A stretch of 64,000 nt of DNA. Source: an uncultured Clostridia bacterium. GTDB taxonomy: Bacteria; Bacillota; Clostridia; Christensenellales; Borkfalkiaceae. This document shows, piece by piece, positions 1 through 64,000 of this stretch (its first letter is position 1; the number at the start of each line of letters is the position of its first letter). A program made the translations under genes and the position numbers. The stretch is from the NCBI GenBank assembly GCA_944341075.1, contig CALVLV010000005.1:27751-91750 (forward strand), read 5' to 3'. The notes beneath the pieces are model-generated. The model saw nothing but the letters and a program-made list of their open reading frames with translations, had not been told where the DNA came from and ran no database searches.

Positions 1-2241
1 GAATCGCGCAGGTTGGACGGCGCTCTGTTCGGAACGCCCGATCAGCCTTCACGCAGTGAAGATCCGGGACTTCGCTCCGATAATTTATCTCGCAGGGAAA
101 CTTCTTCCGACTATTTCGGTTCGTCCGACCTCGGGGTTTCGCGCCGCGGGGGCGAACAGCCTTCTTCGCCGCAGAGCGACCGCTCGGACGCAATTCCCGA
201 GCGCGGACTGCCCGAGCGCGGGGAAGACCGCCGCATAGCAGGCTTTGGCGAAAGTCCGCTCAGGTCTTCACAGCCTGCAGAAAAGCCGGAAGACGGCGTT
301 CCAGATATTTCGGCAATATTCTCATCTTCCAATCCCAGGTTCGGAGAGGGAAGGGTAGAGCCCGATATTTCAAGACTTACTTCGGGAAGGGACAGAAGCA
401 ACGCCAACCTGTTCGATGACGACCAGCCTGATGGCAGAAGGCCCGTTCTGCGTGGCGACGGGAGTATTCCGCAGACTCCCGAACAGCCCATAACGCGCGC
501 TTCCTCGGAAGAAGAAAAGCCTTCGGATGGCCGCGAGATCGCTGCGCCCGGACAGCCTGTAACGCGCACTCCTTCGGAATTGCCTTCGCAGTCTTCCCGC
601 ACGGAGCCTTTTGTTGGCGCTTCTGAAAATGTGCCTTCCGGGGCCGTCCCGTCTGTTCCTTCGCGCACAGAGTCTTCGCAGCCTACCGCACAGGCGCCCG
701 CGCCCGAAAAACAGGAGAGCAAGCCGCACGTGTGGAAGAGATACGTTCCGCCCACGCTCGACCTGCTTGAAGATTACCCTGAAAATACGGGCGACGATAC
801 CGCGGAAATCGAAGTCAGCAAGCGCATAATAACAGATACTCTGCGCAGTTTCAAGGTAGACTGCGAGGTAATGGACGTAATAGTTGCGCCCGCGCTCACG
901 CGATACGATATCGCCATACTCGATAAAACCAGCATAAAGCCGGCGCTGCTCAAATATAAAGAGTCGATTGCAATGGCCCTGAGAAAGGAGAACGTAAACG
1001 CCTACCTCAACTTCAAAAAGGGCGCTCTCTCTGTAGAGGTGCCCAACTCCAAGAATGCAAAGGTGGGGCTCAAGGGCATGATGCTTTCGCCTGCGTTCAC
1101 GCTGGCAAAGCCCAAGTCGCTCACATTTGCTCTCGGCAAAAATCTCGATGGCGCATGCGTGTGCCCCGATATAGCCAAAATGCCCCATCTGCTGGTTGCA
1201 GGTACTTCGGGCAGCGGTAAGTCGGTATGCCTCAACTCTCTGCTCGTCAGCCTGCTCTACAAGTACGGCCCCGAAGATCTGAGGCTCATTCTCGTAGACC
1301 CCAAGCAGGTGGAATTTATAAGTTACGACCGCCTTCCCCATCTGATGATAAACGAAATAATCATCGACATAGACAAGGCTATAAAGGCGCTCAACTGGGC
1401 AATAAAGGAGATGGAGCGCAGGTTCACACTGTTTAAGGACATGTCTGAATCGGGCGCAGGGGCAAGGGACGGCGCCAAGATAGCCACCAAGGAGATAGAC
1501 GAGTTCAACGCCCACCGCGCCGACAACGTGGAAAAACTACCCAGGATAGTTATAGTGCTGGACGAGTTCGGCGACCTTATGCTTCAGGCAAAGAAGGATA
1601 TAGAGGGGCGTATAATCAAGCTTGTTCAGAAGGGCCGCGCGGCGGGCATACACCTTATACTTGCAACGCAGCGCCCCTCGGTAGATTGCATAACAGGCCT
1701 TATCAAGTCCAACCTTGCCGCACGCATCGGCTTCAAAGTCGGCTCTATGGGCGACTCCATGACGATATTCGACAGGGGCGGCGCAGAAAAGCTGCTCGGC
1801 AGCGGCGATATGTATTACCGCGCCCCCGAACGGCCCGATCCCCTTCAGCGCATACAGGGCTGCTTTATAGACGGCATCGAGGTGCAGAGGGTCACCGAGT
1901 ACATAAAGGAGCACAACGAATCTTACTTCGATCAGAGCGTTTCGGACTTTATAAACAGGGTGGAGGAGCCTGAAGCCGCCGCCGAACCTTCTTCCGAAGG
2001 CGGAGACGACACCAAGATAGACGACACCTTTATAAAGGCGCTCAAGTATTGCGTATTCTCCAACGCGGCATCCGTATCTATGATACAGCGCCGCTTCCCC
2101 ATAGGCTACATAAAGGCCTGCAAGATAGTGGACTGGATGGAGAATATGAACTATATTACCAAGTCTGAAGGTTCAAAACCCAGAAAGGTTTTGCTTTCGC
2201 AGGAAGAATTCTTCAACACCTACGGTGACGTGGATGATTGA
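1..2241 (+). CDS. spoIIIE: SpoIIIE/FtsK-type DNA translocase, 5'-truncated by the window edge
   Basis: ATP-driven double-stranded DNA pump that moves chromosome through the division or sporulation septum. The reading frame is open from base 1 with no stop, and the four N-terminal membrane helices of the family are missing, so the start lies to the left of the window. Counting from the TTG at base 13, residues 1 to about 240 are a Ser/Pro/Arg/Glu-rich linker without predicted fold. The alpha/beta motor follows, with Walker A GTSGSGKS near residue 397 and a VLDEFGDL Walker B segment. The C-terminal gamma winged helix, which reads the orienting DNA motifs, begins near residue 671. The gene overlaps rimO by 8 bases. 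The order with pgsA, cinA, recA and rny matches the SpoIIIE locus of Bacillus, which is why I prefer that name; FtsK and SpoIIIE cannot be separated by sequence alone. Confidence 0.93.
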   Translation, partial: ESRRLDGALFGTPDQPSRSEDPGLRSDNLSRRETSSDYFGSSDLGVSRRGGEQPSSPQSDRSDAIPERGLPERGEDRRIAGFGESPLRSSQPAEKPEDGVPDISAIFSSSNPRFGEGRVEPDISRLTSGRDRSNANLFDDDQPDGRRPVLRGDGSIPQTPEQPITRASSEEEKPSDGREIAAPGQPVTRTPSELPSQSSRTEPFVGASENVPSGAVPSVPSRTESSQPTAQAPAPEKQESKPHVWKRYVPPTLDLLEDYPENTGDDTAEIEVSKRIITDTLRSFKVDCEVMDVIVAPALTRYDIAILDKTSIKPALLKYKESIAMALRKENVNAYLNFKKGALSVEVPNSKNAKVGLKGMMLSPAFTLAKPKSLTFALGKNLDGACVCPDIAKMPHLLVAGTSGSGKSVCLNSLLVSLLYKYGPEDLRLILVDPKQVEFISYDRLPHLMINEIIIDIDKAIKALNWAIKEMERRFTLFKDMSESGAGARDGAKIATKEIDEFNAHRADNVEKLPRIVIVLDEFGDLMLQAKKDIEGRIIKLVQKGRAAGIHLILATQRPSVDCITGLIKSNLAARIGFKVGSMGDSMTIFDRGGAEKLLGSGDMYYRAPERPDPLQRIQGCFIDGIEVQRVTEYIKEHNESYFDQSVSDFINRVEEPEAAAEPSSEGGDDTKIDDTFIKALKYCVFSNAASVSMIQRRFPIGYIKACKIVDWMENMNYITKSEGSKPRKVLLSQEEFFNTYGDVDD

Positions 2242-3568
2242 TTTTACGCAAAAGAAGTTCGGGCTTATTTCGCTCGGGTGCGACAAAAACAGGGTGGATG
2301 CCGAAAAGTTGCTCTCGCGCATAGAGGAGCGCGGCTGCACCATAACAAACGACATAGATCAGGCCAATGTGCTGATCGTAAATACATGCTCCTTCCTTGA
2401 AGCTTCCAGGAGGGAGGCGATAGAAACTATAATCGACTGTGCGGCAAACCGTGGCGGCAATCTTGAAAAGATAGTTGTCACGGGGTGCCTTCCGCAGAAG
2501 TTTATAGACGAGGTATATCCCGCCCTGACCGAAGCCGACGTGTTTTTGGGCACGTATGACTATGAACTGTTCTTCGAGGCGCTTGAAAAGGCGTATGCCG
2601 ATGGCAGAAGCAACATGACGGGCATGGGCAAAGACGCGTTTTACGGCGGCAGGGTGGTCACCACGCCGCTGCATTATGCCTACCTTAAAATTGCCGACGG
2701 CTGCAGCAACTGCTGCACGTACTGCCTGATACCCAAAATACGCGGCAGCTATTTCAGCTATCCCATGGAAAAGCTGGTGGAGGAGGCAGAGGGGCTGGGC
2801 GAACTTTCAGAGCTGATACTCGTTGCGCAGGACGTTACAAGGTACGGCATTGACCTTTACGGCAAAAAGTCGCTGTGCGAACTTGTCCGCAGGCTGACGG
2901 CGCTTGAAAATATCGCCTCGGTGCGGCTGCTGTATTGCTACCCCGAGATGATAGACGACGAGCTGATCGCCGAAGTGAGGGATAACCCCAAGGTGGTCAA
3001 GTATCTCGATATCCCCTTCCAGCACAGCGAGGACAGGGTGCTCAAACTCATGAACAGGCGCGGCACCCGTGCGGGCTACCTTGCGCTGATAGAAAAGTTG
3101 CGCAATAATATTCCGGGCATAGCCATACGCTCTACCTTTATATGCGGCTTTCCCACCGAAACGGAGGAGGAGAGCGCCGCCCTCGGCAGTTTTTTAAAGC
3201 AGGCAAAGCTTGACAACTGCGGCTTTTTTGCGTACTCGCGCGAAAAAGGCACGTTTGCATACTCCATGAAGGGTCAGGTGCCTGCGGCGGAAAAGCGCAG
3301 GCGCGTTAAAAACATGTATGCCATACAGCGCGGCATATCGCTTGAAAAGATGCGCTCTTACGCGGGCAAAAAACTGCGCGTGCTGTGCGACGGCATATCT
3401 GAAGAAAACGGCTGCTTTACCGGCAGGGCGTATTTTTCTGCGCCCGATATAGACGGCGAAGTGCTTTTCAACGCCTACGAAGCAGAGCAGGGAAAATTTT
3501 ACGATATATACATAGAGGACTTTGACGAATACAACCTCTATGGCAGAACGGAGGATTTTGAAAGGTGA
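2234..3568 (+). CDS. rimO: Ribosomal protein S12 methylthiotransferase RimO
   Basis: Radical-SAM enzyme that adds a methylthio group to an aspartate of ribosomal protein S12. The N-terminal UPF0004 domain begins GLISLGCDKNRVDAE, typical of RimO. The radical-SAM cluster motif CxxxCxxC is seen as CSNCCTYC near residue 157, and a TRAM-like domain closes the protein, for 444 residues in all. I take the ATG at 2234, inside the last codons of the translocase gene; an in-frame GTG at 2225 is possible. The final codon region overlaps the pgsA start. RimO and the tRNA enzymes MiaB/MtaB are paralogues; a clear MiaB is encoded separately at 31428, which supports this call. Confidence 0.93.
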   Translation: MIDFTQKKFGLISLGCDKNRVDAEKLLSRIEERGCTITNDIDQANVLIVNTCSFLEASRREAIETIIDCAANRGGNLEKIVVTGCLPQKFIDEVYPALTEADVFLGTYDYELFFEALEKAYADGRSNMTGMGKDAFYGGRVVTTPLHYAYLKIADGCSNCCTYCLIPKIRGSYFSYPMEKLVEEAEGLGELSELILVAQDVTRYGIDLYGKKSLCELVRRLTALENIASVRLLYCYPEMIDDELIAEVRDNPKVVKYLDIPFQHSEDRVLKLMNRRGTRAGYLALIEKLRNNIPGIAIRSTFICGFPTETEEESAALGSFLKQAKLDNCGFFAYSREKGTFAYSMKGQVPAAEKRRRVKNMYAIQRGISLEKMRSYAGKKLRVLCDGISEENGCFTGRAYFSAPDIDGEVLFNAYEAEQGKFYDIYIEDFDEYNLYGRTEDFER

Positions 3569-4311
3569 ACCGGGACGAACTTAACAGCGTTCAGAAAGAC
3601 GGGGAGAGCGCGGAAGAAAGCGCGGCCGCAACGGGCGCCGCAGATCGCGCGGGAAAGGCAGACGGGGAGTTTGCTAACGACAAGTTTTATAAATTTGCCA
3701 GGGGAAAGGGCATTTTAAACCTGCCCAACAAACTTACGATAAGCCGCATGGTAATGATACCCGTGTTCGTGCTGTTCTTTTATCTCAACTTCACGGCGCA
3801 CTATTTTGTTGCGCTCGTCGTGTTTGCCGTCGCCTCATTAACCGACCTTTTCGACGGCAAAATAGCACGCAAATACAAGCTTGTCACCAATCTGGGAAAA
3901 TTCCTCGACCCCATTGCGGATAAAGTGCTTGTGTCTACCGCGTTCATACTTCTTCTCACAACTCCGCAGGTATTTTCGCTCAACTTGGGCGGCTGGGCGG
4001 TCATAGTTGCAGGGTGTGGCGTGGCGCTGATACTTGCGCGCGAACTTATCATAAGCGGATTCCGCATGGTGGCGGCGTCTGCGGGCGAAGTTATAGCAGC
4101 CGATATGTTCGGCAAATATAAGACTGTATTTCAGGACGCCGCTATTGTAGTTCTCCTTGTAAGCGCAGGCATAAACGAGCTTGCTGCGGCAAGCCTGGGC
4201 GCGCAGATAGTAAACTATGTCGGCCTTGTGCTGTTTGCGGCCTCTATAGTTCTTACGGTGCTTTCGGGCATAAATTACATCGTTAAAAATATCGGCATAC
4301 TCAAAAAGTAA
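3565..4311 (+). CDS. pgsA: CDP-diacylglycerol-glycerol-3-phosphate 3-phosphatidyltransferase
   Basis: Integral membrane enzyme that makes phosphatidylglycerol phosphate. The CDP-alcohol phosphotransferase signature DGxxAR...G..LDP.AD is visible from residue 94 (FDGKIARK, then GKFLDPIADK). Several hydrophobic helices flank it. The canonical start of the family, NLPNKLTISR, is reached only at about residue 52. Before it lies a hydrophilic Ala/Glu/Asp-rich tail of about 50 residues. No in-frame start lies between, so the tail appears real. The GTG start overlaps the rimO stop by 4 bases. Synteny with cinA and recA is the usual Firmicutes arrangement. Confidence 0.92.
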   Translation: MNRDELNSVQKDGESAEESAAATGAADRAGKADGEFANDKFYKFARGKGILNLPNKLTISRMVMIPVFVLFFYLNFTAHYFVALVVFAVASLTDLFDGKIARKYKLVTNLGKFLDPIADKVLVSTAFILLLTTPQVFSLNLGGWAVIVAGCGVALILARELIISGFRMVAASAGEVIAADMFGKYKTVFQDAAIVVLLVSAGINELAAASLGAQIVNYVGLVLFAASIVLTVLSGINYIVKNIGILKK

Positions 4312-4315
4312 AGCA

Positions 4316-5383
4316 ATGAGTAACTGTCTTGTAGTTTTAAAAAATAAAAAGATACTCTCTGAAAATTGTGAATATTTTGCCTGTCTCAAGGCGTTTGCCT
4401 CCGAGGGACTGTATTTTGACAAGACGGCAGTCATCGGCTATGACTGCTCCAGGGATATAGCCGCGCAGCTTAAGGACTGCCGCGAAAATTATTCAAACAG
4501 CGTAGTGCTGTGTCCGCGCTCTATGGAGGGGGCCTTGAAGGAATACCTCCAGCCGCTGTACGGCGCCACGTTCGATACGGGCGGAGCCATAGAAGGGGCT
4601 GCCTCTGTGTATATCATCTTTGACGGCGACGCGCAGCAAAGGCTTGCCGCCGTTGCGCACAGAATAAGCGTAAGGCAGGGCAAACGGTACGGCAAGTCGT
4701 ATATAAAAACGGTCAGTGCGCCGCGCTCTGCCGTTCTTAAGGCCGTTGAAAACGCAAAAAAGATCAATCCAGCCCTTGAGTGCAACATCTACGAAAGCTT
4801 TGGCGACTGTACCATAGAGGTGGTATATTCCGAAAGCGATACCAAGATGCAGGTGGACGAGGTAGTCCGCACATTCGTGACCGAGCTCGACGATTATATC
4901 TATGCGCTTGAAGATATTTCGCTTGCGCAGCGGCTGTTCCAGCTTTTAAAGCTCAGGCGGATGAAAATTTCGTGCGCGGAATCGTTTACGGGCGGCGGCG
5001 TAGGGCAGCGGCTGGTTGAAGTTCCGGGCATAAGCGAAGTCTACTTTGAAGGGCTGAACACCTACTCGAACGAGGCAAAGATAGCGCGCCTGGGTGTGGA
5101 CGAAATGACGATAAAGTCTACGGGCGCCGTATCAGCCGAAACGGCTTTCGAGATGGCGGAGGGGCTTATAAAGCAGGGCAACTGCGACGTGAGCATTGCC
5201 ACAACGGGAATAGCGGGGCCCAAATCTGACAACACCCGCAAACCGGTGGGGCTGTGTTATATAGCCATCGGCCTTAAGGAGGGCGTTTCCGTCTATAAGT
5301 TCAACCTTGCGGGCGACAGAAGGAATATAACAAATACCGCAATAAACCTTGCGCTCTTCCTTGCGTATAAGCGCATAAAATAG
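4316..5383 (+). CDS. cinA: CinA-family protein with intact C-terminal amidohydrolase domain and divergent N-terminal half
   Basis: The C-terminal part (about residues 200-355) is the CinA domain, which in the family deamidates nicotinamide mononucleotide: SCAESFTGGG near residue 219, TGAVSAETA, and TGIAGP are all present. The N-terminal half should be a MoaB-like COG1058 domain with GTELLLG and GGLGPT.DD motifs. Here neither motif is found, and the protein is about 355 residues instead of about 410. The first 200 residues keep only general resemblance in hydrophobic pattern. It starts 4 bases after pgsA and lies 40 bases before recA, the classic cinA-recA pair. I infer that NMN deamidase activity is kept and the N-terminal pyrophosphatase activity is lost or changed. 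Confidence 0.85.
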   Translation: MSNCLVVLKNKKILSENCEYFACLKAFASEGLYFDKTAVIGYDCSRDIAAQLKDCRENYSNSVVLCPRSMEGALKEYLQPLYGATFDTGGAIEGAASVYIIFDGDAQQRLAAVAHRISVRQGKRYGKSYIKTVSAPRSAVLKAVENAKKINPALECNIYESFGDCTIEVVYSESDTKMQVDEVVRTFVTELDDYIYALEDISLAQRLFQLLKLRRMKISCAESFTGGGVGQRLVEVPGISEVYFEGLNTYSNEAKIARLGVDEMTIKSTGAVSAETAFEMAEGLIKQGNCDVSIATTGIAGPKSDNTRKPVGLCYIAIGLKEGVSVYKFNLAGDRRNITNTAINLALFLAYKRIK

Positions 5384-5423
5384 CGTGTGAAAATAAAGTA
5401 AAAAACCTTTACAGGAGAATATA

Positions 5424-6431
5424 ATGAACGAAGAAAAACTCAAAGCGCTCAACTCTACCGTTGCAATGATAGAAAAGCAGTACGGTAAGGGCGCCATCAT
5501 GAAGCTTGGCGACGCGTCTGTCAATACCGATCTTGAAGTAATTCCCACGGGCTGCCTTTCGCTCGACCTCGCGCTCGGCGTGGGCGGCGTGCCCCGCGGC
5601 AGGATAATGGAGATATACGGCCCCGAATCTTCGGGCAAGACTACCGTAGCCCTGCACATAATTGCCGAGGCGCAGCGCCTTGGCGGCGTAGCGGCATTTA
5701 TAGACGCCGAGCACGCGCTCGACGCCGTGTATGCAAAGAACCTGGGCGTAAATACAGACGAGCTGTACATCTCTCAGCCAGATACGGGCGAGCAGGCGCT
5801 GGATATCTGTGAATCGCTCGTGCGCTCGAGCGCCGTTGACGTAATAGTTGTCGACTCTGTCGCCGCGCTCACTCCCAAGGCGGAGATAGAGGGCGATATG
5901 GGCGACTCGCACGTTGGCCTGCTTGCCCGCCTCATGTCGCAGGCATTGCGCAAGCTTACGGCGATAACAAGCCGCTCCAAAACGTGCGTCATCTTCATCA
6001 ACCAGCTGCGCGAAAAGGTGGGCGTCATGTTCGGCAACCCCGAAACTACCCCCGGCGGCAGGGCGCTTAAGTACTTTGCCTCTGTAAGACTTGACATAAG
6101 AAAGGCCGACAGCCTGAAGGACGGCGACGGCATAATAGGTAATCGCACGAAGTGCAAGGTGGTCAAGAATAAGGTCGCACCTCCCTTCCGTGTAGCCGAA
6201 TTCGATATCATCTACGGCAAGGGCATCTCGCAGGAGGGCTGCCTTATAGACCTGGGCGTGGAGTTCGGCGTGCTTAAAAAGAGCGGCGCATGGTTCAGCT
6301 ACAAGGACGAAAAGGTTGCGCAGGGCAGAGAGAAGATGCGCGATTACCTTGTGAACAATCCCGAGGCAAGGGCGGAGATAGAGGCCGCCATACGCGAAGA
6401 ATATAAACTCATCCAGGAGAAGAAGGCGTGA
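5424..6431 (+). CDS. recA: RecA recombinase
   Basis: ATP-dependent DNA strand-exchange protein of homologous recombination, also co-protease for LexA. It has 335 residues, with Walker A GPESSGKT near residue 66, the [10 protein letters not shown] Walker B region, and the [19 protein letters not shown] stretch containing the L1/L2 signature. The C-terminal tail is acidic to mixed and ends with lysines. A clear ribosome site (caggag) precedes the ATG. I found no palindromic LexA box in the short gap after cinA, so SOS control, if present, would come from a promoter inside or before cinA. The stop codon overlaps the nadE GTG. Confidence 0.98.
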
Positions 6432-8347
6432 ACCGTTACGGCTTTGTAAGGGTGTGCGCGGCCACCCCCGAAATAAGGGTCGCCGACGTAGATTTCAACG
6501 TAAAAAATATACTTTCCGCTGCAAATAAGGCGGCTGAAAAGGGCGCGCAGGTAATCGTGTTCCCCGAACTTTGCATAACGGGGTACACATGCGGTGACCT
6601 GTTCAATCAGCGTGCCCTTATCAAAGCTGTTGAAGACGCCATAGAATATCTGGCAAAAAAACTGCCCGAAGGCCCGCTCATCTTTGTGGGTGCGCCCGTA
6701 GAGGTGTACGGCAGGCTTTATAACTGCGCCGTAGTATATAACGGGGGGGAGATACAGGCGTTCATTCCCAAAAAGCATATACCTAACTACGGTGAATTTT
6801 ACGAACAGCGCCACTTTTGTACGTGCGAAAAAATGGGGCGCAATTATGTTGAATCGTGGCGCGGTAAAACATATTATTTTACCGATAACGTCGTGTTTTA
6901 CGATGCGGATATGCCCCGACTTACTGTATCTGCCGAAATTTGCGAAGACCTGTGGGTGCCCGATCCGCCCTCCGTGCACCAGGCGCTTGCGGGGGCAAAT
7001 ATCATAGTAAACCTTTCGTGCAGCGACGAGATAGCGGGAAAGGCGGAATACAGAAGAAATCTCGTTAAAATGCAGTCGGCAAAGCTGATGTGCGGCTATG
7101 TGTACTGCGACGCAGGCGACGGCGAAAGCACTACCGACATGGTATTTGCAGGGCACAACCTCATCTGCGAAAACGGCTCGGTGCTCGCCGAGAGCAAGCT
7201 GTTTGAAAACGGCCTTCTGTTCGCAGATATCGACGTTGACAAGCTCGACGGCGAGAGGAAGAGGTGCGCGAGCGCCTTTTACGAGGGCTATAAAAACAAC
7301 GATGCCGCATTTATAAACGTGAATATATGCGGGTGCAAAGGCGAAACTGAAAGGACTTTTGAAAAGTATCCGTTTGTTCCCAAAGACGGCGCACGACTTG
7401 CGGGGCGCACCGAACTTATTTTAAACCTGCAGACTATGGGCCTTGTAAAAAGGCTTAAGCATACAAATGCAAAAACGGCAGTCTTAGGCATATCGGGCGG
7501 GCTTGATTCCGCCCTTGCGCTGCTTGTCACCTGCCGTGCTTTTAAAAAGCTCGGCAAGGACAGCAAGGACATTATCGCCATAACCATGCCCGGCTTCGGC
7601 ACTACCGGCAAGACGCTCAAAAGCTCGGTAGACCTTGCCAAAGCGCTGGGCGTCACGCTGAGAAAGACCGACATAACGGCAAGCGTTTCAAAGCACTTTG
7701 AAGACATTGGCCACGACCCCGGCGTGCTTGACGTCACTTACGAGAACGCCCAGGCACGCATGCGCACCATGATACTCATGGATACTGCCAACAAGACGGG
7801 CGGCCTTGTGATAGGTACGGGCGATTTAAGCGAGCTTGCGCTGGGCTGGGCTACCTACAACGGCGACCACATGTCTATGTACGCGGTAAATTCCGGCGTG
7901 CCCAAAACGCTTGTAAAGCATCTTATAAAGTTTGAAGCCGACAGGCTGGGAGGCGATGCGGGCAAGACGCTTGAAGTAATCCTTTCCACAGAGATCAGCC
8001 CCGAGCTGCTCCCTCCGGATAAATCTGGCGAGATCGCCCAGAAGACTGAGGATATAGTCGGCCCCTATGTATTGCACGACTTTTTCCTGTACTACGCCGT
8101 GCGCTGGGGCTTCCCGCCCGAAAAGGTGCGCTATATCGCCCTCAGGACGTTTAAAGACATGTTTGCCGAAGAGACGATAGAAAAGTGGCTTAAAAACTTC
8201 TACCGCCGCTTTTTTGCGCAACAGTTCAAGCGCTCGTGCCTGCCCGACGGGGTAAAGGTGGGTACAGTAACGCTTTCACCGCGCGGTGATTGGCGCATGC
8301 CTTCGGACGCGTGTCCTGCCCTGTGGCTGAACGACCTTGAAGATTAA
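6428..8347 (+). CDS. nadE: Glutamine-dependent NAD(+) synthetase
   Basis: Last step of NAD synthesis, amidating nicotinate adenine dinucleotide with ammonia taken from glutamine. The 639-residue chain has two domains. The N-terminal nitrilase-type glutaminase carries FPELCITG (catalytic Glu near 46), a Lys in the [14 protein letters not shown] segment and the Cys of EICEDLW near residue 172. The C-terminal synthetase carries the PP-loop SGGLDSA near residue 357 and the [12 protein letters not shown] motif. GTG start overlapping the recA stop (GTGA). The long two-domain form does not need a separate amidotransferase. CinA, which recycles NMN, is two genes upstream, so NAD metabolism is locally grouped. 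Confidence 0.96.
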
Positions 8348-8355
8348 ATAATTCT

Positions 8356-8387
8356 GCCCTTGCTTTTTAAATAAGCAAGGGCTTTTT
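8356..8387 (+). terminator. Intrinsic terminator after nadE
   Basis: Ten-base perfect stem (gcccttgctt / aagcaagggc) with a short AT loop, followed directly by five T residues. It sits 9 bases after the nadE stop and closes the spoIIIE-nadE transcript. Confidence 0.9.
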
Positions 8388-8457
8388 ACATATTTCTCGG
8401 CTGTGTTAATGGTTTTCGGGCTTATGTAAAGTATTTTTATAAAAAATTCACTATGCG

Positions 8458-8486
8458 TTGACTTTATTCTCATTTTGTTGTAAAAT
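8458..8486 (+). promoter_or_regulatory. Sigma-A type promoter for rny
   Basis: TTGACT, a 17-base spacer, then TAAAAT. Transcription would begin near 8493, leaving a 5' leader of about 75 bases. That leader contains a short inverted repeat (accctgc near 8503, gcagggt near 8527) before the aggagg ribosome site. Confidence 0.75.
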
Positions 8487-8567
8487 TAATAAGGATATTA
8501 CTTACCCTGCCGATATTATGCGATTTGCAGGGTTCGGACATATTTACAAAACAATCAGGAGGCTTAC

Positions 8568-10184
8568 ATGAATTTACTCGGCATAAGCTCCCTGTTTCTT
8601 GCCAACGGAGCCGCGATCGGTCTGGGCGTAGCCCTCGGCGTGGTGGCTGTGGCAGCCGTAATACTTCTCGTGCTCTATATACGGCACGTGCAAAAAACCA
8701 AGAAGGCTGAACTCGAGCTCGGCGAAGCGTCTGAAAGGGCGCAGAAGATGGTTGCCGAAGCTCAGGCAGAGTGCAAGGCTTTGAAAAAGGAAGCCATTTT
8801 AGAGGCTAAGGAACAGGAGCTTAAATTAAGAAACGACTTTGAGCGTGAAAGCAAGGAAAAGCGCGCCGAACTTACTAAGCAGGAGCAGCGCCTTACCCAG
8901 AGGGAAGATAACCTTGACAAGAGGGAAGACTCCCTGACCAAAAAGTCAGACGCCCTTGAACAGCAGCAAAAGAAGCTTGCTGAAAGGGAACAGGAAATCA
9001 AAAAGACCCAGGACAAGATCAATCACCAGCACGAACTCATGGTGCAGGAGCTTGAAAAAGTCGCTCAGCTCACTAAAGACGAGGCAAAGACGCTTTTAAC
9101 CAACGAGATACTCGACGAGACCCGCCACGATGTGGCGCTTCAGGTAAGAAATATCGAGCAGACGGCTAAGGAAGAGGCCACAAACGAGGCAAAGAAGATA
9201 ATAACGCTTGCTATTCAGCGCTGTGCGGCCGACCATACTTCCGAGGTCACTGTTTCCACCGTTTCGCTCCCCAGCGACGACATGAAGGCGCGCATCATAG
9301 GCAGGGAGGGCAGGAATATCCGCGCCCTTGAAAACGCTACGGGCATAGAGTTCATCATAGACGATACACCCGAAGTGGTTATTCTCTCAGGCTTTGACCC
9401 CATACGCAGGGAAGTTGCAAGGCTTTCGCTTGAAAAGCTTATTGCCGACGGCAGGATTCACCCCGCGCGTATAGAGGAGACGGTAGAGAAAGTAAAAAAA
9501 GAGCTTGACAACGAGATAAAGCAGGCCGGTGAGAGCGCAATGTTCGAAGTGGGAATATTCGGCCTTCACCCCGAGCTTATCAAGCTTATAGGCAGGCTCA
9601 AGTACAGGACTAGCTATGGTCAGAACGTATACCGCCATTCCATAGAGGTAGCCCTGCTTGCAGGCCTTATGGCGCAGGAACTCGGGCTTGACGTAAATTT
9701 TGCAAAGCGCGCAGGCCTGCTCCACGATATAGGTAAGGCTGTCGACCATGAGCAGGAGGGCACGCACATCCGCCTCGGCGCAGACCTTGCAAAAAAATAC
9801 AAGGAAAACGCAAATATCGTCAATGCGATAGAGGCACATCACGGCGACGTAGAGCCTAAGACCGTAGAGGCCGTGCTTGTTGCTGCGGCAGACGCTATTT
9901 CCGGCGCAAGGCCCGGCGCAAGAAGGGAGACCGGCACAAACTATGTAAAGCGCCTTGAAAAGCTTGAGGAGATAGCATCGGGTTTCAACGGTGTGGAAAA
10001 GAGCTATGCTATTCAGGCCGGCCGCGAAGTGCGCGTAGTGGTAAAACCCGACCAGATCGACGACGCCCAGGCACTGTTCCTTGCAAAGGATATTGCCAAG
10101 AAGATAGAATCGGAGCTGGAATATCCCGGCCAGATAAAGGTAAACGTGATACGCGAATTCAGAAGCGTAGAATACGCAAAGTAA
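8568..10184 (+). CDS. rny: Ribonuclease Y
   Basis: Membrane-anchored endoribonuclease that starts turnover of many mRNAs in Firmicutes. Domains in order: a single N-terminal membrane helix (about residues 12-36), a long charged coiled coil (about 45-190), a KH RNA-binding domain with [11 protein letters not shown] near residue 245, and an HD metal-dependent nuclease domain with [12 protein letters not shown] near residue 384. The 538-residue length is normal, close to the 520 of Bacillus. The ribosome site aggagg is strong. It is expressed alone, between its own promoter and terminator. In Bacillus rny also lies downstream of recA. Confidence 0.97.
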
Positions 10185-10198
10185 ATTAAAGTACAAAA

Positions 10199-10227
10199 AA
10201 TGCGGAGAGAAACTCTCCGCATTTTTT
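10199..10227 (+). terminator. Intrinsic terminator after rny
   Basis: Stem tgcggagag / ctctccgca with an AAA loop, flanked by A residues on the left and TTTTTT on the right. It may work in both directions because of the flanking A tract. Confidence 0.88.
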
Positions 10228-10281
10228 ATAATGAAAACTCTCGATGGGGGGATTACTTTTTGTCGGCGGCGACATGAAGAG

Positions 10282-10304
10282 CGGCGGAGAATTACTCTCC
10301 GCCG
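10282..10304 (-). terminator. Hairpin at the 3' end of the flavodoxin gene
   Basis: Nine-base stem cggcggaga / tctccgccg with a five-base loop, 6 bases beyond the stop of the minus-strand flavodoxin gene. On the minus strand no T tract follows, so it may protect or weakly terminate the transcript instead of being a strong terminator. It shares the ggaga/tctcc core with the rny terminator. Confidence 0.45.
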
Positions 10305-10309
10305 TGTTT

Positions 10310-10783
10310 TCAGTTATTTTTCAATTTTTCTATTTGCGTTTCAATATCTTTTATGAATTGCTGCGCCGCGTCAAAGTCGTCCATGTTCGGGCGGCCCTTG
10401 TTTATTCCGCCGAACAGCCCGAAGATGAAGAATGTGCACAATGCTTTGCAACCGAACGAGCCCAAAACATTGCTGCCCTTCGACTTGAGCAACCCGATAA
10501 GTTTTTGGTTATATTTCTTATAGTTGCCCGTAGCGCTCGTGGAAAACACAAACGAGTATTTCGGGGCCTTTTCAAAGCCTTCAACATATTTTAAAAGTTC
10601 CGGTTCGTGTCTGCCGGCGTTTATTCCGCTCGCAAAGCCCACGGCGTCGAACTGTTCAAGGTTATATTTTGCGGCATCCTTAAGTTCAGCTATGGTGAGC
10701 GGAGCGACCTCGGCCATGGCCTCGGCGATCTGCATGGTATTTCCCGTCTTTTCAGAAGATTGTACAATGGCAAGCAGTTTCAT
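10310..10783 (-). CDS. Flavodoxin family protein
   Basis: Small cytoplasmic FMN-binding protein of 157 residues. The phosphate-binding loop of flavodoxins is seen near the N terminus as SEKTGNT (consensus TxTGNT). A FSTSATGNYKKY segment and a GSFGCKALCTF stretch follow the usual beta-alpha order of a flavodoxin fold. The C terminus is lysine-rich and short. It begins 15 bases after the stop of the PadR-type gene on the same strand and must share its transcript. I see no good ribosome site, so translation may depend on coupling. Its redox partner cannot be told from the sequence. It is not a classic iron-limitation flavodoxin; the closest description is the flavodoxin-like NAD(P)H/FMN group. 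Confidence 0.8.
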   Translation of the reverse strand: MKLLAIVQSSEKTGNTMQIAEAMAEVAPLTIAELKDAAKYNLEQFDAVGFASGINAGRHEPELLKYVEGFEKAPKYSFVFSTSATGNYKKYNQKLIGLLKSKGSNVLGSFGCKALCTFFIFGLFGGINKGRPNMDDFDAAQQFIKDIETQIEKLKNN

Positions 10784-10798
10784 ATATTTAACAGTAAG

Positions 10799-12547
10799 TT
10801 ATTTGGTGAACAGATAAAAACTGAGCGTAAATACAGGGATGTTCAGCGCTACTATGCAAGGTATGACCACTTTGGCCATTACGTCTGTAGTGGACGACCA
10901 GTCTACCTGCAGAACAATAGCAAACAGTATTATTATACAGATGAGTATTACCGTGCAGATTACGGATGTAAGTATGTAGCGCAGGTTTGTGGGCTTGCGC
11001 ATGTGGTGACCATATCTTGCGCCGTACAATATTCCGCATACAAGCGCTACCGAGCAACCTATTGCAAGTATGACGATGGGGTAGGCCACTGAAATGTGCA
11101 GATCCTGCCTGAAAAGCAGGGTAAGCGTAAATTCGAGCAGCATTATCACCCACACTATGAGCGAGCACTTGAACAGCGTGGCGCCCTTGTCGTAAGTGGT
11201 CTGCCTTGCGCTGCCTGCGGCGAATGCCTCGTCCGACGTGGTGATTTTAAGTCCGTCAGAAGCAGCCTTCGCGCTCGCGTCGTCGTAGCTGTACACAGTC
11301 GTTCTGACTGCCGCAACGGACTCCGCGGAGGTTACGCGCTCTGTCTGTGCGGGCGGTTCGGGGCTCGGCTGAACGGGAGGAGGGGCTACAGGTTCTGTAC
11401 TCTTGAGCGCGTTTTCATACAGTCTGTCAATAAGGTTTTTATAGTCCCTCTCGGGTTCGGGCCTGTCGGTATAAATGTGTGCCGTTTCCCCGGCAGGCTC
11501 GGGGGCTTCGTCGCGCGGAGCGCCCTCGCCTATAAGTCTTAAATAGTTTTCGTGTGCGACCCTGCGCGCTTCTTCCTCTTCCGAGGTGTGCAGCTGCGAG
11601 GTATAGTCATTCTTTACCGTTCTTTCGGTTGCCTCTGTTTCGGTGTATGTGCTCTCCGAAGCATATGTGGCAGAACTTTCCGCTTTGGGCGTATCTGCGG
11701 GCGCGTCCGCCGTTTCAGTGGAGGTAGCGGCAGAAGTTTCGTCTGTTTTGGCGACTTCGTATACGGTTTCGGACTTGTCGTCAGATACTGTGCTCTCTGT
11801 GCTTTTTCCAGGTTCGCCGGCCGCGTCGTCTGCAACTTCAGTACCTTTCTCCGTTCCGCTTGAAAATACGCCCTCTGAATACCCGAGCGATTTTTCGGTA
11901 GTGCTGTCTGAAATTACTTCAGGTTCATTCTTTTCGGTTTTTTCTTCCGTATCGGCTTTTGCTGATTTTTCGGGGTCGTCCACATATACCGTTTCCGTCT
12001 GCCCTGTCACAGTATATGTGCGCGCCTCAAGTGCGGGAGGATTGGATGTCTCTTGCTTTTCTTCAGGTTGCTTTTTATCTTCCTCGCCGTTTTCGCCGCC
12101 GCCGGTCGGAACCCTTGTGGTGGCCTGTTTGAGCAGTTTGAAGTCTACGGCGGAGGGTGCGGGCTGGCTGAAATCGAAATTGCGGTCAGAAATAAGGCTG
12201 TCTATAACGGTACGGGAATATTCCCATTCGGCCTGATTATGCTCGGCTATTTCCCGTCCCGAGTCGGTCAGTCTGTAATATTTTCTTCTGCCGCCGGCAG
12301 AGACGTCGTTATATTTCCAGTAGGCCTGAATGTAGCCCTGGTTTTCCAGTCTTTTCAGGGCGCTGTAAAGGGTGGGCTGTTTAAGCGTGTATTGCCCGTG
12401 GCTCTTTTCGTTTATCTCTTCTATTATCTCGTAGCCGTATTTGTCTCTGTCGTACAGCGAGCGGAGGATTATGGTATTGATATGTCCCCTGATGATGTCT
12501 GCGCTTACAGAACTTTGGGCTTCAAATTCTTCGGTGTCTTTATCCAT
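10799..12547 (-). CDS. PadR-type winged-helix protein with acidic linker and four C-terminal membrane segments
   Basis: Residues about 17-125 are a PadR-family DNA-binding domain: RSLYDRDKYGYEIIEEI, LKQPTLYSALKRLENQGYI and GRRKYYRLTDSGRE are all typical. A region of about 300 residues follows that is rich in Glu, Thr, Ser, Ala and Lys and shows no fold. The last 130 residues hold four hydrophobic segments (starting near SLIVWVIMLLE, YPIVILAIG, YILTSVICTV and VVIPCIVALN). Ordinary PadR regulators have 100-200 residues and are soluble; this one has 582 and should sit in the membrane with its DNA-binding head in the cytoplasm. It has a consensus promoter and is followed by the flavodoxin. The ligand and target genes are unknown; autoregulation is common in the family. 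Confidence 0.85.
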   Translation of the reverse strand: MDKDTEEFEAQSSVSADIIRGHINTIILRSLYDRDKYGYEIIEEINEKSHGQYTLKQPTLYSALKRLENQGYIQAYWKYNDVSAGGRRKYYRLTDSGREIAEHNQAEWEYSRTVIDSLISDRNFDFSQPAPSAVDFKLLKQATTRVPTGGGENGEEDKKQPEEKQETSNPPALEARTYTVTGQTETVYVDDPEKSAKADTEEKTEKNEPEVISDSTTEKSLGYSEGVFSSGTEKGTEVADDAAGEPGKSTESTVSDDKSETVYEVAKTDETSAATSTETADAPADTPKAESSATYASESTYTETEATERTVKNDYTSQLHTSEEEEARRVAHENYLRLIGEGAPRDEAPEPAGETAHIYTDRPEPERDYKNLIDRLYENALKSTEPVAPPPVQPSPEPPAQTERVTSAESVAAVRTTVYSYDDASAKAASDGLKITTSDEAFAAGSARQTTYDKGATLFKCSLIVWVIMLLEFTLTLLFRQDLHISVAYPIVILAIGCSVALVCGILYGARYGHHMRKPTNLRYILTSVICTVILICIIILFAIVLQVDWSSTTDVMAKVVIPCIVALNIPVFTLSFYLFTK

Positions 12548-12574
12548 TGAAATTATCTCCCGTAATCTGCTTAA

Positions 12575-12603
12575 ATTATATCAAATTGCGCGATTGATGT
12601 CAA
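12575..12603 (-). promoter_or_regulatory. Consensus promoter of the PadR-type gene
   Basis: Read on the minus strand: TTGACA, 17 bases, TATAAT, a perfect sigma-A consensus. The start site would be near 12568, about 20 bases before the ATG. Just upstream (12619-12641) is GTAT...ATAC around a TAGTACTA palindrome, a possible operator. Confidence 0.85.
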
Positions 12604-12722
12604 TAGTTTGATTGTATTTGTAGTACTATGTCATACATAAATGACTCGTGAGGCGCCTTGTCAGCGCTTTAGATGGCTCTTTACGTTCATAGAAACTCGT
12701 TTAAAGTAAATATGGCTATTTA

Positions 12723-12752
12723 TTAGACTTTTTTTGTTGGTGATGGTATAAT
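12723..12752 (+). promoter_or_regulatory. Promoter of the thioesterase gene
   Basis: TTAGAC, 18 bases, TATAAT, about 46 bases before the ATG of the thioesterase gene. The -10 box is perfect, the -35 box is weaker. It is divergent from the PadR promoter. Confidence 0.6.
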
Positions 12753-12798
12753 TAAAAGTGGTATAGTTTATAAAAGGTTTATTTCACAAGGTGAGGAA

Positions 12799-13530
12799 AT
12801 GTACAGAAACATCCGCAAATACGATATAAGGTATACGGACGTTGATTTCAAAGACGATATTAAGCTTTCTTCTCTTATGTCTGTACTTGAAGAATCGGCA
12901 TGCATTTCTGCCGACGAGCTTGGCTTCGGCTACGCCGATATTGCGCCGAGGGGCATAGGTTTTATTCTCGCAAACTGGTACATAAAGCTTGCGCGCCCCA
13001 TAAAGCTTGGCGAACAGCTCACTGTCCACACGTGGCCGATGAAGCCTAAAAATACGATTTTTCTCAGAGAGTTCGAGGTCTATTCCGGCGAAGAAAAGGT
13101 GTGTGTTGCATCTACCCGCTGGTGCATGGTAGACCTTAAAACTTTTGCCGTACTGCCCACGAGCGCGTTCTTCGAGGGCGATACGCGTGAGTATAATGAC
13201 TTCCGCGCAGTTGAATTCAATTCATGGCGCATTGCGCCCGTCAAAGACGGTGAAAAGAGATATGAAAAGATTGTTTCGGTATCAGACTACGACCATTATT
13301 TTCATATGAACAACACCAAGTATGCAGATGTGTGTCTGGACGCGTTCACGGTGGAAGAACTTGACGGAGTGTGCATAGAGGATGTGCAGATAACGTATGT
13401 AAAACAGTGCAAGCGCGGCGAAAAGCTGGAGATCTTCCGCTCTGTTGACGGCGATTTCTGTCTGCTCGAGGGCAGGGTCGGGGATGAACCCAGGGTGCGC
13501 ATGAAGGTAAGGTTCAGAAAAACCCGCTGA
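12799..13530 (+). CDS. Acyl-ACP thioesterase
   Basis: Releases free fatty acid from acyl-carrier protein. The protein has 243 residues and two hot-dog folds, as in the bacterial acyl-ACP thioesterase family related to plant FatA/FatB. The first fold begins with a DIRYTDVDFKDDIKLSSLM strand-helix pattern. The second holds HYFHMNNTKYADVCLDAF near residue 169, where the Asn/His pair of the family catalytic site lies. Start chosen at ATG 12799 after a gtgagg ribosome site. It stands alone between a promoter and a hairpin, next to the divergent PadR-type gene. Chain-length preference cannot be read from sequence. Confidence 0.9.
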   Translation: MYRNIRKYDIRYTDVDFKDDIKLSSLMSVLEESACISADELGFGYADIAPRGIGFILANWYIKLARPIKLGEQLTVHTWPMKPKNTIFLREFEVYSGEEKVCVASTRWCMVDLKTFAVLPTSAFFEGDTREYNDFRAVEFNSWRIAPVKDGEKRYEKIVSVSDYDHYFHMNNTKYADVCLDAFTVEELDGVCIEDVQITYVKQCKRGEKLEIFRSVDGDFCLLEGRVGDEPRVRMKVRFRKTR

Positions 13531-13567
13531 CTGTTGCGGGAGCTTGATTTGTTGCATGGTGATCTGT

Positions 13568-13593
13568 CTGCCCGCCAACGGCGGGCAGTTTGT
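13568..13593 (+). terminator. GC-rich hairpin after the thioesterase gene
   Basis: Nine-base perfect stem ctgcccgcc / ggcgggcag with a three-base loop and a short TTTGTGT tail. It is a plausible but weak intrinsic terminator because the T tract is interrupted. Confidence 0.6.
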
Positions 13594-13631
13594 GTATCGG
13601 TGTGGCGTTACCCTGCTTTATTGATCTTGAT

Positions 13632-14273
13632 ATGGCATTTTGTAAATACGAGCTTATCAGAAGTAAGCGAAAAACATATACGATTAAAGTGACTGAAGAC
13701 AACCGGGTGGTGGTGCGCGCTCCGCTCAACGTATCTGCCGCCGAGGTAGATAAGATAGTGGACGAAAAGCGGGCGTGGATCGAGCGGGTGTTTGCCTTCA
13801 ATAAAAATAACTCTTTAGACAGCGACGACGTCCGCGCCTACCGCTCGGCGTATGTAGGCGGTCAACTGTTGCCCGTTGTTCATTCCCAGAAAAATTATAT
13901 CGGCGGTGGTGCTGTACATGTAACTGGCACGCGCGGTTTTAAGGCGGCGTATGTAAACACGCTTTCGCAGGCCTTTTTAAGCAGTTTTGCCGCACTTCAG
14001 CAGAAAACAGGCATGCGCGCCGCCACGGTCAGGTTACGTTCTTACAGAAGCATGTGGGGCTGTTGCGACGGCGGCTGCAATATATCTTTCAATTTTAAGT
14101 TGCTGATGTTGCCGGTGGAATTGCAGCGCTACGTAATGGTGCACGAGCTGTGCCATACGGTGCACCACGATCATTCTGCGGCATTCTGGGCGGCGGTCGG
14201 CGGACTGATCCCTGACTGGAAAACACTTAGGGCACAGCTTAAGAAATATAGTTTTCTGGTAAAACTGTACTGA
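13632..14273 (+). CDS. YgjP/SprT-like M48-type metallopeptidase family protein
   Basis: Predicted zinc-dependent hydrolase of the YgjP (DUF45) family. The C-terminal half has the metal site HELCH near residue 171, followed by a third His in the HHDHSAAFW stretch, the usual HExxH...H arrangement. RSYRSMWGCCDGGCNISFNFKL is the conserved block just before it, with WG and a strand leading to the active helix. The length of 213 residues is a little short for the family (about 230). I use the ATG at 13632; a TTG at 13590 overlaps the upstream hairpin tail and is unlikely. No good ribosome site is seen. Substrate unknown. Confidence 0.85.
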   Translation: MAFCKYELIRSKRKTYTIKVTEDNRVVVRAPLNVSAAEVDKIVDEKRAWIERVFAFNKNNSLDSDDVRAYRSAYVGGQLLPVVHSQKNYIGGGAVHVTGTRGFKAAYVNTLSQAFLSSFAALQQKTGMRAATVRLRSYRSMWGCCDGGCNISFNFKLLMLPVELQRYVMVHELCHTVHHDHSAAFWAAVGGLIPDWKTLRAQLKKYSFLVKLY

Positions 14274-14327
14274 GCTTCGATGTTTTTTGCCCAAGCGGCG
14301 GCCGAGGCTATTCAATTATAATACATG

Positions 14328-14345
14328 TATGCATAAATATGCAAA
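14328..14345 (+). promoter_or_regulatory. ARG box 1 (ArgR/AhrC operator)
   Basis: TATGCATAAATATGCAAA matches the ARG-box consensus TNTGNATWWWWATNCANA at every defined position. It lies about 80 bases before the -35 box of argG. The arginine repressor is the known ligand of such boxes; that it acts here is inferred. Confidence 0.8.
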
Positions 14346-14358
14346 AATACAGTAATAT

Positions 14359-14385
14359 TGCATAAATTATGCATAATTATACGAA
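14359..14385 (+). promoter_or_regulatory. ARG box 2 with overlapping palindrome
   Basis: 14368-14385 (TATGCATAATTATACGAA) matches the ARG-box consensus with one mismatch. It overlaps a perfect 15-base palindrome, TGCATAAATTATGCA, at 14359-14373. Box starts are 40 bases apart, about four helical turns, which suits two ArgR hexamer half-sites on one face. Confidence 0.75.
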
Positions 14386-14423
14386 ATAATTTTAGAAATA
14401 TTCAGATTGATTGCTGTAAATGC

Positions 14424-14452
14424 TTGACTAAAGACGGTGAGTGTTGTATAAT
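14424..14452 (+). promoter_or_regulatory. Promoter of argG
   Basis: TTGACT, 17 bases, TATAAT. The start site would be near 14459, so the first in-frame ATG at 14441 is not usable. The leader (14460-14503) contains a small hairpin aaggca/tgcctt. Confidence 0.85.
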
Positions 14453-14503
14453 TTTCACGATAAGGCACGAATGCCTTTAAAAAGTGAAATTCGGATGGTT
14501 TTT

Positions 14504-15724
14504 ATGGAAAAGAAGATAAAAAAAGTTGTGCTTGCCTACTCGGGCGGCCTTGATACATCAATAATCATACCCTGGCTGAAGGAGAACTACGACAACTGCG
14601 AAGTAATCGCCGTTTCCGGCGACGTGGGGCAACAGTCTGAGCTTGACGGGCTTGAGGAAAAGGCCCTCAAGACGGGCGCATCCAAACTTTATATAGAGGA
14701 TCTCCGCAAAGAGTTCATTGAAGATTACATATACCCCACCATGAAGGCAGGCGCCGTTTACGAGGGCAAATATCTTCTCGGAACGTCCTTTGCCCGCCCC
14801 GTTATCGCTAAACGGATAGTTGAGATAGCAAAAAAGGAAGGTGCGGACGCCATCTGCCACGGCTGCACGGGTAAGGGCAACGATCAGGTACGTTTTGAGC
14901 TGGCAATAAAGGCGTTTGCGCCCGATATGCCCATAATCGCCCCCTGGCGCATATGGAATATAAAGAGCCGCGACGAGGAGATAGACTATGCCGAGGCGCA
15001 CAACGTGCCCCTCAAGATAAACAGGGAGACAAACTATTCCAAGGATAAGAATCTGTGGCACCTTTCGCACGAAGGGCTTGACCTTGAGGATCCCGCCAAT
15101 GAACCTCAGTACGACAAGATACTCGAGCTTGGCGTTTCCCCCTGGAAGGCACCCGATAAGAGCGCTTACATAACCATTCATTTTGAAAAAGGCGTTCCCA
15201 CGGCAATCGACGGCGAGGCTATGGACAGCGTTTCCATAATAGAAAAGCTCAACAAGGTCGGCGGCGAAAACGGCGTCGGGATAATAGATATGGTCGAAAA
15301 CCGCCTTGTAGGCATGAAGAGCCGCGGCGTATACGAGACCCCCGGCGGCACGATACTCTATGCCGCGCATGAGATACTTGAATCCATCTGCCTTGACAAG
15401 GCAACGGCACACTACAAGCAGCTTATAGCCATAAAGTATGGTGAAATGGTTTATGACGGCCAGTGGTTTACGCCCCTCAGGGAGGCGTTCGACGCGTTTG
15501 TGGATAAGACGCAGGAGACGGTGACGGGCGATGTAAAGCTCCGCATCTACAAAGGCAATGTCATGCCCGCCGGCGTAACTTCGCCAAATTCGCTTTACAG
15601 CGAAGATATTGCAACATTCGGCGAGGATCATTGCTACGATCAGACAGATTCTGCGGGCTTTATCAATCTGTTCGGACTGCCCATAAAGATCAAGGCGCTT
15701 CTCTATCAGAAAAAGCTTAGGTAG
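14504..15724 (+). CDS. argG: Argininosuccinate synthase
   Basis: Joins citrulline and aspartate with ATP to argininosuccinate. It has 406 residues. The N-terminal PP-loop is [40 protein letters not shown] and [10 protein letters not shown] are the conserved substrate-binding blocks. Start at ATG 14504, supported by the promoter position; ATG 14495 is an alternative. First gene of the arg/car cluster, which is led by ARG boxes, so arginine repression is expected. argH, the next step, is not in the window. Confidence 0.97.
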
Positions 15725-15769
15725 TGTTTCCACCGCATTGCGGCGGTTCGGGAGAATATTGTCTTTTGT

Positions 15770-15796
15770 ACAAAGCGGCGCTTTATGCCGCTTTGT
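15770..15796 (+). other. Strong hairpin between argG and argC
   Basis: Perfect ten-base stem acaaagcggc / gccgctttgt with a seven-base loop and no T tract. It may stabilise the argG message 3' end or tune argC expression; function is inferred only from position. Confidence 0.5.
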
Positions 15797-15883
15797 GCTA
15801 TGTTATCGGAGCTTGTATTATACAGGTTCTTTGACGGAAGGTGCGGCAACGCGCAACTTTTCCGCATAAAAAGTGAAGCTGAA

Positions 15884-16819
15884 ATGAAGTACAATGTTTT
15901 TATAGACGGGCGCGAAGGGACTACCGGCCTGCAGATATTCGAAAGACTGGAAAAGCGCCCCGACATCAATATTATTGCCCTGCCGGAGGAGCAGCGTAAA
16001 GATGTTTCCGCGCGAAGGCAATGTATAAATTCGTCCGACATAACCTTTCTCTGTCTGCCTGACGATGCGGCCAGACAGTCCGTTTCGCTCATTGAGAGCG
16101 ACAGGGTGAGGGTGATAGACGCGTCCACCGCGCACAGAACTGCCGAGGGCTGGGTCTACGGCCTGCCCGAAATATCGCCCGAAAGGAAGGGCCAGATAGA
16201 AAAGGCAAAGCGTGTTGCAAATCCGGGCTGCCATGCGACGGGATTTATAACCCTTGTGGCTCCGCTTGTAAAAGGCGGGATACTTGGCGCAGATTATCCG
16301 CTGACCGCGCACTCGGTTACGGGCTATTCAGGCGGTGGCAAAAAGATGATTGCCGAATACGAGGCAAAGGAGAGGAGTGCGGCCCTGTTTTCGCCAAGAC
16401 AATACGGCCTTACGCTTGCGCATAAACACATCCCCGAGATGGTAAAGGAGTGCGGCCTTGCCCATGCCCCGATTTTTAACCCGATCGTAGCCGACTTTTA
16501 TTGCGGCATGTGTGTAACTGTTCCGCTTTATCGCAAGCTTCTGTTGAAGAAATACGGCGCAGATGACATACGTGAATATTTTACAGAGTACTATGCGTCG
16601 CATAATTTTATAAAAGTTGCCCAAAAAGATGAAATTCCTTCCTATTTGCCCGCAAATGAACTTGCAGGCACAAATATGCTGAAGATATATGTTACGGGCA
16701 ACGACGACATGATAAATATGTGCAGCGTGTTCGATAATCTCGGCAAGGGCGCTTCGGGCGCGGCCGTTCAGAACATGAATATAATGCTTGGGTTAGACGA
16801 AACTTTTTCGCTCATCTGA
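15884..16819 (+). CDS. argC: N-acetyl-gamma-glutamyl-phosphate reductase, type 2
   Basis: NADPH-dependent reduction of N-acetylglutamyl phosphate to the semialdehyde. With 311 residues and the short N-terminal VFIDGREGTTGLQI nucleotide loop it belongs to the compact type 2 group (about 310 residues) and not to the 340-residue type 1 common in Bacillus. The active-site Cys is in NPGCHATGF near residue 117, and GYSGGGKKMI is the conserved segment after it. Start taken at ATG 15884; upstream in-frame starts overlap the hairpin region. No strong ribosome site is visible. Confidence 0.95.
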   Translation: MKYNVFIDGREGTTGLQIFERLEKRPDINIIALPEEQRKDVSARRQCINSSDITFLCLPDDAARQSVSLIESDRVRVIDASTAHRTAEGWVYGLPEISPERKGQIEKAKRVANPGCHATGFITLVAPLVKGGILGADYPLTAHSVTGYSGGGKKMIAEYEAKERSAALFSPRQYGLTLAHKHIPEMVKECGLAHAPIFNPIVADFYCGMCVTVPLYRKLLLKKYGADDIREYFTEYYASHNFIKVAQKDEIPSYLPANELAGTNMLKIYVTGNDDMINMCSVFDNLGKGASGAAVQNMNIMLGLDETFSLI

Positions 16820-16924
16820 ATGGTTTTAGCTTGACAATCGGACATTGCAGGTTTGCTTTAAGCTTTTTGTGGCGCTGCAATAACGGCGGAGCTGAAGGGC
16901 GGAACGGAAGAGGTTGTTTATACT

Positions 16925-16977
16925 TTTAATATTTTATATTAAAGTCGATTGACGGCGCGTTTTTTTTGCGTTATAAT
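16925..16977 (+). promoter_or_regulatory. Internal promoter of argJ with adjacent AT-rich palindrome
   Basis: TTGACG (16949), 17 bases, TATAAT (16972-16977). Just upstream at 16925-16943 is a palindrome TTTAATAT-TTT-ATATTAAA, which resembles an operator in placement but does not fit the G/C positions of an ARG box. A second transcript for argJ onward is therefore likely. Confidence 0.75.
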
Positions 16978-17028
16978 CTATAAAAAGCAACGCGCAAGAA
17001 GTGTTTTTGACGGATAATTTTTGGATGT

Positions 17029-18249
17029 ATGAAATCTTTGCGTGAAATTAAAGGCGGTGTCTGCGCGCCCCTCGGGTTCAGGGCGGGCGGCATACATTGC
17101 GGCATAAGGAAAAATAAAGATAAAAAGGACTTTGCGCTTATTTTAAGCGACGTGCCATGTGCGGCGGCGGGCGTGTTTACTTCTAACCTTGTAAAGGGTG
17201 CGCCTGTGGTTGTAGCCGCGCGCAACCTGCAGAACGGTAAGGCGCAGGCCATTATCTGTAACAGCGGCAATGCAAATACCTGCAATAAAGACGGGATAGC
17301 GGTCGCCGAAAAAATGTGCGGACTTGCGGCTGATATTGCAGGCATACCGGCGGACGACGTAATAGTTGCCTCTACGGGCGTGATCGGCGTACCGCTTGAT
17401 ATCGCCCCAATGGAGGGCGCCATAGGCGATTTATATGCCTCCCTCGGCGACAACAGCGACGCGGCCGCCGAAGCCATAATGACTACGGACACCGTTCCAA
17501 AATCGGTTGCGGTGGAGTTTGAAGTCGGCGGCAAGGTCTGCCGCATGGGCGCCATAGCCAAGGGCGTGGGCATGATCTGCCCCAATATGGCAACAACGCT
17601 GATATTTATCACCACCGACGTTAAAATTTCTTCCGCAATGCTTAAAAAGGCGCTTTCGGAAGACGTAAAAAAATCGTTCAACATGGTGAGCATAGACGGC
17701 GACCAGTCGACTAACGATACCTGTTGCATACTTGCCAACGGCCTTGCGGGGAACGACTGCATAGAGGCGGACGGCGCAGATTTTACCGCCCTTAAAAGGG
17801 CGCTCGGCTATTGCACGGTAAAGCTTTCGCGCATGATCGCAAAGGACGGCGAGGGCGCAACAAAGCTTATAGAGTGCAACGTGAGTGGCGCAAGGTCTGT
17901 AAAGATGGCGCGCGGCGTGGCGAGGGCTGTGATAAAGTCTTCGCTGGTAAAGGCCGCCATGTTCGGGGCCGACGCCAATTGGGGCAGGGTGCTCTGCGCC
18001 ATAGGGTACAGCGGCGAAGCCGTCGATCCCGACAAGATAGACGTAAGTTTCCGTTCTGCGGCAGGCGACCTGCCCGTATGCAAGGGCGGCAGCGGAGTGC
18101 CGTTCGACGAAGACTACGCAAAGAGCGTGCTTTCGTGCGACGAGGTGCAGATAAATATAAACCTCAACCTCGGGCGCAACAAGGCGTCGGCATGGGGGTG
18201 CGACCTCACTTACGACTACGTGAAAATAAACGGCGACTACCGCACCTGA
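17029..18249 (+). CDS. argJ: Bifunctional glutamate N-acetyltransferase / ornithine acetyltransferase
   Basis: Moves the acetyl group from N-acetylornithine to glutamate, so the pathway runs as a cycle. The precursor of 406 residues cleaves itself into two chains before a threonine. That site is seen as KGVGMICPNMAT, with Thr at residue 189. The C-terminal GANWGRVLCAIGYSG-type block is also present. Whether it can also use acetyl-CoA (bifunctional form) is not decided by the sequence I can read; the absence of argA nearby makes it plausible. The ribosome site is weak. It has its own promoter. Confidence 0.96.
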   Translation: MKSLREIKGGVCAPLGFRAGGIHCGIRKNKDKKDFALILSDVPCAAAGVFTSNLVKGAPVVVAARNLQNGKAQAIICNSGNANTCNKDGIAVAEKMCGLAADIAGIPADDVIVASTGVIGVPLDIAPMEGAIGDLYASLGDNSDAAAEAIMTTDTVPKSVAVEFEVGGKVCRMGAIAKGVGMICPNMATTLIFITTDVKISSAMLKKALSEDVKKSFNMVSIDGDQSTNDTCCILANGLAGNDCIEADGADFTALKRALGYCTVKLSRMIAKDGEGATKLIECNVSGARSVKMARGVARAVIKSSLVKAAMFGADANWGRVLCAIGYSGEAVDPDKIDVSFRSAAGDLPVCKGGSGVPFDEDYAKSVLSCDEVQININLNLGRNKASAWGCDLTYDYVKINGDYRT

Positions 18250-18344
18250 CCGCAGGCCATAGTTCTTAGCGGGCCTTCGGGAACATGCTTTGGGTGCGGG
18301 TTGCACAATATACAGATTTTTTATACCTGATCGGAGACATTTTG

Positions 18345-19193
18345 ATGGATAAACAGGAACAGGCCGAGTTTCTGATAGAGGCTCTGCCGTACATAAAAAA
18401 ATACTATAACAAGATAATAGTCATAAAGTACGGCGGCAGCGCGATGACGGACGAAAAGCTTAAGTCTTCCGTCATGAACGACGTCTCCGTTCTCAGCGCT
18501 CTGGGCATAAAAGTCGTGCTTGTGCACGGCGGCGGCCCTGAAATTTCGGATATCTCGAAAAAGATGGGTATTACGCCAAAGTTTATAAACGGGCTGCGCT
18601 ACACTGACGCCGAAACGGCGGAGATCGCGCGCATGGCGCTTGCGGGCAAGGTCAACAAAACGCTTGTAGACTTGCTTGAATCGGCAGATTGTAAAGCTAT
18701 AGGGCTGTGCGGCGAAGACGGACATATGCTTAAGTGCGAAATGATATCCGAAGAGCTCGGTTATGTGGGCAGGATAATCAGCGTAGATCCGCGCGTCATC
18801 AAGGATGTGCTCAGCCTTGGCTACGTGCCCGTGATATCGCCGATAGGCTTCGACGAGGCGGGCAATATCTATAACGTAAACGCCGATACGGCGGCCGCAG
18901 CCATTGCGGGGGCGATCGGCGCGGAGAGCCTTATTCTCATGACCGACATAAAGGGGCTTATGGAGAACAAGGACGACGAAAACAGCCTTATAAAAAAGGT
19001 ATATGTTTCGGACATTTCCGCCCTGATAAAGCAGGGCATAATTTCCGGGGGCATGATACCCAAAATAGATTGCTGCAAGGAAGCCATCCGCCGCGGGGTA
19101 AACAAGGTGTTTATCACCGACGGAAGGGTTTACCATTCCATTTTGGTGGAAATTTTGTCTGAAGAGGGCAGCGGCACCATGTTTTACAGTTGA
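18345..19193 (+). CDS. argB: Acetylglutamate kinase
   Basis: Phosphorylates N-acetylglutamate, usually the arginine-sensitive step. It has 282 residues. The amino-acid-kinase motifs IKYGGSAM, VLVHGGGPEIS and VNADTAAAAIA are present, with GGMIPKIDCC near the end. Start at ATG 18345 with a cggaga ribosome site; the longer frame from 18285 is not needed. The N-terminal helix before KYGGS (EALPYIKKYYNK) resembles the extra helix of arginine-inhibited hexameric kinases, so feedback control is likely but inferred. Confidence 0.97.
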   Translation: MDKQEQAEFLIEALPYIKKYYNKIIVIKYGGSAMTDEKLKSSVMNDVSVLSALGIKVVLVHGGGPEISDISKKMGITPKFINGLRYTDAETAEIARMALAGKVNKTLVDLLESADCKAIGLCGEDGHMLKCEMISEELGYVGRIISVDPRVIKDVLSLGYVPVISPIGFDEAGNIYNVNADTAAAAIAGAIGAESLILMTDIKGLMENKDDENSLIKKVYVSDISALIKQGIISGGMIPKIDCCKEAIRRGVNKVFITDGRVYHSILVEILSEEGSGTMFYS

Positions 19194-19226
19194 CTGATTT
19201 ATTGCGTTAAATCAGTCTTTATTTTA
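19193..19226 (+). terminator. AT-rich hairpin between argB and argD
   Basis: Nine-base stem actgattta / taaatcagt starting on the last bases of argB, followed by CTTTATTTTAG. Likely a leaky terminator inside the arg cluster. Confidence 0.55.
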
Positions 19227-19255
19227 GTAAGGGCAACTTTCACGGGAGCGAAATT

Positions 19256-20422
19256 ATGGACGGAAAATATATAATCGACGAAGATAAGCAGTTCATTGCC
19301 GGCACCTATGCGCGCTTTCCGGTAGCCTTTAAAGAGGGAAAGGGCTGCAGGCTTTACGACTACGACGGCAAGGAATATATCGACTGCGGCAGCGGCATTG
19401 CCGTAAACATTTTCGGCGTGAACGACGAAGAGTGGAAGAGCGCGGTAATTGCTCAACTGAACAACATTCAGCATACAAGCAATCTTTATTATACCGAGCC
19501 GCAGGCAAGGCTTGCGCGCATGCTCTGCGAAAAGACGGGTGCAGGCAAAGTTTTCTTTGGAAACAGCGGTGCCGAGGCCAACGAATGCGCCATAAAGGCA
19601 GCCAGAAAATACGGCGAGCTGCACGGCGGAGAGCATAAAAAACAGATAATAACGTTGAAAGATTCTTTCCACGGCAGAACTATTGCCACGCTTGCCGCAA
19701 CGGGACAGGAGTCCTTTCATAAGTATTACGGCCCTTTTCCCGAAGGGTTCGTGTATGCAGAGCCGACTATAGAGGGCGTGGAGAGCTGCTTTAATGAAAA
19801 CACCTGCGCTGTGATGATAGAGGTCATCCAGGGCGAGAGCGGCGTGAACGTCCTCGGAGAAGATTTTGTAAAGGGTGTGGAAGAGCTGTGCCGCAGGCTC
19901 GGGGCGCTTTTTATCTGCGACGAAGTGCAGACGGGCAACGGCAGGACGGGCCACCTGTATGCATACCAGGCATACGGTGTAAAGCCCGACATAGTGACTA
20001 CCGCAAAGGGACTGGGCGGCGGGCTACCCATAGGCGCCTGCATGCTCTTCGGCGATGTCGCCGGCGTCTTCGGCGCGGGCGACCACGGTTCCACCTTCGG
20101 CGGCAATCCCGTCGTGTGCGCGGGCGCGTGCAGCATACTTTCGCGCATAGACGACAAGCTGCTCGCTTCCGTAAGGGAAAAGGGCAAATATTTTGTCGAA
20201 CGGCTTAAAAAGATAAACGGTGTAAAATCGGTGAGCGGAATGGGGCTTATGATAGGCATAGATACTTCAAAGCCTGCTTCGCTTGTGGCAAAAGAGTGTC
20301 TTGATAAGGGGCTTTTAGTGCTGACGGCACATTCAAGGGTGCGCCTGCTGCCGCCGCTCACTATAGGCAAAGAGGATATCGACTTTGCTTTAAAAATTTT
20401 GAACGAGGTGATAAGTCAATGA
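19256..20422 (+). CDS. argD: Acetylornithine aminotransferase
   Basis: PLP enzyme that converts N-acetylglutamate semialdehyde to N-acetylornithine. It has 388 residues of the class III aminotransferase fold: DCGSGIAVNIFG, the FGNSGAEANECAIKAARKY cofactor segment, FICDEVQTGNGRTG, and the PLP lysine in TTAKGLGGG near residue 250. Ribosome site ggga before ATG 19256. It overlaps argF by 4 bases, so the two are translated together. The same enzyme often also serves lysine biosynthesis (succinyl-DAP), which may matter given the DapF-like domain downstream. Confidence 0.96.
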   Translation: MDGKYIIDEDKQFIAGTYARFPVAFKEGKGCRLYDYDGKEYIDCGSGIAVNIFGVNDEEWKSAVIAQLNNIQHTSNLYYTEPQARLARMLCEKTGAGKVFFGNSGAEANECAIKAARKYGELHGGEHKKQIITLKDSFHGRTIATLAATGQESFHKYYGPFPEGFVYAEPTIEGVESCFNENTCAVMIEVIQGESGVNVLGEDFVKGVEELCRRLGALFICDEVQTGNGRTGHLYAYQAYGVKPDIVTTAKGLGGGLPIGACMLFGDVAGVFGAGDHGSTFGGNPVVCAGACSILSRIDDKLLASVREKGKYFVERLKKINGVKSVSGMGLMIGIDTSKPASLVAKECLDKGLLVLTAHSRVRLLPPLTIGKEDIDFALKILNEVISQ

Positions 20423-21321
20423 AACATCTGCTTAAACTTGGCGATCTTACAAGGGAAGACATACTTTCTATACTCAATCTTGCCGACCAGCTCAAATTCG
20501 AAAGGATGAACGGCATACAGAAGGAGTATCTCAAGGGCAAAAAGCTCGGCATGATATTCCAGAAGTCGTCCACCCGAACAAGGGTGTCCTTCGAGGCGGG
20601 CATATATGAACTTGGCGGCACGGGCATGTTCCTTTCCAGCAACGACCTGCAGATAGGCAGGGGCGAACCGATAAAGGACACCGCGCGCGTGCTCTCGCGC
20701 TATCTGGACGGAATAATGATACGCACGTTCGCCCAGCAGGAAGTGGAAGACCTTGCAAAGTACGGCACGATACCCGTTATAAACGGGCTCACTGACTACT
20801 GCCACCCCTGCCAGGTGCTTGCCGACCTTATGACCATAAGGGAGTACAAGGGCACTTTCAAGGGGCTTAAAATGGCGTTCATCGGCGACGGCAACAATAT
20901 GGCGAACAGCCTTATAGTCGGTGCGGTAAAGACGGGCATGAACTTCACGGTGGCCTGCCCCGAAGGGTATGAACCGGACGCCGAACTTGTAAAGTGGGGC
21001 ACCGAGAGCGGGCTTTTGAAGATAACTTCAGACGTCGACGAGGCCATAGAGGGCGCAGACGTGCTGTATACCGATGTATGGGCGTCTATGGGCCAGGAGG
21101 GCGAAAAGAAGGAGCGTGAGCGCGTTTTCAAGGGTTTCCAGATAAACGAAAAGAACATAAAGGCTGCCAAGGAAGATGTTATGGTCATGCACTGCCTGCC
21201 CGCGCACCGCGGCGAAGAGATCACCGACGGGGTGTTCGAAGCGCACGCCAAAGAGATATTTGACGAAGCCGAAAACAGGCTGCACGCGCAGAAGGCGGTC
21301 ATGGTAAAGCTAATGCGCTGA
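20419..21321 (+). CDS. argF: Ornithine carbamoyltransferase
   Basis: Makes citrulline from ornithine and carbamoyl phosphate. It has 300 residues, with the carbamoyl-phosphate motif SSTRTR near residue 53, HPCQ in CHPCQVLADL, and the ornithine-binding HCLPAHRGEE. SxxR and DxxxSM (DVWASMG) are in place. Overlaps argD by 4 bases. The following two genes supply its carbamoyl phosphate. Confidence 0.97.
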   Translation: MKHLLKLGDLTREDILSILNLADQLKFERMNGIQKEYLKGKKLGMIFQKSSTRTRVSFEAGIYELGGTGMFLSSNDLQIGRGEPIKDTARVLSRYLDGIMIRTFAQQEVEDLAKYGTIPVINGLTDYCHPCQVLADLMTIREYKGTFKGLKMAFIGDGNNMANSLIVGAVKTGMNFTVACPEGYEPDAELVKWGTESGLLKITSDVDEAIEGADVLYTDVWASMGQEGEKKERERVFKGFQINEKNIKAAKEDVMVMHCLPAHRGEEITDGVFEAHAKEIFDEAENRLHAQKAVMVKLMR

Positions 21322-21358
21322 ATAAATGGCGGGAAGAAAAAATTTTACCTTAAAATTA

Positions 21359-21388
21359 TTGCCTTGATTCCGCGCTTTGTGGTAAAAT
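21359..21388 (+). promoter_or_regulatory. Candidate promoter of carA
   Basis: TTGCCT, 18 bases, TAAAAT, followed by a GC-rich inverted repeat (gcgcgcatatacgcgc region, about 21408-21427) in the 100-base leader. The repeat may be regulatory; no ARG box is seen here. Confidence 0.5.
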
Positions 21389-21495
21389 GCCGCAGGGCCG
21401 CCGTGAGCGCGCATATACGCGCCGCGGCGTGAAAAGTTACTTTTGACATAAATTTTTATTGCATCCAGAAAACATTACCTCAGAAGGAAGGATAG

Positions 21496-22569
21496 ATGAA
21501 AAACAGCAAAGTTTATTTAACGCTTGCAAACGGCAGACAATTTACGGGCTATTCCTTTGGCGCCGAAAAAGAAGTTGTGGGGGAGCTTGTGTTCACCACC
21601 GGCATGACCGGTTACATTGAAACGCTCACCGACCCCAGCTACTACGGGCAGATAGTTACGCAGACCTTTCCGCTCATAGGCAACTACGGTATGATAGAGG
21701 CCGACATGGAGAGCAAAAAGCCTTGGGTGACGGCCTATATAGTAAGGGAAAAGTGCGATAAGCCCTCCAACTTCAGGTGCGGGGGAACCATAGACGAGTT
21801 CCTCAAAAAGAACGGAATTCCCGGGATCTACGGCATAGACACGCGCGAGCTCACAAAAATAGTCAGAGAGGCGGGCGTGATGAATGCCGCGATAACCAGA
21901 AGGCCGCTCAAAGACCTTGCCGAGGTAAACGCCTACAGCATAAAAGATGCGGTAAAGTCGGTAACATGCGGCGAGGTGGAGTACCTCGGCGACAAAAACG
22001 GCCTTAAGGTAGCTGTATGGGACTTTGGTGCAAAGCGCAACATTGCGCGCGAGCTTGCAAAGCGCGGGTGCTACTGCATGGTAGTGCCTTCGTACTATAC
22101 TGCCGAACAGATACTTGCGCTTGAGCCCAAGGGGCTTATGCTTACCAACGGCCCCGGCGATCCTTCCGAAAATTCAGAACTTATTGCCAACATACGCAAG
22201 CTTGTCGGCAAGCTGCCCATCTTCGGCATCTGCCTCGGACATCAGCTGTTTGCCCTTGCCATGGGAGGAAAGACAAAGAAGATGAAGTACGGGCACAGGG
22301 GATCTAACCAGCCTGTCAAGAACCTTGATACAGGCAGGGTGTATATATCCAGCCAGAACCACGGCTACGAAGTTATTTCGTCGAGCGTGGAGGGCGGCAA
22401 GCTCAGCTTTATCAACGCAAACGACGGCACCTGCGAAGGGTTCGAATATCCCGAACTCAACGCTTATACGGTGCAGTTCCATCCCGAGGCATGCGGCGGG
22501 CCTATGGATTGCTCGTTCCTGTTCGATAAATTCATACTCAACATGAAGGAGGGCAGATACCATGCCTAA
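21496..22569 (+). CDS. carA: Carbamoyl-phosphate synthase small subunit
   Basis: Glutaminase subunit that feeds ammonia to CarB. It has 357 residues. The N-terminal CPSase domain includes FTTGMTGYIETLTDPSYYGQ, and the class I amidotransferase domain has the nucleophile Cys246 in GICLGHQ and the His/Glu pair in FHPEACGGP. Strong ribosome site (aaggaagg). The last 8 bases overlap carB. A single car locus here next to argF suggests arginine control; a pyrimidine-linked copy could exist elsewhere. Confidence 0.97.
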   Translation: MKNSKVYLTLANGRQFTGYSFGAEKEVVGELVFTTGMTGYIETLTDPSYYGQIVTQTFPLIGNYGMIEADMESKKPWVTAYIVREKCDKPSNFRCGGTIDEFLKKNGIPGIYGIDTRELTKIVREAGVMNAAITRRPLKDLAEVNAYSIKDAVKSVTCGEVEYLGDKNGLKVAVWDFGAKRNIARELAKRGCYCMVVPSYYTAEQILALEPKGLMLTNGPGDPSENSELIANIRKLVGKLPIFGICLGHQLFALAMGGKTKKMKYGHRGSNQPVKNLDTGRVYISSQNHGYEVISSSVEGGKLSFINANDGTCEGFEYPELNAYTVQFHPEACGGPMDCSFLFDKFILNMKEGRYHA

Positions 22570-25500
22570 GAGAGAGGACATAAAAAAGGTATTAGTTATA
22601 GGTTCGGGCCCCATAGTCATCGGCCAGGCAGCCGAGTTCGACTACGCCGGCGCGCAGGCGTGCCGCGTTCTCAAGGACGCCGGATTGGACGTAGTGCTCT
22701 GCAACTCCAACCCCGCTACGATAATGACCGACAAGGCGCTTGCAGATGAGATCTATCTGGAGCCCCTCACCGTCGATACTCTTAAACGAATAATCATAAA
22801 GGAGCGCCCCGACAGCCTGCTTGCCTCGCTCGGCGGGCAGACGGGCCTTACCCTCGGCTGTCAGCTGGCAAAAGAGGGCTTTCTCGATGAGTGGGGCGTA
22901 AAGCTCATAGGCGTAAATTTAAGCGCGATAGACAGGGCGGAGGACAGGGAACTCTTCAAAGAGACCATGCAGAAGATAAACCAGCCCGTCGTTCCCTCAG
23001 ACATAGCTTACACCGTGGAAGAGTGCCTTGAAGTGGCAAAAAAGATAGGCGGCTACCCTGTGATAGTGCGCCCCGCGTATACGCTCGGCGGCGCGGGTGG
23101 CGGCGTTGCCCATGACGAGGAAGAGCTTAAAATAATCGCCCATAACGGCCTGATGCTCTCCCCCATAACGCAGGTGCTCATAGAAAAGTACATCGGCGGG
23201 TGGAAGGAGATAGAGTTCGAAGTTCTGCGCGACGGTGCGGGCAACGTGCTCACCGTCTGCTCCATGGAGAATTTCGACCCCGTAGGCATACACACGGGCG
23301 ACTCCATAGTAATCGCCCCCGCAGTCACTCTCTCCGACAAGGAGTATCAGATGCTGCGTACCGCGTCGCTCGACATAATAACCGAGCTCGGCATAGAGGG
23401 CGGCTGCAACTGCCAGTTTGCGCTCAATCCTGATTCCTTCGAATATTCTGTAATAGAGGTAAACCCCAGGGTTTCGCGCTCCTCGGCGCTCGCTTCAAAG
23501 GCCACCGGCTACCCCATAGCCAAAGTCGCCACCAAGATAGCCCTCGGCTATACCCTCGACGAAATAAAGAACGACGTTACGGGCAAAACGTATGCCTGCT
23601 TCGAGCCTACGCTCGACTATGTTGTGGTAAAGCTGCCCAAGTGGCCCTTCGATAAGTTCCTGTATGCAAAGCGCACGCTGGGCACAAGGATGAAGGCCAC
23701 CGGCGAAGTGATGGCCATAGGCACAAGTTTTGAAATGGCCATCATGAAGGCCGTGCGCGGCGCAGAAATTTCCCTCGGCACGCTCAACATGCCCAAGATG
23801 ACGGAGCTCTCCGACGAGGAGATACACGCAAAACTGCACGAACTGACCGATGAAAGGCTTTTCGTGGTGTTCAGCGCCATAAAGCGCGGCATAAGCATAG
23901 ACGAAATTCACAATATAACAAAGATAGACAAGTGGTTCCTTGAAAAGTTAAAGAACCTTGCCGACTTCGAGGCGGAAATTGCAGGAAAGCCCATGACCCG
24001 CACCCAGTACATGGCGGGCAAAAAGATGGGCTACCCCGATAAAGAGCTGGAAAAGCTTTCCGGCAACAAGCTTCCCATGCACAGGGACGCCGTATTCAAG
24101 ATGGTAGATACCTGCGGCGCGGAGTTTGCCGCGCAGACGCCCTATTTCTACTCCACATACGACGAGCTTGACCACGACGAGGCAAAGCCCTTTGTAAAGC
24201 GCAGCAAAAAGCGCAGGATAATAGTTATCGGCTCGGGCCCCATAAGGATAGGTCAGGGCATCGAGTTCGACTATTCGTCCGTTCACTGCGTGTGGACGCT
24301 TAAGGAGCTCGGCTACGAAGTTATAATAATAAACAACAACCCCGAAACGGTCTCTACCGACTTCGACACGGCGGACAGGCTGTACTTCGAGTCGCTCACG
24401 CCCGAGGATGTGCAGAGTGTGATAGACGTGGAAAAGCCCTATGGCGTTGTAATAACCTTCGGCGGTCAGACGGCAATAAAGCTGTGCAGCTATCTGGATA
24501 AAAAGGGAATACGCATACTCGGCACTCCTGCCGACAGTGTTGACCTTGCAGAGGACAGGGAGAGGTTCGACGAGCTTTTGGAACAGTTCTCCATAGCCCG
24601 CCCCAAGGGTCTCACCGTAATGACCAAAGAGGAGGCTATCGCCGCCGCCGAAAAACTCGGCTACCCGGTGCTTCTTCGCCCCTCGTACGTCATCGGCGGC
24701 CAGAATATGACCATTGCCTTCACCCAGAACGACATTGAAAGGTACATGGATGTAATCCTCGCCCAGAAGATAGAAAACCCCGTGCTGTGCGACAAGTACC
24801 TCATGGGCACCGAACTTGAAGTGGACGCCATATCCGACGGCGTGGACGTGCTCATCCCCGGCATAATGCAGCATATAGAGCGCGCGGGCGTTCACAGCGG
24901 CGACTCCATTGCCGTATATCCCCCCTATAACCTGAGCGATTCCATGCTCAAAAAGGTGGTAGACATCTCAATAGAGCTTGCGCTTTCGCTCAAGACAAAG
25001 GGACTTATAAACATACAGTACCTCATTTACCAGAACGAGCTCTATGTTATAGAGGTCAATCCCAGGGCATCGCGCACCATACCTTACATTTCAAAGGTGA
25101 CTGGCGTGCCCATGGTGGAACTTGCCACAAAGATACTTGTGGGGGCAAAGCTGAAAAGGCTCGGCTACGGAACGGGGCTGTATCCCAGCTCGCCGTACGT
25201 GGCAGTAAAGGTGCCTGTGTTCTCGTTTGAAAAACTCAACGACGTAAACTCGCAGCTCGGCCCCGAGATGAAGTCGACCGGCGAGGTGCTCGGCATAGGC
25301 AAGACTATAGAGGAGGCGCTGTTCAAAGGGCTTGTTTCGGCGGGATTCAACATGAAGCATCCCACCAAACAGCATCCTTCGGGCATCTACTTTACCGTAA
25401 ACGACCAGGACAAGTACGAGATAGTAAATATCGTCAAAAAATTTGCCGATCTCGGTCTGACCTTCTATGCTACAAAGGGCACGGCAAACGTTATCCGCAG

Positions 25501-26617
25501 TCTGGGCATAGAATGCACCGAGGTTGCAAGGCTTTCCACCAACGACGAGATATTCAAGCTGATGGATGAAGGCAAGATAGACTACGTTGTGTATACCGGC
25601 AAGACGGACATGGAGTCTATCACCAACTACATCTCGCTCCATCATCACGCCATACTGCTCGGCATCACCGTGCTCACTTCGCTTGACACGACCAATGCGC
25701 TTGCAGACTGCATCGCGGGAAGGTACACCCAGTTCAATACCGAACTCGTAGATATAAACCACCTGCGCAAGCAAAAACTCAAGCTCAGTTTCTGCAAGAT
25801 GCACAGCTGCGGCAACGATTATATATTCTTCAACAATTTCGATAATAAGATAACCTGCCCCGAATCGCTTGCCATAAACTTTTCAGACAGGCACTACGGC
25901 ATAGGCAGCGACGGCATAGTAATGATAGAAAAGTCTGACGTGGCCGACTGCAAGATGCGCGTATTCAACCGCGACGGCAGCGAGGCAGGCCTTGCTGCCA
26001 ACCCCTTGAGGTGTGTGGCAAAGTATGTGTTCGATAAGCGGATAGTCAATGCCGACAAGATAACGGTTGAAACGTGCAGCGGAGTAAAGACGCTTGAGGT
26101 GGTTTCGTTCAACGGCGTTGCAAGCTCGGTATCGGTAAACCTTGGCGGTGCAGGCTTTGCTCCCGACGCCGTTCCCGTAAATTCACAGACGGAAATAGTG
26201 GGCAAAATGCTTACTTTCGGCGGAAAGGAATACCTTGCCTCGGCAGTGAATGTTGGCAATTCGCATTGCGTTGTGTTCTGCGATAAAGTGGACGACGTAG
26301 ATATGGAGGCTCTCGGCCAGGCAGTCATAGCCTCGGGCATGTTCCCTTCGCTGTCATACGTGGAGTGTGCGAGGATAGTAAACGACCTTACGCTTAAAGT
26401 GCGCGTGTGGGACAAGGTAAACGGCGAAACCATGGCGTGCGGCACGGCTGCCGCTGCGGCAGCCGCCTCTGCCATAAAGATGGGTAGCTGCCTTGCCGAT
26501 AAGGTGATAACCGTAAAGTTGCGCGGCGGCGACCTGTTTGTAAAGTGCCTTGAAAACGGCGATCTTATTCTCGACGGCAGCGTAAAGCAGTCGTATGAAG
26601 GTGTAATAGAGATATAA
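22562..26617 (+). CDS. carB: Carbamoyl-phosphate synthase large subunit fused to a DapF-like domain
   Basis: Residues 1 to about 1070 are a complete CarB: two ATP-grasp halves (GSGPIVIGQAAEFDYAG and GSGPIRIGQGIEFDYSS start them), an oligomerisation region, and a C-terminal MGS-like regulatory domain. With no stop, a diaminopimelate-epimerase-like domain follows from about residue 1075 to 1351, beginning with KMHSCGNDYIFFNN. It keeps GIGSDGIVMIE and the second catalytic Cys (Cys1293 in ACGT). The first catalytic Cys, expected in MCGNG, is Ala1145 in GLAANPLRC. The NVEF motif reads YVEC (Tyr1266) and the WERG motif reads WDKV (Asp1284, Lys1285). CarB activity is secure; normal epimerase activity is doubtful. 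The fusion is one open frame with no sign of a sequencing indel. The stop overlaps the next gene (TAATG). Confidence 0.92.
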   Translation: MPKREDIKKVLVIGSGPIVIGQAAEFDYAGAQACRVLKDAGLDVVLCNSNPATIMTDKALADEIYLEPLTVDTLKRIIIKERPDSLLASLGGQTGLTLGCQLAKEGFLDEWGVKLIGVNLSAIDRAEDRELFKETMQKINQPVVPSDIAYTVEECLEVAKKIGGYPVIVRPAYTLGGAGGGVAHDEEELKIIAHNGLMLSPITQVLIEKYIGGWKEIEFEVLRDGAGNVLTVCSMENFDPVGIHTGDSIVIAPAVTLSDKEYQMLRTASLDIITELGIEGGCNCQFALNPDSFEYSVIEVNPRVSRSSALASKATGYPIAKVATKIALGYTLDEIKNDVTGKTYACFEPTLDYVVVKLPKWPFDKFLYAKRTLGTRMKATGEVMAIGTSFEMAIMKAVRGAEISLGTLNMPKMTELSDEEIHAKLHELTDERLFVVFSAIKRGISIDEIHNITKIDKWFLEKLKNLADFEAEIAGKPMTRTQYMAGKKMGYPDKELEKLSGNKLPMHRDAVFKMVDTCGAEFAAQTPYFYSTYDELDHDEAKPFVKRSKKRRIIVIGSGPIRIGQGIEFDYSSVHCVWTLKELGYEVIIINNNPETVSTDFDTADRLYFESLTPEDVQSVIDVEKPYGVVITFGGQTAIKLCSYLDKKGIRILGTPADSVDLAEDRERFDELLEQFSIARPKGLTVMTKEEAIAAAEKLGYPVLLRPSYVIGGQNMTIAFTQNDIERYMDVILAQKIENPVLCDKYLMGTELEVDAISDGVDVLIPGIMQHIERAGVHSGDSIAVYPPYNLSDSMLKKVVDISIELALSLKTKGLINIQYLIYQNELYVIEVNPRASRTIPYISKVTGVPMVELATKILVGAKLKRLGYGTGLYPSSPYVAVKVPVFSFEKLNDVNSQLGPEMKSTGEVLGIGKTIEEALFKGLVSAGFNMKHPTKQHPSGIYFTVNDQDKYEIVNIVKKFADLGLTFYATKGTANVIRSLGIECTEVARLSTNDEIFKLMDEGKIDYVVYTGKTDMESITNYISLHHHAILLGITVLTSLDTTNALADCIAGRYTQFNTELVDINHLRKQKLKLSFCKMHSCGNDYIFFNNFDNKITCPESLAINFSDRHYGIGSDGIVMIEKSDVADCKMRVFNRDGSEAGLAANPLRCVAKYVFDKRIVNADKITVETCSGVKTLEVVSFNGVASSVSVNLGGAGFAPDAVPVNSQTEIVGKMLTFGGKEYLASAVNVGNSHCVVFCDKVDDVDMEALGQAVIASGMFPSLSYVECARIVNDLTLKVRVWDKVNGETMACGTAAAAAAASAIKMGSCLADKVITVKLRGGDLFVKCLENGDLILDGSVKQSYEGVIEI

Positions 26618-27747
26618 TGATTTATTTTGACAATGCGGCGACCACCCGCCCCGAGCGGGCGGCCTTAGAGGCCGCGAACATATACCTTGAAGAGCAATTT
26701 TATAATCCTTCCGCGTTATACGCGGAAGGATATAATTTGCACCGCAAACTTGAGGGGGCGAGGCGTTCGCTCGTATCGCATATCGCCGATCCCGACGAGT
26801 TCGGCATTATAATTACGTCGTGCGGAACTGAGGCGGACAATCAGGCGATATTCTGCGGAGGAAGGCGGGGCAATATTGTAACCACTATGGGAGAGCATGC
26901 CGCCGTATATGCCGCCGCACAAGAGGCGGGAAGAAGGGGCATTGAGGTGCGCTTTGCAAACCTGAACTCCGATGGCAGCGTAGACGTCGACCACCTTTTA
27001 TCGCTCACAGACGATAAAACTTCGCTTGTTTCGGTCATGCACGTAAATAACGAGACGGGCGCCATAAACGATATAAACTCCATTTCTGCCAGAGTCAAGG
27101 AAAAAAATCCGCGTACGCTCTTTCATTCAGACGGCGTACAGGCGTACGGCAAAATTCCGTTTACCTTAGGCAAAAATATAGATATGTATTCTGTCAGCGC
27201 GCACAAAATAGGCGGGCTAAAAGGCACGGGCGCGCTGTTAAAGCGCAAAAAACTTGTGCTTCAGCCCTTTATCTGGGGCGGCGGGCAGGAGGCAGGCTTG
27301 AGGAGCGGCACGGAAAACGTGTTCGGCATAAACGTGTTTGCCGCGGCGGCCGATATTCGTTATTCGGGCGGCGTTGAAGGCAGCTTTGACAAAGTTCGTG
27401 CCGTGCAGGCAAGGCTGTGGGAGCTTTTGGATAAAGATCTTTTTATAAGGATCTCCCCCGAGTGCGGTTCGCCGTACATTCTCACGGTTGGGGCAAAGGG
27501 TGTGCGCGGCGAAACGATATTGCACATGTGTGACGACGAGGGGCTTGTCATCGGCACCGGTTCAGCTTGTTCGTCTAATGCGGCAAAGCGGTATTCTCGC
27601 GTAATGCAGGCATGCGGGCTGAGGGCCGACCTTTTAGACGGCGTGCTCAGGCTGAGCTTCAACCCGCACAATACCTTACAGGAAGCCGAAGAGGCGGCAG
27701 GCATATTAAATAAGGTCGTACGCGCAGACAGCGATATGATGAAGTAA
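26617..27747 (+). CDS. Cysteine desulfurase (NifS/IscS family)
   Basis: PLP enzyme that removes sulfur from cysteine and holds it as a persulfide. It has 376 residues. The PLP lysine is Lys197 in SAHKIGG, and the catalytic Cys318 is in GSACSSN. YFDNAATT opens the protein. The short catalytic loop fits the NifS/IscS group. It overlaps carB by one base and lies 4 bases before thiI, so its sulfur most likely goes to ThiI, like the NifZ-ThiI pair of Bacillus. It could also serve Fe-S assembly; no scaffold gene is adjacent. Confidence 0.93.
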   Translation: MIYFDNAATTRPERAALEAANIYLEEQFYNPSALYAEGYNLHRKLEGARRSLVSHIADPDEFGIIITSCGTEADNQAIFCGGRRGNIVTTMGEHAAVYAAAQEAGRRGIEVRFANLNSDGSVDVDHLLSLTDDKTSLVSVMHVNNETGAINDINSISARVKEKNPRTLFHSDGVQAYGKIPFTLGKNIDMYSVSAHKIGGLKGTGALLKRKKLVLQPFIWGGGQEAGLRSGTENVFGINVFAAAADIRYSGGVEGSFDKVRAVQARLWELLDKDLFIRISPECGSPYILTVGAKGVRGETILHMCDDEGLVIGTGSACSSNAAKRYSRVMQACGLRADLLDGVLRLSFNPHNTLQEAEEAAGILNKVVRADSDMMK

Positions 27748-27751
27748 AATT

Positions 27752-28906
27752 ATGGAAAAAGTTGTTATAGTCCGCTATGCGGAAATTCATTTAAAGGGCA
27801 AGAACCGCGGCTATTTTGAACGCGCCCTTGCCGCCAATATGGAGAAATCGTTAAAGGGCATACGCCACGAAATAAGAAGGCGCAGCGGCAGATATCTTGT
27901 GGAAAATTTTGAGGAATCTGCGGCAGATACAATAGTAAAGCGTCTTTCAAAGGTGTTCGGCGTGCACTCGCTCAGCGTAGGGTATAAAGTTCCCTCCGAT
28001 ATAGACGAAATATATGCTGCCGCAAAACTTGTGTGCGACGATGGCGGCACTTTTAAAGTGGAAACGCACCGCGCGGATAAAAAGTTTTATTTAAATTCGC
28101 CGCAGATAAGCGCACAGATAGGCGGAAGGCTGCTCGACGGCAACAAAAGTCTCAAAGTCGACGTTCATGAACCCGACTTTGTTATAAATATAGACGTGCG
28201 TGAAGACGGCACGGCGCTTATATTCAATAAATTTATAAAGTGTGCAGACGGCATGCCTGTGGGCACTGCAGGGCGCGGGTTGTTGCTTCTTTCCGGCGGT
28301 ATAGACAGCCCCGTTGCCGGACATATGATAGCTAAGCGCGGCATGAAGATAGATTGCCTGCACTTCCACAGCTACCCGTACACCAATATGCAGGCAAGGC
28401 AGAAGGTTTTAGACCTTGCCGAAATACTTTCGCAGTATACGTGCGGCATTAAGGTCACTATAATTTCTGTAAAGCACATTCAGGAAGAGATACACAAAAA
28501 CTGTAACGGCGCCTATATGGTTACGCTTTTGCGCCGCTTTATGATGCGCATTGCCGAAAGGCTGGCCTTAAGCGACGGCGACCAGTGCATAATAACGGGT
28601 GAAAGCCTGGGGCAGGTTGCCAGCCAGACGATAGAGGGCATGACTTCTTCCAACAGTGTCGTGGAAAAACTGCCCGTTCTGCGCCCGCTGTGCGGCTTTG
28701 ACAAGAACGAGATAATCGAGCGCAGCCGCGATATAGGCACTTACGATATATCAATAAGGCCGTACGAGGACTGCTGCACTGTATTTTTGCCTGACTACCC
28801 GATAATCAAGCCAAAACTTGCCGACGTGCTTGCCGAGGAGAGCAAACTCGATGTGGAGGGGCTTATAAAAGAGGCCTTTGCATCAATTGAAGTTAAGGAG
28901 TTCTGA
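27752..28906 (+). CDS. thiI: tRNA 4-thiouridine synthase ThiI
   Basis: Adenylates uridine 8 of tRNA and replaces its oxygen with sulfur. It has 384 residues: ferredoxin-like and THUMP domains first, then a PP-loop ATPase domain with LLSGGIDSPVAG near residue 181. RPYEDCCTVFLP holds the conserved cysteine of the reaction. The C-terminal rhodanese domain of the E. coli enzyme is missing, as is usual in Firmicutes, so sulfur must be delivered by the desulfurase encoded just upstream. Co-transcribed with that gene (4-base gap). Confidence 0.95.
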   Translation: MEKVVIVRYAEIHLKGKNRGYFERALAANMEKSLKGIRHEIRRRSGRYLVENFEESAADTIVKRLSKVFGVHSLSVGYKVPSDIDEIYAAAKLVCDDGGTFKVETHRADKKFYLNSPQISAQIGGRLLDGNKSLKVDVHEPDFVINIDVREDGTALIFNKFIKCADGMPVGTAGRGLLLLSGGIDSPVAGHMIAKRGMKIDCLHFHSYPYTNMQARQKVLDLAEILSQYTCGIKVTIISVKHIQEEIHKNCNGAYMVTLLRRFMMRIAERLALSDGDQCIITGESLGQVASQTIEGMTSSNSVVEKLPVLRPLCGFDKNEIIERSRDIGTYDISIRPYEDCCTVFLPDYPIIKPKLADVLAEESKLDVEGLIKEAFASIEVKEF

Positions 28907-28950
28907 TTTTGGCTGATTATGCAGGCGATTATCGGCACTAAATTAATTTC

Positions 28951-28981
28951 TTGATTTATTTGAATTGTTTCACGGTATAAA
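28951..28981 (+). promoter_or_regulatory. Weak promoter candidate downstream of thiI
   Basis: TTGATT, 19 bases, TATAAA. With the terminator ending at 29071 it could define a short transcript of about 85 bases. The spacer is long, so this is tentative. Confidence 0.35.
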
Positions 28982-29037
28982 ATGCTGTGGCGCATAACTT
29001 TTTTGTGTAAACTGCAATGTTTCACGTAGAACGTTTA

Positions 29038-29071
29038 AGAGAGAGCGGTGATTATCCGCTCTCTCTTTTTT
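29038..29071 (+). terminator. Intrinsic terminator between thiI and the convergent PBP gene
   Basis: Eleven-base perfect stem agagagagcgg / ccgctctctct with a seven-base loop and a T tract. It ends transcription from the thiI side. Confidence 0.88.
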
Positions 29072-29116
29072 GTAAACAAAAGTAATTGTAAAGTTAAAAA
29101 TAATTATTTCACCTCG

Positions 29117-31345
29117 TCACTCCATAGTCCAGTCGCGCGTAGTGATGTCGGGTAAATTCTGCTGGGGCGATTTTCCTGTGTCTGTTTTGGGGATGTAAAC
29201 AGAGGGGAGAGTGACAGGCGTACCGTAAAATTTTTTATTTTCGGCCTCAAAGTATGGCATTACAATATAGGTGTTTTCTCCCGCGGGCGGGGTATCTGTT
29301 ATAACTTCCTGCCACTCGCCGTCGTAAATTGTCTTTTCATCTTTGTTGTTCCGTCTTTTTATAATATATGCATAGTACTTTGTTTGACATAATTTAATCA
29401 AAATGTCATTGTTTTGCCTTTCTATCGTCGGTTTTTGTATTACAGGTTGGCTGAATCGTGTGGAGACATCTGTCGGGATATCGTTTTCCAATACGCGTAT
29501 AACTTTTTTGTTCAGTTTGGGCGATGCTTCATCTGCAAGGATTATGCGGTTATTTTTGTTGTATTCCTCGGCGTCTATTTCTATCGGCATTGTACCGCTC
29601 GTACAGTCAAGTGCGGGGGGTCTGTCTGCTGAATATAATTGATCTAACATGCCCTTCACTATATTGCAGCACATTCCGCCGTTAACGGGAACGGGGGTAC
29701 TGTTATTTGAACCGAGCCATACGCCGATGCAGTCGGTCGAGGTGTAGGCTATGCAGTAGGCGTCTGTATTGCCGCTTTTATTGCCGCATGTTCCCGTTTT
29801 GGCGGCAACGCTGTAGTTGCGCACGCCGATTTTTTTTGCCGTGCCTTCGCTGACGCTCTTTTGCAGCATTCCGTTCATCAGGGAGGCTGTTCCGCGTGAG
29901 AATACAGGTATTTTTTGCGGCCTGTGTCTGTAGACTATCTCGCCGCCGCCAAGGCGCACTTCCTTTATAAAGGCCGTACTTGTATAGCTTCCGCCGTTTG
30001 CAAAGGCGCGGTATTTTTCGCAGAGAGCTTCAAGTGTCAGCCCGTGTTTCATTCCGCCGAGCGCAAGCGACAGGTTACATTCGTCCTTGTCAAGGTCGAT
30101 ACCCATTCTTCCTGCGTATTTTTCGGCTTTGCCCAAAGTAAGGGTATTCAGCGTTTTAACTGCGGGGATGTTGTAGCTCTTAGCAAGCGCCTCTTCCGCA
30201 GATACGTAACCGTGATATTTTTTATCGTAATTTTCAGGCGAGTATCCGCTGTAATTTACCTTTTCGTCGAGTATTTTTGTTGCGGGGCGTATGAGTTTTT
30301 CTTCGATCGCGGGCGCGTATACAAACAACGGCTTGATAGTAGACCCGGGCTGTCTTTCGGCCCCGCCCGTGTCTGAGCGGTATGCCTTTACGCCGCCGTC
30401 CTGCCCTGTTATTATTGCCGCAAAATTGCTGTCCTCTGAAAGGTATGCGTCAAGTTCATTCTGCAGATTGCCGTCAAGATAGGTTATCACCTTCCCGCCG
30501 AAGGGCAGTCCGTAAAAATCCAGGCCGAGGTCTTCCAGCTCGTCGAACACGGCGTTCAGGTACAGGCCCGTTCCGTCAGATTGCCTCTGTTGCGACGTCT
30601 CTATCGGCTTATTGCACGTTGCCGCATACGTTTTTTCGTCGATAAAGCCACACTCAAGCATGCTTTTCAATACGATATTGCGCCGTTTTGTGCATTTATC
30701 GTGGTTTCTGTACGGGGAATAGTTGTTGGGCGACGTTAAAAGTCCTGCAAGCGCTGCGCTCTGCGAAAGGTCTAGCCTGTCGGCCGTGGTGGCAAAATAA
30801 TATTCCGCCGCGCTCTCAAGCCCGTAGCAGTTGTGCCCGAAATAAATTGTGTTCAGGTACATTTCAAGTATTTGATCCTTTGAATACCGTCTTTCAAGCT
30901 GTTTTGTAAGTTTTATTTCCTTCAGTTTTCTGTCTATGGTCTTGTCGCCTGAAAGATGTGTGTTTTTTATCAGCTGTTGGCTTATTGTAGAGGCGCCCTG
31001 GCTGAACGAACGTGAGAGAATGTTTTTGCCTAAAGCTTTTAACATGCGGCCGTAGTTCAGACCGTGGTGGCTGTAAAACTTTCTGTCCTCAGAGGCGATA
31101 AACGCCTTTACTGTCAGCGGGTCAAGCTTTTCTGTCTGCACGCTCCTGCGCCTGGCGCTGAGCGAGGCGTTAGTTATTTCGTTGCCGTTTTTATCGCATA
31201 CCGTGATGCTTCGGCTGTAATCGGTCAGTTTGCCTGCGTCAAGTTTTGCGTCTTTTGTAACTACCGCAAATGCTGCGGCAAGCGCCGCCATGGTCACGGC
31301 AAACAGCGCGCCGAGTATCAGCAGCACTTTAAATACTTTCTTCAT
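29117..31345 (-). CDS. Class A penicillin-binding protein (PBP1A-type)
   Basis: Bifunctional peptidoglycan glycosyltransferase and transpeptidase, anchored by one N-terminal membrane helix (residues about 4-30). The GT51 domain shows the catalytic Glu86 in SEDRKFYSHHG, QGASTISQQL and RRYSKDQILEMYLNTIYFG. The transpeptidase domain shows the active Ser335 in STIK, SYN at 390-392 and KTGT at 516-519. The C-terminal 140 residues form a small fibronectin-like or PASTA-unrelated tail. Length 742. It is transcribed alone, divergently from miaB. Confidence 0.94.
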   Translation of the reverse strand: MKKVFKVLLILGALFAVTMAALAAAFAVVTKDAKLDAGKLTDYSRSITVCDKNGNEITNASLSARRRSVQTEKLDPLTVKAFIASEDRKFYSHHGLNYGRMLKALGKNILSRSFSQGASTISQQLIKNTHLSGDKTIDRKLKEIKLTKQLERRYSKDQILEMYLNTIYFGHNCYGLESAAEYYFATTADRLDLSQSAALAGLLTSPNNYSPYRNHDKCTKRRNIVLKSMLECGFIDEKTYAATCNKPIETSQQRQSDGTGLYLNAVFDELEDLGLDFYGLPFGGKVITYLDGNLQNELDAYLSEDSNFAAIITGQDGGVKAYRSDTGGAERQPGSTIKPLFVYAPAIEEKLIRPATKILDEKVNYSGYSPENYDKKYHGYVSAEEALAKSYNIPAVKTLNTLTLGKAEKYAGRMGIDLDKDECNLSLALGGMKHGLTLEALCEKYRAFANGGSYTSTAFIKEVRLGGGEIVYRHRPQKIPVFSRGTASLMNGMLQKSVSEGTAKKIGVRNYSVAAKTGTCGNKSGNTDAYCIAYTSTDCIGVWLGSNNSTPVPVNGGMCCNIVKGMLDQLYSADRPPALDCTSGTMPIEIDAEEYNKNNRIILADEASPKLNKKVIRVLENDIPTDVSTRFSQPVIQKPTIERQNNDILIKLCQTKYYAYIIKRRNNKDEKTIYDGEWQEVITDTPPAGENTYIVMPYFEAENKKFYGTPVTLPSVYIPKTDTGKSPQQNLPDITTRDWTME

Positions 31346-31388
31346 CTAAATTAGTATTCATAAATTGCGTAATTTGTTGCAAATTCAT

Positions 31389-31417
31389 TTGAAAAAAATT
31401 GCTGAAAATTATATAAT
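31389..31417 (+). promoter_or_regulatory. Promoter candidate of miaB
   Basis: TTGAAA, 17 bases, TATAAT. The predicted start site falls only a few bases before the miaB ATG at 31428, which would make the message leaderless or nearly so. No ribosome site is visible there. Confidence 0.55.
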
Positions 31418-31427
31418 TGTATGTATA

Positions 31428-32750
31428 ATGGAAAATGCAAATAAATTTTATCACATAGTCACATACGGATGCCAGATGAACGTGCACGATTCCGAAAGGA
31501 TAGCGGGCATGCTCTCAGAGCTCGGCTACACGTCCTGCGACAGTATGGAACAGGCGGACATCGTTGTGTTCAATACCTGCTGCATAAGGGAAAATGCAGA
31601 AAATCACGCCTACGGCAATATAGGCATGCTTAAAAAACTCAAGGCGGCGAACAGGAATATGATAATCGCCGTGGGCGGCTGCATGCCGCAACAGATAGGT
31701 AAGGCAGACATTCTGCACAAAAAATTCCCCTATGTAGACATAATCTTCGGCACGCACAATCTGGGCAAACTCAAAGATTTCATAGTTGAAAAGCGGTCGC
31801 GCAAAAAGGCCGTTATAGAGATACAGGAGAAGGAGGGCGAGGTGACGGAAGACGACCGCCCTTTACGCACCAGCTACCCCAATGCGTGGATAAATATAAC
31901 CTACGGCTGCAACAACTTCTGCAGTTACTGCATAGTGCCCTACGTGCGCGGCAGGGAGCGGAGCAGACGCTCGGAAAACGTCATCGAAGAGGCGCGTTCG
32001 CTCATAAAAGATGGGTATAAAGAGCTCACCCTTTTGGGGCAGAACGTCAACTCGTACGCAAACGGCACAGACGACATACGCTTTCCCGAACTTCTTGAAA
32101 AGATAGCAGCTATAGACGGAAAGTTCAGGCTGCGCTTTATGACCAGTCATCCCAAGGACTTTTCTGAAGAGCTTGCGCGCGCCATTGCGTCCAGCCAAAA
32201 GATATGCAACTGCGTGCATCTGCCCGTACAGAGCGGATCTGACAGCATACTACGGGCTATGAACAGAAAGTATACCTCCGCCGACTACCTCAAAAAGATT
32301 GAGGTGCTTAAGAAGTATGTTCCCGACTGCGCCGTCACCACCGACCTCATCGTCGGGTTCCCGGGTGAGACCGACGAAGATTTCAAAGATACTTTAAGGC
32401 TTGTAAAAGAGGTGGGGTTTTCCTCTGCGTTTACGTTCGTCTACTCAAAAAGGGAGGGAACGGTTGCCGCAGGCATGCCCGACCAGGTGCCCGAAGATGT
32501 GTGCAAACAGCGCATAATGGAGCTTGTCGAACTTGTAAATTCGCTAACGCGCGAACACAGCGCAAAGTACGTGGGCAAGACTTGCGAAATACTTTGCGAA
32601 GGCTTCGATGAAAAGCGTGGACTGTTCCTCGGCAGGGACGAATACGGCAGAATGGGATACTTTGCAAGCGATAAGAATGTGATCGGCGAGTTTGTTGAAC
32701 TTGCCGTGAAAGAAGCGAACGGCGTTTCGCTTATGGGAGAGCTTGTCTGA
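31428..32750 (+). CDS. miaB: tRNA-2-methylthio-N6-dimethylallyladenosine synthase MiaB
   Basis: Radical-SAM methylthiotransferase acting on the i6A37 base of tRNAs, which is made by MiaA encoded downstream. It has 440 residues: UPF0004 domain with VTYGCQMNVHDSE, radical-SAM motif CNNFCSYC near residue 161, and a TRAM domain at the end. I start at ATG 31428 (MENANKFYH); a TTG at 31365 would lie upstream of the predicted promoter. Head of the miaB-mutS-mutL-miaA-ynbB cluster. Confidence 0.94.
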   Translation: MENANKFYHIVTYGCQMNVHDSERIAGMLSELGYTSCDSMEQADIVVFNTCCIRENAENHAYGNIGMLKKLKAANRNMIIAVGGCMPQQIGKADILHKKFPYVDIIFGTHNLGKLKDFIVEKRSRKKAVIEIQEKEGEVTEDDRPLRTSYPNAWINITYGCNNFCSYCIVPYVRGRERSRRSENVIEEARSLIKDGYKELTLLGQNVNSYANGTDDIRFPELLEKIAAIDGKFRLRFMTSHPKDFSEELARAIASSQKICNCVHLPVQSGSDSILRAMNRKYTSADYLKKIEVLKKYVPDCAVTTDLIVGFPGETDEDFKDTLRLVKEVGFSSAFTFVYSKREGTVAAGMPDQVPEDVCKQRIMELVELVNSLTREHSAKYVGKTCEILCEGFDEKRGLFLGRDEYGRMGYFASDKNVIGEFVELAVKEANGVSLMGELV

Positions 32751-32834
32751 CCTGCCCTGTGCGGTCTTTAACGACCGGCAAATTTGTGCGCGTACAGCGG
32801 TGATCAGATGGGTAATTTTTGATTGGGATAACAT

Positions 32835-35411
32835 ATGGCACTTTCACCGATGATGAGTCATTACCTTTCCGTAAAGGAAAAGTATAAAGACTGCATAGTA
32901 TTTTACAGATTGGGTGACTTTTACGAGATGTTTTTTGAAGATGCCGAAAAGGCCTCTAAGCTTCTCGACCTCACCCTCACGGGCCGCGACTGCGGCCTTG
33001 ACAAACGCGCCCCTATGTGCGGCGTTCCCTATCACGCGGCAGACGCCTATATTGCCAAGCTTGTTGAACTTGGCGAAAAGGTGGCTATCTGCGAACAGCT
33101 TGAAGATCCCTCTCAGGCCAAGGGGATAGTCGCCCGCGGCGTGATAAGGGTGGTGACGGCAGGTACCGTTACCGACGAAAAACATCTCGACGAAAAGTCT
33201 GCAAGCTATGCGTGCAGTGCCTGCCTTGCAGAAGGCAGAGCCGCGCTTGCATGGGCCGATATAACCACGGGTGAATTCTGTGCGGCGGAATATTCAGGCG
33301 AAAATGCTGCGGCTCAGGTGGTAGGGCAGATGATAAAACTATCCGTCAAGGAAGTTATCTGCAACGATGAATTTTTAATGGCCACCCGCAACATGCCCGA
33401 AGTGACGCGCGGCGGATTGCCTAAGTTCTCTTCATACCCCGAATGGGCATACGGGTTGCAGGCCGCCGAACGCGCGCTGTGCGAACAGTTTGCTGCAAAG
33501 TCGCTGGCAGCCTATTCGGTGAGCGGGCACGACTGTGCGATCTGCGCGGCGGGAGCGCTTGTTGAATACCTCAAGGAGACGCAGAAGCATGCGCTCAGGA
33601 ACATAGACGGCATAAAATATATCGCATCAGACAGCTACATGCGCCTTGACAACACCGCTATACGCAACCTTGAGCTTGTAAAAACGCTTGCCGAGGGCAA
33701 AAAATACGGCTCGCTATTATGGCTTTTGGACAAGACGCGTACCAGCATGGGCGCGCGCCTTCTGCAGAGTTATATACTATCGCCGCTGGCCTCTGCAGAT
33801 GTCATAAATTACAGGCTTGACGGCGTTGACGAGTTTTTCGGCGCACCTGTAGTAATGCTTTCGGTAGCCGAACTTTTATCTGAAGTAAGAGACGTTGAAA
33901 GGCTTGCGGGCAAGATCTCCAACGACAATATCATGCCGCGCGACTGCCTTGCGCTGGCGCGCTCGCTCTCCGTAATACCCAACATAAAATTCCAGCTTTC
34001 AGGTTTTACTTCGGCGGCGGTAAAAGACATTGCAGACGGGCTTATAGACTTGAGCGGCGTGGCCGAGCTTATAGACAGCGCCATAGAGGACGAAAAAACG
34101 CCCGCCCAGCTGAAGGACGGAGGCTATATAAAGGCGGGCTACAATAAACAGCTGGATGAACTGCGCAATATAAAGGATCACGGCAAGGATATAATTTTAA
34201 AGATAGAATCGCGCGAGCGCGACGAAACGGGCATCCGTACTCTGCGCATCAATTATAACCGCGTTTTCGGCTATTACATAGAAGTCTCCAAGTCGTTCAA
34301 AGACAAGGTGCCCATTCATTACCAGCGCAGGCAGACGCTTGCCAATTCAGAGAGGTACACAACCGACGAGCTCAAGGAGATAGAGGAAAAGATACTTTCA
34401 AGCGAGGATATGGCGCTCAGGCTCGAGGCTGAAATCTACACCCATATCAAAGAACTGCTTGCAGCAAACATAAATAACCTTAAAACACTGTCGGCGGCAA
34501 TTGCCCGCCTGGATGTGCTCATCTCGTTTGCTCAGGTGGCAAAGAGCAACCGCTACAGCCGCCCCAAAATATTACCGCCTTCGGGGGCGCTCACAATAAA
34601 AGAGGGCAGGCACCCTGTGGTGGAGGTCATCTCAAAGGAGCGCTTTGTTGCCAACGATACCCTTTTGGACGAGGGCGAAAATCGCACGATGATAATAACA
34701 GGCCCAAACATGGCTGGCAAGAGCACTTACATGAGGCAGACGGCGCTTATAACAATAATGGCGCACATAGGCAGCTTTGTGCCCGCAAAGTCGGCGGAAA
34801 TACCGGTAACCGACAGGATCTTTACCCGTGTGGGCGCAAGCGACAACCTCATTTACGACCAGAGCACCTTCATGGTGGAGATGATAGAGGTCGCCTCGAT
34901 CCTGCAGAATGCTACAAAGAACAGCCTGCTCATTCTTGACGAGGTGGGCAGGGGCACGAGCACGTACGACGGCCTGAGCATTGCGTGGGCGGTAATAGAG
35001 AACCTTACGCAGAAGATAGGCGCAAAGACGATGTTTGCCACCCATTACCACGAGCTTACAGAGCTTGAAAACAGGATGGAGGGCGTCAAGAATTATAAGA
35101 TAGCCGTAAAAGAAATAAACGGCAGCATTGTGTTCCTGCGCAAAATAATACGCGGCGGCGCCAACCGTAGCTTCGGCATAGAGGTGGCTTCCCTCGCCGG
35201 CGTTCCCAAAGAAGTGACCGACAGGGCAAAGCAGATACTTAAGGCCGTTGAAAAGAAGGAGGGTGTTGCCATAAAATACATAGAAGAGGGCGACGGCGAA
35301 CAGCCGGAGCCTTCGGAAGTAGAGCGCATCCTGCGCGAAACCGACATAAACACGCTCTCGCCAATGCAGGCATTTTTAATACTTTCAGATCTTGTGGAAA
35401 AGGTCAGATAA
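32835..35411 (+). CDS. mutS: DNA mismatch repair protein MutS
   Basis: Recognises mismatches and starts repair. It has 858 residues. The mismatch-reading motif GDFYEMF (Phe-x-Glu) is near residue 32. The connector, lever and clamp domains follow. The ATPase has Walker A GPNMAGKSTYM near 622 and the DEVGRGTSTYDG Walker B/signature near 700. A helix-turn-helix dimer end (GVPKEVTDRAKQIL) closes the ATPase, and the last residues include a PMQAFLILSDL helix. The stop codon directly precedes the mutL ATG. Confidence 0.97.
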   Translation: MALSPMMSHYLSVKEKYKDCIVFYRLGDFYEMFFEDAEKASKLLDLTLTGRDCGLDKRAPMCGVPYHAADAYIAKLVELGEKVAICEQLEDPSQAKGIVARGVIRVVTAGTVTDEKHLDEKSASYACSACLAEGRAALAWADITTGEFCAAEYSGENAAAQVVGQMIKLSVKEVICNDEFLMATRNMPEVTRGGLPKFSSYPEWAYGLQAAERALCEQFAAKSLAAYSVSGHDCAICAAGALVEYLKETQKHALRNIDGIKYIASDSYMRLDNTAIRNLELVKTLAEGKKYGSLLWLLDKTRTSMGARLLQSYILSPLASADVINYRLDGVDEFFGAPVVMLSVAELLSEVRDVERLAGKISNDNIMPRDCLALARSLSVIPNIKFQLSGFTSAAVKDIADGLIDLSGVAELIDSAIEDEKTPAQLKDGGYIKAGYNKQLDELRNIKDHGKDIILKIESRERDETGIRTLRINYNRVFGYYIEVSKSFKDKVPIHYQRRQTLANSERYTTDELKEIEEKILSSEDMALRLEAEIYTHIKELLAANINNLKTLSAAIARLDVLISFAQVAKSNRYSRPKILPPSGALTIKEGRHPVVEVISKERFVANDTLLDEGENRTMIITGPNMAGKSTYMRQTALITIMAHIGSFVPAKSAEIPVTDRIFTRVGASDNLIYDQSTFMVEMIEVASILQNATKNSLLILDEVGRGTSTYDGLSIAWAVIENLTQKIGAKTMFATHYHELTELENRMEGVKNYKIAVKEINGSIVFLRKIIRGGANRSFGIEVASLAGVPKEVTDRAKQILKAVEKKEGVAIKYIEEGDGEQPEPSEVERILRETDINTLSPMQAFLILSDLVEKVR

Positions 35412-37436
35412 ATGGGAAAAATAAATATACTAACCAAAGATATCTACAACAGAATAGCCGCAGGCGAGGTCGTCGACCGCCCCTATTCGGCGCTTAAGGA
35501 GCTTGTTGAAAACTCGCTCGACGCGGGCGCGACCGAAATTTCCATTTATATCGAAAAGGGCGGCAAGCAGCTTATAAAGGTATGCGATAACGGCAGCGGA
35601 ATAGAACCAGACGATATGCGCAGCGCCTTTATTCCGCATGCCACCAGCAAGGTTTCGTGTGTGGAAGATCTCGATAAAATTACCACCCTCGGCTTCAGGG
35701 GCGAGGCGCTTGCCAGCATTTCGTCCATTTCCCGTACAGAGATAGTTTCGGTGACCGAAGATAACCCCGCATACAAAGTGGTGTGCGAAGGGGGTTATAC
35801 AGGCAAACTGCAGCCTGCCGCCCTTGACAGGGGCACGGAAGTGAGCGTTTACGACCTGTTCTACAATACGCCCGCACGCTCTAAATTTTTAAAGTCGGAT
35901 AAGGCCGAAGAGGGCGACATACAGAATTTTGTCACGCGTTTCATACTCGGCAACCCGCAGGTTTCGTTCAGATACTACGCTGACGGCAAACTTAAACTGC
36001 AATCATTCGGCAACGGGCTTGACGAGGCGGTTGCGCAGGTGTACGGCGCAAAGGTCATATCTCAGTGCTATAAGTTGAGCGCTGAAAAGAACGACATAAA
36101 GATAAGCGGCTTTATAGGCAACCAGAATTTTTTCAAGCCCAACAAAAGCTGCCAGAGCCTGTTTTTAAACGGCAGGTACATTGTAAACAACATAATTTCG
36201 TCGGCCATAACCAACGCATACGCAAGCTATCTGATGAAGAGGCAATACCCCTTCTATGTGCTGTTCGTAGACGTGCCCATGGACATGGTGGACGTAAATG
36301 TTCACCCCAACAAGGCCGACGTGCGCTTTGCCGACGGCAGGGCTGTGTACAGTGCGGTATATTCGGTCGTTTCGGGCGTGCTCGACGGCACCGCAAAGGC
36401 CGCAGATTTTGTTGTGGACTATGCGCGCATGCCTGAGATCAAGTCGTCTGTTCCCGCAAAACAGGCGACCATTTCTGAAATTATCTCCGATCCGCGCCCT
36501 TCTACAGGTGGTGCAACATTCCATTCACGCGAGAGCTTTGCGCACGGCGGCGCGACAAAAGGGCTGCCTGCAAAGCAAGAGAGTGCTACATCAGACGTAA
36601 CAGATACGCCTGTCGGCGGTGATTTGCCTGCTTCCGATAAACTCTATACGGAAGATAAGCCCGCACGGCAAAGCCCTTATGCCGACTATGAAGCTCCCGT
36701 TATAGAGGACAGGGAAAACAGCTATCCGCTGTACGCTTACTTCCCCGACATTCAGAAAAAGAATGTCATGGTGGTGAGCGAAGATATATACGACCAATCT
36801 GAAGATAGCGACTTTCCTTTGGGCGTGCCCGAAAGGCCTGCGCCCGTAAAAGATTTTACCTGCCGTAATTATACCTACAAGGGCAACCTTTTCAATACAT
36901 ATCTTATGTACGAAAAGGAGGGCGACGTATATATAATCGACCAGCACGCCGCGCACGAGCGCCTCATCTATAACAAGCTCAAGGCACAGATGGCTGACAG
37001 AAACGTGCCCCGCCAGGGCATGCTTATTCCGTATATTTTAAGCCTGACCCCCGAAGAGAATACGTTTATGGAAGAAAACCTTATGCTTGTCCGCGAAATG
37101 GGGTTCGACATAGAGCCGTTCGGCTTCAATTCTTACAGGATCTGCGAGGTACCCGTCGACCTGAAGGACATGGACTTGAAGGGCTTTTTCGATGAGGTGT
37201 TTTCCGATCTGAGCGGGCTGAAGAGCCTGAAGATAGAGGATGTTTTAAAAGATAAGCTTGCCATGGCTGCGTGCAAGCATGCGGTGAAGGGCGGCATGGA
37301 ACTTACAAAGCAGGAGGCAGACGGCCTGCTTGCAGATATGAACTACGACATGGGGCTCAAGTGCCCGCACGGTCGCCCTGTGGCAGTAAAGCTTACAAAA
37401 CATCAGATAGAGAAGATGTTCAAAAGGATAGTGTAA
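35412..37436 (+). CDS. mutL: DNA mismatch repair protein MutL
   Basis: ATPase and probable strand-nicking endonuclease of mismatch repair. It has 674 residues: a GHKL ATPase (IAAGEVVDRP, ENSLDAGA, DNGSGI, TLGFRGEAL), a variable linker of about 130 residues, and a C-terminal dimer domain. Endonuclease motifs are DQHAAHER near residue 510, ACKHAVKGG, and CPHGRP. The consensus DQHA(x)2E(x)4E is kept except the last Glu, which is Asn (LIYN). The CPHGRP and ACK motifs suggest an active nuclease, as in organisms without MutH. Ends in a TAATG overlap with miaA. Confidence 0.96.
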   Translation: MGKINILTKDIYNRIAAGEVVDRPYSALKELVENSLDAGATEISIYIEKGGKQLIKVCDNGSGIEPDDMRSAFIPHATSKVSCVEDLDKITTLGFRGEALASISSISRTEIVSVTEDNPAYKVVCEGGYTGKLQPAALDRGTEVSVYDLFYNTPARSKFLKSDKAEEGDIQNFVTRFILGNPQVSFRYYADGKLKLQSFGNGLDEAVAQVYGAKVISQCYKLSAEKNDIKISGFIGNQNFFKPNKSCQSLFLNGRYIVNNIISSAITNAYASYLMKRQYPFYVLFVDVPMDMVDVNVHPNKADVRFADGRAVYSAVYSVVSGVLDGTAKAADFVVDYARMPEIKSSVPAKQATISEIISDPRPSTGGATFHSRESFAHGGATKGLPAKQESATSDVTDTPVGGDLPASDKLYTEDKPARQSPYADYEAPVIEDRENSYPLYAYFPDIQKKNVMVVSEDIYDQSEDSDFPLGVPERPAPVKDFTCRNYTYKGNLFNTYLMYEKEGDVYIIDQHAAHERLIYNKLKAQMADRNVPRQGMLIPYILSLTPEENTFMEENLMLVREMGFDIEPFGFNSYRICEVPVDLKDMDLKGFFDEVFSDLSGLKSLKIEDVLKDKLAMAACKHAVKGGMELTKQEADGLLADMNYDMGLKCPHGRPVAVKLTKHQIEKMFKRIV

Positions 37437-38344
37437 TGGCTCAGGTGCTCGTAGTATGCGGCGCAACGGCAACAGGCAAAACAAGGCTTGCGGCCGAATG
37501 TGCCTTAAGGCTTGGAAGTTGCGTCGTCTCCGCAGATTCTCAGCTTGTCTATAAGGGGCTAGACATTGGCACGGCAAAGCCTTCCGAAGAGGAAAAGTTG
37601 GGCGTTCCGCACTACATGATAGACGTTGCCGCGCCGACCGATGAATACAGTGTTTCCGATTACCGCGCCGCCGCGCTGCCGATAGTTGAAAGCAATATAA
37701 AAGCAGGAAAAATTCCCGTGATATGCGGCGGTACGGGGTTTTATATCAATTCTCTGCTATTTGATATGAGTTACGGCGGCGTTGTCGCAAATGCCGCAAT
37801 AAGGCAGAAGTACGAAAAACTTGCCGAAGAAAGGGGCAGGGAGTTTGTATATTCCGTTCTGCAACAGGCCGACGCTGCCGCCGCGCAGAAACTGCACCCC
37901 AACGATTTAAAGCGCGTTATACGCGCGCTTGAGATAGCAGAAGCGGGAGGAGTTAAAAAGTCGGAAATAAACGACAGTTCCGCGCCCCGCTTTAACTATG
38001 TCGCCGTCGCTGTTAACTTTCCGCGCGAAGAGTTGTATGAGCGCATCAACAGGCGCGTAGACTGCATGTTCGAAAGCGGGCTGGTGGATGAGGTGCGCGC
38101 CCTTGTTGCCAAAGGTATAGATATAAACTGCCGCTGCATGCAGGCCATAGGCTATAAGGAAGTACTTGAATGTCTTAAAAACGGCAGTTCGGAAAGTACT
38201 ATGCGTGATATAATTAAACAAAATACCCGCAGGTACGCCAAAAGGCAGCTCACTTTCTTTAAAAAGCTGCCTGGGCTTGTGTTGCTTCCGCCTGAGCGTG
38301 CCACGGCGGAAAATGTTTTAAAAATTCTTGATAGTAATGCGTAG
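37436..38344 (+). CDS. miaA: tRNA dimethylallyltransferase
   Basis: Adds a dimethylallyl group to A37 of tRNAs reading codons that start with U, giving the substrate of MiaB. It has 302 residues, with P-loop CGATATGKT at residues 8-16, SADSQLVYKGLDIGTAKP, and the RCMQAIGYKE block. ATG 37436 overlaps the mutL stop; a longer frame from 37271 lies inside mutL and is rejected. In many relatives hfq follows miaA; here the next gene begins at once and no hfq is present. Confidence 0.96.
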   Translation: MAQVLVVCGATATGKTRLAAECALRLGSCVVSADSQLVYKGLDIGTAKPSEEEKLGVPHYMIDVAAPTDEYSVSDYRAAALPIVESNIKAGKIPVICGGTGFYINSLLFDMSYGGVVANAAIRQKYEKLAEERGREFVYSVLQQADAAAAQKLHPNDLKRVIRALEIAEAGGVKKSEINDSSAPRFNYVAVAVNFPREELYERINRRVDCMFESGLVDEVRALVAKGIDINCRCMQAIGYKEVLECLKNGSSESTMRDIIKQNTRRYAKRQLTFFKKLPGLVLLPPERATAENVLKILDSNA

Positions 38345-38348
38345 AGAT

Positions 38349-39572
38349 ATGAGTGAACAGTTTGACAAAGTAAAGTATATAAAAAATTGCGAAGATAAGT
38401 TAAAAGATCAGTTTGAAAGAATAGACGAGGTTGCTTTTTTCAATCAGACAAAGGTGTGCGAAGCGTTTGCCGCAAACTGCATTGCCGCCAGACACTTTTC
38501 GGGGACAACGGGCTATGGTTACGGCGACGACGGAAGAGATTGCCTGGGCAAGGTATTTGCACAGGCCTTCGGGGCGGAGGACGGCATAGTTTCGCCGCAC
38601 ATTCTTTCGGGAACTCATGCGCTCACCGTGGCGCTCTTCGGGCTGTTGCGCCCCGGTGATGCTCTGTTTTGCGTGAGCGGATTGCCCTACGATACCATCC
38701 GCGGCGTAATTTACGGCGAAGGCAACGGCTCGCTTAAAGATTTCGGCATAAATTTTAAGTGTGTCGACCTAATAAACGGCAAATTCGACTTTACCACTAT
38801 AAAGGAGGGGTTGCCGAAGGCAAAGGTAGTATATATTCAGCGCTCGCGCGGGTATGAGCTGCGCGACGCCTTCTCTGTGGACGAGATAGGGGAGGTCTGC
38901 CGCTTTGTCCGTGAAAACGGCTTTAACGGCTGCATTTTTGTAGATAATTGTTACGGCGAATTTGCAGAAAAGAGGGAGCCGACAGAGGTCGGCGCCGACA
39001 TAATAGTCGGGTCGCTCATCAAAAATCCTGGCGGCGGGCTCGCCCAGACGGGTGGCTATATCTGCGGCAAGGCTGATTATATAGATATGATAGGCAAAAG
39101 GCTCACAGCGCCGTCCATCGGCACCGAAGTCGGCTCGCATGCACTCGGCTATCAGTATTATTATCAGGGCTTTTTTCTCGCTCCCCACGTTGTGGCGCAG
39201 GCGCTCAAATGCAGTCTGCTCATAGGGGAGGCCATGGCGGGCCTTGGTTATAAAAACTATCCGCCCGTAAACGCCGTCCCGCACGATATAACGCGCGCCA
39301 TTCAGTTCGACAGCGCCGAAAAGATGGTGCACTTTATATGCGAAGTGCAGTATGCTTCGCCCGTGGACAGCTTTGTCACCTGCGAACCCTGGGATATGCC
39401 AGGTTACGACGATAAGATAATAATGGCGGCGGGAACGTTCGTTTCGGGCGCATCTATAGAGCTCTCTGCCGACGGCCCCGTAAAGCCACCCTATATCGCC
39501 TATTTTCAGGGCGGACTTACCTACGAGCACGGCAAATACGCCCTGATGAAGATACTCGATAAAATTGTTTAA
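38349..39572 (+). CDS. ynbB: Methionine gamma-lyase family PLP protein (YnbB type)
   Basis: PLP-dependent protein of the Cys/Met metabolism fold, of the group once named aluminium resistance protein. It has 407 residues. Cofactor segments are HILSGTHAL for the phosphate region, FVDNCYGEF for the Asp facing the ring, and the PLP lysine in SLIKNPGGG near residue 224. Substrate is not known. Start taken at ATG 38349; ATG 38337, overlapping the miaA stop, is possible. The place after mutL-miaA is conserved in many Firmicutes, where glnR or hfq are also nearby. Confidence 0.9.
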   Translation: MSEQFDKVKYIKNCEDKLKDQFERIDEVAFFNQTKVCEAFAANCIAARHFSGTTGYGYGDDGRDCLGKVFAQAFGAEDGIVSPHILSGTHALTVALFGLLRPGDALFCVSGLPYDTIRGVIYGEGNGSLKDFGINFKCVDLINGKFDFTTIKEGLPKAKVVYIQRSRGYELRDAFSVDEIGEVCRFVRENGFNGCIFVDNCYGEFAEKREPTEVGADIIVGSLIKNPGGGLAQTGGYICGKADYIDMIGKRLTAPSIGTEVGSHALGYQYYYQGFFLAPHVVAQALKCSLLIGEAMAGLGYKNYPPVNAVPHDITRAIQFDSAEKMVHFICEVQYASPVDSFVTCEPWDMPGYDDKIIMAAGTFVSGASIELSADGPVKPPYIAYFQGGLTYEHGKYALMKILDKIV

Positions 39573-39590
39573 GGTAATTGTATATAAAAA

Positions 39591-39620
39591 AGCAGGCGAC
39601 TTCAGGCGCCTGCTTTTTTT
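39591..39620 (+). terminator. Intrinsic terminator after ynbB
   Basis: Stem agcaggcg / cgcctgct, A tract on the left and seven T residues on the right; could act on both strands between the convergent ynbB and groEL. Confidence 0.9.
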
Positions 39621-39631
39621 ATGCAATGTAA

Positions 39632-39661
39632 AGGGCGCTGCGCATGAACCGCGCAGCACCC
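39632..39661 (-). terminator. Hairpin after groEL
   Basis: On the minus strand: ggtgctgcgc, a seven-base loop, gcgcagcgcc, then CTTT. It lies about 40 bases after the groEL stop and is the likely 3' end of the groESL transcript. Confidence 0.65.
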
Positions 39662-39698
39662 TGTTTCAAATCATATATTTTTTCGGAACTTTATTTGA

Positions 39699-41345
<1,647 letters not shown>

Positions 41346-41630
41346 TTACTCAACGATGGCCAGAATGTCGCTCTGGCGAATTATGGTGTATTCTTTGCCG
41401 TCAACTTTTACTTCCGTTCCGCTGTATTTGGAAAGAAGCACCTTGTCGCCGGGCTTTACCTGCATTTTAACTTCTTTGCCGTCTACAATTCCGCCGGGGC
41501 CCACGGCTATTACCGTGCAGGTGGCGGGCTTTTCCTGTGCTGCCGCAGTGAGGATGATGCCGCCCTTGGACTTTTCTTCAGCCTTTACGGGTTCAACGAC
41601 AACTTTGTCGAACAAAGGTTTTATGTTCAT
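41346..41630 (-). CDS. groS: Co-chaperonin GroES (10 kDa)
   Basis: Lid of the GroEL chamber. It has 94 residues and starts IKPLFDKVVVEP. The mobile loop (KSKGGIILTAAAQEKP) and the roof segment VGPGG are typical. Start at the ATG complementary to 41630, with a strong ggaggaac ribosome site; the longer frame is rejected. No CIRCE inverted repeat (the HrcA operator) is visible in the 145 bases up to comEB. Confidence 0.97.
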   Translation of the reverse strand: MNIKPLFDKVVVEPVKAEEKSKGGIILTAAAQEKPATCTVIAVGPGGIVDGKEVKMQVKPGDKVLLSKYSGTEVKVDGKEYTIIRQSDILAIVE

Positions 41631-41716
41631 ATAAAGTTCCTCCGATAAACTTTGAATTTTCATACATTACTTTTATAAACGACGGCAATTAAAGTTAAAC
41701 ATATTCTTGTAAAAAA

Positions 41717-41745
41717 TTGATTTCCGGATAAAAATATGCTACAAT
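41717..41745 (+). promoter_or_regulatory. Promoter of comEB
   Basis: TTGATT, 17 bases, TACAAT; start site near 41752, 24 bases before the ATG. It is divergent from the groESL promoter, for which a minus-strand TTTAAC-16-TATAAA is the best candidate I found. Confidence 0.6.
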
Positions 41746-41775
41746 CGTTAATGAATCAAGCACGGAGTTATTTTT

Positions 41776-42243
41776 ATGGATAAATGGGACAAAAGATTTA
41801 TGGAGCTGACCGAGCATATCAGCGGCTGGTCAAGCTGTATAAGGGGCAACAGGCACGTTGGCGCCGTGATCGTGCGCGACAAGCGCATAATAGCCACGGG
41901 CTACAACGGTGCGCCCCAGGGAATTGAAAGCTGCGCCGACAAGGGCGAATGTATACGCAACAAAATGGGTATAAAGAGCGGCACCATGCAGGAGATCTGC
42001 TATGCCGTGCACGCCGAACAGAACGCCATAATTCAGGCGGCGCGCGTCGGTTCCAGCGTAGAGGGCTGCACCCTTTACTGCACTCACCAGCCCTGCGTTA
42101 TCTGCGCCAAGATAATTATAAATTCGGGCATCAAACGCGTGGTCTACAAAGAGGGCTATCCCGACGAATTTTCTTTGAAACTGTTCGACGAGGCGCACGT
42201 AAAGCTTGAAAAATTTTCCGATCTGGAAGAGGAGGGAAACTGA
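41776..42243 (+). CDS. comEB: Deoxycytidylate (dCMP) deaminase, ComEB type
   Basis: Zinc-dependent deaminase converting dCMP to dUMP for thymidylate synthesis. It has 155 residues. The zinc and proton-transfer site is HAEQNAI near residue 79, and the two zinc cysteines are in QPCVICAK near 106. The regulatory insertion between the strands (GAPQGIESCADKGECIR) is also typical. Followed after one base by the cyclophilin gene. Promoter and ribosome site (acggag) precede it. Confidence 0.93.
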   Translation: MDKWDKRFMELTEHISGWSSCIRGNRHVGAVIVRDKRIIATGYNGAPQGIESCADKGECIRNKMGIKSGTMQEICYAVHAEQNAIIQAARVGSSVEGCTLYCTHQPCVICAKIIINSGIKRVVYKEGYPDEFSLKLFDEAHVKLEKFSDLEEEGN

Positions 42244-42244
42244 A

Positions 42245-42766
42245 ATGAACAACCCCGTAGTTACTATAGAGATGGAGAACGGCAAAAAGATAGTTGCCGA
42301 GCTCTATCCCGAAAAGGCGCCCAATACGGTAAATAACTTTATAAGTCTTGTAAACAGCGGCTTTTACGATGGGCTTACTTTTCACCGTATCATCCGCGGG
42401 TTCATGATACAGGGCGGCGACCCCGCCGGTACTGGTGCGGGCGGCCCCGGTTATTCTATAAAGGGCGAATTTGCGCTCAACGGCTTTGCCAAAAACGACA
42501 TAAAGCATCTGCGCGGCGTGCTGTCTATGGCGCGCACCATGTTCCCCGACAGCGCAGGTTCGCAGTTCTTTATAATGCACGAAAATTCGTCGCACCTCGA
42601 CGGGCAGTACGCTGCATTCGGAAAGGTCATTGAAGGCATGGATGTTGTCGACGAGATAGCCTCTGTGCGCACCGACTTCAGGGACAAGCCCCTGCAGCCA
42701 CAGGTGATGAAAAAGGTCACCTGCGAAACTTTCGGCGCAGAGTATCCCGCCCCCAGAAAAGTCTGA
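42245..42766 (+). CDS. Peptidyl-prolyl cis-trans isomerase, cyclophilin type
   Basis: Folding enzyme acting on proline bonds; no signal peptide, so cytoplasmic. It has 173 residues: FHRIIRGFMIQGGDP, GSQFFIMH and HLDGQYAAFGKV are the conserved substrate groove. The Trp of the drug site is not present (HLDGQYAAFG), as in many bacterial forms. Strong gagggaaac ribosome site; it is translated close behind comEB. Confidence 0.95.
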   Translation: MNNPVVTIEMENGKKIVAELYPEKAPNTVNNFISLVNSGFYDGLTFHRIIRGFMIQGGDPAGTGAGGPGYSIKGEFALNGFAKNDIKHLRGVLSMARTMFPDSAGSQFFIMHENSSHLDGQYAAFGKVIEGMDVVDEIASVRTDFRDKPLQPQVMKKVTCETFGAEYPAPRKV

Positions 42767-42808
42767 GAGCGGCTTTCTTGCGGCGCCTGTTTTATTCGGT
42801 TATTCAAG

Positions 42809-43051
42809 ATGTCTACAAATAAACTCATCATTATTTTACTCTCTTCCTTTCTTGCGGCGGCGCTCGTATGCCTTGCAGTAGGCATCGGGCTGTACTTTAT
42901 AGCCATCGGCCTGCCCGCTTCGGCAGACGGAAGGGGAGCGCGCGTGCTTGCGGGCATAGTCGTAATGGCTGTGGGCGCAATGACTGCGGTCATATCGCTG
43001 GCGGCGATGGCAGTGTTGGCAATAAGACATTTTATCAATAAGAAAAAATAA
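42809..43051 (+). CDS. Small two-helix membrane protein, unknown function
   Basis: An 80-residue frame with two hydrophobic segments (about residues 5-34 and 46-72), a short polar turn ADGRGARV between them and a basic end RHFINKKK. It fits between ppi and purB in the same direction and has coding-like composition. I do not recognise the family. No strong ribosome site is visible. The basic tail predicts both ends on the cytoplasmic side. Confidence 0.6.
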   Translation: MSTNKLIIILLSSFLAAALVCLAVGIGLYFIAIGLPASADGRGARVLAGIVVMAVGAMTAVISLAAMAVLAIRHFINKKK

Positions 43052-43082
43052 TAATACCTAGAATTTTGGAGATCTTTACTTT

Positions 43083-44519
43083 ATGGCAGACAATTCAGTT
43101 TACGAAAATCCCCTCATCACCAGATATGCAAGCCGTGAAATGAGCGAAAATTTTTCCGACCTCAAGCGTTTCAGGCTTTGGAGAAAGCTGTGGATAGCGC
43201 TTGCCGAGTCGGAGATGGAACTCGGGCTCAACATAACCCAGTCGCAGATCGACGAGATGAAGAAATATGCCGACGACATCAACTTTGACGTAGCTCAGAA
43301 GTTTGAGCATGAGCTGCGCCACGATGTAATGGCGCACGTTCACGCATTCGGCGAACAGGCAAAGTCGGCCATGCCCATCATACACCTCGGCGCCACCAGC
43401 TGCTTTGTGGACTGCAACTCCGAGCTCATAATAATGCGTGACGCGTTGGATATCATAAAGGCAAAGCTTGTGAACGTTATGGATAAACTCCGTGCGTTTG
43501 CCCTTAAGTATAAAGATATTCCCACGCTCGGCTTTACCCATCTTCAGCCTGCACAGCTCACTACGGTGGGCAAGCGTGCCACCCTCTGGCTGCAGGATCT
43601 CAAAATGGATTACAACAACCTTGAAAATCTTATCGCCTCTTTCAGACTGCGCGGAGTAAAGGGTACTACCGGCACACAGGCAAGCTTTATGGAGCTGTTC
43701 GACGGCGACGAGAATAAGGTGAAGGAGCTGGAAAAGCGCGTAGTGGCAAAGATGGGCTACGACAAAGTATACGGCGTGACAGGCCAGACCTATCCCAGAA
43801 AGTTTGACTACAATGTGCTGTGCGTGCTTTCGCAGATCGCGCAGAGCGCTTATAAATTCTCCAACGATATCAGATTGCTCCAGAACATGAAGGAGATAGA
43901 GGAGCCGTTCGGAAAATCTCAGATAGGCTCTTCGGCAATGGCATACAAGCGCAATCCCATGCGCAGCGAACGAATGGGTTCGCTGGCAAGGTATGTCATC
44001 TCGCTGCCTATGAACAGCGCCATAACTGCGGGAACTCAGTGGTTCGAACGCACTCTCGACGACTCTGCAAACCGCCGCATTGTAAATGCGCAGGCGTTCC
44101 TTGCGCTCGACGGCATACTCAACATTTATATGAACGTCTCTGAAAACCTTGTAGTGTACGACAAAGTCATTGCAAAGCACATTGCGGCCGAGCTGCCCTT
44201 CATGGCTACTGAAAATATCATGATGGAGTGCGTGAAGGCGGGCGGCAACAGGCAGGATCTGCACGAGCGCATCCGCGTTCTTTCCATGGAGGCAGGCAGA
44301 AACGTAAAGGAGAGGGGCGGCGAAAATAACCTTATCGAGCTGATAAAAGCCGACGACATGTTTGCCGCGGTAAAAGATAAGCTGGACGAGATACTCGATG
44401 CAAAAAAGTTTATCGGCCGCGCTCCTTCACAGGTAACGGAATTTATTTCCGCCGAGATAGATCCCATTTTAAAGGCCAACAGTGCCCTTTTGGGTAAAAA
44501 GGGGGAGGTAAATGTATAA
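43083..44519 (+). CDS. purB: Adenylosuccinate lyase
   Basis: Removes fumarate at two steps of purine synthesis. It has 478 residues. The fumarase/lyase signature is SSAMAYKRNPMRSER near residue 282, and the catalytic His is in THLQPAQLTTVGKR. HLGATSCFVDCN is the other conserved block. The length is nearer to the longer archaeal/eukaryotic-like form than the 430-residue Bacillus enzyme. Starts with a tggaga ribosome site. No purine riboswitch or PurR box is visible in the short upstream gap. Confidence 0.96.
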   Translation: MADNSVYENPLITRYASREMSENFSDLKRFRLWRKLWIALAESEMELGLNITQSQIDEMKKYADDINFDVAQKFEHELRHDVMAHVHAFGEQAKSAMPIIHLGATSCFVDCNSELIIMRDALDIIKAKLVNVMDKLRAFALKYKDIPTLGFTHLQPAQLTTVGKRATLWLQDLKMDYNNLENLIASFRLRGVKGTTGTQASFMELFDGDENKVKELEKRVVAKMGYDKVYGVTGQTYPRKFDYNVLCVLSQIAQSAYKFSNDIRLLQNMKEIEEPFGKSQIGSSAMAYKRNPMRSERMGSLARYVISLPMNSAITAGTQWFERTLDDSANRRIVNAQAFLALDGILNIYMNVSENLVVYDKVIAKHIAAELPFMATENIMMECVKAGGNRQDLHERIRVLSMEAGRNVKERGGENNLIELIKADDMFAAVKDKLDEILDAKKFIGRAPSQVTEFISAEIDPILKANSALLGKKGEVNV

Positions 44520-44571
44520 CACGCATGCCGGTGGTGTGGTGTTTGCATAATACTCTTTGAGGGGTCTGTAA

Positions 44572-45471
44572 ATGGAAAAGCAAAAGTTGCGCATCTATAT
44601 TTTCGAATGCCTTATCATGGTAGTGCTTGCATTTTTGTTTGCGCTTAACTACGATCTTTTTATAGTTAAAAACCAGTTTGCGCCTGCAGGATTTAACGGC
44701 ATTGCGACGATGATAGAATATAAGACGGGCTTCAGTGTAGGTTACTTTTCGCTCATAATCAACGTGCCGCTCTGTATCTTTGCGTTCTTCTTCATTGCCC
44801 GCGATTTTGCCGTGAAAACCTTCGTTTTTTCGGTATGTTACTCGGTATTTATTCTGTTGTTCGGCCTTATAGATCTTTCGGCATTTCAGTACGACGCGCA
44901 GGGTGTAGACACTATCTTTCCGGCATTGATCGCAGGCGCTCTGGGCGGATTTGTGTATGGAATTGCCTTCCGTTGCAACTCTTCTACGGGCGGTGCGGAT
45001 ATCGTGGCGAAGTATGTCAGCGTCCGCAAACCGATGCTTAACTTTTTCTGGATCAACTTTGCAATAAACGCCGCCATTGCGGTGGCGTCGTATTTTGTGT
45101 ATACCGAAACGGGAGAAGGCGGCGAAATAATTTATAACTATAAGCCGGTATGCCTGTGCATGCTCTATTGCTTTCTTTCCAGCTTTGTTGGCAACGCAAT
45201 TATAAAGGGCTCCAAGTCGGCATATAAATTCTTTATCGTCACCACTCATGCCGAGGAGATTGATGCCGAGATAATCAAAAAACTGCACCACGGTGCCACA
45301 AAACTTCCTGCAAAGGGCGTATACAGCAACGGCGACCGCACTGTAATTGTGTGCGTTGTAAATAAACGGCAGCTTGTAGACTTCAGGAATATACTTAAAA
45401 AGTACGACGACACTTTTGCCTTTGTGGAAACGGTAAACGAAACTTTTGGTTCGTTCGCAAAGGTAAAATAA
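44572..45471 (+). CDS. YitT family membrane protein (DUF161/DUF2179)
   Basis: Membrane protein of 299 residues with five or six hydrophobic helices in the first 210 residues, including the ANFNGIATMIE-like region and a SSTGGADIVAKY segment typical of the YitT family. The last 90 residues form the soluble DUF2179 domain with FFIVTTHAEEIDAEII and FVETVNETFGSF. Function is unknown for the family. Own ribosome site gagggg before the ATG. Next gene starts 30 bases later. Confidence 0.88.
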   Translation: MEKQKLRIYIFECLIMVVLAFLFALNYDLFIVKNQFAPAGFNGIATMIEYKTGFSVGYFSLIINVPLCIFAFFFIARDFAVKTFVFSVCYSVFILLFGLIDLSAFQYDAQGVDTIFPALIAGALGGFVYGIAFRCNSSTGGADIVAKYVSVRKPMLNFFWINFAINAAIAVASYFVYTETGEGGEIIYNYKPVCLCMLYCFLSSFVGNAIIKGSKSAYKFFIVTTHAEEIDAEIIKKLHHGATKLPAKGVYSNGDRTVIVCVVNKRQLVDFRNILKKYDDTFAFVETVNETFGSFAKVK

Positions 45472-45501
45472 AGAAAAAACTTTTATTCGGGGAGGGAAAA
45501 T

Positions 45502-46575
45502 ATGATAGGTTTAATTGTAGGCATAATTTTTGCGTTGCTTGCTCTGGGCGGAATAGGCACCGGCGTATTCTTTATCATGAAGGGGAAGGCCGGCGGCAGT
45601 TCTTCCGGCGGAAGAGATGCAAGAAGCGTATCGCTGATAGCTGCGGGCGGCGTGTTTGCGGTGTTGTTCATCTTTATACCGTTCAGCTTTCACACCGTCG
45701 ACGCCGGCGAAGTGGCTGTTGTGAAGCACCTCGGCGAGGCGCGCAGTGTACGCACCGCGGGCACATACTTCGATTTCTGGATGACGGAGAGCTATTCCGT
45801 ATACGATGCAAAGGTGCAGGATCTTTCGATAGTTACGCCCGCATACTCAAACGACGCACAGACGATGGACGTCGAGCTTACCGTGCAGTATCAGATAGAT
45901 ACCTCCAAGGTGATAGAGATCGCCAATACATATGGTTCCCTCGACATACTCAACAGCCGCATAGAGAGCGTCGCCATCGACGCGATGAAGAGCGTCATGG
46001 CAGAAAATACTGCCGAGCAGATAATTCAGGGCAGGGCGCAGCTTTCCAAGGATGTGACCGACAGCATAATGGCGAGGATAGATGAAAGCTACTACGTCAA
46101 TGTGCGCACCGCCGTACTAACAGATATAGGGTTTACCGACGCATATGAAGCTGCCGTCGAGGCGCAAATGATAGCCGAGCGCGAAAAGGAGGCTGCGATA
46201 ATCAAGGCCGAGCAACAGCTCGAAGTTGCCAAACGCGAGGCGGAGGCAAGGCTTGAGCAAGCTCAGGGCGAGGCCAACGCCCAGAAGGCCATTGCCGAGG
46301 CGGAGGCATATTCGGCTTCCATAAAGATAGTGCAACTTGCGCGCACGCTCGGATATCAGGTGACGGAGATCACGGGAGAGGACGGTTCTATCGGCTACGA
46401 TATAACGTGGGACGACAATACCGGCAAGGAGCTGGTGCTCCAGTATATCCAGTATCTTGAATATCTATCTAAATGGGACGGTAAACTTCCCACGGTAGTG
46501 GGCGATGGTTCGGGAATAATGATAACCATTCCGGTGCCCGACGGAGATCAGGAACAGACCTCCCCAACCACGTGA
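45502..46575 (+). CDS. SPFH/band-7 (prohibitin-like) membrane protein
   Basis: Membrane scaffold protein with 357 residues. Two hydrophobic segments (about residues 3-25 and 42-64) are followed by the band-7 fold that begins TVDAGEVAVVKHLGEARSV. A helical Ala/Glu-rich coiled coil (EREKEAAIIKAEQQLEVAKREAEARL region, about 225-265) follows and probably drives oligomerisation. The C terminus is acidic and Pro/Thr-rich. No partner gene of the NfeD type is next to it. The ribosome site ggggagg is strong. Confidence 0.88.
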   Translation: MIGLIVGIIFALLALGGIGTGVFFIMKGKAGGSSSGGRDARSVSLIAAGGVFAVLFIFIPFSFHTVDAGEVAVVKHLGEARSVRTAGTYFDFWMTESYSVYDAKVQDLSIVTPAYSNDAQTMDVELTVQYQIDTSKVIEIANTYGSLDILNSRIESVAIDAMKSVMAENTAEQIIQGRAQLSKDVTDSIMARIDESYYVNVRTAVLTDIGFTDAYEAAVEAQMIAEREKEAAIIKAEQQLEVAKREAEARLEQAQGEANAQKAIAEAEAYSASIKIVQLARTLGYQVTEITGEDGSIGYDITWDDNTGKELVLQYIQYLEYLSKWDGKLPTVVGDGSGIMITIPVPDGDQEQTSPTT

Positions 46576-46683
46576 GTCAGATTTTAACGCAAAAGAATAT
46601 CTGTTTTATAAAAAGGAAAGGTCAATGCTACACAAATAGCTGCCGCAAAGCAGCTGTAGTTGCGTGTTCGTGATTTTTAACGG

Positions 46684-46715
46684 TAAAATAAAAAGCAATC
46701 TGCAGAGCAGATTGC
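46684..46715 (-). terminator. Terminator of tRNA-Trp
   Basis: On the minus strand: stem gcaatctgc / gcagattgc with a three-base loop followed by CTTTTTATTTT, starting 11 bases after the tRNA 3' end. Confidence 0.85.
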
Positions 46716-46725
46716 CTTAAGCTAT

Positions 46726-46800
46726 TGGCAGGGGAGACGCGATTCGAACACGCAACCTACGGTTTTGGAGACCGCTACTCTACCGTTGAGCCACTCCCCT
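46726..46800 (-). tRNA. trnW: tRNA-Trp (anticodon CCA)
   Basis: Complete cloverleaf on the minus strand: acceptor stem aggggag / ctcccct, D arm with GGT loop, anticodon loop CTCCAAA, five-base variable loop, and TTCGAAT T-loop. The 3' CCA is encoded. The anticodon CCA reads UGG. It has its own promoter and terminator and stands alone between the band-7 gene and proC. Confidence 0.96.
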
Positions 46801-46824
46801 GTAACAAGATCAACAACATATAAA

Positions 46825-46853
46825 ATTATATATTATCGGCTATTTTTAGTCAA
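46825..46853 (-). promoter_or_regulatory. Promoter of tRNA-Trp
   Basis: On the minus strand: TTGACT, 17 bases, TATAAT, placed about 25 bases before the tRNA 5' end. It overlaps the leader of the divergent proC. Confidence 0.85.
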
Positions 46854-46871
46854 CTGTTTTTGGAGAATATT

Positions 46872-47678
46872 ATGAAAAAACTATTCAAATTGGGCGTGAT
46901 CGGCTGCGGCTTTATGGCACAGTCCATTCTTAAAGGCGTAGTCAATTCTGATTTTCTGCGTGCCAAAAAAGTTGTTGCCAGCGATGTTTCTGAAGCCGCG
47001 CTGGATAAGGCGGCAGAACTTGGCGTTGTGGGAACGACCAACAATAAATATCTTGTTGAAAACAGCGAATATGTGTTGCTTGCGGTAAAACCGCAGTCTT
47101 TCGAAAGCGTTTGTGCGGAACTCGGCGGTGCGATGCCTGAAAAAGTCATCTCAATAATGGCGGGCGTAAAACGCGACAGAATAAAAGCAAAGCTTGGCAG
47201 AAACATAAAAGTGGCAAGGGTAATGCCCAATCTGCCCTGCTCTATAGGCAGCGGCGTGATGGGCGTGGATATGTCAGATTTCAACGACAGCCAATACGAT
47301 CTTGAATTTATAAGCGGGGTACTCAATTGCCTTGGAACGGTACTCAGCGTAGACGAGAGCAAGATGGATGCTGTGACGGGGATAAGCGGCAGCGGCCCCG
47401 CATATGTGTTTATGTTTATAGACGCTCTGATAGATGCGGGCGTAAAGCAGGGGCTTACAAAAAACGAAGCTACGATCCTTGCAGTGCAGACGGTAATGGG
47501 CGCTGCGGAGATGGTAGAGCACAGCGACGCCCCCGTTCCCGAACTTGTCAAAAGGGTATGCAGCAAGGGCGGAACTACTATAGAAGCGGTAAAGGTGCTT
47601 GAAGAGCGCAACTTCCGCGAAATTGTGGGCGAAGCCGTAGATGCCTGCGTAAAGCGTTCGGTGGAGCTTTCAAAGTGA
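46872..47678 (+). CDS. proC: Pyrroline-5-carboxylate reductase
   Basis: Last step of proline synthesis, using NAD(P)H. It has 268 residues. The Rossmann loop is GVIGCGFMAQSI, and the P5CR signature region is GISGSGPAYVFMFIDALIDAG followed by VCSKGGTTIEAV. ATG 46872 with a tggaga ribosome site. Overlaps rnhA by 4 bases. proA and proB are not here. Confidence 0.95.
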   Translation: MKKLFKLGVIGCGFMAQSILKGVVNSDFLRAKKVVASDVSEAALDKAAELGVVGTTNNKYLVENSEYVLLAVKPQSFESVCAELGGAMPEKVISIMAGVKRDRIKAKLGRNIKVARVMPNLPCSIGSGVMGVDMSDFNDSQYDLEFISGVLNCLGTVLSVDESKMDAVTGISGSGPAYVFMFIDALIDAGVKQGLTKNEATILAVQTVMGAAEMVEHSDAPVPELVKRVCSKGGTTIEAVKVLEERNFREIVGEAVDACVKRSVELSK

Positions 47679-48151
47679 AAATGAAGCACGTGACTCTGTA
47701 TACAGACGGCGCGTGTTCGGGCAATCCGGGGATAGGCGGCTATGGCGCCGTGCTCATTTACAACGGTCATGAAAAGCGCATTTCGGGTGCGTGCGGCGAA
47801 ACCACCAATAACCGTATGGAGCTCACTGCCGTTATAGAGGGGCTGAAGTGCCTGAATCAGCCATGCGAAGTGGATGTATACAGCGATTCGGCATACACAG
47901 TCAACGCCTTTAACGAAGGCTGGGTGTATGGCTGGAAAAAAAACGGCTGGGTCAAAGCCGACAAAAAACCAGTATTGAACGCCGATCTGTGGCAGGAACT
48001 TCTCATTCTCACCGATGTGCACAAAGTCCGTTTTTATAAGGTAAAGGGGCACGCCGATAACGAGCTGAACAATCTGTGCGATAAACTCGCCACAGACGCG
48101 GTAAAAATTTACAGGGCGGAGAACGGTATTCCCGACGACGGTCAGCCCTGA
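47675..48151 (+). CDS. rnhA: Ribonuclease HI
   Basis: Cuts RNA in RNA-DNA hybrids. It has 158 residues. The catalytic carboxylates are in LYTDGACSGNPG (Asp), NRMELTAVIEGL (Glu), VYSDSAYTV (Asp), and the C-terminal GHADNELNNLCDKLA (His, Asp). GTG start at 47675 overlapping the proC stop; ATG 47681 is an alternative. Confidence 0.96.
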   Translation: MKMKHVTLYTDGACSGNPGIGGYGAVLIYNGHEKRISGACGETTNNRMELTAVIEGLKCLNQPCEVDVYSDSAYTVNAFNEGWVYGWKKNGWVKADKKPVLNADLWQELLILTDVHKVRFYKVKGHADNELNNLCDKLATDAVKIYRAENGIPDDGQP

Positions 48152-48298
48152 CGGCAGGCCGTTTACTGTAGAAATTAAGCTGTATTCATAAGGTTTTACC
48201 TGCCATTTTTTAATCGTGTTGCGAAATTATGGAAATTTCATCATTTTTTCACGTTGCGGATTATAAAACCTACAGCATAAATGTATAATATAGGGTAG

Positions 48299-49255
48299 AT
48301 GATGAAAAATAGCGCGCGTTCTGTACTTATTCATATTTTAAACGTCACGGCTGTTGTTGTCGGCTGTGCGGCTGCGTGCGCGCTGATAGTGGCGGGTCTG
48401 CTGTACGACAGCATTGATTTTATCAATGTCCACAGAACGCTGCTGGTGTCGCTTGCACTCGGGCTGATGTTTATTGTCATGCTGTGCACGCTTATTTTTT
48501 ATATCTTCGACCTGAAAACGTTATATCGCCTTGCGGTATGTGTGGTTGTATTTCTTGTGCTTATTGCCGGGGTTTTCTTTGCGATAAGCGCAACAGGATT
48601 CATAAAAGATATAACCTCGATAGAAGCTCTGCGCGAGTTTATCGCCCAATCAGACAGCTATGGCGTTACAGTAACTCTGTTTATCGTCATCCAGTTCTTG
48701 CAGGTCGTGGTGTTGCCCATTCCCAGCACCGTCACGGTAATGGCGGGCACAGCGCTCTTCGGGCCGTGGTTGTGTTCTCTGTACAGCTTTATAGGTATTC
48801 TGGCCGGTTCTATAGTGGCGTTTGCTATAGGAAGGGTGCTCGGCTACAGAGTGGTCTGCTGGATAGTCGGCAAGGAAGATCTTGATAAATGGCTCAAAAA
48901 AATAAAGGGTAAAGACTATCTTATCCTCTCTATCATGTTCCTGTTGCCGCTGTTCCCCGACGACATGCTTTGCTTTATTTCAGGGTTATCGTCGATGACC
49001 TGGCCGTATTTTATAGTCATGATAATAATAACAAGGGCGCTTTCGATAACTCTTTCCTCGCTGTCGTTCGAATCAATACCTTTCAATACGTGGTGGGGGC
49101 TGTTGTGCTGGGCGCTTATAATCGCCGCCGTCGTAGCGCTGTTCTATCTCGTTATAAAATATTCCGACCAGATAGACAAATTTATAAAGCAGAAGCTCGG
49201 GCTTAAACTAAAGGGAAGAAAAAATAACCGTAAAAACAAAGAAGACCGCAAATAA
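48299..49255 (+). CDS. VTT-domain (TVP38/TMEM64, DedA-like) membrane protein
   Basis: Polytopic membrane protein of 318 residues. Three N-terminal hydrophobic helices precede the VTT domain (about 120-290), which shows VVLPIPSTVTVMAGTALFGP, the glycine-rich GILAGSIVAFAIGRVLGYR, and FLLPLFPDDMLCFISGLS. The last 30 residues are very basic (KGRKNNRKNKEDRK). Family members are thought to move lipids between membrane leaflets. Two adjacent ATGs at 48299 and 48302; the second is better spaced from taggg. Confidence 0.87.
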   Translation: MMKNSARSVLIHILNVTAVVVGCAAACALIVAGLLYDSIDFINVHRTLLVSLALGLMFIVMLCTLIFYIFDLKTLYRLAVCVVVFLVLIAGVFFAISATGFIKDITSIEALREFIAQSDSYGVTVTLFIVIQFLQVVVLPIPSTVTVMAGTALFGPWLCSLYSFIGILAGSIVAFAIGRVLGYRVVCWIVGKEDLDKWLKKIKGKDYLILSIMFLLPLFPDDMLCFISGLSSMTWPYFIVMIIITRALSITLSSLSFESIPFNTWWGLLCWALIIAAVVALFYLVIKYSDQIDKFIKQKLGLKLKGRKNNRKNKEDRK

Positions 49256-49272
49256 CACGGCCTTCTTTTTTT
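49241..49272 (+). terminator. Terminator overlapping the end of the VTT gene
   Basis: Stem gaagaccg / cggccttc with a nine-base loop, followed by seven T residues. The left arm is inside the last codons. Confidence 0.85.
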
Positions 49273-49312
49273 ATGCAAGCATATGCATTTTCTGTTTGAC
49301 GGGTATTTGCGA

Positions 49313-49341
49313 TTGATTAATACGCGAAAATCTGGTAAAAT
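49313..49341 (+). promoter_or_regulatory. Promoter before the HI0933-type gene
   Basis: TTGATT, 17 bases, TAAAAT; start site near 49348, about 23 bases before the ATG at 49371. It should drive the flavoprotein-aroH/cmk-plsC-ispH/S1 block. Confidence 0.65.
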
Positions 49342-49370
49342 AATATAAAATATTAAAAAGCGTGAAAGAG

Positions 49371-50600
49371 ATGAAAGTTGCAGTTATAGGCGGTGGAGCG
49401 GCAGGACTTATGGCGGCGTGGGCCGCTGCTGCCGGCGGCGCGCAGGTCACCTTGTTCGAAAAGAATGAAAAATGCGGTAAAAAAATATACATAACGGGAA
49501 AGGGCAGGTGCAACGTTACCAACGACTGCGAACCGCAGGAATATCTTGCCCACGTTGTGAACGGTTCAAAATTTCTTACAAGCGCCATCTACGCCTTTCC
49601 TCCGCGGGCAATGGAGGAGCATCTTGAAAATGGCGGGCTAAAGCTTAAAGTGGAGCGTGGCAACAGGGTTTTTCCCACATCCGATAAGGCAAGCGATGTG
49701 ACTAAGTGCCTTGAAAATTATTGCCGCGAATATGGTGTAGATATCAGATTTTGTCAAAAAGTGCTCGGTTTAGATATTTTTAATAGTACTATGCGTGGCA
49801 TAATTACCAAAAACGGTCGTTTTTTATGCGATAAAGTTATTGTATGTACAGGCGGAAAGAGCTACCCGTCTACAGGATCGGACGGCGACGGCTACAGATT
49901 TGCCGCAGAGGCAGGGCATGCCGTTGTTCAGCCCGTGCCGTCTTTGTGCGGCGTAAATCTTACAGGGGATTATTTTAAAGCGATGCAGGGGCTATCGCTA
50001 AGGAATGTCGGGCTTAAAATATATGTAAAGGGCAAATGCATAAGGGATCTGTTCGGTGAAATGCAGTTTACTCATTTCGGCGCTTCGGGCCCGCTTATTC
50101 TTACGGCTTCCGCCCTCATAAACCGGCAGTCGCCTTCGGATGTAAAGCTTTGCCTTGATTTTAAGCCTGCGCTCGATGAGGCGCAACTCGACGCGCGCCT
50201 CCTCCGTGATTTCAGCGAGCATAAAAACAGCGACATTTCAAATTGCCTTAAAGCGTTGCTGCCTTCATCGGCCATCTTGCCCTTGCTTGAAAGGTGCGGC
50301 ATTTCTGCCGATAAAAAGGTCAATTCTGTTACAAAGGCCGAAAGGGCGGCTCTCTTGACAAATCTTAAAAATTTTGATATTCTTTTCCTGTCGCTCAGGG
50401 GCTTTGAAGAGGCCGTTGTGACCGGCGGCGGTGTAAAGCTTTCCGAGGTGAACCCGAAAACCATGGAGAGCAAGCTTGTAAAAGGGCTTTATTTTTGCGG
50501 CGAGGTGCTTGATGCAGACGCCTTTACAGGCGGGTATAACCTGCAGATCGCCTTTTCTACGGGGTATTGCGCAGGCCGCGCCGCGGCGGCGTGTGATTGA
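49371..50600 (+). CDS. HI0933-type FAD-dependent oxidoreductase
   Basis: Soluble flavoprotein with 409 residues. The N-terminal dinucleotide loop is VAVIGGGAAGLMAAWAAA, then TGKGRCNVTN, the CTGGKSYPSTGSDGDGY block, and the C-terminal VTGGGVKLSEV and FTGGYNLQIAFSTG segments. This is the HI0933/YhiN family; its role is unproven, although related proteins have been linked to queuosine or to flavin-dependent reduction. ATG 49371 follows a gaaagag ribosome site; a GTG at 49362 is possible. First gene of a conserved Clostridia order with cmk, plsC and ispH. Confidence 0.9.
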   Translation: MKVAVIGGGAAGLMAAWAAAAGGAQVTLFEKNEKCGKKIYITGKGRCNVTNDCEPQEYLAHVVNGSKFLTSAIYAFPPRAMEEHLENGGLKLKVERGNRVFPTSDKASDVTKCLENYCREYGVDIRFCQKVLGLDIFNSTMRGIITKNGRFLCDKVIVCTGGKSYPSTGSDGDGYRFAAEAGHAVVQPVPSLCGVNLTGDYFKAMQGLSLRNVGLKIYVKGKCIRDLFGEMQFTHFGASGPLILTASALINRQSPSDVKLCLDFKPALDEAQLDARLLRDFSEHKNSDISNCLKALLPSSAILPLLERCGISADKKVNSVTKAERAALLTNLKNFDILFLSLRGFEEAVVTGGGVKLSEVNPKTMESKLVKGLYFCGEVLDADAFTGGYNLQIAFSTGYCAGRAAAACD

Positions 50601-50653
50601 CCGCCAATTTTATATTTATTTATATTGATTTTTGTTGTTTTACGGAGGTTTTG

Positions 50654-51661
50654 ATGAAGGCCATTCGCGGTGCGACTACAATAGCCGCCGATACCCCTGA
50701 AGAGATAAGGGGCGCTGTAAAAGAATTGTTGACAGAAATAAAAAACAGAAACGGGCTGGAGCTTGGCAGCGTCGTATGCATAATGCTTTCAAGCACGGCC
50801 GATATAACTTCGCTGTACCCTGCAAAAGCCGCGCGTGAGGCGGGTTTTGGCGGGTGCCCGCTTTTTTCTTCGCTTGAACCGCTGATAAAGGGTGCGCTGC
50901 CCCTGTGCATAAGGGCAATGGTGCTTGCAGAGATCTGCGGCCCTGCGGTTCCCGTATATCTTCGCGGCGCGGCCGCTCTTAGGCGCGACATTACCGGGCG
51001 GCTTGTCATTGCGATAGACGGCCCCGCGGGCAGCGGAAAGTCTACGGCCGCCAAAAACCTTGCAAAGAGGTTGAATATTCTCTATCTCGATACAGGCGCC
51101 ATGTACCGCGCCTGCGCGCTCGAATGTGTAAATCGTGGCGCAGATCTTTCGGACGAGGCTGCCGTGCGCGATGTGATGGAAAAGCTTGACCTGAAGATAG
51201 AATACCGCGAAGGCAGGCAGGTCACTGTTTTAGACGGCAAGGATGTGTCTGAAGAGATCCGCCGCCCCGAAATTTCGCAGCTTGCATCCAAGGTTTCGGC
51301 ATATGGTTTTGTAAGGAGCAAAATGGTCGACATGCAGCGCAGGATCGCGTCGGAGATGTCCTGCGTCATGGACGGCAGAGATATAGGTACCGCCGTACTT
51401 CCGGGCGCGGAACATAAATTTTTTATAACCGCCTCCGCAGAGGTGCGCGCAAAACGCAGATACGACGAGGACAGGGCAAAGGGTTTTGCCGTTTCTTACG
51501 ACGAAATTTTAAAGGATATCGCCGAGCGCGACAGACGTGACGAACAGAGGAAGGTATCGCCTTTAAGGCGCGCGGATGATGCCGTGCTTGTAGACTCCTC
51601 CGACATGACGCCCGAAGAGGTAGTTGAGTTTTTAGCAAATAAGATACAGGAAAAGATCTGA
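50654..51661 (+). CDS. cmk: Chorismate mutase (AroH type) fused to cytidylate kinase
   Basis: Residues 1-115 are an AroH-type chorismate mutase: IRGATT, then the Glu of SSLEPL and the Arg of CIRAM line up with the active-site Glu78 and Arg90 of the Bacillus enzyme, and VYLRGAAALR matches the Tyr/Arg segment. Residues about 118-335 are cytidylate kinase with the P-loop IDGPAGSGKSTAAK near 123 and DGRDIGT. There is no stop between, and the linker is only a few residues. The two activities (prephenate formation, CMP phosphorylation) are unrelated. Start at ATG 50654 with an acggagg ribosome site. plsC starts directly after the stop. Confidence 0.93.
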   Translation: MKAIRGATTIAADTPEEIRGAVKELLTEIKNRNGLELGSVVCIMLSSTADITSLYPAKAAREAGFGGCPLFSSLEPLIKGALPLCIRAMVLAEICGPAVPVYLRGAAALRRDITGRLVIAIDGPAGSGKSTAAKNLAKRLNILYLDTGAMYRACALECVNRGADLSDEAAVRDVMEKLDLKIEYREGRQVTVLDGKDVSEEIRRPEISQLASKVSAYGFVRSKMVDMQRRIASEMSCVMDGRDIGTAVLPGAEHKFFITASAEVRAKRRYDEDRAKGFAVSYDEILKDIAERDRRDEQRKVSPLRRADDAVLVDSSDMTPEEVVEFLANKIQEKI

Positions 51662-52420
51662 ATGGACAATGAAAATTTACGGGGTTCTCAGCCCGACGAA
51701 AGAGAGAATGAAAAAAAACGCAGGCAGCAGCTTAAGGAAAAGAAAAAGCAGGAGCGTGCAGACAGGGCGTTTATAAGGTGGTTTGCTTTTCTTCGCTTTG
51801 TCGCAAAATTGCTTAAAGTATTTCTGCCATACGAAAGGCATAACGAAGTCGAGCACCTCGACGAGAACAGACCTTATGTCTTTTTGTGCAACCACTACAG
51901 CATGATAGACGTAATGTATCCCGCCATAGCCGTAAAAAAACCCCTTCACTTTATGGCGAAAAAGGATCTGTGGGATAACGCTTTTTTCCGTTGGTTCTGC
52001 AACAAATGCAGATGTATTCCCGTAAGCCGCGACGGCGCCTCCGGCGACGTAAAGGCTGTAATGCAGGCCATGAAGTATCTGAAAAACGGCGAAAATATTC
52101 TCATTTACCCCGAAGGTACCCGCAACAAGGGGCAGGCCGACATGTTGCCGTTCAAGGGCGGGTTTGCCGCCATCGCCATAAAGACGCGCACGGCAATAGT
52201 GCCCATAGTGCAGTCGGGCAAGCCGCGACTGTTCAGAAAGTCGCACGTGTTCTACGGCAAGCCGATAGAATTTACCGAATATTACGGAAAAAGGCTTACC
52301 GAAGAAGATATTGCCGAATGTGAAAACAAACTCAGGGAAATAATGCTTGATATGCGCGCCGATTACTTTAAAAAAGTTGAAGAGGAAAAGCGCAAAAAGG
52401 CGGAAAAACGCGGCAAATGA
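51662..52420 (+). CDS. plsC: 1-acyl-sn-glycerol-3-phosphate acyltransferase
   Basis: Adds the second acyl chain to make phosphatidic acid. It has 252 residues. The family motifs are NHYSMIDV (HxxxxD form: NHYSMID), CIPVSRDG, and the EGTRNKG block. Both ends are very charged (KKRRQQLKEKKKQ at the N terminus, EEEKRKKAEKRGK at the C terminus), which suggests peripheral membrane contact. ATG follows the cmk stop directly; the last four bases overlap ispH. Confidence 0.93.
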   Translation: MDNENLRGSQPDERENEKKRRQQLKEKKKQERADRAFIRWFAFLRFVAKLLKVFLPYERHNEVEHLDENRPYVFLCNHYSMIDVMYPAIAVKKPLHFMAKKDLWDNAFFRWFCNKCRCIPVSRDGASGDVKAVMQAMKYLKNGENILIYPEGTRNKGQADMLPFKGGFAAIAIKTRTAIVPIVQSGKPRLFRKSHVFYGKPIEFTEYYGKRLTEEDIAECENKLREIMLDMRADYFKKVEEEKRKKAEKRGK

Positions 52421-54624
52421 ATGTTTTTTTAGCTAAAAACAGCGGCTTTTGCAGCGGCGTGCGCCGTGCCGTAGACACCGCTCTCAGCGCCGGGGACGGG
52501 AATACATACGTGCTTGGCGAGATCATCCACAACAGGGATGTTATCGAGCAGATAGCCCGCCACGGCGTAAGGCAGGTGGAAGACCTTGCGGAAGTGCCCG
52601 ACGGCGCGACCGTTATTTTCCGTTCGCACGGCGTTCCCCGCGAATATTACGCCCTTGCCGAAAAGCGGGGGATAAGGGTGCTTGACTGTACATGTGCGTT
52701 CGTGCGCAGAACGCAGAACATTGTCAGCGAGCAGCACGCTTTAGGAAAACAGATAATCATCGTCGGCGAGCCCGAGCACCCCGAAGTGGTGGGCATTCAG
52801 GGTTGGTGCCGGAACAGCGCGGTCGTGGTGAATTCACCAGACTCGCCCTTGCCCGACCTTGAGGGAAAGGACGTCTGTGTTGTGTGCCAGACCACCTTTT
52901 CTGTAGAAAAATTTGAAAAAATAATAGAAAATATAAAAAAACAGCGTGAAAAAACAGTTGCCGTTTTTAAAACTATTTGTTATACTACTATAGGACGTCA
53001 GAAGGAAACCGAGGAAATTGCCGCAAAGTGCGACGCAGTGCTCGTAGTGGGCGGGCTCAACAGCAGCAATACCAATAAGCTGTACGAGGTAGCTTCCCGC
53101 AGTTGCGCTCACGTTTACAGGCTGGCAAACGCGAGGGATTTCGACTACGGACAATTAAAAAATTATTCGAATGTAGGTATCGTTTCAGGGGCATCAACCC
53201 CGGATGCCCAGACCCGGGAGGTTCTTTTAAAGATGGAAGAAGTAAGCACAGAAGTTAAGGCAACGGAAGCTGCCGAAGAGGAAAAGGTAGTTACCGAAGA
53301 GGTTGTTGAAACCGCCGAAGCCGCTGCCGAAGAGGTTAAGAGCGAGGAGGCAAAAGCCGAGCCCGAAGTAAAGGCCGAAGCTGAAGTTTCCAACCCCATG
53401 GACGCAGTTTTAAACAAGATGGACAACGAGTCCAAGTTTAAGAAGGGCCAGATGATAGAGGCTACGATCTCCGAAGCAACGGAAGACGGCCTTAAGATAC
53501 TTCTGCCTTTCTCCAAGTCGGAGATACTTCTCCCCAAGGAAGAGCTTGATTGCGCCGAATACAACCCCTCTGACTATGTGCCCGGAGATAAGATAGATCT
53601 TCTCGTGGTAGACGTAAAACCTCCTATAAAGCTTTCGCAGAAGATGATAAAGCTCCTTCAGGAAGAGGAGTCTAAGATCGCCGAGATAGAGCAGGGCAAG
53701 GAATTCACCGTTACCTGCACAGGCTTCAACAAGGGCGGCCTTGTAGGTACCATGGGCACCTATCAGGTATTTGTTCCCGCAAGGGAGATCCGCCCCGGCT
53801 TTGTCAAGGATCTTGCAAAGTATGTCGGCAAGAACTTAAGGCTTCGTTCGCTTGAAATAAAGAAGGACAACAGAAGGAAGGAAATAATCGCTTCGCAGCG
53901 CGTGATACTTCAGGAAGAGAGGGATGCCCGCGAAGCTGCAAAGGCCGCCAAAGAAGAGGAATTTTTCGCCTCTATACATGTCGGCGATGTAGTTGAAGGC
54001 AAGGTTGAAAGGGTAACCAATTTCGGCGCGTTTGTTTCGGTAAACGGTTTCGACTGCCTTGCGCACATTTCAGACCTCTCCTGGACGGGTATAGACAACG
54101 TTACCGACGTTCTTGAAATAGGCAAGACTTATCAGTTCAAAGTTCTCAAGGTCGACGAGGAGAACAAGAAGGTTTCTATCGGCTACAAGCAGCTTCAGCC
54201 CCAGCCTTGGGATCTTGTTGCCGACAAATATGCCGTCGGCGAAGTGGTACACGGCAAAGTTGTAAGGATAGTTCCTTTCGGCGCATTCGTTGAAGTTGAA
54301 AAGGGCATCGACGGCCTTGTTCATGTTTCCCAGATAAGCAACGAAAGGATAGAAACTCCCGCAAGCGTGCTCAACGTAGGCGACGAAGTTGATGCAAAGA
54401 TAATGGCGCTTGACCCTGCGGCAAAGAAGATGAACCTCTCTATAAAGGCTCTTCTTCCCGAGGCAGAGCGTAAGCCCCGTGCTCCCCGCGAAGACGGCGA
54501 GGAGAGGCCTGCCCGCCGCCGTGCACCCAGAAGGGAAGACGGCGAGATGAGCAACTGGAGCGAAGGCTCGTCTGTTTCCACCTCACTTGCAGACATCCTT
54601 GCCAACGCAGAAAAGAGAAAGTAA
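52417..54624 (+). CDS. ispH: HMBPP reductase (IspH) fused to ribosomal S1-type RNA-binding domains
   Basis: Residues 1 to about 285 are IspH, the iron-sulfur enzyme that makes IPP and DMAPP in the last step of the MEP pathway; its three cluster cysteines are in NSGFCSGV (Cys12), DCTCAFV and TICYTT. An acidic linker of about 60 residues (EEKVVTEEVVETAEAA-type) follows. Four S1 repeats then run from about 345 to 700, the third and fourth with NFGAFVSVNGFDCLAHIS and PFGAFVEVEKGIDGLVHVS. The tail is Arg/Glu-rich. Such fusions are common in Clostridia and replace a free S1 gene. ATGA overlap with plsC. IspA is also in the window. Confidence 0.96.
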   Translation: MNVFLAKNSGFCSGVRRAVDTALSAGDGNTYVLGEIIHNRDVIEQIARHGVRQVEDLAEVPDGATVIFRSHGVPREYYALAEKRGIRVLDCTCAFVRRTQNIVSEQHALGKQIIIVGEPEHPEVVGIQGWCRNSAVVVNSPDSPLPDLEGKDVCVVCQTTFSVEKFEKIIENIKKQREKTVAVFKTICYTTIGRQKETEEIAAKCDAVLVVGGLNSSNTNKLYEVASRSCAHVYRLANARDFDYGQLKNYSNVGIVSGASTPDAQTREVLLKMEEVSTEVKATEAAEEEKVVTEEVVETAEAAAEEVKSEEAKAEPEVKAEAEVSNPMDAVLNKMDNESKFKKGQMIEATISEATEDGLKILLPFSKSEILLPKEELDCAEYNPSDYVPGDKIDLLVVDVKPPIKLSQKMIKLLQEEESKIAEIEQGKEFTVTCTGFNKGGLVGTMGTYQVFVPAREIRPGFVKDLAKYVGKNLRLRSLEIKKDNRRKEIIASQRVILQEERDAREAAKAAKEEEFFASIHVGDVVEGKVERVTNFGAFVSVNGFDCLAHISDLSWTGIDNVTDVLEIGKTYQFKVLKVDEENKKVSIGYKQLQPQPWDLVADKYAVGEVVHGKVVRIVPFGAFVEVEKGIDGLVHVSQISNERIETPASVLNVGDEVDAKIMALDPAAKKMNLSIKALLPEAERKPRAPREDGEERPARRRAPRREDGEMSNWSEGSSVSTSLADILANAEKRK

Positions 54625-54652
54625 TTTTCTGTAAAACAATTATGCATAAATC

Positions 54653-54684
54653 AAAGCTCCGCTTATCAAGGCGGAGCTTTTTTT
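54653..54684 (+). terminator. Terminator after ispH-S1
   Basis: Ten-base stem aaagctccgc / gcggagcttt with an eight-base loop followed by T residues. Confidence 0.92.
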
Positions 54685-54785
54685 GTGCCTTTTTGCCATT
54701 TTATATGCCTGAAAATTGCACAATAAGGTTTATATGCAGCCTGCGGAGTTTATAAAATAAATGTCACGTACGGAGGTTATGTTCT

Positions 54786-56648
54786 ATGAAAAGAGAAGGT
54801 AACATTAAAATTTCAAGCGAAAACATGATGCCGATAATCAAAAAGTGGCTCTACTCCGATAAGGACATCTTTCTCAGAGAAATAGTGGCCAACGGCATCG
54901 ACGCTATAACAAAATTCAAAAAGCTTGTCGACATGGGCGAGGCGAAGGACGACGGCGGAGAGTACTGCGTAAAAATCGCCGTAGATAAGGATGCCGGCAC
55001 GCTGACGGTCGAAGATAACGGCATAGGCATGAGCGCGGGCGAGGTGGAAAACTATATCACGCAGATAGCATTTTCCGGTGCTTCCGATTTCCTTTCCAAG
55101 TACGAAAAGGCAGGCGGCGACGGCATAATCGGTCATTTCGGCCTCGGCTTCTATTCGGCCTATATGGTATCGGACAACGTTGAGATATTTACAAAGACTT
55201 ACAGGGATGAACCCGCCGTGCACTGGCAGTCCGACGGCAACTCCACCTATACGATAGAGGAGTGCGACAAGGCCGACCGCGGCACAAAGATAGTCATGCA
55301 CATAGCCGAAGGCGAAAAAGAATTTCTTGACGAAGGCGTCATCCGCACGCTTATAAGAAAGTATTGTTCATTCATGCCGTTTAACATATACCTTTCGTAT
55401 AAGGGCGACGGCAAAGATAAACCTTTGAACGATACCCACCCGCTGTATGCAAAGAACCCCAAGGATTGCACGGACGAAGAATATAAAAAGTTCTATTCCG
55501 ACACCTTCATGGACTTCAACGAGCCGCTGTTCTGGGTACAACTGAACATGGACTATCCCTTCAGGCTCAAGGGCATACTGTATTTCCCCAAGACGCGCAA
55601 CAAGCTTGAACTTGAGCGCGGCACGGTAAAACTCTACTGCAACCAGGTATTCATTGCCGACAACATAAAGGAAGTCATTCCCGAATTCCTCATGCTCTTA
55701 AACGGCGTTATCGACTGCCCCGATATACCTCTCAACGTTTCACGCAGCTTCCTGCAGAACGACAGAGAGGTGCAGAAGATATCCAAACACATAACAAAGA
55801 AGGTCGCAGACAAGCTTGTTTCGTTGTTCAAGACCGACAGGGCCAAGTACGAGGAGTGCTGGAGCGATATATCCAACTTTATCAAGTTTGGCTGCATCAA
55901 GGACGGCGACTTCTACGACAGGGTAAAGGATATAATAATCTATAAAGATCTGAGCGGTAAGTACTGCACGCTTTCAGAGCTCATCGGCGAGGAAAATAAG
56001 GACGGCGATAAAACCGCCGAAGGCGAGAAACCTGCCGAAAATGCAGAGGAAAAGCCCGCCGACAAGCCTGCGGAGAGAAAGACCATATACTACGTCTCAG
56101 ACGAGCTCAGGCAGGCGCAGTACATAAAGATGTTCAAAGACGCAGGCCTGAACGCCATGGTTTGCGATAACTCTTATATCGACCCCCACTTTATAACTTT
56201 CCTTGAGTATAAAGCCCCCGATAAGCTCAAGTTTGCGCGCATAGACGCCGACATAGACGGTGCGCTCAAAGAGGGCGACGGCGAGGAGGACAGCGTGATC
56301 GCCTCCATATTCAAGGATGCGATAAACGACGATAAGCTGACTATAAAGACTTCGCGCCTTAAAAACGCCGCCGTTCCCGCAATTATAAACGTGGACGAAA
56401 TAACGCGCAGATACGCCGAGATGGGGCAGATGTACGGAATGTCTGAAGGCGATGCGGCAAAGACGCTTATTGTCAACCTTGCAAACCCTGTGGTTGCGCA
56501 GCTCAAGGAACTTGAACCCGAAAAGCAGAAGTTTGCCGCAGGGCAGATATATCTGCTGGCACAGCTCTCCTTCAAAAAACTTTCCACAGATGAGCTCAAC
56601 GAACTTATTGCCAACGACCTTACCATGATGGAAAAATATCTCAAATAA
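54786..56648 (+). CDS. htpG: Chaperone HtpG (Hsp90 family)
   Basis: ATP-dependent chaperone of 620 residues. The GHKL ATP site shows FLREIVANGIDA, VEDNGIGMS and GHFGLGFYSAYMV. The middle domain shows PLFWVQLNMDYPFRLKGILYF and DIPLNVSRSFLQND. Between the middle and C-terminal parts lies an acidic Lys/Glu/Pro/Ala insertion (about residues 400-432). The sequence is more distant from E. coli HtpG than is usual (for example NGIDA for NASDA). It is transcribed alone between two terminators; no CIRCE is seen. Confidence 0.95.
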   Translation: MKREGNIKISSENMMPIIKKWLYSDKDIFLREIVANGIDAITKFKKLVDMGEAKDDGGEYCVKIAVDKDAGTLTVEDNGIGMSAGEVENYITQIAFSGASDFLSKYEKAGGDGIIGHFGLGFYSAYMVSDNVEIFTKTYRDEPAVHWQSDGNSTYTIEECDKADRGTKIVMHIAEGEKEFLDEGVIRTLIRKYCSFMPFNIYLSYKGDGKDKPLNDTHPLYAKNPKDCTDEEYKKFYSDTFMDFNEPLFWVQLNMDYPFRLKGILYFPKTRNKLELERGTVKLYCNQVFIADNIKEVIPEFLMLLNGVIDCPDIPLNVSRSFLQNDREVQKISKHITKKVADKLVSLFKTDRAKYEECWSDISNFIKFGCIKDGDFYDRVKDIIIYKDLSGKYCTLSELIGEENKDGDKTAEGEKPAENAEEKPADKPAERKTIYYVSDELRQAQYIKMFKDAGLNAMVCDNSYIDPHFITFLEYKAPDKLKFARIDADIDGALKEGDGEEDSVIASIFKDAINDDKLTIKTSRLKNAAVPAIINVDEITRRYAEMGQMYGMSEGDAAKTLIVNLANPVVAQLKELEPEKQKFAAGQIYLLAQLSFKKLSTDELNELIANDLTMMEKYLK

Positions 56649-56666
56649 ATTTTAATTGCCTTTACA

Positions 56667-56697
56667 CGGCGCGCATATCACATGCGCGCCGTTTTTT
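56667..56697 (+). terminator. Terminator after htpG
   Basis: Ten-base stem cggcgcgcat / atgcgcgccg and six T residues, 18 bases after the stop. Confidence 0.92.
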
Positions 56698-56736
56698 ATG
56701 TTCACTACAGACATTTACATTTGGCGTTCTTTTTTC

Positions 56737-57696
56737 GTGGATAAGCTAATAGACTATTGTATGCAGCTGAACTTTCTTCCGCCCGATATGTTGTCTGCGG
56801 TCAGAAATCTGAATATCAACTTCCTCACCGAATTGCGGCTCAGAAAGGGACAGCCTGTCATGGCCGAATACGGTGGCGAATATAAATATCTGTGCCCGGG
56901 AGGCGTTACGGACAGGCACGAGAGCGCCATCCGCTGCGCAGACGTAGTCCCCGTGCTCAACGCGGCCATGGGAGGCTGCGTATACAGCTTCGCAGAGCAA
57001 CTTAAAAACGGTTTTATAACTGTTTCCGGCGGCGTGCGCATAGGCATAGCCGGCGAGTATGTGACCGAGCACGGACAGGTTAAAACAATTGCGCGCGCCA
57101 CTTCGCTCAATATACGCATACCGCATGATGCGGAGGGCTGTTCAGATTATCTCTTCGGCTGTCTGATGCGCGGCAAAGTAGTCAGCGCACTGCTGTATTC
57201 AAAGCCGGGGCTGGGGAAAACTACACTGTTGCGCGACATAGCCCGCAACATATCGAGGCGTTTCCGTCTGAACGTGCTCGTGCTGGATACGCGCAACGAG
57301 CTGGGCGGAAACGGCGAATACGGCCTGGGAGAGACGTGCGACGTGGTGAATAGTTGCGATAAACTCGGCGCCCTGGGAAGCGCCGTGCGCGCAATGAAGC
57401 CCGATGTTATCATCACCGACGAGTTGTACGGTGACGACGACATCGCAGCCGTCCGTTTTGCGCGCGACTGCGGCATTGAAGTGATAGCCTCTTCACATGT
57501 GTGCGAACATTCCGTTCTTGCGGCTCTGCCGTTCGATTATTATATAAAGCTGAACGGCATAGGGCTTATTCCTGACATCTATGATAAAAATTTTGATCCT
57601 GTTTGCAATAATAGCCCTGACTACGTTTGCGGGCGTACTGCTTTCGGCGGAAAAAAAGAAGAGGGCGGCGGTGTTCGCCGAGCTGTACGAATATAA
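56737..57696 (+). CDS. spoIIIAA: Stage III sporulation protein AA (ATPase)
   Basis: Cytoplasmic ATPase of the mother-cell channel complex needed for late forespore gene expression. P-loop SKPGLGKTTLLRDIAR near residue 157; LDTRNELGG and DVIITDELYG follow, as in secretion ATPases. I place the start at GTG 56737, after the terminator; ATG 56761 and ATG 56698 are alternatives, none with a good ribosome site. The last 38 residues after IYDKNF overlap spoIIIAB in another frame (116 bases) and look like an extension past the usual end. The operon is normally read by sigma-E; I could not identify its boxes with confidence. Confidence 0.93.
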   Translation: MDKLIDYCMQLNFLPPDMLSAVRNLNINFLTELRLRKGQPVMAEYGGEYKYLCPGGVTDRHESAIRCADVVPVLNAAMGGCVYSFAEQLKNGFITVSGGVRIGIAGEYVTEHGQVKTIARATSLNIRIPHDAEGCSDYLFGCLMRGKVVSALLYSKPGLGKTTLLRDIARNISRRFRLNVLVLDTRNELGGNGEYGLGETCDVVNSCDKLGALGSAVRAMKPDVIITDELYGDDDIAAVRFARDCGIEVIASSHVCEHSVLAALPFDYYIKLNGIGLIPDIYDKNFDPVCNNSPDYVCGRTAFGGKKEEGGGVRRAVRI

Positions 57697-58006
57697 CGAA
57701 GTGCTTATACTCAACTTCAAGTTCGGCATGGAAGACATGAAAAAACTGGCGGCGCCCTTCCCGCATGTAAAGAGCGCGCTCGAAGGAAAACATGTTTTAG
57801 GCGGAGCAGACGGTGAATTTATTGCCGCATACTGCAAGAATTTGGGCTCTACGGACGCAGCGTCGCAGATAGACTACCTCAACGAGCGCAAGGCGTATAT
57901 AAAAAAGCACAAAGATGAAAGTTTTTCCGATTACCGCAAATACAGCTCGCTGTACGTGAAAATATTTTTTCTGCTCGGCGTGCTCATTGCCGTTTTGCTT
58001 GCATGA
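57581..58006 (+). CDS. spoIIIAB: Stage III sporulation protein AB
   Basis: 141 residues with an N-terminal hydrophobic helix (ILILFAIIALTTFAGVLL) and a C-terminal one (IFFLLGVLIAVLLA). The middle is mostly helical and charged; it has the LELYEYNEVL-like segment typical of the family. It resembles GspF-type secretion proteins. It begins inside the end of spoIIIAA in a different frame and overlaps spoIIIAC by 4 bases. A run of seven A residues at 57651-57657 lies in the overlap. Confidence 0.92.
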   Translation: MIKILILFAIIALTTFAGVLLSAEKKKRAAVFAELYEYNEVLILNFKFGMEDMKKLAAPFPHVKSALEGKHVLGGADGEFIAAYCKNLGSTDAASQIDYLNERKAYIKKHKDESFSDYRKYSSLYVKIFFLLGVLIAVLLA

Positions 58007-58203
58007 TGGATATAAGTATAATCTTTAAAATTGCCGCAGTCGGCATAATAGTAACGATAATCTGTCAGGTGCTGAAAAAATCTGACCGCGACGACATTGC
58101 CACAATAGTCAGTCTTGTGGGACTTATAATTGTCCTTGCCGCCGTAATTTCAATGATCTCAGACCTGTTCGGGCAGGTGCGTGAACTTTTCGATATGTTC
58201 TGA
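58003..58203 (+). CDS. spoIIIAC: Stage III sporulation protein AC
   Basis: 66-residue membrane protein with two hydrophobic helices (IIFKIAAVGIIVTIICQVL and IVSLVGLIIVLAAVISMI) and a short KKSDRDD loop, the usual SpoIIIAC pattern. Overlaps AB by 4 bases and AD by one base. Confidence 0.93.
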   Translation: MMDISIIFKIAAVGIIVTIICQVLKKSDRDDIATIVSLVGLIIVLAAVISMISDLFGQVRELFDMF

Positions 58204-58595
58204 TGGTTATAATCAAGCTATGCGTCATCGCCGCGATCACAGCGGTGTGCGCCCTCGTTTTAAAATCGCATAAATCAGAGCTTGTTCCGCTGTGCCTTGC
58301 CGCGGGCGGCATACTTATGGTGCTCACCGCATTCGATTATGTTGCCGAAAGTGTGCAGCTTTTAAAAGAATTTTCGCAGTCTTCAGGAATAAGCAGCAGC
58401 GCAATGCGCGCCATATTCAAAATAATAGGCATAGGTTACATAGTGGAACTTACTGCTGCCTCGGTCAAAGATCTCGGATTCGAAAGCGTGGCGGACAAGC
58501 TGATCATGTGCGGAAGAATAGTAATCTTCCTTGTTTCCGTTCCCATACTGCGCAGCCTTTATGACGTGATCATTTCGCTGATAGGTCTTGTATGA
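58203..58595 (+). CDS. spoIIIAD: Stage III sporulation protein AD
   Basis: 130-residue membrane protein related to AC, with four hydrophobic segments. The block ELTAASVKDLGFESVADKL is typical of the family. It shares the ATG-stop junctions with AC and AE (one- and four-base overlaps), so translation is coupled. Confidence 0.93.
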   Translation: MVIIKLCVIAAITAVCALVLKSHKSELVPLCLAAGGILMVLTAFDYVAESVQLLKEFSQSSGISSSAMRAIFKIIGIGYIVELTAASVKDLGFESVADKLIMCGRIVIFLVSVPILRSLYDVIISLIGLV

Positions 58596-59860
58596 ATATT
58601 GTAAAACGCAATGTATTCTGCGGAAATGCCGCAAAGCGCGTCGGTGTCTGCGCCGCGGTAAAAAAAAGACGCTTCAAAAAGCGATATATTATTCTTGCCG
58701 CCGTCTTGCTGCTGCTTGTATTTACGGCGTTCTTTCCTTCCATAGTCGTCAGCGCCGAGGGGACGGACAGGCAGGAGGAACTCAACCAGAATATCGAACA
58801 GATACTCGGCGGGCTGGATCTTTCGGGGCTTCAGCAGTATCTGGACGAAAATTCAGACAGCTATCTGTTCAATTTCGGGGACAATGCAAAGCAAATAATT
58901 ACTTACCTTATAAGCGGCAACGCCGGCACCGATTACGGAAGCTATATAAACGAGATACTTTCGGTAATTTTTTCAGATGTGATAAGCCTGTTGCCCGCCT
59001 TTGCCGAGGTGGTCGCCATAGCCCTTTTGTGTGCCGTCTTTTCCTGTGCCGAGGGGAACATTCTCGGCAAATCCACCTCGCGCGTGGTAAAACTTGCCTG
59101 CTATTCGCTTATAGTGGTCATAATTTCGTCGGCCCTTGCGGGGGTGGCTGAGGAGTGCATCTCGTGCGTGGCAGCCCTGCAGAAGCAGATGGAGATAATA
59201 ACGCCCATACTTGTCACGCTCACCGTTCTTACGGGAGGAACGGGGTCGGCGGCTATATATCAGCCTTCGGCAGTATTCCTGTCGGGTGGTGCCGTTCAGA
59301 TGGTAAGCGGCTTTGTTTTTCCTGCGGCAATAGCGGCGGCAGTGCTGGGGTTTATGTCAAAAATAAACCCTCAAATATCTTTTTCCGGAATGGCGGCGCT
59401 GCTCAAGAGCCTGATAAAGTGGGTGCTCGGAATAACCGCAACTGTGTTCAGTGTGTTCCTCACCGTGCAGAGTTCGGCCACATCGCTTTTTGACGGGGTG
59501 CTTTTCAAGGCTACAAAGTACATAATAGGCAACTCTGTTCCCATTGTGGGCGGGTTTCTGTCGGGCGGGTTCGATCTGCTCACCGCGGCGGGGCTGCTGG
59601 TAAAAAATTCGGTGGGCCTTTGCGGACTAATAATGCTTATTCTGCAGGTCGCCTCGCCGCTGATACTTTTGATAGCCTTTTCGCTCTTGCTCAAAGTGGC
59701 GGGAGCGGTGGTGCAGGCGGCGGGCGAAAACGACATGTATTCGCTCTTTTCAGACCTCTCGTCCGACGTAGGCTGTTTTACGGCGGGACTTTTAACGGTA
59801 ACTTTTATGTATTGGTTGATAATAATGCTTATAATAAATTCGGCCAACAGTTTTATATGA
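58592..59860 (+). CDS. spoIIIAE: Stage III sporulation protein AE
   Basis: 422-residue protein. An N-terminal basic stretch is followed by a hydrophobic segment ending in SAEG (about residues 30-55), which looks like a signal peptide. Seven or so further hydrophobic helices fill the rest. GTGSAAIYQPSAVFLSGG and the SATSLFDGVLFKATKY segment are conserved. It forms the membrane core of the channel. Overlaps AD by 4 bases and AF by 4 bases. Confidence 0.93.
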   Translation: MNIVKRNVFCGNAAKRVGVCAAVKKRRFKKRYIILAAVLLLLVFTAFFPSIVVSAEGTDRQEELNQNIEQILGGLDLSGLQQYLDENSDSYLFNFGDNAKQIITYLISGNAGTDYGSYINEILSVIFSDVISLLPAFAEVVAIALLCAVFSCAEGNILGKSTSRVVKLACYSLIVVIISSALAGVAEECISCVAALQKQMEIITPILVTLTVLTGGTGSAAIYQPSAVFLSGGAVQMVSGFVFPAAIAAAVLGFMSKINPQISFSGMAALLKSLIKWVLGITATVFSVFLTVQSSATSLFDGVLFKATKYIIGNSVPIVGGFLSGGFDLLTAAGLLVKNSVGLCGLIMLILQVASPLILLIAFSLLLKVAGAVVQAAGENDMYSLFSDLSSDVGCFTAGLLTVTFMYWLIIMLIINSANSFI

Positions 59861-60297
59861 CAGCTTATCTTGTAACTGCGTGCGGCGCCGTATTCCTTTC
59901 GGTAGTGGTGTCGTTCATCATACCGCAGGGAAAACTTTCAAAAACCATAACGTTTGTCATGCGCATAGTGTGCATAGGCATACTCATTTCGCCGCTCGTA
60001 AAAATATTTACCGTTCCCGATACGGGCGAAGGCGAGGGCGCCGACTATGATTTCATCTGTGAGCAGTATTCCCTTAACCAGAGCGCCGCATTGGAGGATT
60101 GTATAGCCGAAAAGTTCGGGGCGCAGTCTGAATGTACGGTGAATATCGTTTATGGCGAAGAGGGGTTTTATGCCGAAAGCGTCGAAGTTTGTCTTATAGG
60201 CTCATACGACAATTTAACGCAAAAAATTTACGAATATTTGGAAGAGGCGGACTATATAAATATAACTGTATATGAAACGGGTGAGCGAGTGGCTTAA
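59857..60297 (+). CDS. spoIIIAF: Stage III sporulation protein AF
   Basis: 146 residues: two N-terminal membrane helices (LVTACGAVFLSVVVSFII, FVMRIVCIGILISPLVKIF) and a soluble domain facing the intermembrane space with the ring-building-motif pattern. ATG at 59857 in the ATGA overlap with AE. Its end overlaps spoIIIAG by 26 bases. Confidence 0.92.
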   Translation: MTAYLVTACGAVFLSVVVSFIIPQGKLSKTITFVMRIVCIGILISPLVKIFTVPDTGEGEGADYDFICEQYSLNQSAALEDCIAEKFGAQSECTVNIVYGEEGFYAESVEVCLIGSYDNLTQKIYEYLEEADYINITVYETGERVA

Positions 60298-60616
60298 AGA
60301 GCAGAAAAAGCTTATAATCGTGGCAGTGCTTATAGTCGCGCTTATAATAATAGTCTTTCTGTTTTTCGGCGGGGAAAACAGTTCTTCGGCTGGAACGGCA
60401 AAGACGGCCGAAGAACTGAGGCTTACCGCCCTGCTGGAAAGGATGGACGGCGTGGGGGACGCCGACGTTATGATCACCGAGGATGAAGGCGGCATTGCAG
60501 GCGTTGTAGTCGTGTGCGACGGTGCAGATCGCATTATGGTCAGAAACGATATATTGAACGCCGTTTCAACGGCGCTTAATATAAATAAAAACATTATTGC
60601 CATATATTCAATGTAA
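60272..60616 (+). CDS. spoIIIAG: Stage III sporulation protein AG
   Basis: 114 residues: one membrane helix (IIVAVLIVALIIIVFLFF) and a soluble ring-forming domain including VGDADVMITEDEGGIAGVVVV. Shorter than the Bacillus protein (about 229), because the beta-rich insert is mostly missing, so the ring may be smaller or differ in shape. Confidence 0.9.
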   Translation: MKRVSEWLKEQKKLIIVAVLIVALIIIVFLFFGGENSSSAGTAKTAEELRLTALLERMDGVGDADVMITEDEGGIAGVVVVCDGADRIMVRNDILNAVSTALNINKNIIAIYSM

Positions 60617-60626
60617 GGAGAATTTT

Positions 60627-61112
60627 ATGTCAAAGAAAAAGAAGATCATCGTAATGTCATCGCTCGTTTTCCTGCTGGCGCTTACGGCAGTACTGAACGT
60701 GTTGCTTGCGCAGAATACATCTGCAAACAGCGGCGATGCAGTCACAACGGCAAACTATTTTGCCACGTACCGTTCCGAGCGCACGGCTACGCGCAGCGAG
60801 GAGCTTCTGCAGCTCGACAGCATAATCGAATTGTACGACGAAAGCAGCGAAGAGTATGCCGAAGCTGTTGCAATGAAGATGGATATAGTAACCGTAATGG
60901 AGCAGGAACTTCAGCTTGAGACCATGATAAAATCGCTCGGCTTTTCAGACGCGGTGGTTTCCATAGGCGTGGATTCGGAAAACGTCAACGTATTCATAAA
61001 TTCGCAGGAACTTGACATGGATACCGCCCTGTCTATCTATGACATGCTGCTCAGCGATGCCGAAGTTGCGGCCGAAAATATAACAATTATGCCCGTTTAT
61101 TCGGAAATTTAA
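60627..61112 (+). CDS. spoIIIAH: Stage III sporulation protein AH
   Basis: 161 residues: N-terminal membrane helix (VMSSLVFLLALTAVLNVLL), a Glu-rich helical segment, then a YscJ/FliF-like domain (FSDAVVSIGVDSENVNVFI). It binds forespore SpoIIQ across the septum in Bacillus. Strong ribosome site aaggaga, 10 bases after AG. Last gene of the operon. Confidence 0.93.
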   Translation: MSKKKKIIVMSSLVFLLALTAVLNVLLAQNTSANSGDAVTTANYFATYRSERTATRSEELLQLDSIIELYDESSEEYAEAVAMKMDIVTVMEQELQLETMIKSLGFSDAVVSIGVDSENVNVFINSQELDMDTALSIYDMLLSDAEVAAENITIMPVYSEI

Positions 61113-61122
61113 CGCAAGCCTG

Positions 61123-61151
61123 TTGCAAAAGCCGTACAGTTGTGTTATAAT
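61123..61151 (+). promoter_or_regulatory. Promoter of the asp23 gene
   Basis: TTGCAA, 17 bases, TATAAT, 23 bases before the ATG, so the block starting with asp23 does not depend on the sporulation operon. Confidence 0.75.
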
Positions 61152-61174
61152 CTTTACATAGGAGAAGAAAAATC

Positions 61175-61507
61175 ATGGCACATCTCAGGCACGATCCCTC
61201 ATCTACCCAGAACGGCAAGATAACTTACGATTCAGGCATAGTCAACGGAATCGTTGAACTTGCCATCAACGAGGTCGACGGGGTAACGCTGTTAAATACG
61301 AAAAACAGGGGCGTAAAGCTCGAGTTTGAAAAAAACGGTATTGTTGCGGATATAAGCGTTAAGGTGAGCTACGGCTATAACGTCGCCTCGCTCGCATTCC
61401 GTATCCAGCAGTCTATAAAACACAACGTGGAATCCATGACGAAGTTCAAAGTGGATAAAATCAACGTGCACGTTCAGGACGTTGACTTTCCCGATAACTT
61501 AGTTTAA
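61175..61507 (+). CDS. Asp23/Gls24 family envelope stress protein
   Basis: 110-residue soluble protein of the DUF322 family. It begins with the typical GKITYDSGIVNGIVELAINEVDGV pattern and contains VKVSYGYNVASLAFRIQQSI. Asp23 is membrane-associated through partners in Staphylococcus. The usual place in Clostridia is directly before nusB, as here. Good ribosome site aggagaag. Confidence 0.94.
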   Translation: MAHLRHDPSSTQNGKITYDSGIVNGIVELAINEVDGVTLLNTKNRGVKLEFEKNGIVADISVKVSYGYNVASLAFRIQQSIKHNVESMTKFKVDKINVHVQDVDFPDNLV

Positions 61508-61514
61508 ACTTTGC

Positions 61515-61556
61515 AATATTCCCTTTGTATACTTTTTGGCAAAGGGAATATTTTAC
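61515..61556 (+). terminator. Terminator-like hairpin between asp23 and nusB
   Basis: Thirteen-base perfect stem aatattccctttg / caaagggaatatt with a 12-base loop and an interrupted T-rich tail (TTTACTATTTTG). nusB starts 14 bases later, so read-through probably occurs. Confidence 0.75.
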
Positions 61557-61569
61557 TATTTTGACGAGT

Positions 61570-61974
61570 ATGAGAACAAAGGCAAGAGAAACACTTTTTA
61601 AAATATTATTTTCGTCGCAGTTCGTAAAGCCGATAGACCGTAGCTTCCGCACGGGCATGTATAAAGCCGGCGAGCTTAACGAGGACGACGTTAAATACTG
61701 CGATAAGTTGCTCGCCCTTGTGGAAGAGCATGCAGGCGATATAACCGCCGTTATAGACAAAAAGTCTGTCGCGTTCCCCGAAGCAAGGCTGTTCCCCGCA
61801 GACAGAAGCATACTTTTTATAGCCGTCGCCGAAATACTCTATTGCGACGACGTGCCCGATAAGGTTGCGGCAAGCGAGGCGGCAAATCTGGCGGCGCGCT
61901 ATTCTTCGGAAAAGTCGGCGCAGTTTGTAAGCGGCATACTTTCTTCGGTGATAGCCGATAAAGGGGCCGTATAA
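61570..61974 (+). CDS. nusB: Transcription antitermination factor NusB
   Basis: RNA-binding helical protein that works with NusE (S10) on ribosomal RNA transcripts. It has 134 residues. RTKARETLFKILFS opens it, with the conserved helix ADRSILFIAVAEILYCDDVPDKVAASEAANLA toward the end. ATG 61570 without a clear ribosome site. The loop of about 20 residues after LFSS is shorter than in E. coli. Confidence 0.92.
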   Translation: MRTKARETLFKILFSSQFVKPIDRSFRTGMYKAGELNEDDVKYCDKLLALVEEHAGDITAVIDKKSVAFPEARLFPADRSILFIAVAEILYCDDVPDKVAASEAANLAARYSSEKSAQFVSGILSSVIADKGAV

Positions 61975-62026
61975 GGTTCAGGGCAATATTCCGCATTTGC
62001 GGCATGAAGGCCACAGGGAGGTAATA

Positions 62027-62872
62027 ATGTACAAGCTTATAGACGGAAAAAAACTTGCGCATAAGATGCGCGCGGCGATCAAAGAGGATATCGAAGGATA
62101 TAAAGCCGCCTCCGGCAAAGAGATAGGCCTTGCCGTGGTGCTTGTGGGCGAAGATCCCGCGTCGCAGGTATATGTGCGCAACAAGATAAAGGCGTGCGAA
62201 GAGGTGGGCATAAAGTCATATGCGTATTACCTCGACGAAAATACCGCGCAGGCAAGGGTGGAAGAGCTTATAAAGAGCCTCTCTGTTGACGGTAAGATAA
62301 ACGGCATACTTGTGCAGCTGCCCCTTCCTTCTCACCTCGACAGTAAAAAAATACTCGAACTGATACCTTTTTCAAAGGATGTTGACGGCTTTTCTGCCGA
62401 AAATATGGGCAGGCTGTGCATGAACGAGCCCTGCCTTGTGGCATGCACGCCCAACGGCGTGATGAAGATGTTTGAGAGCGAGGGCATAGAGCTTTCAGGC
62501 AAAAATGCCGTGGTCATAGGCCGCTCCAACATAGTCGGTAAGCCTATGGCAATGTTGCTTACCAACGCAAATGCCACGGTCACGCTCTGCCACAGCAGAA
62601 CGCGCGACTTAAAGGCAAAGTGCCTTGAGGCCGATATAGTCGTCGCGGCTATCGGCAAAGCAAAATTCATCACTGCCGACATGATAAAGCAAGGCGCCGT
62701 GGTCATAGACGTAGGCATGGACCGCGACGAAAACGGAAAGCTCTGCGGCGACGTTGACTTTGAAAGCGTCAAAGAAAAGTGCTCCTATATAACGCCCGTT
62801 CCCGGCGGCGTGGGGCCCATGACGATAACGATGCTTATGTACAATACATATCTTTCCGCTACGAGGAGCTGA
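62027..62872 (+). CDS. folD: Bifunctional methylenetetrahydrofolate dehydrogenase/cyclohydrolase
   Basis: Interconverts 5,10-methylene- and 10-formyl-tetrahydrofolate. It has 281 residues. The catalytic Lys/Tyr region is SQVYVRNKIKACEEVG; GILVQLPLP, VDGFSAENMG and GRSNIVGKPMAMLL follow. PVPGGVGPMTITML closes the NADP site. gggagg ribosome site. The genes xseA and xseB, which usually lie between folD and ispA, are missing; ispA starts 6 bases later. Confidence 0.96.
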   Translation: MYKLIDGKKLAHKMRAAIKEDIEGYKAASGKEIGLAVVLVGEDPASQVYVRNKIKACEEVGIKSYAYYLDENTAQARVEELIKSLSVDGKINGILVQLPLPSHLDSKKILELIPFSKDVDGFSAENMGRLCMNEPCLVACTPNGVMKMFESEGIELSGKNAVVIGRSNIVGKPMAMLLTNANATVTLCHSRTRDLKAKCLEADIVVAAIGKAKFITADMIKQGAVVIDVGMDRDENGKLCGDVDFESVKEKCSYITPVPGGVGPMTITMLMYNTYLSATRS

Positions 62873-62878
62873 TCTACA

Positions 62879-63757
62879 TTGTATTCATATAAAGAAAAAT
62901 ACGGCGAATATCTTTCCCGTATAGAAGCGCGACTGAAGAAATTTTATGAGGAGCTTGACTGCAAGCCCGACGTGCTGGACGAAAGTCTGAAATACAGCCT
63001 TAAAAGCGGCGGCAAGCGCATACGCCCCGTGCTTATGTATGCCGCGGCAGATCTGCTCGGTTTCGACGATGAGGCGCTCGACGACTACGCGCTCGCCCTT
63101 GAGCTCATTCACACATATTCGCTCATACACGACGACCTGCCCGAGATGGATAACGATGATTTCAGGCGGGGCAAGCCGGCAAACCATAAGGTTTTCGGCG
63201 CGGGGAATGCGGTGCTCGCGGGAGACGGCCTGCTGAATACTGCATATTATATCCTGCTTTCGCACTGCAACGACGGCAAGCATTGCGTAGACGCAGCTAA
63301 ATTTATGTGCGACTGCGCGGGCGTAAAGGGTATGATAGCCGGGCAGGCCGCGGATATATACTGTGCGGCAAATGCCGTAAAGGACGGCGATATGCTCGAC
63401 TTTATAGTAAAAAACAAGACGGGCAGGTTGCTTTCTGCCGCCGTAGCTACGCCGGCAATACTCTCGGGCGGCAGATATTTTGTCGAACTGAGGCAGTTCG
63501 GCGAAGACCTCGGAATGCTGTTCCAGCTTACAGACGACGTTCTTGACGAGCGCGGAAGGGAAGATACCCTTGGCAAGACGACCGGTAAAGACAGGGAAGA
63601 AAACAAACTTACGTATGTTACATTTTACGGGGTGGAACAGTGCCTTGTCTACGCCGATGTGCTCTCTTCAAAGTGCCTGGGCCTTCTTGAGGGGGTAGGC
63701 GGCGATACCCGCTTTTTGCGCGATATAGTCAGCTTTGTACGCTACCGCGAGAGCTGA
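62879..63757 (+). CDS. ispA: Farnesyl/geranyl diphosphate synthase (IspA type)
   Basis: Trans-prenyltransferase that builds C15 or C20 diphosphates from IPP and DMAPP. It has 292 residues. First Asp-rich motif DDLPEMDND near residue 84; second motif QLTDDVLDERG near 219; GGKRIRP for the diphosphate. The chain-length region before the first motif is LIHTYSLIHDD, as in short-chain enzymes. TTG start at 62879 after gaggagc. Directly followed by the RNA at 63803. Confidence 0.94.
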   Translation: MYSYKEKYGEYLSRIEARLKKFYEELDCKPDVLDESLKYSLKSGGKRIRPVLMYAAADLLGFDDEALDDYALALELIHTYSLIHDDLPEMDNDDFRRGKPANHKVFGAGNAVLAGDGLLNTAYYILLSHCNDGKHCVDAAKFMCDCAGVKGMIAGQAADIYCAANAVKDGDMLDFIVKNKTGRLLSAAVATPAILSGGRYFVELRQFGEDLGMLFQLTDDVLDERGREDTLGKTTGKDREENKLTYVTFYGVEQCLVYADVLSSKCLGLLEGVGGDTRFLRDIVSFVRYRES

Positions 63758-63767
63758 AAAATTTTAT

Positions 63768-63796
63768 TTGACATTTTTTCTGCCTTGTGCTAATAT
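63768..63796 (+). promoter_or_regulatory. Promoter of the structured RNA
   Basis: TTGACA, 17 bases, TAATAT (a TATAAT is also present at 20 bases). The start site would be near 63803. It begins 10 bases after the ispA stop. Confidence 0.75.
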
Positions 63797-63802
63797 AATA
63801 AA

Positions 63803-64000
63803 TGTAATATTGAGTGGCGCAGTATTCTAGTCAGGTGTTGCAGGCGCGAAGACGGGGGTAAAAGACCGTCGCAGGGCATATCTATGAAGTTTCTGGTATC
63901 TGCTTGCTTTGCCCAAAAGCGGGTGGGTGCTGGGAGTAAAGGTTTATGGGAACTGCATAACGGCATATGACAGCCAACCCATTTACCGCGGAGGCCGCAA
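63803..64000 (+). ncRNA. ole: Probable OLE RNA, 5' part (cut by the window edge)
   Basis: No reading frame fits here. The stretch is rich in complementary segments: gacgg 63851-63855 with ccgtc 63866-63870; gggt 63925-63928 and gctg 63929-63932 with accc 63977-63980 and cagc 63971-63974. It has its own strong promoter and follows ispA. OLE RNA, a large structured RNA of some Firmicutes, is known to lie in exactly this position, after nusB-folD-ispA and before a small membrane protein gene and dxs. The sequence itself is only partly remembered by me, so the call rests on structure and context. A different RNA, such as a riboswitch for dxs, is possible. Confidence 0.68.

Follow-up and report, generated by a model that had tools for sequence, protein, structure and literature searches.

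A carbamoyl-phosphate synthase large subunit fused to a predicted catalytically dead DapF-type domain in Candidatus Coproplasma and its relatives

Diaminopimelate (DAP) epimerase, DapF, depends on two catalytic cysteines and on further residues whose roles in substrate recognition are described in the available parts of two papers (PMC5296763, PMC12039745). In C. glutamicum DapF, the substitutions C83A, C221A, N194A and R213A each remove nearly all activity, according to the available text of PMC5296763. A DapF fold can also have a regulatory role that needs no epimerase activity: the E. coli protein still binds and stimulates RppH when both its cysteines are replaced by alanine, as stated in the accessible part of PMC4227774. 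There DapF is a separate working enzyme, whereas in the locus described here the DapF-type domain is fused, predicted to be dead, and has as its partner CarB, the large subunit of carbamoyl-phosphate synthase (CPSase). E. coli CarB comprises 1073 residues, and its Lys993 is required for UMP binding (available text of PMC6245113).

The window, which is the whole 64,000-nucleotide stretch of Candidatus Coproplasma DNA analysed, encodes a protein about 280 residues longer than E. coli CarB (Table 1). The original prediction that CarB continues in frame into a DapF-like domain was borne out by one open frame with two NCBIfam matches, TIGR01369 (CarB) over residues 2-1050 with 1396 bits against a cut-off of 1027, and TIGR00652 (DapF) with 202 bits against 114.65. 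The start proposed there, 25770, lies in the CarB/DapF linker but is not a codon start of the fusion frame; the first residue of the DapF match is 1076 (base 25787). A structure model of the isolated domain (pLDDT 86.5) has the DapF fold, and its top Foldseek match is 2otn, the B. anthracis DapF (34% identity, TM 0.87); trans-3-hydroxyproline dehydratase and PhzF are also among the fold matches. For residues 555-1351, an AlphaFold2 model with 16 similar sequences as input reached a mean pLDDT of only 44.3, too poor to provide a basis for contacts between CarB and the domain. The source genome is a draft of 44 contigs in which the fusion is the only CarB found. The search for another intact dapF, suggested along with the prediction, revealed an intact stand-alone DapF on a separate contig.

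Table 1. Coordinates of the fusion gene, its domains and marker residues, and the neighbouring genes in the window
Feature	Position	Strand	Basis or remark
carB-dapF' fusion gene	22562..26617	+	single open frame, 1351 aa
CarB part, residues 1-1050	22562..25711	+	TIGR01369 match and E. coli CarB comparison
MGS-like allosteric domain, residues 953-1039	25418..25678	+	lies in CarB part
DapF-type domain, residues 1076-1349, predicted catalytically dead	25787..26608	+	TIGR00652 match, residues, model
Ala1145 in place of the first catalytic Cys (H. influenzae Cys73)	25994..25996	+	residue alignment
Tyr1266 in place of recognition-site Asn190	26357..26359	+	Tyr or Phe in 30/30 genus members
Asp1284-Lys1285 in place of Glu208-Arg209	26411..26416	+	residue alignment
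Cys1293, second catalytic Cys, retained	26438..26440	+	present in 30/30 genus members
argG, argC, argJ, argB, argD, argF, carA	14441..22569	+	upstream of fusion
NifS-type cysteine desulfurase, thiI	26617..28906	+	directly downstream of fusion

The window domain shares with DapF (TIGR00652, PF01678) the fold, the length and most motifs. It differs in the replacement of the first cysteine, Asn190, Glu208 and Arg209, in its fusion to CarB, and in not being the only DapF of the cell. The motifs and substitutions named in the original prediction were all located at the residues given: GNDY at 1084, GIGSDG at 1113, DGSEA at 1138, GLAANPLRC at 1143 with Ala1145, Tyr1266 within YVECA, Asp1284-Lys1285 within WDKV (1283) and Cys1293 within ACGT. 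Its statement that DapF needs both cysteines agrees with the near inactivity of C83A and C221A in the available text of PMC5296763, and the N194 and R213 of the same enzyme correspond to Tyr1266 and Lys1285. The domain belongs to DapF by sequence and fold but lacks the cysteine pair, the first cysteine being present in 0 of 30 genus members. The recognition set of Asn64, Asn157, Asn190, Glu208 and Arg209 is incomplete (Asn190 to Tyr, Glu208 to Asp and Arg209 to Lys in the window), and none of the 30 keeps all five. Judged on these residues, the fused window domain is not an epimerase. Besides, window Ser1082 (25805-25807) replaces a glycine two residues before GND that is 97% conserved in intact DapFs. 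All 30 genus members have Ser here, and 54 of the 79 other dead domains have Ser or Ala, which makes the change a second mark of the dead state.

The CarB part shares with its family the full-length TIGR01369 match, the compared active-site residues and a carA gene directly upstream. Fifteen distinct positions, which we take to form the ATP site of E. coli CarB, are all identical in the aligned window protein. In the MGS domain, Lys954, Thr974 and Thr977 are kept, and E. coli Lys993, Asn1015 and Thr1017 are replaced by Arg, Tyr and Gly; apart from Lys993, these residues are presumed to have a role in the site. The window does not possess the nucleotide effector site as it occurs in E. coli. 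Six aligned intact fused CarBs have Ser at both 1015 and 1017 and retain both lysines. Lys993 is kept in all six of them versus two of seven arginine-operon CarBs besides that of the window (L127, L131).

The search for other long CarBs, also proposed at the outset, showed that full-length fusions recur in the genus, the order, the class and beyond. They have no internal stop in at least 44 of 53 sampled Candidatus Coproplasma genomes, the window included, among the matches listed; G104 and G288 span the junction in part, and for the remaining seven no fusion appears among the matches listed. In the family (301 sampled genomes), at least about 135 full-length fusions are among the matches listed, three of which carry internal stops. 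In the order, fusions turn up repeatedly among 396 sampled genomes. Outside the order but still within the class, 53 genomes have a fusion and one more gives a partial match (391 sampled in all); of 299 genomes sampled outside the class, 13 carry one. It is an old fusion and widely distributed.

In genomes from several further genera of the family, CarB is unfused and about 1060-1100 residues long. Since relatives such as G564 have no DapF domain on CarB at all, CarB is workable without it. In one genus of family f4 (g79), the CarBs of L132-L135 are 1064-1076 aa long and 66-67% identical to the window protein over residues 1 to about 1071. No DapF match was found in the stretch fetched for these loci; G376 and G588 of the same genus retain the fusion, and so the domain can be lost whole. 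In the distant loci L147 (3814-7911), L145 (4001-7984), L146 (4046-8044) and L148 (3807-7896), a separate dapF with its two cysteines intact comes directly after carB. The two genes of L145-L147 share a frame and are separated by a single stop, which in L147 is followed by a stretch resembling a ribosome-binding site. This arrangement of L145-L148 may be how the pre-fusion state looked.

The state of the cysteines was compared with the presence of a stand-alone DapF, judged by hand, in 159 fused genomes, of which 76 have both cysteines and 83 have lost one or both. No stand-alone DapF was found in 70 of the 76, and 62 of the 83 have one; because the genomes share ancestry, the weight of all these counts is reduced. 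Within the order (106 genomes), 48 fused domains are intact, 45 of them with no stand-alone DapF found and three with one, and 58 are cysteine-lost, 49 with a stand-alone DapF and nine with none found (Fisher 3e-17). For the class outside the order (53 genomes) the prediction was fixed beforehand: 25 intact domains occur without and three with a stand-alone DapF, and 13 cysteine-lost domains with one and 12 with none found (Fisher p 0.002). The stand-alone DapFs, tabulated in the order set only, keep both cysteines in 52 of 52 cases. One genus, g80 of family f6, holds both states: G377 and G597 are intact with no other DapF found, G573, G556, G565, G589 and G459 have lost a cysteine and possess a stand-alone DapF, and G605 has lost a cysteine with no stand-alone DapF found. 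Cysteine loss is thus associated with having a stand-alone DapF. This is a correlation, from which we infer the cause.

These sets had been defined as follows. Of 114 genomes searched in the order, five were left out for want of a fused domain (G564, G393, G651, G469, G537), two for having adjacent unfused genes (G005, G057) and one where a contig end cuts the gene (G637). From the class set, G684 was dropped because its match was partial, and G704 and G923 because a single stop separates the two parts. G482, with a fragment of a stand-alone DapF at a contig end, was scored as having none.

Of the 21 cysteine-lost genomes in which no stand-alone DapF was found, 14 encode meso-DAP dehydrogenase, an enzyme that bypasses DapF. 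The same enzyme is encoded by eight of 15 intact genomes without a stand-alone DapF (p 0.50) and in all by 16 of the 31 other genomes tested (p 0.39), including also six of 11 cysteine-lost genomes with a stand-alone DapF (one a fragment match) and two of five intact ones with it. It was rejected as the reason for the 21 exceptions, being about as frequent in the other genomes tested; it might permit some of the losses without explaining them statistically. The seven exceptions lacking it are G482, G474, G632, G758, G788, G1023 and G1001. The completeness of G758 and G788 is 65% each and that of G1023 88%, and a dapF gene can be hidden in draft genomes. G1001 is 99% complete, and neither a stand-alone DapF nor meso-DAP dehydrogenase was found in it; its fused domain (L370) keeps Cys73 and has lost Cys217 and most recognition residues.

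On a tree of the 159 fused domains, calculated with the active-site columns removed, the cysteine state changes at least 11 times. The tree-based paired test had six supported pairs only and was underpowered and not significant (median p 0.5). Another tree, comprising 129 rows and including stand-alone DapFs, groups its 67 fused domains into a single clade, within which the main dead lineage branches from among intact domains. It requires two changes between fused and stand-alone, and two stand-alone DapFs fall within the fused clade. Both trees were built quickly and rooted at the midpoint, and many of their branches are weak. Their topology suggests that there was probably one fusion event, with the intact state first and the dead state later. 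Intact fusions such as those of G305, G331 and G718 have the domain order and the single fused clade in common with the window, and differ from it in possessing both cysteines and the recognition residues and in having no arginine genes upstream.

The gene order in the window is argG-argC-argJ-argB-argD-argF-carA-carB/dapF', followed by the desulfurase gene and thiI. Among fused loci with enough flank, 19 of 31 dead ones and 0 of 23 intact ones have arginine genes immediately upstream of carA or carB (p 1e-6). The window is the sole Candidatus Coproplasma locus in this tally; L036 and L049, which are also in arginine operons, are uncounted. G736 was added as non-arginine, and G717, G700, G695, G351, G328, G360 and G482 were excluded for short flanks or contig ends. 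In the 19 arginine loci, argD was seen in 14, argJ, argB and argF together in one, and argF alone in four, where it encodes ornithine carbamoyltransferase by family models. The other 12 dead fused loci are outside arginine operons.

The dN/dS of the domain in the window's genus is 0.063-0.107 versus 0.023-0.032 for CarB, about three times as high, over the closest non-identical pairs listed; four further pairs were identical genomes, and the ratios are rough, the domain dS being near or above 1. This shows that the domain is under purifying selection in the genus, and together with the dead active site this dN/dS, well below 1, marks the domain as a pseudoenzyme retained under selection. Of the 83 cysteine-lost domains, 67 lost the first cysteine only (to Ala in 37, Gly in 17 and Ser in 13), three the second only and 13 both. 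In 74 of the 79 dead domains from outside the window's genus the set of five recognition residues, which reads the far end of DAP, is complete. Across the 79, its columns are retained at 96% and other conserved columns at 90% (p 0.16); in the 18 arginine-operon dead domains besides the window the figures are 100% and 92% (p 0.025). Outside the genus, then, the pocket has decayed no faster than the rest of the dead domains, a weak sign of binding, but it is not clearly better conserved either.

In the genus (30 domains) the same columns are retained at 50% versus 81% (p 0.02). Asn190 is replaced by Tyr in 18 and by Phe in 12, and Arg209 by Lys in 24; Ala stands at position 74 in 28 and at 220 in 29. 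Asn11, Asn75, Cys217, Gly218 and Thr219 are kept in all 30. It appears that the carboxylate-holding catalytic sub-site is largely kept and that the recognition sub-site has been remodelled, gaining an aromatic residue and in most cases a lysine. Because of this rebuilding, the ligand of the Candidatus Coproplasma domain, if any, is probably no longer DAP.

The best reading of these data, in which we have reasonable confidence, is that a pseudo-epimerase is kept as an accessory domain of an arginine CPSase; a retired lysine-pathway epimerase is probably now a regulatory or structural part in these gut bacteria. In the ancestor, a working dapF would have been fused behind carB, giving one protein for carbamoyl phosphate and DAP epimerisation. 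This is supported by the one fused clade and its many intact members with no other DapF found, the activity of which we infer from residues. In lineages with a second DapF, the fused copy would have lost its first catalytic cysteine, and one large dead lineage, often in arginine operons, includes the window. The fold and the domain were then held under purifying selection, as shown for the window's genus, and the domain would now be accessory to the arginine CPSase, binding a small amino acid or holding the complex and so tuning CarB. The purifying selection and the placement in an arginine operon are consistent with the earlier suggestion of a sensor or scaffold linked to arginine supply. Ligand sensing by the fused domain is plausible, although we would not quite expect it. 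The more specific proposal of an allosteric sensor that replaces nucleotide control in the arginine-type CPSase, responding to DAP (or lysine) at first and retuned in Candidatus Coproplasma through Asn190-to-Tyr/Phe and Arg209-to-Lys to, for example, arginine or ornithine, is tentative and rather doubtful.

The domain might instead bind no ligand and persist because the folding, solubility or oligomerisation of CarB came to depend on it, or because its loss is slow. The threefold dN/dS, the absence of the domain from some relatives and the loss of the recognition site in the genus (0/30, retained below other conserved columns) while the rest of the fold stays are what such a structural role would leave. 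The 96% retention in the 79 dead domains outside the genus speaks against it, as does the uniformity of the pocket changes in the genus (190, 74, 220, Cys217), which is not random decay but which shared ancestry also produces. This explanation is possible, with a chance of a little under one in three by our reckoning. An improbable one is that the domain is a new enzyme that uses a single cysteine to act on another amino acid, by elimination, dehydration or one-sided proton exchange. The selective loss of the first cysteine in most dead domains, the invariance of Cys217 in the genus and the other reactions run by related folds (trans-3-hydroxyproline dehydratase, PhzF) agree with it. On the other side, the C83A DapF is nearly inactive as an epimerase (available text of PMC5296763), the Cys217 loop also holds the carboxylate, so that structure alone may preserve this residue, and the window neighbours (arginine, desulfurase and thiI genes) give no hint of a new amino-acid pathway.

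That the window domain is a working DAP epimerase is very improbable despite a score above the DapF model cut-off: it lacks the first cysteine, Asn190 and Arg209, whose individual replacement by alanine nearly abolishes the activity of C. glutamicum DapF (PMC5296763, available text), and an intact DapF is encoded elsewhere in the genome. An active second DapF was rejected on these residues. The joining of two genes by an assembly error or a frameshift is conceivable in a draft of 44 contigs. Since at least 44 of the 53 genomes sampled in the genus, and genomes of many families, carry the same open fusion, this explanation has practically no probability, and it was ruled out by recurrence across genomes.

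With a pseudo-epimerase accessory to CarB as the preferred reading, the fusions amount to a repeated natural test, in many bacteria, of the passage from a fused enzyme to a pseudoenzyme: where no other DapF was found the domain is mostly intact, beside a stand-alone DapF it has mostly lost a cysteine, and both states occur within one genus (g80). This makes it testable whether a retired active site becomes a sensor, in a polypeptide that joins lysine/cell-wall and arginine supply. It also calls for caution, in that a DapF match above the model cut-off need not be an epimerase, as in the window. In the open-access literature, which most subscription journals and all preprints lie outside, no description of a CarB-DapF fusion or of its shift from apparently working to dead was found among the titles and abstract openings listed. 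In the parts available, PMC3478167, PMC8225329 and PMC9695335 are word matches unrelated to the fusion ('Carb' in PMC8225329 being carbenicillin). Both component families are known; the fusion and its repeated shift from apparently working to dead appear undescribed in that literature.

The neighbours of some intact fusions were compared with family models. In L123 (1322-4113, minus strand), purF precedes carA, and pyrG and a gene for LL-DAP aminotransferase follow the fusion, linking it to DAP synthesis. The product of this aminotransferase is the DapF substrate, a context as expected of a working DapF. The intact fusion L129 is accompanied by purA, purF, guaA and pyrG, and two neighbours of L119, also intact, gave no match to the models. 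The single-contig genome G332 encodes two CarBs: one (L131, 4075-8142) is fused to a dead DapF domain within an arginine operon, and the other (L136, 4011-7223) is unfused, with only carA seen beside it.
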